A stretch of 34,160 nucleotides of DNA, from NCBI GenBank assembly GCA_028715905.1, contig JAQUQV010000026.1:1-34160 (forward strand). Direction: 5' to 3'. Positions 1 through 34,160 of the stretch are shown here, in pieces; positions within the stretch are counted from its first letter, which is position 1, and each line of letters opens with the position of its first letter. The position numbers and the translations under genes were made by a program. The notes under the pieces are model-generated. The model was not told the origin of the DNA and searched no databases. It saw only the letters and a program-made list of their open reading frames with translations. Source of the stretch: Kiritimatiellia bacterium (lineage in GTDB: Bacteria > Verrucomicrobiota > Kiritimatiellia > JAAZAB01).

Positions 1-297
1 TTGCGCTACGGCGAAAGCGTCACCCTGACGGCCTACAACGGCTATCTGTATTCCTGGTCCCTCGCAAACGAAACATACGGCGTCCTGAGTTCGCGGAGCG
101 GAATGATGGTAACCTACACCAGCATTTGCGACCCAGCAACCCCCGTCTCGCAGGTGGTCAAGGTAACCTCCACCTTCTCCGCCAACAGCGCTTACGTCTC
201 TTCAACCAACGGCTCTTCAGCCACCAATACGGCCGAGGCTTACATAACGCATATTTCCTCAACCAGCGATCTCATTACGGCCGCATCCGCGCCGTAA
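1..297 (+). CDS. C-terminal end of a repetitive, probably surface or secreted protein (partial)
   Basis: Only the last 98 codons are inside the window. The reading frame is open to the left edge, and the TTG at base 1 is probably not the start. The residues alternate small, aromatic and Thr/Ser positions (SVTLTAYNGYLYSWSL, then YGVLSSRSGMMVTYTS), a pattern seen in bacterial Ig-like beta-sandwich repeats of cell-surface proteins. The tail is rich in Ser, Thr and Asn and has no membrane anchor or sorting motif. The stop is followed after 7 nt by the GTG of the transporter gene, so the two may be co-transcribed. The Ig-like reading comes from pattern recognition only; the full length and function cannot be judged. 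Confidence 0.6.
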   Translation: MRYGESVTLTAYNGYLYSWSLANETYGVLSSRSGMMVTYTSICDPATPVSQVVKVTSTFSANSAYVSSTNGSSATNTAEAYITHISSTSDLITAASAP

Positions 298-304
298 TGC
301 CGGC

Positions 305-1492
305 GTGAAAACATCGCTCTTCCTTGTCAACGCCTGCCCGGCTCTGATGGATTGGCTCATTTTTCTGGCCACCTTTGCCGTCCTGTATCGCGCCGGCGAA
401 CAGCGCCTTACCTTTACCCAATGCGCCTGGCTGGCGGGAACTTCAGCCTTCTTTTACATGCTTGCCAGCCTGGGCGCGGGTTTCATAACCTCAAGAAAAA
501 ACGCCCGGCTGATTCTCTGGCTCAGCACCGCCCTGACCCTCCTGGGAATCATGGTCTGCCTCTTTGCCGGCCGATTCAATACGATGCTGGCCGGCATGGC
601 AATGCTGGGGGTTTTTCCGGCATTGTTTTTCAATTCATTCCAGGCTTTCATGCGCGGCGAATCCGCGCCGGGGGGGCTCATGAAAACCGTCGGCATTTAT
701 ACCCTCTCCTGGAGCATGGGAACGGGAATGGGTTTTATCTCTTCCGGATCGTTTTACAGCCACGGTCCCAGCCTGCTGGCGGTTTTGTCGCTGGCCATAG
801 GCCTGGCCATAATTATAGTTATCATCCGCCACAAGCGGCGGCCGCTGGAAGAAATTTCATCGGAAGAATATGTTGAAACGGAGGCGGCCGACGCGCGGCC
901 GTCCAACGCCCGTTATGTATGGGTGGGCTGGATAATAATTTTCACCGCCATGTTTGTCCAGAAACCCCTGACAAGTTTTTTTCCCGCGATTTGCGCGGCG
1001 CAGGGCGTCGGCTCGCTGGCGGCCAGCCTGCCGTTGTTCCTTATCTTTGCGGTCCAGGCTTTCGCCGGCCTGATTATGGCCCGATGCCGCCGCTTCCTTT
1101 ACCGGCGTTCCCCGTTTGTGGCCGCGCACGCTCTGGCCGCGCTGTTGTTTTTTATAATCTGGATCCGGCCCGTGATGAGCGTCAGCGTTTTCGCCTTCAG
1201 CCTGCTCGGCGTTTACTTCGGTTTCGCCTTTTTTTGCAGTGTTTATTACAGCTCCAATTCCGGGAACCGCGTTCTCAATGTCGGCATCAATGAATTCCTG
1301 GTCGGCACGGCTTCGCTGGCGGGGATTTTCATCAGTGAATGGTGGATGCGTTTTACCGCCGACAGCTCCAGCATGTACGCGGTTTGCGCGATAATGCTTT
1401 CCGTTTCAGTTGTGCTCCAATTTTTCACCGCGGGGGCGGCGCATTATGAGCGCGGACGGCGGCAAAAGATCGCCGCAGGGGAAAAAGACTGA
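305..1492 (+). CDS. MFS-type transporter, 12 predicted transmembrane helices
   Basis: The 395-residue product is very hydrophobic. Twelve likely membrane helices can be counted, six before and six after a charged cytoplasmic loop at about residues 180-200 (HKRRPLEEISSEE). This 6+6 layout and length are usual for the major facilitator superfamily. A charged stretch (RKNAR) follows helix 2 where the MFS 2-3 loop motif lies, but the classic GxxxDRxGRR form is not clear. The start is GTG, 7 nt after the preceding stop and without an obvious Shine-Dalgarno sequence; an internal ATG at codon 15 is an alternative. The substrate is not evident. The neighbour on the left is a surface protein and on the right a tRNA, so context does not help. 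Confidence 0.75.
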   Translation: MKTSLFLVNACPALMDWLIFLATFAVLYRAGEQRLTFTQCAWLAGTSAFFYMLASLGAGFITSRKNARLILWLSTALTLLGIMVCLFAGRFNTMLAGMAMLGVFPALFFNSFQAFMRGESAPGGLMKTVGIYTLSWSMGTGMGFISSGSFYSHGPSLLAVLSLAIGLAIIIVIIRHKRRPLEEISSEEYVETEAADARPSNARYVWVGWIIIFTAMFVQKPLTSFFPAICAAQGVGSLAASLPLFLIFAVQAFAGLIMARCRRFLYRRSPFVAAHALAALLFFIIWIRPVMSVSVFAFSLLGVYFGFAFFCSVYYSSNSGNRVLNVGINEFLVGTASLAGIFISEWWMRFTADSSSMYAVCAIMLSVSVVLQFFTAGAAHYERGRRQKIAAGEKD

Positions 1493-1500
1493 CGCCATAA

Positions 1501-1560
1501 GGCGGCGGTCCCGCCGCCCGAAACAAACGGCTGGCGCCCCGCCGTTAATCCGCAAGCATC
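1501..1560. repeat. GC hairpin plus short dispersed motif after the transporter gene
   Basis: GGCGGCGG (1501-1508) and CCGCCGCC (1511-1518) are perfect inverse complements almost without a loop. No U-run follows, so this is not a classical terminator. The next bases, AAACAAACGGCTGGC (1521-1535), recur exactly at 9675-9689 downstream of the S1 gene. The two places therefore probably hold related degenerate copies of one small intergenic repeat. Confidence 0.4.
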
Positions 1561-1596
1561 ATTTGCGGAAAGAATGATATTTTGTTTGTTTTTCCC

Positions 1597-1624
1597 TTGC
1601 CTTCTACGGCAAAAAAACTATTGT
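1597..1624 (+). promoter_or_regulatory. Probable sigma-70-type promoter of tRNA-Asp
   Basis: TTGCCT (1597-1602) and TATTGT (1619-1624) are separated by 16 bp. Transcription would begin near 1631, a few bases before the mature tRNA 5' end at 1639. The call rests on consensus resemblance and position only. Confidence 0.5.
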
Positions 1625-1638
1625 GTTACAGATATGCC

Positions 1639-1715
1639 GGGGGAGTAGCGCAATTGGCTAGAGCATCGGCTTGTCACGCCGAAGGTTGCGGGTTCGAGCC
1701 CCGTCTCTCCCGCCA
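1639..1715 (+). tRNA. tRNA-Asp, anticodon GTC
   Basis: A full cloverleaf can be drawn. The acceptor GGGGGAG (1639-1645) pairs with CTCTCCC (1705-1711) with one G-U pair. The anticodon stem TCGGC/GCCGA encloses the loop TTGTCAC, with GTC at 1673-1675. The T stem GCGGG/CCCGT encloses TTCGAGC. Discriminator G1712 (normal for tRNA-Asp) is followed by an encoded CCA. Length is 77 nt. Confidence 0.97.
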
Positions 1716-1784
1716 CAATCGCGCGCCCGGCTTAATCGCGTGAAAAACAAAGTCTCGTCAGAAAAAGAATAGGAGGAACATTCC

Positions 1785-3368
1785 ATGAAAACACTGTTTT
1801 CCACCATCCTGACCGCGGCCCTTTTGTTCACGCCCTGTTTTTCACGGGCGCAGTCGCCGGAAGAGCTCATGGGCGTGCCGCCGGATGAATTTGAAAACCC
1901 GGCCCAGATTTATCTTAACTCGGTTATGGAGCGCTCCGACCAGATGCTCCAGGCCAAGGATGAAAACGGGGCGCTGGCGCTCCTGACCGAAAATTTTGAC
2001 CACTTCGCCCGCCTGCGCGCCTCTCTTTCCGCCAAGATGCTGGATATCTTCCTGGCCGGGGATAACGCCGCGGAAGCCAAGCGTTTTTTTCTGCAGCATG
2101 CGCCGCAGGACCCGGAAATCGCCCGTGCCGGCATTGACAAAATTTATTCGTATTACCTCCGCAAACAGGATAATGACGCAATCATTGAATGGACCGCGCA
2201 GTTGCTGAAACTGCCGCTCCCGGAAGATCTGCAGCCGCTGGTCTTCAACTGGCGCCTGAACGCCGTCTGTTCCGGCGGAACCCTGGAGAAGGCGCGCGAC
2301 ATCATCAAAACATGCGGCGCCGCCTTTTCCCCTGAAACCTGCCGGACCATATTCGCGCCGGCCCTCTCTTCCCTCGTTGAAAAAAACAAATACGACGACG
2401 CCGACCGACTCCTGAACATGATTGAAAAGGAAGGCAAGGGCGCCGGGGAATTGCGCTCCATGGCCGCGGCCGAAAAAACGAAAATATTCATCCTGCGGGA
2501 ACAATGGAAAGAGGGCAAGGAGTTTCTCATGAAAAAGCTGGCGGATTTGTCCGACGGCGATTTGGCCGGAACGATTTCCTTTGCCGCCGCCAAAGCCCGC
2601 AAAGACGCGGAATTTGACGCGGTTGACCAGATGTGCATGTTTACCCTCAAAAACCGGCAAATAAACAGCGGCGCGGGAAACGCGGCCGCGCGCGCTTCGC
2701 TTGCCATGCTGAAAGCGAACAATAAAATCCCCCTGATTCCCGCGCGGCTCGGGGAATTCATGGACATGGGCTTGAAAACACCCGCCCTCTATTCTGTTTA
2801 TTGCGACTATTTTTATCCGGTTGTTATGCAGGAAAACAGGGATTTGGCAAAACAAATGATGGCTTTCGGCGATAAGTTCGGCGGCCAACTGGAAAAAACG
2901 GACGATCAAAAACAAATGGCCCTGTTCGGAATAGACGCTTTGTTCATCATCGGCGATTACGAGGGGGCGCTGCAAGCCGCCGCGGAAAATAAAAAATACT
3001 GGCCAAAGGACTGGCTGGATTCAACCCGGGCGAAAATCGGGGCGCACCTTGCGCTGGAAAAAAAGAATTACAGCGAAGCCGTGGAAGGCTTCAGGAAGTA
3101 CATGGTTTACATAGCCGAAAACAAAGTCGGCTCATACAACCCGATCAACGAACAGATATACACGCCGGACATGCTGCTGGGATTCAACGCCATGCGAATC
3201 GGCAATATCCTGCGCGACAACCTCAAGGACGAGCCGGGCGCCCGCAAAGCCTACGACGAAGCCGAAAAATACTTCAAAAAAGCGGCAAAGGATGTCAGGC
3301 CGGACACCAAGGAAGCAAAATATATTGAGGAACAGATGGCTTTGCTTGACGCCCGCAAAAAGCAATGA
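1785..3368 (+). CDS. Exported helical-repeat (TPR-like) protein of unknown role
   Basis: A 527-residue protein with a clear signal peptide: Lys at position 2, a hydrophobic core (LFSTILTAALLFTPCF) and a likely cleavage after SRA around residue 22. The mature part is almost entirely predicted helix. It repeats short amphipathic helix pairs with Ala, Leu, Tyr and charged residues (for example LEKKNYSEAVEGFRKYM and RKAYDEAEKYFKKAAK near the C-terminus), as in tetratricopeptide or Sel1-type scaffolds. The start is well supported by AGGAGG at 1771-1776, 8 nt before ATG. The gene appears monocistronic, lying between tRNA-Asp and metXW. A periplasmic or outer-membrane-associated scaffold is plausible, but no enzymatic motif was recognised. 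Confidence 0.7.
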   Translation: MKTLFSTILTAALLFTPCFSRAQSPEELMGVPPDEFENPAQIYLNSVMERSDQMLQAKDENGALALLTENFDHFARLRASLSAKMLDIFLAGDNAAEAKRFFLQHAPQDPEIARAGIDKIYSYYLRKQDNDAIIEWTAQLLKLPLPEDLQPLVFNWRLNAVCSGGTLEKARDIIKTCGAAFSPETCRTIFAPALSSLVEKNKYDDADRLLNMIEKEGKGAGELRSMAAAEKTKIFILREQWKEGKEFLMKKLADLSDGDLAGTISFAAAKARKDAEFDAVDQMCMFTLKNRQINSGAGNAAARASLAMLKANNKIPLIPARLGEFMDMGLKTPALYSVYCDYFYPVVMQENRDLAKQMMAFGDKFGGQLEKTDDQKQMALFGIDALFIIGDYEGALQAAAENKKYWPKDWLDSTRAKIGAHLALEKKNYSEAVEGFRKYMVYIAENKVGSYNPINEQIYTPDMLLGFNAMRIGNILRDNLKDEPGARKAYDEAEKYFKKAAKDVRPDTKEAKYIEEQMALLDARKKQ

Positions 3369-3481
3369 GCAGGGCAGAACGCAGAAGGAGAAAATAATCA
3401 GCCGGCGCTATCCCGGAATTGCCCTTCTTCCATGGCCGTCCCGTCTGAATCTTCCGGCATGAAACACAGGGGCTTCCTTTA

Positions 3482-5308
3482 ATGAGTAATGGGTTTTCAG
3501 ACAAGGGCAGCGTCGGTTTGGTTGAAACAAAATACCGGCGCCTGGAACTGCCGCCGGAAGGATTTAAACTGGAAAACGGCGGCCTGCTCCCCGAACTGCA
3601 GGTGGCTTACGAAACCTACGGCCGCCTCTCGGAAAAAGCCGATAATGCCGTCTACATCTGCCATGCGCTGACCGGCGACGCCCATGTCGCCGGCTGCCAT
3701 ACCCCCGGGGACTCCAAGCCGGGCTGGTGGGACGCCATGATCGGCCCCGGAAAGGGCATTGACACCAACCGCTTCCACGTGATCTGCGCCAATATCCTCG
3801 GCGGCTGCAGGGGCACCACCGGCCCCTCTTCCATTGACCCGCGCACCGGCAAACCGTACGGCTCTTCCTTCCCTTCCATCACCATCGCGGATATCGTGAA
3901 AGTCCAGCAACTCCTGCTGCGCCAACTGGGTATTTCCCGCCTGGCGGCGGTGGTCGGCGGTTCGCTCGGCGGAATGCAGGCGCTGGAATGGAGCATCCGT
4001 TTTCCGCAGATGACCGCCAAATGCGTCTGCATCGCCTCCGGAATGAACCTTTCGGCGCAGGCGCTGGCTTTTGACATCGTCGGACGCAACGCCATCATAT
4101 CCGATCCGGCCTGGGCCGGCGGCGATTACTACCAGAACAGGGACAAACCAGCGGAAGGCCTGGCCCAGGCGCGGATGATTGGACACATCACCTATTTGTC
4201 GTCGGAAAACATGAAACGCAAGTTCGGCCGGGAGAAAAAAAAATTATCCGATCCCCTGCCGCGTTTCGCCACTCCGTTCCAGGTGGAAAGCTATCTGGAT
4301 TATCAGGGCGAAAAATTCGTGCACCGCTTTGACGCAAACTCCTACCTGCATATCACCGAGGCCATGGATGTTTTTGACCTGGCGGAAAACACATCCGAGC
4401 CGGCCGACGCTTTCCGCAACGTTGACCCCAAAACGCGTTTCCTGGTGGTGGCCCTCAGTTCCGACTGGCTTTTCCCCCCGGAACAATCGCTCCAGCTGGC
4501 CGGCGCGCTGATCCGCGCCAAAAAACGGGTTTCATACTGCCTTTTGCGCTCGCCTTACGGGCACGACGCATTTCTGGTTGAAATTGACCACCTCGCCGAG
4601 GTCATGCGCGCCTTCCTGGAATCACCCGACGGACCGGCAGCGCAAATCTCGCAACACGCCGTTGCCGGCCGGCCGCGCCGCGGCGCCGCCTTCCGCGGCA
4701 AAACCGATTCCCCGGACGAATTCCCCTTCATCATTGAACGGATCAAACCCGGCGCAGCCGTGCTTGACCTCGGTTGCGGCGACGGGCGGCTGCTCTGCGA
4801 GCTTTTTGCCGCGAAAAGCATTTCCGGGCTCGGCCTGGATATTGACCTTGACAATATTATCAGCGTAATCCGCAAGGGATTGGACGTGTTTCAGTGCGAC
4901 CTGGATGCCGGGTTAAACTCAATCCCCGACAAAACATACGATTACGCCGTTCTCAGCCAGACCCTGCAAGTCGTGCGCAAACCCCGCCAACTGCTCAACG
5001 AAATGCTCCGCGTGGCCCGCGTCGGCGTCGTCAGTTTTCCGAATTTCGGCAATTGGCGCTACCGCCTGCGGCTGGGATTGACCGGGAAAATGCCGGTCTC
5101 AGATTCCCTGCCCTTTGAATGGTATGACACGCCGAACATTCACCTTTCAACGCTCCGCGACTTCCGGGCGCTTTGCGCCTTGGACCGCATCCGCATCCGG
5201 GAGGAAACCTGCATCCCGCGTAATTTTGCGGACATGATTTTCACCAAAATCGGCTGGCGCAATCTCGGGGCCGACCGGATTCTGATTGAAATTTCACGCG
5301 ACGAATAA
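3482..5308 (+). CDS. metX-metW: Fused homoserine O-acyltransferase (MetX) and MetW-type methyltransferase-fold protein
   Basis: The 608-residue product has two domains. Residues 1 to about 380 are an alpha/beta-hydrolase homoserine O-acyltransferase of the MetX type. The nucleophile elbow GGSLGGMQ carries Ser161, and the other triad residues are Asp328 (SSDWLFPPEQ) and His361 (SPYGHDAF). MetX activates L-homoserine for methionine synthesis; acetyl versus succinyl specificity cannot be read from sequence. After a linker rich in Arg, Ala and Pro (about 381-410), residues 411-608 match MetW: the SAM-binding-like motif VLDLGCGDG (427-435) and the family signatures VVSFPNFGNWRYR and FEWYDTPNIHLST. 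MetX and MetW are usually separate neighbouring genes, so the fusion is notable. No strong Shine-Dalgarno precedes ATG 3482. cysE follows, giving a sulfur amino-acid context. Confidence 0.93.
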   Translation: MSNGFSDKGSVGLVETKYRRLELPPEGFKLENGGLLPELQVAYETYGRLSEKADNAVYICHALTGDAHVAGCHTPGDSKPGWWDAMIGPGKGIDTNRFHVICANILGGCRGTTGPSSIDPRTGKPYGSSFPSITIADIVKVQQLLLRQLGISRLAAVVGGSLGGMQALEWSIRFPQMTAKCVCIASGMNLSAQALAFDIVGRNAIISDPAWAGGDYYQNRDKPAEGLAQARMIGHITYLSSENMKRKFGREKKKLSDPLPRFATPFQVESYLDYQGEKFVHRFDANSYLHITEAMDVFDLAENTSEPADAFRNVDPKTRFLVVALSSDWLFPPEQSLQLAGALIRAKKRVSYCLLRSPYGHDAFLVEIDHLAEVMRAFLESPDGPAAQISQHAVAGRPRRGAAFRGKTDSPDEFPFIIERIKPGAAVLDLGCGDGRLLCELFAAKSISGLGLDIDLDNIISVIRKGLDVFQCDLDAGLNSIPDKTYDYAVLSQTLQVVRKPRQLLNEMLRVARVGVVSFPNFGNWRYRLRLGLTGKMPVSDSLPFEWYDTPNIHLSTLRDFRALCALDRIRIREETCIPRNFADMIFTKIGWRNLGADRILIEISRDE

Positions 5309-5400
5309 AAAACAATGCATTTTCACGGCCATTCGGATGAATTTTGCGCGCTTTGCGTGCAAAATTCAGATATCAATTGCCCAGACTGCGGAGAAAACGC

Positions 5401-6360
5401 ATGAAACTGAAGGAATGGATGGACCGCTCGTTGCCCGCGATAGTTGACCGCATGGCCAACACCACAAATTGCCCGGCGCTTGTCAACACCGAAAAAAGCT
5501 TCAACCTTGCCGGACAGAAATCCGTCTACGCGGTGGTGGAAGAACTCCTGGGCATTCTTTTCCCGGGCTGCCACGGTTCCGGCCCCCTCCCCGAAAAGCA
5601 ACTAACCGATTTTTACGGCGCCCGGCTGCGCGCGATTTCCGCGCGCCTCGCCGACCAGGTGGAAAATGCCTTCCGTTACCAGTGCCTGGTGGAAAAATGC
5701 GGAAACTGCGGCGACTGCCGCGCCCGGGCCGAGGAGGCGGCAACCTTCCTGATTGAACAACTGCCGTCAATCCGCGAACTATTGCAGAAGGATATTCAGG
5801 CCGCTTACGAAGGCGACCCAGCCGCAAGGTCTTTCATGGAAATAGTGATGAGTTATCCCGGCCTGCAAGCCATCGCCGTGCACCGTCTGGCTCATCCGCT
5901 CTATGAAAAGGGAGTCCCCCTTATCCCGCGCATCATGACCGAACTGGCGCATTCGCGCACCGGCATTGACATTCACCCCGGGGCCAAAATCGGCGCCGGA
6001 TTCTTCATTGACCACGGCACCGGCGTGGTGATCGGTGAAACCTGCGTCATCGGCAAAAACGTGAAAATCTACCAGGGCGTTACCCTGGGCGCGTTGAGTT
6101 TTCCCAAGGATGAACAGGGCAATCCGATCAAAGGCATCAAGCGCCACCCGGAAGTGCGGAACAATGCCACCATTTACGCCGGCGCCACCATCCTCGGCGG
6201 CCAAACCATTGTCGGCGAGGGGGCGGTGATCGGCGGCAACGTGTGGCTTACCCATTCCGTGCCGGCCGGCGCAACGGTCTATAACCGCCAGCCGAAACCG
6301 GAGATCAAGATGGGCACGGACGGCGCGCGGAAAACTTCAAAACCCAACGTTCAACCTTGA
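5401..6360 (+). CDS. cysE: Serine O-acetyltransferase (CysE/EpsC type)
   Basis: The product, 319 residues from ATG 5401, transfers acetyl from acetyl-CoA to L-serine, the first step of cysteine synthesis. The C-terminal half is a left-handed beta-helix with hexapeptide repeats: TGIDIHPGAKIGAGFFIDHGTG, then IGETCVIG and NVKIYQG. His205 in DHGTG matches the catalytic His, and the Asp of GIDIHPGA its partner. The N-terminal helical domain is longer than in E. coli CysE and contains a Cys cluster (CLVEKCGNCGDC) at about residues 98-109. An upstream TTG at 5344 is in frame, but GGAGA 5389-5393 fits ATG 5401 better. The next gene overlaps this one by 4 nt, and metX-metW lies upstream, so the three may form one operon. 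Confidence 0.93.
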   Translation: MKLKEWMDRSLPAIVDRMANTTNCPALVNTEKSFNLAGQKSVYAVVEELLGILFPGCHGSGPLPEKQLTDFYGARLRAISARLADQVENAFRYQCLVEKCGNCGDCRARAEEAATFLIEQLPSIRELLQKDIQAAYEGDPAARSFMEIVMSYPGLQAIAVHRLAHPLYEKGVPLIPRIMTELAHSRTGIDIHPGAKIGAGFFIDHGTGVVIGETCVIGKNVKIYQGVTLGALSFPKDEQGNPIKGIKRHPEVRNNATIYAGATILGGQTIVGEGAVIGGNVWLTHSVPAGATVYNRQPKPEIKMGTDGARKTSKPNVQP

Positions 6361-7436
6361 ACGCCGAACATAAATTCACCGGTTTTACCCCGCGGTGTTT
6401 CGCCGCGGCAGTTGGCCGGACGCGGCGTGCGCAGTATCTGCCGGGGCTTTTTTTAATAACCGCCTCTTTCCTCGCGCCCTTGCGCCTTTCCACGGCGGCA
6501 GGGGCCGCGCGGCCGGCCCCCGTCATCGTCTGCGATGAATGCGAATGTTTTTTCGGGGCGGTTCCCAACACGGAAGTCATCCGCCACGAGTTCATTCTCG
6601 CCAACGAAGGCGCGGCCCCGCTTCATATTCCGGCCGTGCGCACGGACTGCGGATGCGTTGCCGCGCGGGTTGATGACGACACGCTTGCCCCCGGCGAGCA
6701 CACGGCGCTCAGGGTAATTTTTAAGCTGAAGGGGCGCAGCGGGCCGCAAATGCGGCGCATTATTGTTGAATCAAACGATCCAAAGGCGGCGCAGCTTGTT
6801 TTGGCGCTGATCGGCGAGGCGCTCGCCCCCCTTGAAATCAAGCCCGGCCGGATTGCATGGGGCATTGTCCACGAGGCCGCGCGGGTTGAAAAATCATGCG
6901 AAATAAGATTTGCCGAAGGCGACGAAACCTATATTACCGCCGTCGCGCCGGAAGACCCTTCCTTTGCGGCGGAATTCGTCAGCCTCAAGCCGCGCCGGGT
7001 TTACAGAATAACCGTGCGCACCGCGCCGCCCCTGCGCCCGGGATCCTTCCAATCAACCCTGCGGGCGCTGACGGATCACCCCCGTTTCAAGATTATTGAA
7101 ATTCCGATGCAGGGCCGCGTGGTCGGGGATATTTACGCTGTTCCCGGGGAAATCGTCATCCCCTCCCGGAAGCGCGGGACGGACGCGTTTTCCCTGATGG
7201 TTTATTCCGGCCAGGAAAAAAAATTCAAGCTCCTCCGGGCGGAACCGCCCGCGCCGGAGATAAAAACAACCCTCCGCCCGATGGCGGGAAACCGCGCCTG
7301 GCGGATTGACATAGACAATATCATGCCGTCTGACAAGCTCAATGGAACCGATCTTGTCATTTTTACCGATTCAGACGCAACGCCGGTCCTGAAAGTCCCG
7401 ATCAGGACGCCGGACGCCGGCGAACGGCACAATTAA
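6357..7436 (+). CDS. DUF1573-containing exported protein
   Basis: The 359-residue product has a basic N-terminus followed by a hydrophobic stretch (YLPGLFLITASFLAPL, about residues 28-43), probably a long signal peptide or anchor. Residues of about 60-150 match the DUF1573 beta-sandwich: NTEVIRHEFILANEGAAPLHI, the conserved CGC within RTDCGCVAA, the APGE turn and ESNDP. A second immunoglobulin-like region probably follows, to about 350. DUF1573 proteins are common in Bacteroidetes and PVC bacteria and are generally uncharacterised. The start TTG 6357 overlaps the cysE stop in TTGA, implying translational coupling. The exact start remains uncertain because no strong ribosome binding site is present. 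Confidence 0.75.
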   Translation: MNAEHKFTGFTPRCFAAAVGRTRRAQYLPGLFLITASFLAPLRLSTAAGAARPAPVIVCDECECFFGAVPNTEVIRHEFILANEGAAPLHIPAVRTDCGCVAARVDDDTLAPGEHTALRVIFKLKGRSGPQMRRIIVESNDPKAAQLVLALIGEALAPLEIKPGRIAWGIVHEAARVEKSCEIRFAEGDETYITAVAPEDPSFAAEFVSLKPRRVYRITVRTAPPLRPGSFQSTLRALTDHPRFKIIEIPMQGRVVGDIYAVPGEIVIPSRKRGTDAFSLMVYSGQEKKFKLLRAEPPAPEIKTTLRPMAGNRAWRIDIDNIMPSDKLNGTDLVIFTDSDATPVLKVPIRTPDAGERHN

Positions 7437-7508
7437 ACGTTATGCCCTTTAACGGACACAATGATCCGCTTTTTTCGTTCATACCCCAATAAATTCTCAG
7501 AAAAAGGC

Positions 7509-7536
7509 TTGCTTATTGCCGGATATTGTATTTAAT
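7509..7536 (+). promoter_or_regulatory. Probable promoter of the S1 gene
   Basis: TTGCTT (7509-7514) and TTTAAT (7531-7536) are 16 bp apart in an AT-richer stretch. It would give a leader of about 180-230 nt before rpsA. The rest of the 7437-7724 gap contains the leader hairpin listed next and a weak CGGA/TCCG hairpin followed by six T near 7455-7475 that could end upstream transcription. Confidence 0.4.
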
Positions 7537-7648
7537 TCCTTGTTTTCCCGAAATGACAGGGCGGTTTCAGGGAATTAACTGAACATAACAATCGGCCCAT
7601 AAACCGTGAAAGAAGACGACAGGCCACAGGCTTCAGACCGCAAAAGCA

Positions 7649-7667
7649 ATCCGCATAATATGCGGAT
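7649..7667 (+). promoter_or_regulatory. Perfect hairpin in the S1 mRNA leader
   Basis: ATCCGCAT (7649-7656) and ATGCGGAT (7660-7667) are perfect inverse complements with loop AAT, 57 nt before the annotated ATG. S1 autoregulates through its structured leader in well-studied bacteria; a similar role here is inference. Confidence 0.4.
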
Positions 7668-7724
7668 GACCGCGCCATCCACGCTGCGGCGCGTTACAGT
7701 TCCCATGGGCAGCGCAAAATAACC

Positions 7725-9572
7725 ATGAAAACCGCATGGAGCCTTGCGGCCGGCGTTACAGATCAGGGCAATATGGAATCAGACACTATTAAAAAAAGAA
7801 AAGAAACCGGGATTGACGCCGAAACCTTCGGCAAAAACAAACAGGCGGACCTGGCCGCAATGTATGAAGAATCCCTGAAAAACATAAAGGAAGGCAGCAT
7901 CGTCAAGGGCAAGATCCTGCACGTCAGCCCGGGCGGCGTGGTTATTGACATCAACTATAAATCCGAGGGCTTTGTGCCCGCCGAGGAATTTCCCGATCTG
8001 GAAAAAATCCAGTCCGGCGACGAGGTGGAAGTCGTGCTGGAGCAGATTGAAGACGACGATGGGCGCATCATTTTAAGCAGGCAAAAGGCCGAGCAACAGC
8101 GCATGTGGGATAACGTTCTGGCCTCAAGCGGCGAAGGCAGCATTCTGGAGGGAGAAATCAAGAGCCGGATCAGGGGCGGAATGATCGTTGATATTCACGG
8201 CGTCAAGGCTTTCCTGCCCGGCTCCCAGCTTGATATCCTGCCGGTCCGCAACCTGGACGATTTTATCGGCAAAAGATTTGAATTCAAGGTGATGAAGGTT
8301 GACCGCAGCCGGCGCAACATCGTCCTCTCCCGCCGCGAACTGATTGAACAGCGCCGGCGCGAGAAGCGGAAAAGCATAATGATGGATATAAAAATCGGGC
8401 AGTTGCGCACCGGAACGGTCAAAAATATCACCGACTTCGGCGCCTTCATTGACCTCGGCGGCCTGGACGGCCTCCTGCACATTACCGACATGAGCTGGGG
8501 ACGGACCAGCCATCCTTCAAAAATACTCAAGGTCGGCGACTCGGTTGAAGTCATGATTCTTGACATTGATTTTGAAAAGGAACGGGTTTCGCTCGGACTG
8601 AAACAAAAAACGCCCAATCCCTGGGATAATATTGAGCAGAAATATCCGGTTGGCAGCCGCGTGCACGGCCGGGTGGTCAACTTGATGCCCTACGGCGCAT
8701 TTGTGGAGCTGGAAGGGGGCGTTGAGGGACTCGTGCATATTTCCGAAATGTCGTGGATACAGCGCGTCGGCCGCGCTTCCGACGTGCTTTCCGTCGGAGA
8801 CGAAGTGGACGCGGTCGTCCTCAATATCAACCGCGAGGAACAGAAAATATCCCTCGGCATACGCCAGACAACCGCCAACCCGTGGGAACAGGCCCGTGAA
8901 CATTACCCGGTCGGCTCGCGGATCGCGGGCACCGTCAAGAATCTTACCTCTTACGGGGCCTTTGTGGAACTGCAGGAAGGCATTGACGGTATGATCCATG
9001 TCTCCGATATGTCCTGGACCAAAAAGGTTGAACATCCGTCCGAGCTGTTGAAAAAAGGCGACCAGGTTGAGGTTATTGTCCTTGAAGTCTCCCCCGAAAA
9101 TCAGCGCATCAGCCTCGGCCTGAAACAGGCCCAGGCCGATCCCTGGACGACCATCGCCTCAAAGTACAAAATCGGCCAGATGGTTGAGGGAACCGTCACC
9201 AAGCTGACCTCCTTCGGCGCATTCGTGCAGATTGAAGAGGGCTTTGAAGGCCTGGTGCCGGTCTCGCAAATCAGCGACGATAAAAACGGCAAACCCGGCG
9301 GCGCCATCAACCCGGAACAGCAGGTCAAGGCGCGGGTCATTAAAATAGACCAGATTGAACGCCGCATCGTTCTGAGCATCAAGGCCGCCTCCGTGCCCGA
9401 GGAAGAGTTTGAGGTCAAGGAAGAAATGCTGGCCGGATTGAAACCTGGCGAAGATATCGTTGACCTGGCCGGCGCCTTTGATGAAGCCTTCGGCGTTGCC
9501 GGAGAAGTCAAGGAATGGCGGCCCGGCGAAAAAAAGGACAAAACCCCGGAAACCGGCAAACAAGAAGGTTGA
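7725..9572 (+). CDS. rpsA: 30S ribosomal protein S1, six S1 domains
   Basis: The 615-residue protein binds mRNA on the 30S subunit and promotes initiation. Six consecutive S1 (OB-fold) domains can be read: GSIVKGKILHVSPGGVVIDI, GSILEGEIKSRIRGGMIVDI, GQLRTGTVKNITDFGAFIDL, GSRVHGRVVNLMPYGAFVEL, GSRIAGTVKNLTSYGAFVEL and GQMVEGTVTKLTSFGAFVQI. Domains 3-6 carry the canonical GAFV and LVHISEMSW-type motifs. Domains 1-2 are divergent, as expected for the ribosome-binding half. A charged tail (EKKDKTPETGKQEG) extends the protein beyond the 557 residues of E. coli S1. The start is uncertain: ATG 7725 has no Shine-Dalgarno, and an internal ATG at 7773 (codon 17) would begin closer to typical S1 N-termini. 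Confidence 0.95.
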   Translation: MKTAWSLAAGVTDQGNMESDTIKKRKETGIDAETFGKNKQADLAAMYEESLKNIKEGSIVKGKILHVSPGGVVIDINYKSEGFVPAEEFPDLEKIQSGDEVEVVLEQIEDDDGRIILSRQKAEQQRMWDNVLASSGEGSILEGEIKSRIRGGMIVDIHGVKAFLPGSQLDILPVRNLDDFIGKRFEFKVMKVDRSRRNIVLSRRELIEQRRREKRKSIMMDIKIGQLRTGTVKNITDFGAFIDLGGLDGLLHITDMSWGRTSHPSKILKVGDSVEVMILDIDFEKERVSLGLKQKTPNPWDNIEQKYPVGSRVHGRVVNLMPYGAFVELEGGVEGLVHISEMSWIQRVGRASDVLSVGDEVDAVVLNINREEQKISLGIRQTTANPWEQAREHYPVGSRIAGTVKNLTSYGAFVELQEGIDGMIHVSDMSWTKKVEHPSELLKKGDQVEVIVLEVSPENQRISLGLKQAQADPWTTIASKYKIGQMVEGTVTKLTSFGAFVQIEEGFEGLVPVSQISDDKNGKPGGAINPEQQVKARVIKIDQIERRIVLSIKAASVPEEEFEVKEEMLAGLKPGEDIVDLAGAFDEAFGVAGEVKEWRPGEKKDKTPETGKQEG

Positions 9573-9674
9573 AGCGGGCGTAGAGTTGCGCCGCGTTGAA
9601 CGGGCCGCGCCGGGCAACCGGCGGCGCGCGCAAATCAAACCTTTTTCCGCCCAAGGCTAAAACGGCGCCATCCA

Positions 9675-9724
9675 AAACAAACGGCTGGCCGGGCTGTTTC
9701 CGCCGGAGGCTGATCCGCCTCCGG
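9675..9724. repeat. Small intergenic repeat with GC hairpin between rpsA and tyrS
   Basis: It starts with AAACAAACGGCTGGC, identical to 1521-1535. CCGGAGGC (9703-9710) and GCCTCCGG (9717-9724) then form a perfect 8-bp stem with loop TGATCC. The right half CTGATCCGCCTCCGGA (9710-9725) matches 17702-17717 with one difference. There is no U-run, so it is a repeat rather than a terminator. The remainder of the 9573-9790 gap shows no gene. Confidence 0.45.
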
Positions 9725-9790
9725 AAAAACTTCTCCGCAAAACTGTTGCATGTTTTAATTGAATAACATTTTGCCGCGCGCAAAACACAG

Positions 9791-11020
9791 ATGCACAATA
9801 TGGATGCCGAGCGCCAGCTTGAAATTATCGCCGGCCGGACGGTCAATCTGGTTTCAAAAGAAGAACTGCGGCGCAAGCTTGAAAATTCAATCGCCAGCCA
9901 AAGGCCGCTGCGCGTTAAATACGGCGCCGATCCTTCCGCCCCGGATATCCATGTCGGCCACGTCGTAGCCCTGAAAAAGCTGCGCGAGTTCCAGGACCTG
10001 GGCCATACCGTCGTTTTTATCATCGGCGATTTCACCGCCATGATCGGCGATCCCTCCGGCCGCTCCGAGACCCGCAAGCCGCTCGCGCGCGAAGAGGTAA
10101 CCGCGAACGCCAAGACCTACCAGGAGCAGGTGCGCCGCATCCTGGACCCGGCCCGAACCGAGGTCCATTTCAACTCCGAATGGCTCGCGAACATGACCTT
10201 TGACAACGTGCTCAAATTGTCCGCGCGCCTGACCGTGGCCCAGATGCTCGCACGCGAAGATTTTCAGAAGCGCTTCCGCGAAAACCTGCCCATTTCAATC
10301 GTTGAATTCACCTACCCCATCATTCAGGGATACGATTCGGTCATGGTTGAAGCCGACGTTGAAGTCGGCGGGACCGATCAGCTCTTTAACCTGCTGATCG
10401 GCCGCGACCTGCAAAAATCTTTCGGATGCGCACAGCAGGTAATCATGACCCTCCCCCTCCTGGAAGGACTGGACGGCGTGAAAAAAATGAGCAAAAGCCT
10501 CGGCAATTATATCGGCATCACCGAGCCGGCGCGGGAAATATTCGGAAAAGTCATGTCCATTCCGGACGAACTCATGTGGCGCTATTTTTCGCTCGTGCTC
10601 TGCCGGCGGGATGTTGAGGTGCAAAGCCTGCGGGAAGCCATGGCCGCCGGCAAACGCCATCCGCGCGAGCTCAAGGACGAACTGGCCCGCGAAATCACGG
10701 CCATGTTCCACGGCCGGGACGCGGCCCGGGCGGCCTCGGAAGAATTTGCCCGCGTGTTCAGCGGCCATAAATTGCCGGACGCCATTCCCGCCGCAAATAT
10801 TCCCGCCGCAAGCCTCAAGGACGGCAAAGCGGGGATTGTCGCCCTGCTCGCCGCCGCCGGCCTGGCGGAAAGCAAAAGCGCCGCGCGCCGCCTGGTCCAA
10901 CAGGGCGCCGTGAAAATTGAAGGGCGGAAAATCACGGACGTCAACGCCGAAATCGCCGTCGCCGATGAAAACATTCTCCAGGCCGGCAAGCGCGGAATCG
11001 TCCGCCTCAAAATCATTTAA
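9791..11020 (+). CDS. tyrS: Tyrosyl-tRNA synthetase
   Basis: The 409-residue class I synthetase charges tRNA-Tyr with tyrosine. The ATP-binding HIGH-type motif is HVGH at residues 54-57 (GADPSAPDIHVGH) and the KMSKS loop is at residues 232-236. GTDQLFNLLIGR lies in the catalytic domain. The C-terminal 60 or so residues form an S4-like RNA-binding domain (LAESKSAARRLVQQGAVKIEG). Length and the HVGH form fit the TyrS type 2 branch. ATG 9791 and a second ATG three codons later are both possible; neither has a good Shine-Dalgarno. The stop lies 10 bp before the -35 box of the next gene. Confidence 0.95.
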   Translation: MHNMDAERQLEIIAGRTVNLVSKEELRRKLENSIASQRPLRVKYGADPSAPDIHVGHVVALKKLREFQDLGHTVVFIIGDFTAMIGDPSGRSETRKPLAREEVTANAKTYQEQVRRILDPARTEVHFNSEWLANMTFDNVLKLSARLTVAQMLAREDFQKRFRENLPISIVEFTYPIIQGYDSVMVEADVEVGGTDQLFNLLIGRDLQKSFGCAQQVIMTLPLLEGLDGVKKMSKSLGNYIGITEPAREIFGKVMSIPDELMWRYFSLVLCRRDVEVQSLREAMAAGKRHPRELKDELAREITAMFHGRDAARAASEEFARVFSGHKLPDAIPAANIPAASLKDGKAGIVALLAAAGLAESKSAARRLVQQGAVKIEGRKITDVNAEIAVADENILQAGKRGIVRLKII

Positions 11021-11029
11021 AAAAACCGC

Positions 11030-11057
11030 TTGCTTTATCGCTAAACCAGGCTAGAAT
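11030..11057 (+). promoter_or_regulatory. Probable promoter of the DegT-type aminotransferase gene
   Basis: TTGCTT (11030-11035) and TAGAAT (11052-11057) lie 16 bp apart, about 44 nt before the ATG. GGAGG at 11091-11095 is a strong ribosome binding site. Confidence 0.55.
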
Positions 11058-11100
11058 CAACGCGTTTTTCAGAACAAAAACACATGCATGGGAGGATAAA

Positions 11101-12225
11101 ATGAAAGTTCCTTTTTACGGCCACGTGCGGCAGTACCACAACATCAAGAACGAAATTGACGCCAACATAAGCAAAGTCCTGGAAAGCGGCGAGTATGTCA
11201 TGGGCCCTATGCTCAAGCAGTTTGAACGGGAACTGGCCGCATACTGCGGCACGAAATACGCCGTCGGAACCGGCAACGGCACGGATGCCATCTGGCTTTC
11301 CCTCCTCGCGCTCGGCATCGGCCCGGGCGATGAATGCATCACCCACCCCAACACCTTTTTCGCCACCGCCGAGGCCATCTGGTTCACCGGCGCCACCGTC
11401 GTGTTTGTGGATTGCGATCCCAAAACCAAATGCATTGATCCCTCCAAAATTGAAGCCGCCATCACGCCCCGCACAAAGGCCATTGTTCCCGTGCACCTCT
11501 ACGGCCAGTGCGCGGACATGCCGGCCATCAGGAAAATAGCCGACAAGCACAACCTGTTCATCGTGGAGGACAATGCCCAGGCTTTTGGCGCGCGCGGCGA
11601 CACCTTTAAAATCGGTGAACTTTCCAAAGCGGCCACCACCAGCTTCATTATCCAGAAAAACCTGGGCACTTTCGGCGACGGCGGCGCCATTGTAACCAAT
11701 GACCCGGAAATTGACCGGATTGCCCGCAAATTGCGCAATCATGGCTCCGAGAAACGTTCCTGCCACAGCATGGGTTACAACAGCCGGCTGGATGATTTGC
11801 ACGCCGGCATCCTGAGCGCAAAGCTTAAACATATTGACGGGTGGAACGATCAGCGCCGCAAACTGGCGGCGAAATACACCGCGGCCCTGCAAAACGCCAG
11901 GTCGTTTACGCTGCCGTATGAAAAACCCGGTTACAGACATATTTACCATCTGTACGTCATTGAGTTGAAGAAGACGGAGCAGCGCGATGCCATGCTGAAA
12001 TTCCTGAATGAAAACGGTATTGACGCCAAGTGCCATTACCCCATCGCCATCCATCAGCAGGAGGGATACCCCTGGGGCAAACAGGCCAGGATTGCGGGTG
12101 AAATCGCCAACGCGGAATACAACGCCGCGGCCTGTGTTTCCCTGCCCATGTTCCCGGAACTGACCGACGCGGAAATCGGGCATGTGATTGAAAAGGTACT
12201 GGAATGGGACAAGCAGAACTGTTGA
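11101..12225 (+). CDS. DegT/DnrJ/EryC1/StrS-family PLP-dependent sugar aminotransferase
   Basis: The 374-residue aminotransferase belongs to the family that makes or modifies amino sugars on nucleotide sugars. The substrate loop GNGTDAIWLSLLALGIGPGDE and the VEDNAQAFGA motif with Asp157 (pyridine-nitrogen contact) are present. The Schiff-base lysine is Lys186 in SFIIQKNLGTFGDGGA; family members more often read SF(F/Y)PGKNLG, so IIQ before the Lys is unusual. RNHG and YNSRLDDLHAGIL are standard later motifs. The promoter, the GGAGG site 5 nt before ATG and a strong terminator after the stop make it a single-gene unit. The product sugar cannot be named. Confidence 0.88.
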   Translation: MKVPFYGHVRQYHNIKNEIDANISKVLESGEYVMGPMLKQFERELAAYCGTKYAVGTGNGTDAIWLSLLALGIGPGDECITHPNTFFATAEAIWFTGATVVFVDCDPKTKCIDPSKIEAAITPRTKAIVPVHLYGQCADMPAIRKIADKHNLFIVEDNAQAFGARGDTFKIGELSKAATTSFIIQKNLGTFGDGGAIVTNDPEIDRIARKLRNHGSEKRSCHSMGYNSRLDDLHAGILSAKLKHIDGWNDQRRKLAAKYTAALQNARSFTLPYEKPGYRHIYHLYVIELKKTEQRDAMLKFLNENGIDAKCHYPIAIHQQEGYPWGKQARIAGEIANAEYNAAACVSLPMFPELTDAEIGHVIEKVLEWDKQNC

Positions 12226-12260
12226 CAGCCTAATTTCTTCTGAAGGACAGATTCTGAAAG

Positions 12261-12301
12261 GCAGGGCGAGTCCCACGTGGATTCGCCCTGCTATTTTTTT
12301 A
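12261..12301 (+). terminator. Strong rho-independent terminator after the aminotransferase gene
   Basis: GCAGGGCGA (12261-12269) pairs with TCGCCCTGC (12283-12291), with an inner TCC/GGA stem in the loop. It is followed by TATTTTTTTA. Stem, GC content and U-run are all typical. Confidence 0.92.
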
Positions 12302-12380
12302 TTTCCATTATTGCCTTCTGTTCAAATATTCTTATCATTGCACGTGTATTTAGGTGTGTCATTCGGCAGGACAATCCATG

Positions 12381-12436
12381 TAGGGGCTTCGCTCTTCGAA
12401 GCCCGCCCGGAGGGCGTCGTCAAGCGGCGCCCCTGC
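12381..12436. repeat. Compound multi-hairpin repeat upstream of the DUF4091 gene
   Basis: Three nested or adjacent stems occur in 56 nt: AGGGGC/GCCCCT (12382-12387 with 12429-12434), GGGCTTCG/CGAAGCCC (12384-12391 with 12397-12404) and CGCCC/GGGCG (12104+300 region, i.e. 12404-12408 with 12412-12416). The leading GTAGGGGC resembles GTAGGAGC at 31186, which also opens a two-hairpin element. It looks like a REP-type palindromic unit. The rest of the 12302-12506 gap holds no gene. Confidence 0.45.
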
Positions 12437-12506
12437 AAAACAGGATGAATAGCGGTTTTATCGGATATAAACCTTTTGGGCCATTACTGCAGAACCAAAC
12501 ACTAAT

Positions 12507-14213
12507 ATGAAAACAAGAACGTTATTTAATTGCTTCGTCTGCATTCTCCTGCTGTCCACCTCGCTCCGCGCAATTGACCGCGACAAGGAATATTTCAAGT
12601 CGCCCGACCACTGGGAACTTACACTTGGCGACCAGAAGGATTATTTTGAGGCAGGGCTGGAGAAATTCTGTTCCGCCGGCAACATTGCGGCCCAATCCCT
12701 GGATTATGTCTGCGGCACGGAACACTCCCTTCATAAAATGTTCAAGGATAAATACTGGTTCAAGGGAAACATTTCCTCAAATGTTTCCATCTCCCTGGCC
12801 AAAAACGAGAGGGAATCATTTCAAGTCGCCGTTCTGCCGCTCAAGGACAAAACACTCTGCGGCATGACGGCTGCTCTGACTCCGCTCGTCAACGACGCCG
12901 GACAAAGATTTCCAGAAGATTCGGCAAAAATATTCAACGTTGAATACGTGGAAACCACCAATGCCTGTTATCCGGTCGCGCACAAGGGCTGGTGGCCGGA
13001 CCCGCTGGTTCCCATGACTGCCGTTGACGTGCCGCCCGCGGAGACCAGGGCTTTCTGGATAGAAATCCGCTCGCCGGCGGATATCCCGGCCGGCGCTTAC
13101 CGCGGCATTTTGACCATATCCGGAACAAACACGGAGCCGTTCAAAATCAACGTGAATGTTGAGGTTTGGGATTTTACCCTGCCAAAGGAACAGATTGTTC
13201 AGACCTGCACCTGGCTTTCCTCCGCCAACTGCGGCAAGAGATACGGCAAGGATCGCGAATTGGAAATGCACCGCGTCTATGCCGAATATTTCCTTGACCA
13301 TAAAATCAATCCTTTGGACCTGGGAAACGCGCATTATAAATCCAATGACTATTCCGCGGCAACCAAAGACCTGGAAAACGGATTTGAACACGGCCTGAGC
13401 CGTTTTCAAATCCCGCGCCTCAAGGGCGAAGCACTGAAAAAATACTGCGATTATTTGAATGAAAAGGGCTGGCTTGACAAGGCCATGATTTACGGCTACA
13501 AGGATGAGCCGCATCCGCGGGATTACCCCGCTTTCCGCAGGGATTCGGAGGCAATCCGCGCAACGGTTCCGGACCTGAAAATTTTCATGGCCGAAAGCCC
13601 CCACCCCGGCCTGTACGGCGCCGTGGACATATGGTGGTCTTCCATGCCCGCCAACGACATGGAGGCAATCCGCAACCAGCTTGCCGGCGGCCAGGAAGTC
13701 TGGTGGTACCGCTGCGGCATACCGGTGCGCCTTGAATATTACCGCCCGTTTTATGAATATCCAAGCGATGTTCTGCTGGACCGGCCTTCAATTGACATCC
13801 GTATTTTTTACCTCATGATCTGGAAATTCAAGATGACCCCGGCCACGTTCTTCTGGTGCGGCATGCACTGGCCGAAGGGATTTGACAAATGGCCGGCGGA
13901 ATCAGGCCTGACCAGCCCGGGGCAATGGAATGGCGATGGTTACGTTGTCTACCCGGGCGAGAACGGGCCCCTGCCTTCCATCCGCCTGGAATGCATGACG
14001 GACGGGATTGAAGACTTTGAATATATTCATCTCCTTAAAAACGCCATTGAAAAATCAAAGAATATGTCCGCTGAAGATATTGAGGCCGCGAAAAAGCTGC
14101 TGGCCATTCCGCCGGAATTGATTGTCTTTACTTACCACTATAACAAGGACCCGCACGCGCTCTTTGCCTTCCGCAAACAGGTTGCGGAGATGATTCTGAA
14201 ATTATCCAGGTAA
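12507..14213 (+). CDS. Secreted DUF4091 glycoside-hydrolase-like protein
   Basis: The 568-residue product begins with a signal peptide (KTRTLFNCFVCILLLSTSLRA, cleaved near residue 22). The N-terminal part (about 70-210) looks like a beta-sandwich: SLAKNERESFQVAVLPL, PAGAYRGILTISG and a DFTLPK strand close to the domain junction. The centre resembles a TIM barrel, and the C-terminal signature YPGENGPLPSIRLECMTDGIEDFEY is the hallmark of DUF4091. Family members are thought to be glycoside hydrolases, but the substrate is generally unknown. No Shine-Dalgarno precedes ATG 12507, although the signal peptide supports this start. Neighbouring oxidoreductase and deaminase genes suggest a role in glycan use. 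Confidence 0.85.
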   Translation: MKTRTLFNCFVCILLLSTSLRAIDRDKEYFKSPDHWELTLGDQKDYFEAGLEKFCSAGNIAAQSLDYVCGTEHSLHKMFKDKYWFKGNISSNVSISLAKNERESFQVAVLPLKDKTLCGMTAALTPLVNDAGQRFPEDSAKIFNVEYVETTNACYPVAHKGWWPDPLVPMTAVDVPPAETRAFWIEIRSPADIPAGAYRGILTISGTNTEPFKINVNVEVWDFTLPKEQIVQTCTWLSSANCGKRYGKDRELEMHRVYAEYFLDHKINPLDLGNAHYKSNDYSAATKDLENGFEHGLSRFQIPRLKGEALKKYCDYLNEKGWLDKAMIYGYKDEPHPRDYPAFRRDSEAIRATVPDLKIFMAESPHPGLYGAVDIWWSSMPANDMEAIRNQLAGGQEVWWYRCGIPVRLEYYRPFYEYPSDVLLDRPSIDIRIFYLMIWKFKMTPATFFWCGMHWPKGFDKWPAESGLTSPGQWNGDGYVVYPGENGPLPSIRLECMTDGIEDFEYIHLLKNAIEKSKNMSAEDIEAAKKLLAIPPELIVFTYHYNKDPHALFAFRKQVAEMILKLSR

Positions 14214-14252
14214 AGATCGGAGGATCGGGGGCATTTTCATTTCTTTGCACCG

Positions 14253-14281
14253 AAGGCCCGGCCCGCCGTAAGGCCGGCCTT
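14253..14281. repeat. GC-rich hairpin after the DUF4091 gene
   Basis: The arm starting AAGGCC-C-GGCC pairs with GGCC-G-GCCTT through about ten base pairs with one bulge, loop CGCCGTAA. No U-run follows, so a terminator role is uncertain. Confidence 0.35.
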
Positions 14282-14290
14282 GAAATCTGC

Positions 14291-14318
14291 TTGCCAAGAC
14301 TGCGTTTTCCCTTTATGT
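14291..14318 (+). promoter_or_regulatory. Possible promoter of the oxidoreductase-nagB unit
   Basis: TTGCCA (14291-14296) and TTATGT (14313-14318) are 16 bp apart, about 70 nt before the ATG at 14388. The -10 match is modest. Confidence 0.3.
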
Positions 14319-14387
14319 TTCTGTCGGATTAAATACGAAACAGGTTCAGCGTTAATCTTTAAAAACCGTTAAAAGGGAGATAAGAAA

Positions 14388-15458
14388 ATGAGCAGCAAAT
14401 ATCGCGTAATGATCGTCGGCATGGGCAAACGCGGCATGCATCACGCCCAGACTTTCCTCGCCAACGGCCGGTTTGAAATTTCCGCCATCTGCGACATAGA
14501 TGAAAACCGCCTGCAGGCCGCCGCAGCCAAACTGGGCAATCCAAGAACCGGCCCAAACGCCGAAACCCTGATTAAGGAAGCAAAACCGGACGTGTTCTGT
14601 TTCTGCACGCTCCCCAAACTGCGGCTGGATATGATCAAGCTGGCCGTCAAGGGCAAGGCCAAGCTGATCGCCTTTGAAAAACCGGTTGCGCTCACCAGCG
14701 CCGAGGGCATGAAAATCAAAAAGTTATTGGACAAAAAGGGCGTCAAAGCCGTGGTCAGCCACCAGCACCGCTATGGCGAACATTACCGCAAAGTGAAGGA
14801 AATAATCGCTTCCGGCGCGCTCGGCCGCGTGCACACGGTCTACGGCACGGCCTCCGGCTGGATGATGCATATGCTGAGCCACCTGATTGACTATACCCGC
14901 TGGTTTAACGATCAGGCCGGGGCCGAATGGGTCATGGCCCAGGCCGCCGGACGCGGCAAGCTCGCCGATGCCCACCCCTCCCCGGATTATATCGCCGGCT
15001 TTGTCCAGTTCAAAAACGGCGTGCGCGGCATCATTGAATGCGGCGCCGGCGCCCCCGACGTGCCCGAAGTTGACTACTGGTGGCGCAAATGCCGCATCGG
15101 CGCCCAGGGAACAGAAGGATTTGCGGAAGTCCTGACCGGGAGCGGCTGGCGGGCGGTTACCAAAAACGGCGGCGCCCAAAACGGACCCGGTTGCATGAAT
15201 TATGAACTTGATATGCCGCCTTATATCCAGGAAATCGCCGACTGGCTTGACGACGACCGGAAAATTCATCCGTGCAATTTTGAGAGCGCCTACCAGGGCT
15301 TTGAAATCATGATGGCGTTTTGCCGCTCCATGATCCAGGGCGGACAGGTTGCCCTGCCGCTGGCCAAGCCCATGGATGAAATCAAAAAGCTGGGCAAAAA
15401 ACTGCCGGCGGCCAAAGTCATGCTGTCAAATCCGCAAAACGCCGGGGAATACCACTGA
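14388..15458 (+). CDS. Gfo/Idh/MocA-family NAD(P)-dependent oxidoreductase
   Basis: The 356-residue protein has an N-terminal Rossmann fold: YRVMIVGMGKRGMHHAQTF, then the strand ISAICDIDENRLQ ending in the Asp that usually contacts the NAD ribose. EKPVALTSAEG is the family's conserved EKP motif, with the Lys close to the catalytic centre. The C-terminal alpha/beta domain carries HMLSHLIDYTRWF, where the His is typical of the active site. Substrates in this family are sugars, inositols or amino-sugar derivatives and cannot be fixed here. GGGAGA precedes the ATG by about 8 nt. nagB starts 7 nt after the stop, so the pair is probably one operon acting on an amino sugar. Confidence 0.88.
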   Translation: MSSKYRVMIVGMGKRGMHHAQTFLANGRFEISAICDIDENRLQAAAAKLGNPRTGPNAETLIKEAKPDVFCFCTLPKLRLDMIKLAVKGKAKLIAFEKPVALTSAEGMKIKKLLDKKGVKAVVSHQHRYGEHYRKVKEIIASGALGRVHTVYGTASGWMMHMLSHLIDYTRWFNDQAGAEWVMAQAAGRGKLADAHPSPDYIAGFVQFKNGVRGIIECGAGAPDVPEVDYWWRKCRIGAQGTEGFAEVLTGSGWRAVTKNGGAQNGPGCMNYELDMPPYIQEIADWLDDDRKIHPCNFESAYQGFEIMMAFCRSMIQGGQVALPLAKPMDEIKKLGKKLPAAKVMLSNPQNAGEYH

Positions 15459-15465
15459 TTGAAAA

Positions 15466-16257
15466 ATGGAAGCAATCATCAGGCCTGATAAAGACGGCGC
15501 CTGCCTCCTGACTGCGCGCCTGATAGCCAGCGCCCTCCGCTCCAAGCCGGACCTCGTGCTCGGCCTGGCCACCGGCCGCACCATGGAACGGGTGTATGAG
15601 ATGCTGGCCGCAATGCATCGCCAGGAAGGCCTTGATTTTTCCGGATGCCGGACCTTCAACCTGGATGAATACGTCGGCCTCTCCGGCGACGAACAGACTT
15701 CCTACCGGTTTTATATGAACCAACACCTTTTCAGCAAGATCAATATCAAGCCTGAAAACACGCATTTGCCGAACGGCAAAGCCGAAGATCTGGCCGCGGA
15801 ATGCGCGCGTTACGAAGAAAAAATCGCACGGAGCGGCGGCATTGATTTCCAGCTTCTGGGAATAGGGCAGGACGGCCATATCGGCTTCAACGAACCGCTT
15901 TCCGCCTTGCGTTCCCGCACGCGCGTCAAGGCGCTTTCCCCCGACACCATCCGGCAAAACGCGCAGTTTTTCAGCAGTCCCGCCAATATGCCGCGCCGCG
16001 CCATCACGATGGGCGTGGGAACCATCCTGGAAAGCAAGCGCTGCGTTCTCCTGGCGACCGGCGAGGCCAAAGCCGCGATCATCGCCAAGGCGGTTGAAGG
16101 CCCCATCACCTCAATGATCTCGGCTTCGGCCCTCCAGCTCCACCCGCATTGCACCATCATCGTTGACGAAGCCGCCGCCTTGAAACTGGAACGGATTGAT
16201 TATTACCGCTGGGTTTTCGTCAATGAACCGGAATGGCAGGAATATATCAGCGGCTGA
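15466..16257 (+). CDS. nagB: Glucosamine-6-phosphate deaminase
   Basis: The 263-residue enzyme converts glucosamine 6-phosphate to fructose 6-phosphate and ammonia, feeding amino sugars into glycolysis. The active-site residues of the E. coli enzyme (Asp72, Asp141, His143, Glu148) correspond to Asp67 in FNLDEYVGL and to Asp136, His138 and Glu143 in GIGQDGHIGFNEP, all with a constant offset of five. The phosphate-binding GLATGRTMERVY and the ATGEAKA motif are present. The length is normal. The ATG is 7 nt after the preceding stop with a weak Shine-Dalgarno, suggesting translational coupling to the oxidoreductase. Confidence 0.95.
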   Translation: MEAIIRPDKDGACLLTARLIASALRSKPDLVLGLATGRTMERVYEMLAAMHRQEGLDFSGCRTFNLDEYVGLSGDEQTSYRFYMNQHLFSKINIKPENTHLPNGKAEDLAAECARYEEKIARSGGIDFQLLGIGQDGHIGFNEPLSALRSRTRVKALSPDTIRQNAQFFSSPANMPRRAITMGVGTILESKRCVLLATGEAKAAIIAKAVEGPITSMISASALQLHPHCTIIVDEAAALKLERIDYYRWVFVNEPEWQEYISG

Positions 16258-16401
16258 GGCCCCTTCAAGGAAATAGCTTGAAACAAACGACATATTATGG
16301 CAGAAAATCAGGAAATAACCATATTCCCGCGCGGAGTTTATCCGGCGTTTGCCGCGCCGCGGGAAAGGCGGAAGTAAAATCAAGGCATCCGGAGAAAAAA
16401 A

Positions 16402-17568
16402 ATGAAAATGAATAAAATATCTCTTGAAGAGTTCAAACGGCGCCATACCGAAGCTCGGCGCAAAATCAATGAACGCAAGCTGGATGCCCTGCTCGTCCAC
16501 AGCGACGAGGCCGAATTCGCCAACGTGCGATATTTTTCCGACTACTGGCCCATCTTTGAAAGCGCCGGCGTCTTCATCCCGGCCGAGGGAGACGCCACCC
16601 TGCTGATCGGACCGGAAAGCGAGACTTTCGCGCGCGACCACAGCGTGATCAAGGACATCAAAAAAATCCTTTATTACCGCGAATCGGCCGAGCCGAATTA
16701 TCCCGGAATAACTTTGGATAAATTTGAGGACATCTTCAAATCCGCCAACAACGGCAAGGGCGTCAAACGGCTGGGCGTCGCCGGTTACACCGCCATGCCC
16801 GTTACCATTTATGAGGCCATGCGCCAGGCTCTGCCGAACGCCGAAATCATCAGGGCCGACGACATCATGTATGAAATGCGCATGATCAAAAGCGAACCGG
16901 AAATTGCCATGCTCCGGGAGGCCTTCCGCATTTCCGACCTGGCCGTGGCAGACGTGCTTGACCACATTCGCCCCGGCATGACCGAGCTTCAGGCGGTCGG
17001 CCTGGCGCAGGAATCGTTTTACCGGAACGGCGCCGAGTACGAGGCGCACCCCACCTATGTCCTCTCCGGCCCCAACAGTTCCCATGCCATCGGCCGGCCG
17101 GGACACCGCGTAATTCAGCAGGGCGACCTTGTCCAGCTGAACATCGGCGCCCGGGTTGGCGGATATTCACCCAGCATCGGAGTTCCGATCTGCATGGGCA
17201 AAATGGACGCCAAAATGCGCGACCTGGTCGCCTTCGGCCTGGAAGCTCATGTCAAAACCATGGAGTGGATGAAGGCCGGCGTGCCCGCCGGCACGGTCGC
17301 CGCCAGCTTTTTTGAGTTTGTCAAAAAACGCGGTTATGAAAAAAACCTGCTCTACGGCCCCTGCCACGGCCTGGGCATGATGGAAGTGGAACGTCCCTGG
17401 ATGGAAACAACCTCAACTTACCCGCTGCGCGAAAATATGACCTTCCAGGTTGACACTTTCCTCTACTGCCCGCAATACGGCCTGCGCTGGGAAACCGGCG
17501 CGCGCATAACCGCATCCGGAGTGGAAGCGTTTTCCGGCAAATTCCGCAAAATAATTGAGATCGCCTGA
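16402..17568 (+). CDS. M24 (pita-bread) family protein with altered metal ligands; Xaa-Pro peptidase or creatinase relative
   Basis: The 388-residue protein has a creatinase-type N-terminal domain (about 1-155) and an M24 domain (about 160-388). Active M24 metallopeptidases use Asp, Asp, His, Glu, Glu to bind two metals. Here the first Asp position is Asn247 (LVQLNIG), the second is Ser258 (GGYSPS), and a Glu position is Asp351 (TFQVDTF). His322 (CHGLG), Glu330 (VERP) and Glu364 (RWETG) remain. The metal site is therefore probably lost or remodelled, as in creatinase, which is metal-free. The true reaction is unknown. GGAG at 16391-16394 supports ATG 16402; a second ATG lies two codons later. 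It follows nagB by 144 nt. Confidence 0.82.
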   Translation: MKMNKISLEEFKRRHTEARRKINERKLDALLVHSDEAEFANVRYFSDYWPIFESAGVFIPAEGDATLLIGPESETFARDHSVIKDIKKILYYRESAEPNYPGITLDKFEDIFKSANNGKGVKRLGVAGYTAMPVTIYEAMRQALPNAEIIRADDIMYEMRMIKSEPEIAMLREAFRISDLAVADVLDHIRPGMTELQAVGLAQESFYRNGAEYEAHPTYVLSGPNSSHAIGRPGHRVIQQGDLVQLNIGARVGGYSPSIGVPICMGKMDAKMRDLVAFGLEAHVKTMEWMKAGVPAGTVAASFFEFVKKRGYEKNLLYGPCHGLGMMEVERPWMETTSTYPLRENMTFQVDTFLYCPQYGLRWETGARITASGVEAFSGKFRKIIEIA

Positions 17569-17688
17569 AAGTTGGGTTGTGCAACGCATTATGTCAACGG
17601 AGGCCATCGGAGTGCTGGCCGCCATAATGATTTCTCCCTGCGGGTTGCCACTGAATTGCGCTTTTTGAGGAGTCGGCCGCCCAATTTC

Positions 17689-17717
17689 GGCGGATGCGGT
17701 CTGATCCGCCGCCGGAC
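17689..17717. repeat. GC hairpin repeat upstream of the coiled-coil gene
   Basis: GGCGGAT (17689-17695) pairs with ATCCGCC (17704-17710). The right side CTGATCCGCCGCCGGA matches the hairpin at 9710-9725 with one difference. Confidence 0.4.
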
Positions 17718-17740
17718 CATGGTTTACGGAAAACAACCCG

Positions 17741-18229
17741 ATGAATGCTGAAGAAAAAAAACCGCAGTTTGAAATCGGAGCGGAAAAAGTCAACGCCGGG
17801 AAAATCATGGCGGAAATCAAAACGGCCGTAGCCGCCAAAACCGCGCGCGGGGTTTACCGCGACCTGCGCGTCGCGCGCGCCGAAATGGCCAACCTGGTCA
17901 ACATGAGCGATGACGAAAGTTTTCTGAAATATTACCTGGAGTGCCTGCGCGACGCCGTCTTCGTGGATATCAATGATTTTGAAATCCGCGAAAAGCGGCG
18001 TTTCGGATCCGGCCTGCTGGTCGTTCTTAAAAAAATCATCTGGAATGCGCTGAAATTCTACACTTACCGTCTCTGGTCGCAGCAGAACCAGATCAACGGC
18101 CTGCTGGTAACGGCCCTGGAAAGCTTGGACGGCAAATACCGCGCGCGGATTGAAGCGCTGGAACGTAAATTGACCACATCTGACCCAAGCAAACTGCACC
18201 GCAAAGACGCAGAGATCGCAGAGAGCTGA
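17741..18229 (+). CDS. Small coiled-coil protein at the head of a glycosyltransferase cluster
   Basis: A 162-residue protein of unrecognised family. Features are VNAGKIMAEIKTAVAAK near the N-terminus, a basic amphipathic or weakly hydrophobic stretch (GLLVVLKKIIWNALKFYTYRLW, about 92-113), and a coiled coil of about 30 residues (INGLLVTALESLDGKYRARIEALERKL). Similar N-terminal segments are found on methyltransferases of polysaccharide clusters, so it may be a truncated or stand-alone scaffold; this is inference. The final residues (LHRKDAEIAES) are encoded by the left arm of the dispersed repeat at 18198-18267 and so are probably a late addition to the frame. No strong ribosome binding site is seen. 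Confidence 0.6.
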   Translation: MNAEEKKPQFEIGAEKVNAGKIMAEIKTAVAAKTARGVYRDLRVARAEMANLVNMSDDESFLKYYLECLRDAVFVDINDFEIREKRRFGSGLLVVLKKIIWNALKFYTYRLWSQQNQINGLLVTALESLDGKYRARIEALERKLTTSDPSKLHRKDAEIAES

Positions 18230-18267
18230 ATAATAAAAACTCTGCGTCCTCCGCGCGGCGGTAAAAA
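18198..18267. repeat. Dispersed inverted repeat (copy a) between the coiled-coil gene and the first glycosyltransferase
   Basis: The left arm ACCGCAAAGACGCAGAGATC (18198-18217), continuing GCAGAGAG, ends the upstream gene. The right arm CTCTGCGTCCTCCGCGCGGC (18240-18259), continuing GGTAAAAA, ends 4 nt before the downstream ATG. The arms are roughly inverse complements. Related copies lie at 19480, 26096, 27786 and 30214. Confidence 0.7.
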
Positions 18268-18271
18268 ATCT

Positions 18272-19504
18272 ATGCAAGACGGTAAATTGATTTTTGTTTC
18301 CCCCCGTTTCGCCGAAGGCCCGACCGTCGGCGGGGCCGAAACGCTGCTGAAAGCTTCGGCCCGACACGCCCGGGCCATGGGGTTCAAAGTCACCTTTCTG
18401 ACCACCTGCGCCCGCGATCATTTCACCTGGCGCAACGAACTGGAAAGCGGCGCGCGGAATATTGACGGACTTGACGTCCATTTCTTCCGGGTGGATGAAG
18501 ACCGGGATATCGGCGCTTTCCTCCGCGTTCAGGATGCCATCAGCCGCCGGGGAATTTATAGCCTGGAAGACGAAAAAACGTGGCTGGTTAACAGCGTCAA
18601 CAGCCGCGCCCTGTGCGATTATTTGCGCCGAGAGGCCGATAACTGCGACTGGATAATCATCGGCCCCTACCTTTTCGGCCTCTCGTATTTTGCCGCGCGA
18701 ATCCGCCCGGCAAAAACCATCCTGGCGCCCTGTCTCCACGACGAGGGATTCGCCTATGCGCGCTCTTTCCGGGAAATGTTCAGGGACGCCGCGGGTATCA
18801 TGTTCAACTCCGGGCCGGAAATGGACCTGGGGCAAAAGCTTTACGGCCTGCCCGCGGAAAAATGCGCCGTGGTTGGCATGGGCATGGATTTTTTTGAAGC
18901 GCCGCCGGAGCTTTTTGCCGAAAAACATGATTTTCATGAGCCCTATCTCATTTATTCCGGCCGGCGCGAGGCGGGCAAGGGCATCCCGCTCCTCCTTGAT
19001 TATTTCTCCCTCTTCCGCCAACGCCAAAAAACCGCCCTGAAAATGGTTTTCACCGGCTCCGGCCGGATTGACCCCCCCCCCGGCCTGGAGCCCCATATTC
19101 TTGACCTGGGATTTGTGGCGGAGGAGAAGAAGCGCGCGGCCATGGCCGGGGCCGTTGCTTTCTGCCATCCCTCCGTCAATGAAAGCTTCGGCATCGTTTT
19201 GCTGGAATCATGGCTGGCCCGCACGCCGGCCCTGGTCCATGCCCGCTGCGCCGTCAACCATGACCACTGCCGAAAAAGCAACGGCGGATTGTGGTTCGCC
19301 TCTTACCCCGAATTTGAGGAGGAGCTTCTTTTGCTGGCCGGCAACCGCAATCTGCGCGACCGCATGGGGCGCGCCGGACGGGATTATGTTTTGCGCGAAT
19401 ATGACTGGAAGAATATTGAAAGCAAATTTTGCGCGGCTCTGGACCAATTTGCGGAGAAATTTTACCCGCCCGCTTCGCTTGCGACACAGAGTTCGCAACG
19501 ATAG
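18272..19504 (+). CDS. Glycosyltransferase, GT4-like
   Basis: The 410-residue GT-B fold enzyme probably adds a sugar from a nucleotide sugar during surface polysaccharide assembly at the inner membrane. The N-terminal Rossmann half contains FVSPRFAEGPTVGGAETLL, the glycine-rich acceptor-side loop typical of family 4. The C-terminal half has IYSGRREAGKGIPLLLDYF and the donor-site signature HPSVNESFGIVLLESWLARTPAL, with the ExFGxxxxE arrangement. Start ATG 18272 has no Shine-Dalgarno apart from the GGCGGT of the preceding repeat. The last few residues (ATQSSQR) run into the next repeat copy. The donor and acceptor cannot be named. Confidence 0.87.
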   Translation: MQDGKLIFVSPRFAEGPTVGGAETLLKASARHARAMGFKVTFLTTCARDHFTWRNELESGARNIDGLDVHFFRVDEDRDIGAFLRVQDAISRRGIYSLEDEKTWLVNSVNSRALCDYLRREADNCDWIIIGPYLFGLSYFAARIRPAKTILAPCLHDEGFAYARSFREMFRDAAGIMFNSGPEMDLGQKLYGLPAEKCAVVGMGMDFFEAPPELFAEKHDFHEPYLIYSGRREAGKGIPLLLDYFSLFRQRQKTALKMVFTGSGRIDPPPGLEPHILDLGFVAEEKKRAAMAGAVAFCHPSVNESFGIVLLESWLARTPALVHARCAVNHDHCRKSNGGLWFASYPEFEEELLLLAGNRNLRDRMGRAGRDYVLREYDWKNIESKFCAALDQFAEKFYPPASLATQSSQR

Positions 19505-19589
19505 GAATTTATTTGCGTATGAATATTCTGAACAATCAAATAAGACTTCGTTTCACCTCGGCGCCCTCCGCGCCCCGGCGGTGAATAAA
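19480..19589. repeat. Dispersed inverted repeat (copy b, degenerate) between the two glycosyltransferase genes
   Basis: The left part GACACAGAGTTCGCAACGAT (19483-19502) overlaps the end of the upstream gene. An AT-rich middle follows. The right part GCGCCCTCCGCGCCCCGGCG (19561-19580), continuing GTGAATAAA, finishes 2 nt before the GTG start of the next gene. The interior TAGGAATTTATTTG resembles TAGGAATGGTTTTTG of the copy at 26096. Confidence 0.55.
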
Positions 19590-19591
19590 CA

Positions 19592-20668
19592 GTGAAGGCG
19601 ATCCATCAATTCACGGCCGGTTTCACGAAAGGCGACGCCATCAGCAACGAGGCCGTGCTCCTGCGGAAAATTTTCCGCTCCTGGGGATATGAATCGCATA
19701 TCTTCTGCGAACCGCACCGCGTCCTGCCGCAGTTGCGCCCTCAAACTTACGACGCCGCCCTGGCGGAAACTATCCTGAAACCCGGCGACCTGGCCGTGCT
19801 CCATCTCTCAATCGGCTCGGCCGTGAACGATCTCTTCGCCGCCCTGAAATGCCGCCGGGCCATCATTTATCACAACATCACCCCCCCGGAATATTTCCGC
19901 GGAATTCACGAACAGATCGCGCGCGACCTGGCCTGGGGCCGACAACAGGCCGCAAAACTGGCCGGCGCCGCCGAAATCGTCATGGCCGTCAGCCGGTTCA
20001 ACGCGGACGAATTGAAAAGCATGGGATACGGCCCAGCGCAAATTCTCCCCCTCATTCTTGACGCCTCCGCCTTAAAATCAAGCCCCGACCGCGGCGTTCT
20101 GCGCTCCCTGGCCGACGGCAAAACCAATGTGCTTTTTGTCGGCCGCGGCGCGCCCAACAAACGGATTGAAGATTTGCTCTGCGCCTTTCATTACTTCCAG
20201 TCAACCCTGGAAAAGAACTCGCGCTTCATCCACGTGGGCTCATATACCGGCCTGGAAAGATACCAGGCGCTGGTGCAGGCCCTGGCGCGGCGGCTGGATA
20301 TCCGGAACTGTGTTTTTGCCGGAAGCGTCAACCAGCAGGAACTGAACGCCTATTACGCGGGGGCGCATTTGTTCCTGTGCATGAGCGAACACGAGGGCTT
20401 CTGCATCCCCCTCCTGGAAAGCATGGTCCACGACCTGCCCGTCATGGCCTACGCGGCCGGCGCCGTGCCGGAAACTCTCGCCGGCGCAGGCGTTCTCTTC
20501 CGGGAAAAAAACTGGGACGAGGCGGCGGAAATGGCGGGGAAAATATTGAACGACCGAGAGTTGCGCGCCGGAATTATTTCAGGGCAAAGGGAGCGCCTGC
20601 GCCGTTATACGGGCCGCGACTTGGAGGGCGAATTGAAAAAAACGCTCGCCCCCGTCCTGGCGCGCTGA
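19592..20668 (+). CDS. Glycosyltransferase, GT4-like
   Basis: The 358-residue GT-B enzyme starts at GTG. The N-terminus (MKAIHQFTAGFTKGDAISNE) matches family-4 enzymes of O-antigen or capsule clusters. VLFVGRGAPNKRIEDLLCAF begins the donor-binding half. The ExFGxxxxE-type signature reads SEHEGFCIPLLESMVHDLPVMAY and is followed by GAVPETLAGAGVLF. The nearest ribosome-binding-like sequence is GGTGA (19580-19584), which belongs to the repeat copy ending at 19589. The stop at 20668 is separated by a single base from the stop of the convergent zinc-ribbon gene. Together with the previous gene it suggests synthesis of one glycan; its identity is unknown. Confidence 0.87.
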   Translation: MKAIHQFTAGFTKGDAISNEAVLLRKIFRSWGYESHIFCEPHRVLPQLRPQTYDAALAETILKPGDLAVLHLSIGSAVNDLFAALKCRRAIIYHNITPPEYFRGIHEQIARDLAWGRQQAAKLAGAAEIVMAVSRFNADELKSMGYGPAQILPLILDASALKSSPDRGVLRSLADGKTNVLFVGRGAPNKRIEDLLCAFHYFQSTLEKNSRFIHVGSYTGLERYQALVQALARRLDIRNCVFAGSVNQQELNAYYAGAHLFLCMSEHEGFCIPLLESMVHDLPVMAYAAGAVPETLAGAGVLFREKNWDEAAEMAGKILNDRELRAGIISGQRERLRRYTGRDLEGELKKTLAPVLAR

Positions 20669-20669
20669 T

Positions 20670-21158
20670 TCAGACCGGAGGCGGGCGCCGTTGGCTGGCA
20701 TCCGCAGGCGGCGCCGGCGGAAAATCCAAGGATTCAATTTTCCCGCCCAATTCATCCAGCGCGACGCGCAGGTCGTCCAGCAGTTTGCGCACGGCGCGGA
20801 CGGAATTGAGCATATCGTCTCTTTGAACAGAGGAAAACCGCTCCGGAATGCGGATGTTTTCCCCCTCCGTCCCGGGCGCGGCCGCTTCTCCGGACAAAGC
20901 GGAGGAGGATGAATGCGCCGCAGCCGCCGGCGCCGCGGCTGTTTTTCCGGAGGAGATTGATTCGGAAATCTCCTTGTCAAGCTCGGCCAGGTCAAATCCT
21001 TCCGGAATGGGCACTTCCAGTTCGCTGTCGCAATGCGGACAGCTGATATTAAGCCCCGCCCCCCGGCAATCAATCGCCAGGCTTTTGCCGCAGCGCCCGC
21101 AATCAAAAATAATATCGCTGCCTGAAAGCGTCGGATTTTTTGATTCGGCACGATTCAT
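20670..21158 (-). CDS. Zinc-ribbon protein with low-complexity linker and helical tail
   Basis: A 162-residue protein. Residues of about 19-45 hold two CxxC pairs (FDCGRCGK and ISCPHCDSE), a treble-clef or zinc-ribbon knuckle of the kind found at the N-terminus of many PVC and deltaproteobacterial proteins. A Ser/Ala-rich linker (about 70-95) is followed by a helix that could form a coiled coil (DDMLNSVRAVRKLLDDLRVALDELGGKI) and a Pro-rich end. There is no membrane segment. The function is unknown. It is convergent with the glycosyltransferase gene and divergent from the AraC gene across an AT-rich gap (21159-21336) that probably contains promoters for both. Confidence 0.65.
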   Translation of the reverse strand: MNRAESKNPTLSGSDIIFDCGRCGKSLAIDCRGAGLNISCPHCDSELEVPIPEGFDLAELDKEISESISSGKTAAAPAAAAHSSSSALSGEAAAPGTEGENIRIPERFSSVQRDDMLNSVRAVRKLLDDLRVALDELGGKIESLDFPPAPPADASQRRPPPV

Positions 21159-21336
21159 ATTGGCCCTGCCGCTTTACGGAAAAACAGGATATAAGCTCTC
21201 TGTCAATTATATGTATAGCAACTTTTCTGAAATATCAAGCTTTTTATTGAAAATAATTACAGGAAGTTATATGTTCGCATCAGTCGCATAAATGCCCGCA
21301 GGCCGCAGACTATGAAGAAAAGAAGAGATTTCTGAC

Positions 21337-22215
21337 ATGTCGGCAAGAACCCGCATGACGCCTGAAACGGGAATGATCCGCAACGTAACGCGGCCCTCCG
21401 CGGTTCGGCCCGTGTTTGAACGCGCGACAATTACAGAAGCGAGGGCAACCCGCGTTATTCCACGGCATCAGCACGTGAATTACGAGATTATCTTCGTGGA
21501 CCGGGGCGTTTACCGGTGCCTTCATAACGGGATTGATTTTACGCTCGGCAGGAACGGATTGCTCGTCATCAAGCCCGGCGATTGGCATACGGATATTTTT
21601 GACGGAAAATATCTCCGTTATTTCGGGCTGGGATTCAGCCTCAACCCGGCGTCCTGCGCGCCGGCATCCATTTTCCGCGAAGGTACCCCGGTGGAAAAAC
21701 AGCGCTTTGCCGCCAAGCGGGAGGAGTTTCTGCCCCTGATAGAAAAAATCAGGCGGGAATCGCGCGCCGGCGATTTTGTTTCGGCGCATATCCAGGACGC
21801 GCTGGTGCTGGAGTTTTTTTACCGCATGATCCGGGCGGTTCCCCGGGAGATCCTCTCGGATTATTATGTGGCGACCTCGCGCGCAGCATCTTTTTCCGCC
21901 AGCCTTGTTTCAGTTATCAACGAACAACTGACCCGGAAATTGAATGTCGGCGAACTGGCTTCGGCGCTTGGCGTCAGCGAAAGCTCCCTGGCGCACAAGT
22001 GCCGGGAAATACTGCATTGCTCGCCGGCGCGCCTTTTCCGGCAGGTCAAGCTGAACCGCGCCATGCGGATGCTGAAATCCACGGACATGCTGGTCAAGGA
22101 AGTGAGCGACTATCTGGGTTTTGAAAACCAGTTTCATTTTTCCCGGGCTTTCAAAAAGGCCTTCGGAAAAACCCCGTCGGAAGCGCAGAACGATAAAACT
22201 CCCTCGCCCCTTTGA
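21337..22215 (+). CDS. AraC-family transcriptional regulator
   Basis: The 292-residue regulator has an N-terminal cupin-like sensing domain (about 35-115: HQHVNYEIIFVDRGVYRCLHNG, then IKPGDWHTDIF), typical of AraC proteins that sense sugars. The C-terminal double helix-turn-helix (about 185-285) reads LNVGELASALGVSESSLAHKCRE, followed by the family signature VKEVSDYLGFENQFHFSRAFKKAFGKTPSEA. It lies immediately upstream of the alpha-mannosidase gene in the same direction, and the gap between them holds a 21-bp-spaced direct repeat suited to an AraC-type dimer. It probably controls mannosidase expression in response to a mannose-containing ligand; the ligand is inferred. Confidence 0.9.
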   Translation: MSARTRMTPETGMIRNVTRPSAVRPVFERATITEARATRVIPRHQHVNYEIIFVDRGVYRCLHNGIDFTLGRNGLLVIKPGDWHTDIFDGKYLRYFGLGFSLNPASCAPASIFREGTPVEKQRFAAKREEFLPLIEKIRRESRAGDFVSAHIQDALVLEFFYRMIRAVPREILSDYYVATSRAASFSASLVSVINEQLTRKLNVGELASALGVSESSLAHKCREILHCSPARLFRQVKLNRAMRMLKSTDMLVKEVSDYLGFENQFHFSRAFKKAFGKTPSEAQNDKTPSPL

Positions 22216-22221
22216 GACCTC

Positions 22222-22251
22222 ATTTGCAGGATTCGTCAAATGATTTGCAGG
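22222..22251 (+). promoter_or_regulatory. Direct repeat ATTTGCAGG x2, probable AraC-type operator
   Basis: ATTTGCAGG occurs at 22222-22230 and 22243-22251, exactly 21 bp apart (two helical turns), upstream of the alpha-mannosidase gene and just after the AraC-regulator gene. Direct repeats with this period are the usual AraC/XylS target. Confidence 0.5.
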
Positions 22252-22287
22252 CATTGGCATTCCGTTTTCCAGACGCGCGCGTAGCAT

Positions 22288-22314
22288 CTGACACTGAACG
22301 GAACAGCTTATAGT
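22288..22314 (+). promoter_or_regulatory. Weak promoter candidate of the alpha-mannosidase gene
   Basis: CTGACA (22288-22293) and TATAGT (22309-22314) with a short 15-bp spacer. A weak core promoter would suit an activator-dependent gene. The nearer operator half-site ends 36 bp upstream of the -35 box. Confidence 0.35.
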
Positions 22315-22345
22315 TTTTAAAATCAAAATTAATCGGAGGAACTTT

Positions 22346-25039
22346 ATGCGCCAGAAACAGGCAATAACCGTCCATACCATATCTCATACCCACTGGGACC
22401 GCGAATGGTATCTGCCGTTTCAGCAATACCGGACCAGGCTCGTGCAGCTTATGGATCATCTCCTTGATTCACTCCCCAAAAACAAGGATTACCGGACTTT
22501 TCATCTGGACGCGCAAACGGTCGTGCTTGAGGATTATCTGGAAGTATGCCCGGAACGCCGCGCGGAAATTGAAGCGCTGGTCAGGAAAGGCCGCCTCCTC
22601 ATCGGCCCCTGGTATATTCTGCCGGACGAATTCCTGGTCAGCGGCGAAGCCACCATCCGGAACCTTATGCTGGGGCACCGTTTGGCGGAACAATTCGGCC
22701 GCGTCATGAAAGCCGGTTATGTACCCGATCCGTTCGGCCACATCTCCCAAATGCCCCAGATCCTGCGCGGGTTCGGCCTGGACAATTTCATTTTCATGCG
22801 GGGTTACGCCGGCGCCACCGGCCGCAAAACCTCGGAATTTATATGGGAATCACCCGATGGAAGCCGGGTCTTCGCCTATTACCTGCCCGGCGGCTACGGG
22901 AACGGCGCCTGGCTCAATCTTTTTGCCGACAATCCGCAAAAATGCGCGCAAATCGTCCGGGACATGCTGAAAAAAACAACGCCCTGGTCAACCATTCCGC
23001 ATGTGCTGCTGATGAACGGCACTGATCATCTTATGCCGGAATTTGAAATCACGAATATTTTACGGCGGCTCCATGGCGCATTTCCGGGATACCGTTTTAT
23101 TCATACGACCATGGAGAATTTTATCCGCCTCGCCAACAGGCGTTCCGGACGCAGGCCGCTGGTGCGCGGCGAACTGCGCCAGAACGGCGAGTTTGCGCCG
23201 CTGCTCTACGGCGTTCTTTCAGCGCGGAACTATCTGAAGCAGCGCAATCACGCCGTCCAGAATCTTCTGGAAAAATGGGCCGAACCAGCCTCCGCCGCGG
23301 CGTGGCTGGCCGGCGTTTCCTATCCTCGGAAACTTCTCTGGCAGGCGTGGAAATACCTTCTGCAGAATCATCCGCATGACTCCATCTGCGGCTGCAGCGT
23401 TGATCCGGTCCATGAACAGATGATGACGCGTTTTGCCTGGGCGGAAGACCTCGGCGAATATCTTGTCGGCAGGGCGCTCACTCATATCGCCGCCTTGCTG
23501 CCGCTCAAAGGAACACCGGATGTTGTCCGCAGCGTCGTGGTCTTCAATCCGCTCGCACGCCGGCGTTCGGGATGCGCGGAAATCGCCGTTGATTTGCCGG
23601 CAGGGTTCAAGGGCGAATTTCATCTTGTTGACCATAAGGGCAAGGTGGTTCCTGCGGTTCCCCTCTCGGCCGCGGCGGAAAATAAAACCCATGTTCACGA
23701 CAGGTTGTATCCTTACTGGGAGCCGGTCAGGCGCCAGCGCGTTCTCATTGATGCGGCCGGGGTGCCGGCGTTCGGTTACGCCGCGTTTCAGGCGCGGAAC
23801 GGCAAGGCGCCGAAACATGCCGCCCCGGCCGGCAAGCTGTCATGCGGGAAAAATTATGTGGAAAACAAACACCTGCGTCTGCAGTTGGCCGCCGACGGCA
23901 CGTTCCAGGTCTTTGATAAAAAAACCATCCGGCGCTGGTCAGGACTTAACGCCTTTGAAAATATGGCGGATGTCGGCGATGAATACAACTATGCGCCTCC
24001 CGAGAAAGACTCGGCCGTCAACAGCGATAAAATTCCTCATGCCTGGGAACCGGTGCGGATGGAACCGCTCATGGCGGGTTTCAAAATACGCACGGAATTG
24101 CCTCTGCCCCGCGCCATAGACGCCGAAAGAAAGGGCCGTTCTACGGAAACTGTCAATTGCCTGCTGGAGACCGTCGCCACCCTGGATGCGGTATCCCGGC
24201 GGGTTGATTTCACCACCCGTTTCATTAACAACGCTCAGGATCATAATCTACGCGTCCTTTTTCCAAGCGGCGCGCGCAAAGCTTCCTTCTCCGAGGCGCT
24301 GGGGGCATTTGACGTTGTCCGGCGACCCATTGCCGCGGGAAAACGCGGCCCGAATTCGGTGGAAGATCCTCCTTCGCGGCATCCGATGGATGGATTTGTT
24401 GATGTCGCGGATAAGAACGGCGGCCTGCTGGTATGCGGCGCCGGACTTCATGAATATGAAGTCAAGGATGACGGCGAACGGACCATCGCCGTAACTCTTC
24501 TGCGCGCGGTCGGCTGGCTTTCAAGACCGGACATTAAGACGCGCAACAACGATGCCGGGCCGAGTTTGCCCGCTCCCGGCGCGCAATGCCCGGGCGAACA
24601 TGTTTTCCGTTACTGCCTTGTTCCCCATGATGGCGACTGGGAGGATTGCCAGGGCTGGCGCGAGGTCATGGATTTTCTCCATCCCGTGCGCTGCCTGACA
24701 TTGCCCATTACGGCGCCGGCGTTTGAGGGCAACCGTTCCGTCATTCCGTCTCAAAACCAATCGCTTCCGGAAAGCGCGTCTTTACTCTCAATTGAACCGG
24801 CCGCCATGATTCTTTCCGCGGTCAAGAAAGCCGAGGATCGGGATTGCCTGATTGTGCGCGCCTGGAATATAGGCGCAAAAACGGTTGCGGCCAGGTTCGT
24901 TTTTGCGCGGAAAGTCAGACAGGCTTACCGCATCAATCTTGCGGAAAAGCGCTTGAAACGGCTCGCCCTGCAAACAAAGAACGTGGTCGCCATTCCCTGC
25001 AAACCCAAACAGATCGTCAGCATTGAAATTCATTTGTAA
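22346..25039 (+). CDS. GH38 alpha-mannosidase
   Basis: The 897-residue retaining, zinc-dependent glycosidase belongs to family 38. Zinc ligands by homology are His16 and Asp18 (HTHWDREW), Asp128 (VPDPFGH), which is also the catalytic nucleophile, and His344 (NHPHDSICGC). The catalytic barrel spans about 8-270, the helical mid domain about 280-380, and the C-terminal beta-sandwich runs to 897. No signal peptide is seen, so it is probably cytoplasmic and acts on imported mannosides or N-glycan fragments. GGAGGA at 22336-22341 fits the ATG. It sits behind an AraC regulator and a direct-repeat operator. Bacterial members such as MngB (2-O-mannosyl-glycerate) show that the exact substrate varies. 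Confidence 0.93.
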   Translation: MRQKQAITVHTISHTHWDREWYLPFQQYRTRLVQLMDHLLDSLPKNKDYRTFHLDAQTVVLEDYLEVCPERRAEIEALVRKGRLLIGPWYILPDEFLVSGEATIRNLMLGHRLAEQFGRVMKAGYVPDPFGHISQMPQILRGFGLDNFIFMRGYAGATGRKTSEFIWESPDGSRVFAYYLPGGYGNGAWLNLFADNPQKCAQIVRDMLKKTTPWSTIPHVLLMNGTDHLMPEFEITNILRRLHGAFPGYRFIHTTMENFIRLANRRSGRRPLVRGELRQNGEFAPLLYGVLSARNYLKQRNHAVQNLLEKWAEPASAAAWLAGVSYPRKLLWQAWKYLLQNHPHDSICGCSVDPVHEQMMTRFAWAEDLGEYLVGRALTHIAALLPLKGTPDVVRSVVVFNPLARRRSGCAEIAVDLPAGFKGEFHLVDHKGKVVPAVPLSAAAENKTHVHDRLYPYWEPVRRQRVLIDAAGVPAFGYAAFQARNGKAPKHAAPAGKLSCGKNYVENKHLRLQLAADGTFQVFDKKTIRRWSGLNAFENMADVGDEYNYAPPEKDSAVNSDKIPHAWEPVRMEPLMAGFKIRTELPLPRAIDAERKGRSTETVNCLLETVATLDAVSRRVDFTTRFINNAQDHNLRVLFPSGARKASFSEALGAFDVVRRPIAAGKRGPNSVEDPPSRHPMDGFVDVADKNGGLLVCGAGLHEYEVKDDGERTIAVTLLRAVGWLSRPDIKTRNNDAGPSLPAPGAQCPGEHVFRYCLVPHDGDWEDCQGWREVMDFLHPVRCLTLPITAPAFEGNRSVIPSQNQSLPESASLLSIEPAAMILSAVKKAEDRDCLIVRAWNIGAKTVAARFVFARKVRQAYRINLAEKRLKRLALQTKNVVAIPCKPKQIVSIEIHL

Positions 25040-25056
25040 TACCAGATCAAAAACAT

Positions 25057-25085
25057 TTGACGGCTGGCGAATGTTTTTATATAAC
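25057..25085 (+). promoter_or_regulatory. Probable promoter of the aldolase gene, overlapping an inverted repeat
   Basis: TTGACG (25057-25062) and TATAAC (25080-25085) lie 17 bp apart. They overlap a perfect 9-bp AT-rich inverted repeat, AAAAACATT (25049-25057) with AATGTTTTT (25070-25078), which could end mannosidase transcription or act as an operator. The aldolase ATG is 57 nt downstream behind AGGAG. Confidence 0.45.
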
Positions 25086-25141
25086 TACTGGAAACAGAAG
25101 TTCGCGGCAAAAGGAACTTTAAACAGGCAGGAGAAATTAAA

Positions 25142-26089
25142 ATGATAGTCAGCACCAATCAATTGTTCAAACACGCTTACGGCAAATACGCCGTCGGCGC
25201 CTATAACATCAATAATCTTGAACAAACCATGGGTTTGTTCAAGGGCAATCTTGACAGCAAGGCGCCTTTTATAATCCAGATTTCCAAGGGCGCCCGCTCC
25301 TACACCGATAAAAGCATGTTGGAGGCCATTATCCGCGCGGCCGACAAGCTCTTCCCCAAGGCCGTCTTCGCCGTTCATCTTGACCATGGCGACGAAACAA
25401 CGGCCATGGATTGCATCGCCAGCGGCTTCTACAGCTCGGTCATGATTGACGCCAGCATGAAGCCCTATGAAGAAAACATCGCCATAACCAAGCGCGTTGT
25501 CGCGGCCGCCCATGCCAAAAATATTTCCGTTGAAGCGGAACTGGGCCAGCTCGGCGGCGTGGAAGAGCATATCTCCGTCTCCGAAGACCAGGTCCACCTG
25601 ACCGATCCGGCCCAGGCCGAGGATTTCGTGAAACGCTCCGGCTGCGACAGCCTGGCCTGCGCCATCGGCACCAGCCACGGCGCCTACAAGTTTGCCGGCA
25701 GCCAGGGCCTCCATTTTGAAATCATCGCCGACATCCAGAAACGCCTGCCCGGGTTCCCGCTCGTCATGCACGGTTCAAGCTCAGTCCCTAAGGACGAAGT
25801 GGACCGCATCAACGCCGCCGGCGGACAACTCAAGGGCGCCAGAGGCGTTGATGAAACACAATTCGCCAAGGCCGCCAAGCTCGGCGTAACCAAGGTCAAC
25901 ATTGACACCGACGGCCGCCTGGTCTGGTGCCGCGTTCACCGCGAACATTTCAAGGAACATCCGGAAAACTTTGACCTCCGTCCCCCGGGCAAAATTTTCA
26001 TGGCCGAATTCGCGAAATATATCGCCCACAAAAATAACTGCCTGGGAAGCTCTGAACAGCTTGATTCGGTGCGGGAATTTCTGAAATAA
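25142..26089 (+). CDS. Class II (zinc) fructose-bisphosphate aldolase family protein
   Basis: The 315-residue TIM-barrel enzyme cleaves a ketose 1,6-bisphosphate to dihydroxyacetone phosphate and an aldehyde. AVHLDHG gives the catalytic Asp81 and zinc ligand His82. VEAELGQLGG holds the conserved Glu. GTSHGAYKF and VMHGSSSVP supply the other two zinc histidines, and NIDTDGR binds the phosphate. It could act on fructose or tagatose bisphosphate, and sequence alone does not decide. AGGAG precedes the ATG by about 8 nt. It lies between alpha-mannosidase and glycerol-1-phosphate dehydrogenase; its product dihydroxyacetone phosphate is the latter's substrate, which may explain the linkage. Confidence 0.9.
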   Translation: MIVSTNQLFKHAYGKYAVGAYNINNLEQTMGLFKGNLDSKAPFIIQISKGARSYTDKSMLEAIIRAADKLFPKAVFAVHLDHGDETTAMDCIASGFYSSVMIDASMKPYEENIAITKRVVAAAHAKNISVEAELGQLGGVEEHISVSEDQVHLTDPAQAEDFVKRSGCDSLACAIGTSHGAYKFAGSQGLHFEIIADIQKRLPGFPLVMHGSSSVPKDEVDRINAAGGQLKGARGVDETQFAKAAKLGVTKVNIDTDGRLVWCRVHREHFKEHPENFDLRPPGKIFMAEFAKYIAHKNNCLGSSEQLDSVREFLK

Positions 26090-26095
26090 GAATTA

Positions 26096-26201
26096 ACCGC
26101 CCGCTTTGCTAGCGCGGAGAACGCGGAGATAGGAATGGTTTTTGTTTTTAACAAAAAAGAATGTTCTACCTCTGCAAACTCTGCGCCTCTGCGGCGAAAA
26201 A
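26096..26201. repeat. Dispersed inverted repeat (copy c) between the aldolase and G1P dehydrogenase genes
   Basis: The left arm starts ACCGCCCGCTTTGCTAGCGC (26096-26115) and continues GGAGAACGCGGAGATAGG. The AT-rich middle contains ATGTTCTACCTCTGC. The right arm CTCTGCGCCTCTGCGGCG (26180-26197) ends in an A-run, 9 nt before the downstream ATG. The left arm corresponds, in reverse orientation, to the right side of the copy at 30214-30364. Confidence 0.75.
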
Positions 26202-26210
26202 AATTCCATA

Positions 26211-27527
26211 ATGAATCCTTCTGAATTGCTCGGCCGAACTTTCGCCTGCGAGTGCGGAAAAACTCATTCCGTCCCGATCCGCGAAATCATCTACTCCGAA
26301 TCGGCCGTGCAAGATGCCGCCGGCGTTTTCAGCCGTTATTTCCGCGGCAAAACAACCGTAATCATCGCCGATCAGCGCACCTTCGCAGCCGCCGGGAAAG
26401 CGCTGAACGATGCGCTCGCCGCGCAGGGCTGGTACATCTCCAACCTGATCGTGCCCGACGGCAAAAACGGCAGGGAGCCGGTCTGCGACGACTTTACGCT
26501 TGATTACGTTCTCAACCGCCTGCCTAAATGCGATTTTTACATCGCCGCCGGCGCGGGCGTCATCAGCGACCTGACCAAATGGGCCGCCTGCAAAACCGGC
26601 AAACCCTATGCCGCGCTCGCCACCGCGGCCTCCATGAACGGCTATTCCTCGGCCAATATCGCCCCGACCGTCAAAGGCGTCAAACGGCTCATGGACGGCG
26701 TCTGCCCGCTGGTCATCATGGCGGTCCCTTCCGTCATCAACCAGGCGCCCTATAAACTCACCGCCGCCGGGCTCGGCGACGTGCTCGCCAAGCCGGTCAG
26801 TATCACGGACTGGCGCATGAGCAAGCTTTTGTTCGGCGAATATTTTTGTCCGCTCTGCGCGCGCATGATTTCCGAGATAGAGCCGGCCTACATGGACAAT
26901 CCCGGCGGCATTCTGCAAAAAAAACCGGAAGCCATCGGCGCTTTGTTCAACGCCCTCGTTTATTCCGGCCTTTCCATGACCATCGCCGGCACTTCCTCGC
27001 CCTCTTCCGGCGGCGAGCACATGATCTCCCACGCCCTTGATTCAACCGCCCTCGCCCGGGGGTTAGGCCATGATTACCACGGCCGCCAGGTGGGTTTGGG
27101 AACCATCTTCGCCTGCGCGCTGTATGAGCGCATTTTGGCCCTGGAAGCCCCTCAATTTACCCTGCGGGCCGAACCGGTCAATGCCGCCTTCTGGCAGTCG
27201 CTGGCGCCGGTTGTGGAGGAGGAGTACGCCCGCAAAACAACGAAAGCGGCCAGGGCCGTTGAACAACTGAAAAAGAAAAACTGCTGGGATGAATTGCGCG
27301 CCCTCGCAAAACAATCAATCCGCACCCCCGCCGGGATCAGGGATTGCCTGAAAACGGCCGGCGCGGCTTATCGTATCGCCGATATCGGCTGCGATCGCGC
27401 CCGGTTCCTTGAAGCCGCGCTCAACTGCCACCAGATGCGCGAACGTTACACCGTGATTGACCTCGCCCGCGCCGTGGGCATTATGCCCAAGGCGGCCAAT
27501 GAAATCATTGAGGAATATCTGGCTTAA
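26211..27527 (+). CDS. sn-Glycerol-1-phosphate dehydrogenase (AraM/EgsA family)
   Basis: The 438-residue enzyme, related to glycerol dehydrogenases, reduces dihydroxyacetone phosphate to sn-glycerol 1-phosphate, the stereoisomer of archaeal lipids. The N-terminal FACECGKTH is seen in bacterial members. GAGVISDLTKWAA and ATAASMNGYSSANIAP bind NAD(P) and substrate, GLGDVLAK carries the metal-binding Asp, and SGGEHMISHALD and GHDYHGRQVGLG carry the metal-binding His residues. The frame is open upstream to 26142, but those codons lie in the repeat at 26096-26201, so ATG 26211 is preferred. B. subtilis AraM is about 394 residues; the extra length here is C-terminal. Whether it supplies archaeal-type lipids or another G1P product is open. 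Confidence 0.88.
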   Translation: MNPSELLGRTFACECGKTHSVPIREIIYSESAVQDAAGVFSRYFRGKTTVIIADQRTFAAAGKALNDALAAQGWYISNLIVPDGKNGREPVCDDFTLDYVLNRLPKCDFYIAAGAGVISDLTKWAACKTGKPYAALATAASMNGYSSANIAPTVKGVKRLMDGVCPLVIMAVPSVINQAPYKLTAAGLGDVLAKPVSITDWRMSKLLFGEYFCPLCARMISEIEPAYMDNPGGILQKKPEAIGALFNALVYSGLSMTIAGTSSPSSGGEHMISHALDSTALARGLGHDYHGRQVGLGTIFACALYERILALEAPQFTLRAEPVNAAFWQSLAPVVEEEYARKTTKAARAVEQLKKKNCWDELRALAKQSIRTPAGIRDCLKTAGAAYRIADIGCDRARFLEAALNCHQMRERYTVIDLARAVGIMPKAANEIIEEYLA

Positions 27528-27785
27528 TAATCAATGTTTTGGAACTATTTTTTCATTTATTGCCGAGCAAAGCATTCTGAAATTGGCGGTGATGTAGTAT
27601 CTTCTTTTCTTATCTCGATTTTCAATTTTGACGGGTAAACCGCCGACCGTATTTCAAAAATGATGGCGCTGAATTTATCAGCGCAATCCCGAATCGTGTA
27701 CCACTATATCATGCCATAGGCAGATATCCGCCTGGCGGAAAAAACAAGAAAAGGATTCTCCGCCCCGGCGGATCCGCACAGGCGG

Positions 27786-27926
27786 AACCACGGAGACCCA
27801 TGCTTCGCCCCAGCGCTTAGCAGGGCAGGCACGGAGAAGAAGAGGTTGCTTGAAATCAGTTTTGCCGAAGGCAAAACCAGATTTCAAGCAAGGCTTTAGC
27901 TCTGTGTCTCATTTTTCTCTGTGGTT
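27786..27926. repeat. Dispersed inverted repeat (copy e) carrying an inserted hairpin unit
   Basis: The outer ends AACCAC (27786-27791) and GTGGTT (27921-27926) are inverse complements, with CACGGAG/CTCTGTG-type inner arms. GCTTCGCCCC (27803-27812) also occurs, inverted, in the copy ending at 30364. The central 46 nt form the separate long hairpin listed next. Confidence 0.55.
27846..27891. repeat. Long near-perfect hairpin inside repeat copy e
   Basis: TTGCTTGAAATC (27846-27857) pairs with GATTTCAAGCAA (27880-27891), and GTTTTGCC (27859-27866) with GGCAAAAC (27870-27877) around loop GAA. This is 20 base pairs with only a 1/2-nt interior loop. No U-run follows. It looks like a small palindromic insertion nested in the older repeat. 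Confidence 0.65.
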
Positions 27927-27960
27927 GATTTCTCCGGGTTGCGGGCATAGCCCGCTTTGG

Positions 27961-30174
27961 TCACATCATTGACAGCGCGTCCACGTCAACCGCAATGCGC
28001 ACTTGCGGCGGGCATTTCAACCCGCGCAAAACCTGCTTTATCTGCCCGGAAACCTCCGCCGCCGAAGGCGCACGGATGATGATCTGGAGGCGGTATTGGC
28101 CCCTGGCCATGCTGATCGGCGCCGGCATGGGACCGGAAAGAACGGCCGGGGGTTTTACCAGCGGTTTTAACCCGCCGGCTAATTGTTTCGCGGCCAGGGC
28201 GATCATTTCATCCGGCGCGCCTTCCAGGGTAATGCAGGTCAGATGGGCAAAGGGCGGATAAAAAAGCTCGCGGCGCGACTCAACTTCCTGGTCGCAAAAC
28301 CCCTCGTAATCCATCCGGCGCGCGGCCTGTACCGCCGGGTGAAAGGGCGTAAAAGTCTGGACAATGACCTCGCCGGCAATATCTCCCCTGCCCGCCCGGC
28401 CGGAGACCTGAAGCAAAAGCTGAAACGTCCTTTCCGCGGCCCGGAAATCGGGCATATGCAGGCTGTGATCCGCGTAAATGACCCCCACCAGGGTCACGTT
28501 GGGAAAATGCAGGCCCTTGGCAATCATCTGGGTGCCGATCAGGATGTCTATCTTGCCGGTCTTGAAGTCACCGAGAATGTTCCGATGCGAATGTTTCGCG
28601 GTGGTGGTGTCGGCATCCATCCTTTGCGCGCGCGCCTTCGGGAAAAGCGAGTGCACGATTGATTCAATCCGCTGGGTGCCGATGCCGGAGAATTTCAAGG
28701 CAAAAGCGCCGCACTTGGCACATTTGTCCGGAACCTTTTCCGCCCGGCCGCAGATATGACAGCGCAATTCCTCGCCCGCGCGGTGATAGGTCAGCGCTAC
28801 ACTGCATTGAGCGCAAATCGCCACGAAACCGCAGGCCGGGCAAATGACCGAAGTGGCAAATCCGCGGCGGTTCAGGAACAGCATGGTCTGCTCGCGCCGT
28901 TCAAGCCTTTCGCGAATCGCCTCAACCAGCGGACGCGAAAACACGTTCACGCGGCCTTCGCGTTCCGCTTCCAGCCGCATGTCAATAATGTTCATGCGCG
29001 GCATTTTCTGCCGGTCAACGCGATGGTGAAGATGCGCGATCGCGTATTTGCCGATGCGCGCGTTATAAAACGATTCCAGCGCCGGCGTGGCCGAGCCAAG
29101 CAGGACCGGGCAGCGCTCAATTTCGCCGCGTTTTATCGCCACGTCCCGCGCATTGTATCGCGGGGCCTCACCCTGCTTGTAACTGGTTTCATGCTCCTCA
29201 TCAACCACGATCAACCCCAGCCGCTCCACCGGCGCAAACAGCGCCGAGCGGGCGCCGACCACGATCCGCGCCTGGCCGTCATTGATCCGGTGCCACTCGT
29301 CGTGCCGCTCGCCGTCCGAAAGATGGCTGTGCAAGACCGCCACCTTGTCTCCGAAACGCCCGCAGAATCTTTCCACGGTCTGCGGCGTGAGCGCAATCTC
29401 GGGCACCAGCACGATCGCCCCCTTGCCCCGCTCAAGGACATGCCCGATGGCCTGCAGATAAACTTCTGTCTTGCCGCTGCCGGTTACGCCGTGCAGCAGA
29501 ACCACCGGCGGCGAAAAAGTGTCAATTGATTTTTCAACCAAATCCAGGGCGGCGGCCTGCTCGGGAAAAAGATTCAGCGGCTGGGTCGGCAAAATGGTCT
29601 GGCCGGCGAACGGATCGCGCCGTAAATCCCGGCTGGCTATTTTTAAGACGCCCTTCTGTTCAAGGCTTTTGACCGCGCCCGGCCCCGCGCCGGAGCGCTC
29701 AAGCAGGTCGGTCAATAACACCTGCTTATCCGGTAGTAAAAGCTCAAGCGCGGCCGCCTGTTTGGGGGCGCGCGCGCGCAGTTTGACCAGGTCCAAGTCT
29801 CTTATTTTTCCGGGGACAACCGTTACCGTTTTTTGCTGAAGAAATTTCGCCTGCGGCCGCCGCACCGCGCAGGGCAGGAGCGAACGAATGGCCTGCTCAA
29901 AAGCGGAAGCGTAATAATCGCTGATCCAGCGCGCCAGCTTCAGGATATTATCTCCGAGCAGCGGCTTGCCCCCGACCAGGGCGGCAATTGCCTTCAGGTT
30001 TTTTATCTCGGAGCGATCAGCCAGGCCGATCACGTAACCGCGCGTGACTCTGTTTCCGAAAGGCACCAGGACCCGCGCGCCGACCCGCACCACGGAAACC
30101 AGCTCATCCGGGACAAGATAATCAAACTCCCGATCCAGCGAAATTTCAACGGCAACTTTGGCGATATTTTGCAT
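27961..30174 (-). CDS. priA: Primosomal protein N' (PriA), replication restart helicase
   Basis: The 737-residue 3'-to-5' DNA helicase loads the replisome at stalled forks. The N-terminal 3'BD domain begins KVAVEISLDREFDYLVPDEL. The Walker A motif is GVTGSGKTEVYLQ (about 230-240). The DEAH-type box reads DEEHETSYKQGEAPRYNARD, and GSATPALES is the next helicase motif. Eight Cys in CPACG, CAQC, CHICG and CAKCG bind two zinc ions (about 445-490). SGRAGRG is helicase motif VI and VDVDALSMM ends the C-terminal domain. The length equals E. coli PriA. ATG 30174 has no good Shine-Dalgarno. The gene is separated from yjbQ upstream by repeat copy d. Confidence 0.96.
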   Translation of the reverse strand: MQNIAKVAVEISLDREFDYLVPDELVSVVRVGARVLVPFGNRVTRGYVIGLADRSEIKNLKAIAALVGGKPLLGDNILKLARWISDYYASAFEQAIRSLLPCAVRRPQAKFLQQKTVTVVPGKIRDLDLVKLRARAPKQAAALELLLPDKQVLLTDLLERSGAGPGAVKSLEQKGVLKIASRDLRRDPFAGQTILPTQPLNLFPEQAAALDLVEKSIDTFSPPVVLLHGVTGSGKTEVYLQAIGHVLERGKGAIVLVPEIALTPQTVERFCGRFGDKVAVLHSHLSDGERHDEWHRINDGQARIVVGARSALFAPVERLGLIVVDEEHETSYKQGEAPRYNARDVAIKRGEIERCPVLLGSATPALESFYNARIGKYAIAHLHHRVDRQKMPRMNIIDMRLEAEREGRVNVFSRPLVEAIRERLERREQTMLFLNRRGFATSVICPACGFVAICAQCSVALTYHRAGEELRCHICGRAEKVPDKCAKCGAFALKFSGIGTQRIESIVHSLFPKARAQRMDADTTTAKHSHRNILGDFKTGKIDILIGTQMIAKGLHFPNVTLVGVIYADHSLHMPDFRAAERTFQLLLQVSGRAGRGDIAGEVIVQTFTPFHPAVQAARRMDYEGFCDQEVESRRELFYPPFAHLTCITLEGAPDEMIALAAKQLAGGLKPLVKPPAVLSGPMPAPISMARGQYRLQIIIRAPSAAEVSGQIKQVLRGLKCPPQVRIAVDVDALSMM

Positions 30175-30213
30175 TTTCAGGTTTCATCGCAACTTCAATT
30201 TTAAGATGTTTTT

Positions 30214-30364
30214 ACCGCAGAGGCACAGAGTCTGCAGAGGTAAGATAATTGTTTTATATAAAATTCAGAACCAGAAAAAATATGTTCTATCTCTGTGTGC
30301 TCCGCGCCTCTAGCAAAGCCCTGAAGCATGCGCTTCGCTTAACTTCGGGGCGAAGCGGGCGGTG
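30214..30364. repeat. Dispersed inverted repeat (copy d) between priA and yjbQ
   Basis: The left arm is ACCGCAGAGGCACAGAGTCT (30214-30233), continuing GCAGAGG. The AT-rich middle ends in ATGTTCTATCTCTGTG, as in copy c. The right arm contains CTCCGCGCCTCTAGCAAAG and then an extra hairpin, CGCTTCGC (30331-30338) with GCGAAGCG (30350-30357). Apart from that insert its right side matches the left arm of copy c in inverse orientation. Confidence 0.75.
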
Positions 30365-30373
30365 ATTTTCTCC

Positions 30374-30790
30374 TCATTCCCCGATAATCTTCACCAGCAC
30401 CCGTTTTTTGCGCCGGCCGTCAAATTCTCCGTAAAATATCTGCTCCCATGGCCCGAAGTCAAGCCTGCCGTTTGTAACCGCCACGACCACCTCGCGCCCC
30501 ATAAGAGTGCGTTTAATGTGGGCGTCGGCGTTATCTTCCGCTCCGTTGTGCGCGTACTGGGAATACGGCTTTTCGGGGGCAAGCTTTTCCAGCCATTTTT
30601 CAAAATCGGCGTGCAGTCCGCTTTCGTCATCGTTGACAAACACGCTGGCGGTGATGTGCATCGCGTTCACCAGGATGAGCCCCTCTTTCACGCCGCTTTC
30701 CTCAAGGCATTTTTCCACCTGCGGGGTGATATTGATGAATGCCCGGCGCTGTTTCGTTTCAAACCAGAGTTCCTTGCGATACGTTTTCAT
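30374..30790 (-). CDS. YjbQ/UPF0047 family protein
   Basis: A 138-residue protein of the YjbQ family, small beta-rich trimeric proteins some of which show weak thiamine-phosphate synthase activity in vitro; the cellular role is unsettled. Family signatures visible are [47 protein letters not shown] and, near the end, [28 protein letters not shown]. The frame is open for 74 further codons upstream, but ATG 30790 is preferred because AAGGAGA (30806-30800 on the minus strand) lies 9 nt before it and homology starts here. A long perfect palindrome sits 27-55 nt upstream and could regulate it. Confidence 0.9.
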
Positions 30791-30816
30791 GATCCACGGT
30801 CTCCTTGTTTGCCCCC

Positions 30817-30845
30817 GAATATTGCACGAATTTCGTGCAATATTC
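30817..30845 (-). promoter_or_regulatory. Perfect 13-bp inverted repeat upstream of yjbQ
   Basis: GAATATTGCACGA (30817-30829) and TCGTGCAATATTC (30833-30845) are perfect inverse complements with a 3-nt centre. It lies just upstream of the ribosome binding site of yjbQ. No U-run follows, so an operator, an mRNA leader hairpin or a mobile palindromic unit are all possible. Confidence 0.55.
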
Positions 30846-30968
30846 AGGTTGTAAAATAAATTGAGTTTGTCATTTTTAATTTTGCCGCACAAGCACAAAC
30901 CCACACCTCCGTTGCGGGCGGCTGCCTGTTCCCTTAGCAAACCCCTTGCCCGGGGCTTGAAAATCAAT

Positions 30969-30996
30969 TTGACAGGAAGAAAAAAGCAGGTATTAT
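30969..30996 (+). promoter_or_regulatory. Strong sigma-70 promoter of tRNA-Val
   Basis: TTGACA (30969-30974) is a perfect -35 box and TATTAT (30991-30996) a near-perfect -10, 16 bp apart. Transcription would start close to 31003, about 10 nt before the tRNA. Confidence 0.85.
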
Positions 30997-31012
30997 TCCG
31001 TTCTCTTCTCAA

Positions 31013-31089
31013 GGGCGATTAGCTCAGTTGGCTAGAGCACTACCTTGACATGGTAGGGGTCGGAGGTTCGAGCCCTCTATCGCCCACCA
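31013..31089 (+). tRNA. tRNA-Val, anticodon GAC
   Basis: The acceptor GGGCGAT (31013-31019) pairs with ATCGCCC (31079-31085). The anticodon stem CTACC/GGTAG encloses TTGACAT, with GAC at 31047-31049. The T arm is GGAGG TTCGAGC CCTCT. Discriminator A31086 is followed by encoded CCA. Length is 77 nt. Confidence 0.97.
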
Positions 31090-31185
31090 TAAGCCCAACC
31101 CCTCGCATCACATTATGCCCGCAATAATAATTTTCATGCGGGAATGAATTATGCCGCCAAAGTCGGCGCTTGTATTTGACCGCGG

Positions 31186-31250
31186 TAGGAGCCGCATCCC
31201 TATGCGGCGATTCCGGACGACAAAACCACCTCGCCGAACAGGAGTTCGGC
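31186..31250. repeat. Two-hairpin palindromic repeat downstream of tRNA-Val
   Basis: GCCGCAT (31191-31197) with ATGCGGC (31202-31208), and GCCGAAC (31233-31239) with GTTCGGC (31244-31250), are two perfect 7-bp stems with 4-nt loops. The element opens with GTAGGAGC, similar to the compound hairpin at 12381. The rest of 31090-31343 shows no gene. Confidence 0.45.
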
Positions 31251-31343
31251 CATGATTTCACGCTTTTCTACGGCACAATTGACCAGGCATGGCATCACTT
31301 AAGCAATGCACATGGCGCTGACCCTGCACCCTAAAATATCTAG

Positions 31344-31371
31344 CTGACAGACTGGCTGATTGATTTATATT
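31344..31371 (+). promoter_or_regulatory. Probable promoter of the antitoxin remnant, suggesting a leaderless transcript
   Basis: CTGACA (31344-31349) and TATATT (31366-31371) are 16 bp apart. The expected transcription start (about 31378) falls on the second ATG (31379), so the mRNA may have had almost no leader. Confidence 0.45.
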
Positions 31372-31372
31372 C

Positions 31373-31631
31373 ATGACCATGAAAACAATACAGATCGGCT
31401 CGTTTGAAGCAAAAACGCGTTTCAGTCAGCTCCTGCAGGAAGCGGAAAAAGGCAAAAGCTTTGACCTTAATTTTGCGCCGCGGCAAGCCCGTGGCGCAAC
31501 CCAGGGGAATTGGCTTGGCAGCCAACCTGAAACCCGGACGCGCAGCGTTGGATTTTTTTCGCGATACGCGCCGCAATTTACCAATTTCGCCTGCTGAAAT
31601 ACAGCGCTGGATCAACAAAGGACGGCCTTGA
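31373..31631 (+). pseudogene. Phd/YefM/VapB-type antitoxin, broken by a frameshift
   Basis: The first 31 codons read MTMKTIQIGSFEAKTRFSQL, then LQEAEKGKSFD, the DNA-binding start of a Phd/VapB antitoxin. The expected continuation appears one frame over as LILRRGKPVAQPRGIGLAA and runs to WINKGRP with a TGA at 31629-31631. One extra C in the run at 31465-31466 accounts for the shift. The unshifted frame continues only as meaningless residues to 31597. The restored protein would be about 85 residues, normal for the family, and its stop overlaps the toxin ATG in TGATG as in intact modules. Either the module is dead or the read contains an error at this base. Confidence 0.75.
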
Positions 31632-31750
31632 TGACCGATAAATGGGTAATGGATTGCTCTGCAATGGCCGCTGTTATTTTATGCAATCGCCCGGGCCCGG
31701 CGCCGGCAGGGACATCTGCCCAAACAATTCTGCCGCGTAAAACATTCTAA
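31631..31750 (+). pseudogene. VapC-like PIN-domain toxin, truncated to its first strand
   Basis: ATG 31631 overlaps the antitoxin stop. The 39-codon frame starts MTDKWVMDCSAMAAVIL, in which VMDCSA matches the first metal-binding Asp motif of PIN-domain ribonucleases (hhDxSA). After about 20 residues the similarity stops in a GC-rich hairpin-bearing sequence. The frame ends inside the palindrome at 31739. A full toxin has about 130 residues and three more acidic residues, none of which was found in any frame to the right. It is therefore a remnant. Confidence 0.65.
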
Positions 31751-31776
31751 CATTCTGCAGAATGTTAGAATGTTTT
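31739..31776. repeat. 38-nt perfect palindrome, left copy, at the 3' end of the ArsR-type gene
   Basis: AAAACATTCTAACATTCTG followed by its exact inverse complement, centred on CTGCAG (31755-31760). Each arm holds ACATTCT twice. It contains the stop codons of both the VapC remnant and the ArsR-type gene, giving both proteins the same last residues (KTF). The hairpin ends in TTTT on either strand, so it could serve as a bidirectional terminator. Confidence 0.85.
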
Positions 31777-32031
31777 CATGAATTTCAGAAAGGCTTGGCC
31801 GTAGGGCGAAGGAAAATGCGCCACCTGGCGGCCGCGATATTTTTTATTCAGGAGGCCGGCCTGAACCAACGCGCGGGTATGCTGGGAAATGGTTTTAAGG
31901 TTTGCGTTCAGCGTCAGCGCCAGATCGGCCAGCGCCATCCCCGCGTTTTGTTCAACGGCCAGCAAAATGGCAATGCGCCGATGATTGGCCGCCCCCTTGA
32001 AATACCGCTCCAGTTGTCTGGGTGTTTTCAT
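31765..32031 (-). CDS. Small ArsR-type winged-helix regulator
   Basis: An 88-residue protein that is a single winged-helix DNA-binding domain. It reads HRRIAILLAVEQNAGMALADLALTLNANLKTISQHTRALVQAGLLNKKYRGRQVAHFPS, with the recognition helix around LKTISQHTRALV and the wing KKYRGRQVAHF. The domain layout fits the ArsR superfamily. There are no Cys residues, so no thiol metal sensor site; the effector is unknown. GGGAGG (32045-32040) lies 8 nt before the ATG. The gene lies exactly between two copies of a perfect palindrome; the right copy covers its likely promoter, suggesting autorepression. It is convergent with the toxin-antitoxin remnant and divergent from the GbsR-type gene. Confidence 0.85.
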   Translation of the reverse strand: MKTPRQLERYFKGAANHRRIAILLAVEQNAGMALADLALTLNANLKTISQHTRALVQAGLLNKKYRGRQVAHFPSPYGQAFLKFMKTF

Positions 32032-32060
32032 AGCATTCGCCTCCCGTTTGCACGCGCTTT

Positions 32061-32096
32061 CAACATTCTAACATTCTGCAGAATGTTAGAATGTTG
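32061..32096. promoter_or_regulatory. 36-nt perfect palindrome, right copy, probable operator of the ArsR-type gene
   Basis: CAACATTCTAACATTCTG followed by its exact inverse complement, centred on CTGCAG (32076-32081). The inner 34 nt are identical to the left copy at 31739-31776. It lies 30-65 nt upstream of the ArsR-type ATG and overlaps the core promoter. Confidence 0.8.
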
Positions 32097-32100
32097 TCAA
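32073..32100 (-). promoter_or_regulatory. Probable promoter of the ArsR-type gene, embedded in the palindrome
   Basis: On the minus strand TTGACA (32100-32095) and CAGAAT (32078-32073) are 16 bp apart. The -35 is perfect; the -10 matches 4 of 6. The spacer and -10 are palindrome sequence, so a bound regulator would block polymerase. Confidence 0.5.
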
Positions 32101-32177
32101 GAAAAGAACGCGGAAAAGCAAGCATTCTATCGGAACTGGATAAAAACATTCGGCCGGCCCGCTATCGCCATGGCGCA

Positions 32178-32193
32178 GACGGGACATCCCGTC
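32178..32193. repeat. GGGACAT hairpin, with a partner copy at 31705-31720
   Basis: GACGGG and CCCGTC flank ACAT. At 31705-31720, GGCAG and CTGCC flank GGACAT. Both are followed within about 20 nt by TGCC(G)CGTAAA-like sequence, so a degenerate repeat may stand on each side of the ArsR unit. Nothing else is recognisable in 32101-32275. Confidence 0.3.
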
Positions 32194-32275
32194 TTCCCTT
32201 GCCCGTAAATTCTTTTCCGCAGACGGCCGAACGGATACGCGGGAAAAAAAACGACCCGAATTCCGAAAATAATTG

Positions 32276-32303
32276 TTGATTTTTTTGAGGGAGGGGATAT
32301 ATT
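32276..32303 (+). promoter_or_regulatory. Probable promoter of the GbsR-type gene
   Basis: TTGATT (32276-32281) and TATATT (32298-32303) are 16 bp apart in AT-rich sequence, about 27 nt before the ATG at 32330. Confidence 0.5.
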
Positions 32304-32329
32304 TAAGTAGTTTTACAAAATTATAAAAG

Positions 32330-32830
32330 ATGAAAAATCAAAAAAACAAAGCCGTCGGCGAGGTGCGCGCGCGCCTGGTTGAAACCGCCGGGCGCACCAC
32401 GCAGGATCTCGGCCTGGGCAGGATCATCGGCCAGGTGCTCGCCGATATTTATCTGACCGAGGGGGAGAGATCCCTGGACGACATCGGACAAAACCTGGGG
32501 CTCAGCAAGGCCGCCGTCAGCATCGCCGCGCGGCGTCTGGAGAGCCTGGGGCTTCTGCAGCGCAGCTGGAAACAAAGAGACCGCAAAAACTATTACCGGG
32601 TGGTTGACCATTTCGGGGTCGCCCTGCGGAGAGGCATAATGGAAATGATACGGGACAAGCTCCGCACCACCGGCGCGGAGCTTGACCATGCCGAAGCATT
32701 ACTGCGCCATACGGGCAACGACACAGGCGAAACAAAATTTCTGCGCGCCCGGCTCCAGCGCACCAAGCAGATATGCCGCCGCGCCGCGCGGGTTTTGAAT
32801 AACCCCGTCATGAAAATGATGGGATTGTAG
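32330..32830 (+). CDS. GbsR/MarR-type transcriptional regulator
   Basis: The 166-residue winged-helix protein resembles the GbsR branch of MarR regulators. LGRIIGQVLADIYLTEGERSLDDIGQNLGLSKAAVSIAARRLESLGLLQRSWKQRDRKNYYRV contains the helix-turn-helix (about residues 47-70) and the Arg-rich wing. A long C-terminal helical region (about 85-166) probably forms the dimer interface. GbsR proteins often control osmoprotectant or membrane-transport genes, but no such gene is adjacent here. There is no strong Shine-Dalgarno. It is divergent from the ArsR-type gene; both sit in the region right of tRNA-Val. Confidence 0.85.
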   Translation: MKNQKNKAVGEVRARLVETAGRTTQDLGLGRIIGQVLADIYLTEGERSLDDIGQNLGLSKAAVSIAARRLESLGLLQRSWKQRDRKNYYRVVDHFGVALRRGIMEMIRDKLRTTGAELDHAEALLRHTGNDTGETKFLRARLQRTKQICRRAARVLNNPVMKMMGL

Positions 32831-32964
32831 GCCGGTAGAAAATGGATGTTGCGCGTGGTAAAAGCTCGGCGCCCGCCTGCATCGCGACACCTGCCTTACG
32901 GCGGATCGGGATGCAACTGCGAGCAGGCATAATTTATAAAGACGGAGTGTAATTATTCTCGGAA

Positions 32965-33801
32965 ATGAAAAACATGAAGCCATCCAAAGCGGGCGATACC
33001 CGCAACCCAACTGGAGCCGGCCTGCCCCCAGGCCGGTCAGGCCGGGGTGATGGCGCCCCGGCTCCAAAAGATACACGCAAAAACGTGTATGTTTACAGAA
33101 AAGGTGCTAATTCGTCATTATCGCATCCCGCAAACATGGATGAATTAGCGGAGGAATGTTTGCAGGCTTTGGCTCAGCGCGGATTGGGCAGAATTATTTC
33201 AATTGGCGGCGCGTTGGGATTACTGCATTATCTGGATTACAGGGTTACCCGCGACGCCGATGCCTGGTGGAACGATTCTGCCGCAGAGACTGAAAAACAG
33301 CAGGTGATTGAAGTTATCCGACAGGTTTTAGCGTCCAGAGGCAATGTTCAGATTCGATCCTGGGGTGATGTGGTCAGTATTGAATTGGAAAACAAGGGGC
33401 GCGTGGTTTTCAGTTTCCAGATTGCCAGACGATCCGCGCGTCTGAGCGAAAGCCGAAAAGCGGCCTGGGCGGATATCTGGGTGGATGGTTGGGAGGATTT
33501 GTTGGCGTCAAAAATGACGGCTCTTATCGAACGCGGCGCTCCAAGGGATTTTCGGGATATTTTCGCCGTGTGCCATGCGGAATTAACGGCTCCCGCAGAC
33601 TGCTGGACATTATGGGCTAAACGTCAACTGCTGGCCGGAAGCGATGCCAACCCGGAACGGGCCAGGTTGGCCTTGCATGCCCATCTAAAACGCATTGCTT
33701 TGCATCGTCCGCTGGAAAACATTAAAGATAGGAGAGAACGCGCCGAAGCGGACAGCCTGCGGCGCTGGTTTAACGGAAAGTTTATTGATGCGCTCAAATG
33801 A
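32965..33801 (+). CDS. AbiEii-like nucleotidyltransferase-fold protein
   Basis: The 278-residue frame contains a nucleotidyltransferase core of the AbiEii type. IISIGGALGLLHYLDYRVTRDADAWW has the GG motif and the DxD-like acidic pair for metal and NTP binding. DIWVDGWEDLLASKMTALIERGAPRDFRDIFAVCH is the typical second part, with a conserved Lys and the RDF-D segment. AbiEii-type proteins are toxins of type IV toxin-antitoxin or abortive-infection modules. The first 40 or so codons run through two hairpin elements (33011-33090), so the real start may be GTG 33085 or ATG 33136; no good Shine-Dalgarno decides. The next small gene overlaps the 3' end by 14 nt. No AbiEi-type antitoxin is seen upstream. 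Confidence 0.72.
   Translation: MKNMKPSKAGDTRNPTGAGLPPGRSGRGDGAPAPKDTRKNVYVYRKGANSSLSHPANMDELAEECLQALAQRGLGRIISIGGALGLLHYLDYRVTRDADAWWNDSAAETEKQQVIEVIRQVLASRGNVQIRSWGDVVSIELENKGRVVFSFQIARRSARLSESRKAAWADIWVDGWEDLLASKMTALIERGAPRDFRDIFAVCHAELTAPADCWTLWAKRQLLAGSDANPERARLALHAHLKRIALHRPLENIKDRRERAEADSLRRWFNGKFIDALK
33011..33090. repeat. Compound hairpins at the 5' end of the nucleotidyltransferase frame
   Basis: GGAGCCGG (33013-33020) pairs with CCGGCTCC (33058-33065), enclosing GGCCTG (33019-33024) with CAGGCC (33029-33034). A separate stem ATACACG (33071-33077) pairs with CGTGTAT (33084-33090). All are perfect. They would lie in the coding region if translation began at 32965, or in the leader if it began at 33136. 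Confidence 0.5.
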
Positions 33802-34105
33802 ACTGCTGAATATTGAGGGAGCTCTTTATCCCGATCAAAATCCTCCCGCTTCATTGAAAGCTCTGGCGGACCGGGTGGATTTTCTGGCCCGCATGTGCGC
33901 GGCATGGGATTTTGGCATTCTGCCGGATGAAAAAGTTGTCCGTGAGATTACCACGCCAGGCTGGCGTAAGGCGGTAGAAGCGTGCGAATTATTAACCTCT
34001 CCGTCTTATCATTTGTTGCGCGAATGGCAAGGTCTGCCGTCCAAGCCATTTTTAGGGCAGACGTCGCCGGAAATTGTTAATGACCCGAATCTGGTCCATG
34101 TATGA
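33788..34105 (+). CDS. Small protein of unknown family, partner of the nucleotidyltransferase
   Basis: A 105-residue protein starting at ATG 33788, which overlaps the last 14 nt of the nucleotidyltransferase gene in another frame; translational coupling is likely. It reads MRSNELLNIEGALYPDQNPP, then helical segments (SLKALADRVDFLARMCAAWDF and GWRKAVEACELL), and ends near PEIVNDPNLVHV. No family was recognised: it is not an obvious HEPN, AbiEi or MarR-type domain. An in-frame earlier start at 33695 is open, but those codons are antiparallel to good nucleotidyltransferase sequence in another frame and are unlikely to be used. By position it could be the cognate antitoxin or accessory subunit. 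Confidence 0.55.
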   Translation: MRSNELLNIEGALYPDQNPPASLKALADRVDFLARMCAAWDFGILPDEKVVREITTPGWRKAVEACELLTSPSYHLLREWQGLPSKPFLGQTSPEIVNDPNLVHV

Positions 34106-34113
34106 CTTCGTCG

Positions 34114-34152
34114 TTCTTTTGGACGCCGTCCGTTGGCCGGTATCCAAAAGAA
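34114..34152. repeat. Inverted repeat at the right edge
   Basis: TTCTTTTGGA (34114-34123) and TCCAAAAGAA (34143-34152) are perfect 10-bp inverse complements, 19 nt apart. It begins 8 nt after the small gene's stop. There is no U-run, so it may be a repeat or the end of an element continuing beyond the window. Confidence 0.45.
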
Positions 34153-34160
34153 TAATCCGA

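Follow-up and report, generated by a model that had tools for sequence, protein, structure and literature searches.

A small ArsR-like regulator gene lies between two copies of its own probable binding palindrome, single copies of which are dispersed through two bacterial groups

In a 34,160-nucleotide stretch of Kiritimatiellota DNA (contig JAQUQV010000026.1, positions 1 to 34,160, referred to below as the window), a gene for an 88-residue ArsR-like protein is bracketed by two perfect palindromes that share an identical 34-nt core. The same bracket recurs around about 25 close homologues in the Patescibacteria and three Kiritimatiellota, while single copies of the palindrome are scattered through the genomes of both groups, in many cases in frame within core genes. 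As far as we know, dispersed bacterial palindromes with a partner protein are otherwise tied to transposases. The sequence-only reading that prompted this work described the palindromes, the gene between them, and the two convergent stop codons in the left palindrome, and this description is correct apart from a small point about the promoter. Its interpretation, which offered autorepression with DNA looping, a combined operator and bidirectional terminator, or a mobile regulator cassette ending at the palindromes, is partly supported. The features of the locus are as follows.

31725..31740, no strand: outer left flank, 15 of 16 nt identical to the left flank of the solo copy on contig C99 of the same genome
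31628..31750, plus strand: VapC-like remnant of 40 aa ending in the left palindrome, with no Pfam hit and a resemblance to VapC judged by eye only
31739..31776, no strand: left (3') palindrome, 38 nt, perfect, 19-nt arms with no gap, holding the TAA stop of the regulator and the stop of the convergent VapC-like remnant
31765..32031, minus strand: 88-aa, cysteine-free ArsR/SdpR-like winged-helix protein
32040..32045, minus strand: ribosome-binding-site-like GGGAGG, 8 nt upstream of the ATG
32061..32096, no strand: right (5') palindrome, 36 nt, perfect, 18-nt arms, probable operator in the promoter
32095..32100, minus strand: TTGACA, a -35-like box overlapping the outer edge of the right palindrome, also present in the related genomes G005 and G007
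32096..32117, no strand: outer right flank, similar to the right flank of the solo copy on C99 (89% over 56 nt including the core), its first 8 nt, gtcaagaa, also found at the G005 and G007 cassettes

The shared core, AACATTCTAACATTCTGCAGAATGTTAGAATGTT, is made of two 8-nt direct repeats facing two inverted ones, and the two copies are spaced 321 nt start to start. The longest gapless palindrome arm in 20 shuffled windows is 9 nt, against 19 here, and the half-site ACATTCTAACATTCTG has 4 matches in the window where 0.10 are expected. That the regulator and the VapC-like frame both end in KTF is a direct result of the symmetry. The VapC-like frame belongs to the remains of a Phd/VapB-VapC-like toxin-antitoxin pair (window 31373-31750), comprising a frameshifted antitoxin and a toxin cut after about 25 codons; the palindrome on contig C16 of this genome also lies upstream of an intact-looking AbrB/PIN-like pair. 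Elsewhere in the window (32330-33801), a MarR-like gene is followed by an AbiEii-like nucleotidyltransferase (Pfam AbiEii above cut-off).

The protein is assigned to the ArsR-type winged helices by Pfam HTH_5 (PF01022, 23.4 bits over a cut-off of 22), with HTH_24 also above cut-off. An AlphaFold2 model predicts a winged helix with a mean pLDDT of 90.5, and a Foldseek comparison with solved structures places it closest to MarR-type and ArsR-type repressors such as MexR, HlyU, CadC and SmtB. The protein contains no cysteine, however, and so has no classical ArsR metal site; the NCBIfam HTH_metalloreg model scores 37.4 bits, below its cut-off of 55.

We next considered how widely the bracket is conserved, since absence of the palindrome near orthologues had been put forward in advance as evidence against the proposal. 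It is found at nearly every close orthologue: about 25 homologues at 53-84% identity are bracketed, most with fixed geometry, in which one palindrome starts 6 nt before the end of the last sense codon, so that its TAA is the stop, and the other ends about 20-36 nt before the start codon. Seventy loci, including 40 chosen from palindrome-negative genomes or divergent subclades, were then scanned for palindromes without any motif given. Most have a palindrome upstream, downstream or both, with a sequence that differs by clade but usually agrees within a locus, for example ACATCCTTACAAACTGGAGTTTGTAAGGATGT upstream and a near copy downstream in locus L265 (the CATCCTTACAAACT type), or the TATTCT-type palindromes of loci L272 and L275, although some divergent loci show a palindrome on one side only or none. 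Within the core both arms change together, for instance C-G/T-A at position 8 and A-T/G-C at position 1.

The upstream copy overlaps the promoter, although not in the same manner everywhere, and here the sequence-only reading, which had it covering both the -35 and the -10 regions of the window gene, needs a small correction. In the window the right palindrome lies 30 nt upstream of the ATG (core to start codon), and in the window, G005 and G007 the TTGACA box overlaps its outer edge. In the Patescibacterial clade nearest to the window, a -10 box often starts 14 nt after the palindrome, which puts the -35 in the inner arm, while in another clade it starts 5 nt after. At least 5/6 of TATAAT is present there in 34 of 48 loci, against a shuffled mean of 19.4 and a maximum of 27. 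The palindrome therefore covers the promoter, but not always both boxes. Either way binding would block the promoter, and autorepression through the upstream copy is the natural inference, well supported by sequence through the promoter overlap and through palindromes that change with the regulator clade at both ends, although neither binding nor repression was assayed. Genes resembling tspO/MBR lie next to the regulator on the same strand in 8 of 87 loci (L079, L111, L140, L175, L225, L234, L256 and L259), and could be a regulated target. A PIF1-like helicase gene lies near the regulator on the same strand, also in 8 of 87 loci (L080, L091, L115, L118, L221, L222, L256 and L263), with L222 and L256 having the same helicase behind regulators of different clades.

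Wide occurrence of the palindrome without the regulator had likewise been named beforehand as grounds for rejecting the proposal, and on this point the outcome goes the other way. The window genome holds five copies, the two described above and single copies on contigs C99, C16 and C34, so that 3 of the 5 are not beside the regulator. In the same family, genomes G003 and G005-G009 hold 1-10 copies each, while the other genomes of the class that were searched hold none; across all of the genomes counted, copy number in others ranges from 1 to 17. A scan of one genome for each of 84,980 species returned at least 117 stretches and found the palindrome in Patescibacteria (Liptonbacteria, Sungbacteria, Brennerbacteria, Giovannonibacteria and others) and in this Kiritimatiellota family, although 46 of the 117 stretches carry no phylum in their title, and some members of the Kiritimatiellota family are titled Verrucomicrobia or Lentisphaerae by their submitters. 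Viral contigs gave no match, and a viral vehicle was rejected on this result. The palindrome is not only a local operator pair.

The positions of the solo copies do not resemble those of an ordinary regulon. Of 123 solo sites, 31 lie in ORFs of 100 aa or more, 21 lie between convergent genes and only 5 between divergent genes. No -10 signature is seen on either side, and 53 of 94 neighbouring stops lie within 60 nt, against 20 of 62 starts. In-frame copies lie in pgk, fba, murB, mnmA, tsaD (two lineages), prmC (four genomes), uxaC, a 6-phosphogluconate dehydrogenase and others; the gene names come from recognition of the sequences, except for pgk, murB and fba, which were confirmed against PDB. 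Comparison of murB with PDB shows an 11-residue gap exactly at the palindrome, and in one murB (L181, 6493-6546) the palindrome is extended by 10 further perfectly paired nt on each side. The prmC genes of G003 and G008 are empty sites, and filled copies carry 17 extra codons against G008. Insertions of this kind would explain odd 11-17-residue insertions in the proteins of these organisms.

The edges of these insertions are not clean, and we looked without success for a constant target-site duplication. In fba the site is a hypervariable loop of the class II fructose-bisphosphate aldolase, which holds unrelated 7-8-nt tandem repeats in related Patescibacteria (L209, L210, L213, L214, L217 and L218) at the place where L101 has the palindrome, so the insertion edges are blurred there. 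Long flanking palindromes are not a general feature: usually only the first two flank positions extend the dyad, although 12 of 169 sites extend by 5 nt or more, against 1.5 expected by chance.

Palindrome and regulator tend to occur together. In 286 genomes of one Patescibacterial class, 44 have both, 18 the palindrome only, 26 the regulator only and 198 neither (odds ratio 18.6, Fisher p about 2e-19). Relatedness of the genomes inflates this figure, while part of the regulator-only group has diverged palindromes that the pattern cannot see. The 18 palindrome-only genomes, one of them with 7 copies, show no regulator at E 1e-10, although these are MAGs and may be incomplete. In 15 genomes, solo copies were closer to the bracketing copies of their own genome (2.23 mismatches) than to those of other genomes (3.86 +- 0.35; 0 of 5000 permutations). 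By contrast, Y1_Tnp (HUH) transposase genes, common in these genomes, show no association with the palindrome (42 of 62 palindrome-bearing genomes, 146 of 224 others, p 0.76).

The suggestion that the unit is a mobile cassette gains support as an evolutionary unit. Homology between the window cassette and those of G005 and G007 stops at the left palindrome and a few nt beyond the right one. The solo copy on C99 carries both outer flanks of the cassette without the gene, and one in G006 (L062) carries a remnant of the regulator's 3' end. In an 84-row tree the three Kiritimatiellota proteins sit inside Patescibacterial ones, although support is modest (SH-aLRT 74 to 90 around the Kiritimatiellota, from only 88 columns). 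We also considered contig C3 of G007 and contig C34 of G005 as a clean pair of solo and cassette sites, but the right-hand gene is shared while the left gene differs, so rearrangement cannot be excluded. Gene order at a palindrome in these genomes (G005 C34, G007 C3 and C4; L072, L075, L076) is pirin-cassette-FMN reductase against pirin-Mrr-cassette-MATE and RM-palindrome-FMN reductase, suggesting rearrangement between copies.

Based on these data, we favor with reasonable but not full confidence the view that the 34-nt palindrome is the binding site of the small ArsR-like protein, which represses its own promoter through the upstream copy, while the second copy closes the gene at its stop codon. 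In this view, the palindrome-gene-palindrome block is one inherited and horizontally transferred unit that came from the Patescibacteria to one Kiritimatiellota family, and the palindrome is at the same time a short dispersed repeat whose solo copies derive from, or evolve with, the resident unit, settling where they do least harm: behind genes, between convergent genes, and in frame in protein loops. The conserved bracket, the promoter overlap, the clade-specific palindromes at both ends, the dispersal, the in-frame copies with an empty site, the co-occurrence and the cross-phylum transfer are all read from sequence, whereas binding of the palindrome by the protein is our inference; we did not identify the machinery that copies or moves the palindrome, or learn whether the protein takes part. 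The result is a testable case of operators spreading as repeats, in ultra-small Patescibacteria and one Kiritimatiellota family, with copies tolerated in frame in core enzymes. A more speculative possibility, which we consider unlikely but of great interest if true, is that a repressor-operator pair has become a self-spreading genetic element, in which the winged-helix protein, without any transposase of its own, promotes the copying or retention of its operator around the genome, and the unit passes between phyla.

The alternative that survives best, although we hold it only as a possibility, is that the palindrome is an independent selfish repeat comparable to the Rickettsia palindromic elements, and that the ArsR-like gene merely adopted copies as operators and plays no part in dispersal. 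The in-frame insertions are consistent with this, as are the genomes with the palindrome but no regulator, including G363 and G003, the latter 94% complete with 4 copies and no close regulator. The strong co-occurrence, the resemblance of solo copies to the resident bracketing copies, and the solo copies that carry cassette flanks (C99) or a regulator remnant (L062) argue against it. An ordinary autorepressor with paired operators, a genome-wide regulon and a repression loop between the two sites 321 bp apart is unlikely; the promoter overlap, the identical copies at both ends and the nearby tspO-like and PIF1-like genes speak for it, but we reject the regulon on the basis of the positions of the solo copies, which lack -10 boxes, favor convergent over divergent gaps and stops over starts, and lie inside genes. 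Looping itself is possible and was not tested. It is also unlikely that the left palindrome is mainly a bidirectional terminator: it sits between convergent frames in the window, and many solo copies lie between convergent genes or just after stops, but no T-run follows the stem, an A+T-rich stem is a poor intrinsic terminator, in other clades this palindrome lies up to tens of nt after the stop, and copies also lie in coding sequence and over promoters. Weakest is the idea that these are true REPs moved by an unlinked RAYT-type Y1 transposase, which, despite the shared layout and the abundance of Y1_Tnp genes, is opposed by the lack of association, the absence of a Y1_Tnp match in high-copy genomes such as G161 (14), G147 (9) and G395 (7), and the lack of a GTAG head beside the core.

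No paper on such an element in the Patescibacteria was found in the open literature, a search that leaves out most subscription journals, and the closest known systems each share only part of the arrangement. In REP/RAYT units (repetitive extragenic palindromes with REP-associated tyrosine transposases), one gene always lies between two palindromes, the same palindromes are dispersed in the genome and are lineage-specific, and the arms show compensatory changes (PMC2817692). The unit described here shares these features, including the flanking of a gene by two copies of a dispersed palindrome, but it is not a member: the bracketed protein is a winged-helix repressor with no HUH/Y1 domain of the IS200/IS605 type, no conserved GTAG/GTGG head is present in the flanks, where only positions 1-2 are skewed, the palindrome lies over the promoter, copy number is 1-17, and many copies are in frame inside genes. 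The Rickettsia palindromic elements are likewise inserted in ORFs of core genes without breaking the frame (PMC3767692), as is seen here with the empty prmC sites and the murB gap, but the present unit is not a member of these either: they are 100-150 nt in length and belong to Rickettsia/Wolbachia sequence families, while the present palindromes are 34-38 nt, occur in the unrelated Patescibacteria and Kiritimatiellota, and bracket a DNA-binding gene. The ArsR/SmtB family regulators, in particular the SdpR-type autorepressors, share the predicted fold, the Pfam and NCBIfam similarity, and an inverted repeat over their own promoter, but the window protein differs in lacking cysteine, in having a second palindrome at the stop codon, and in having operator-like palindromes dispersed as repeats.
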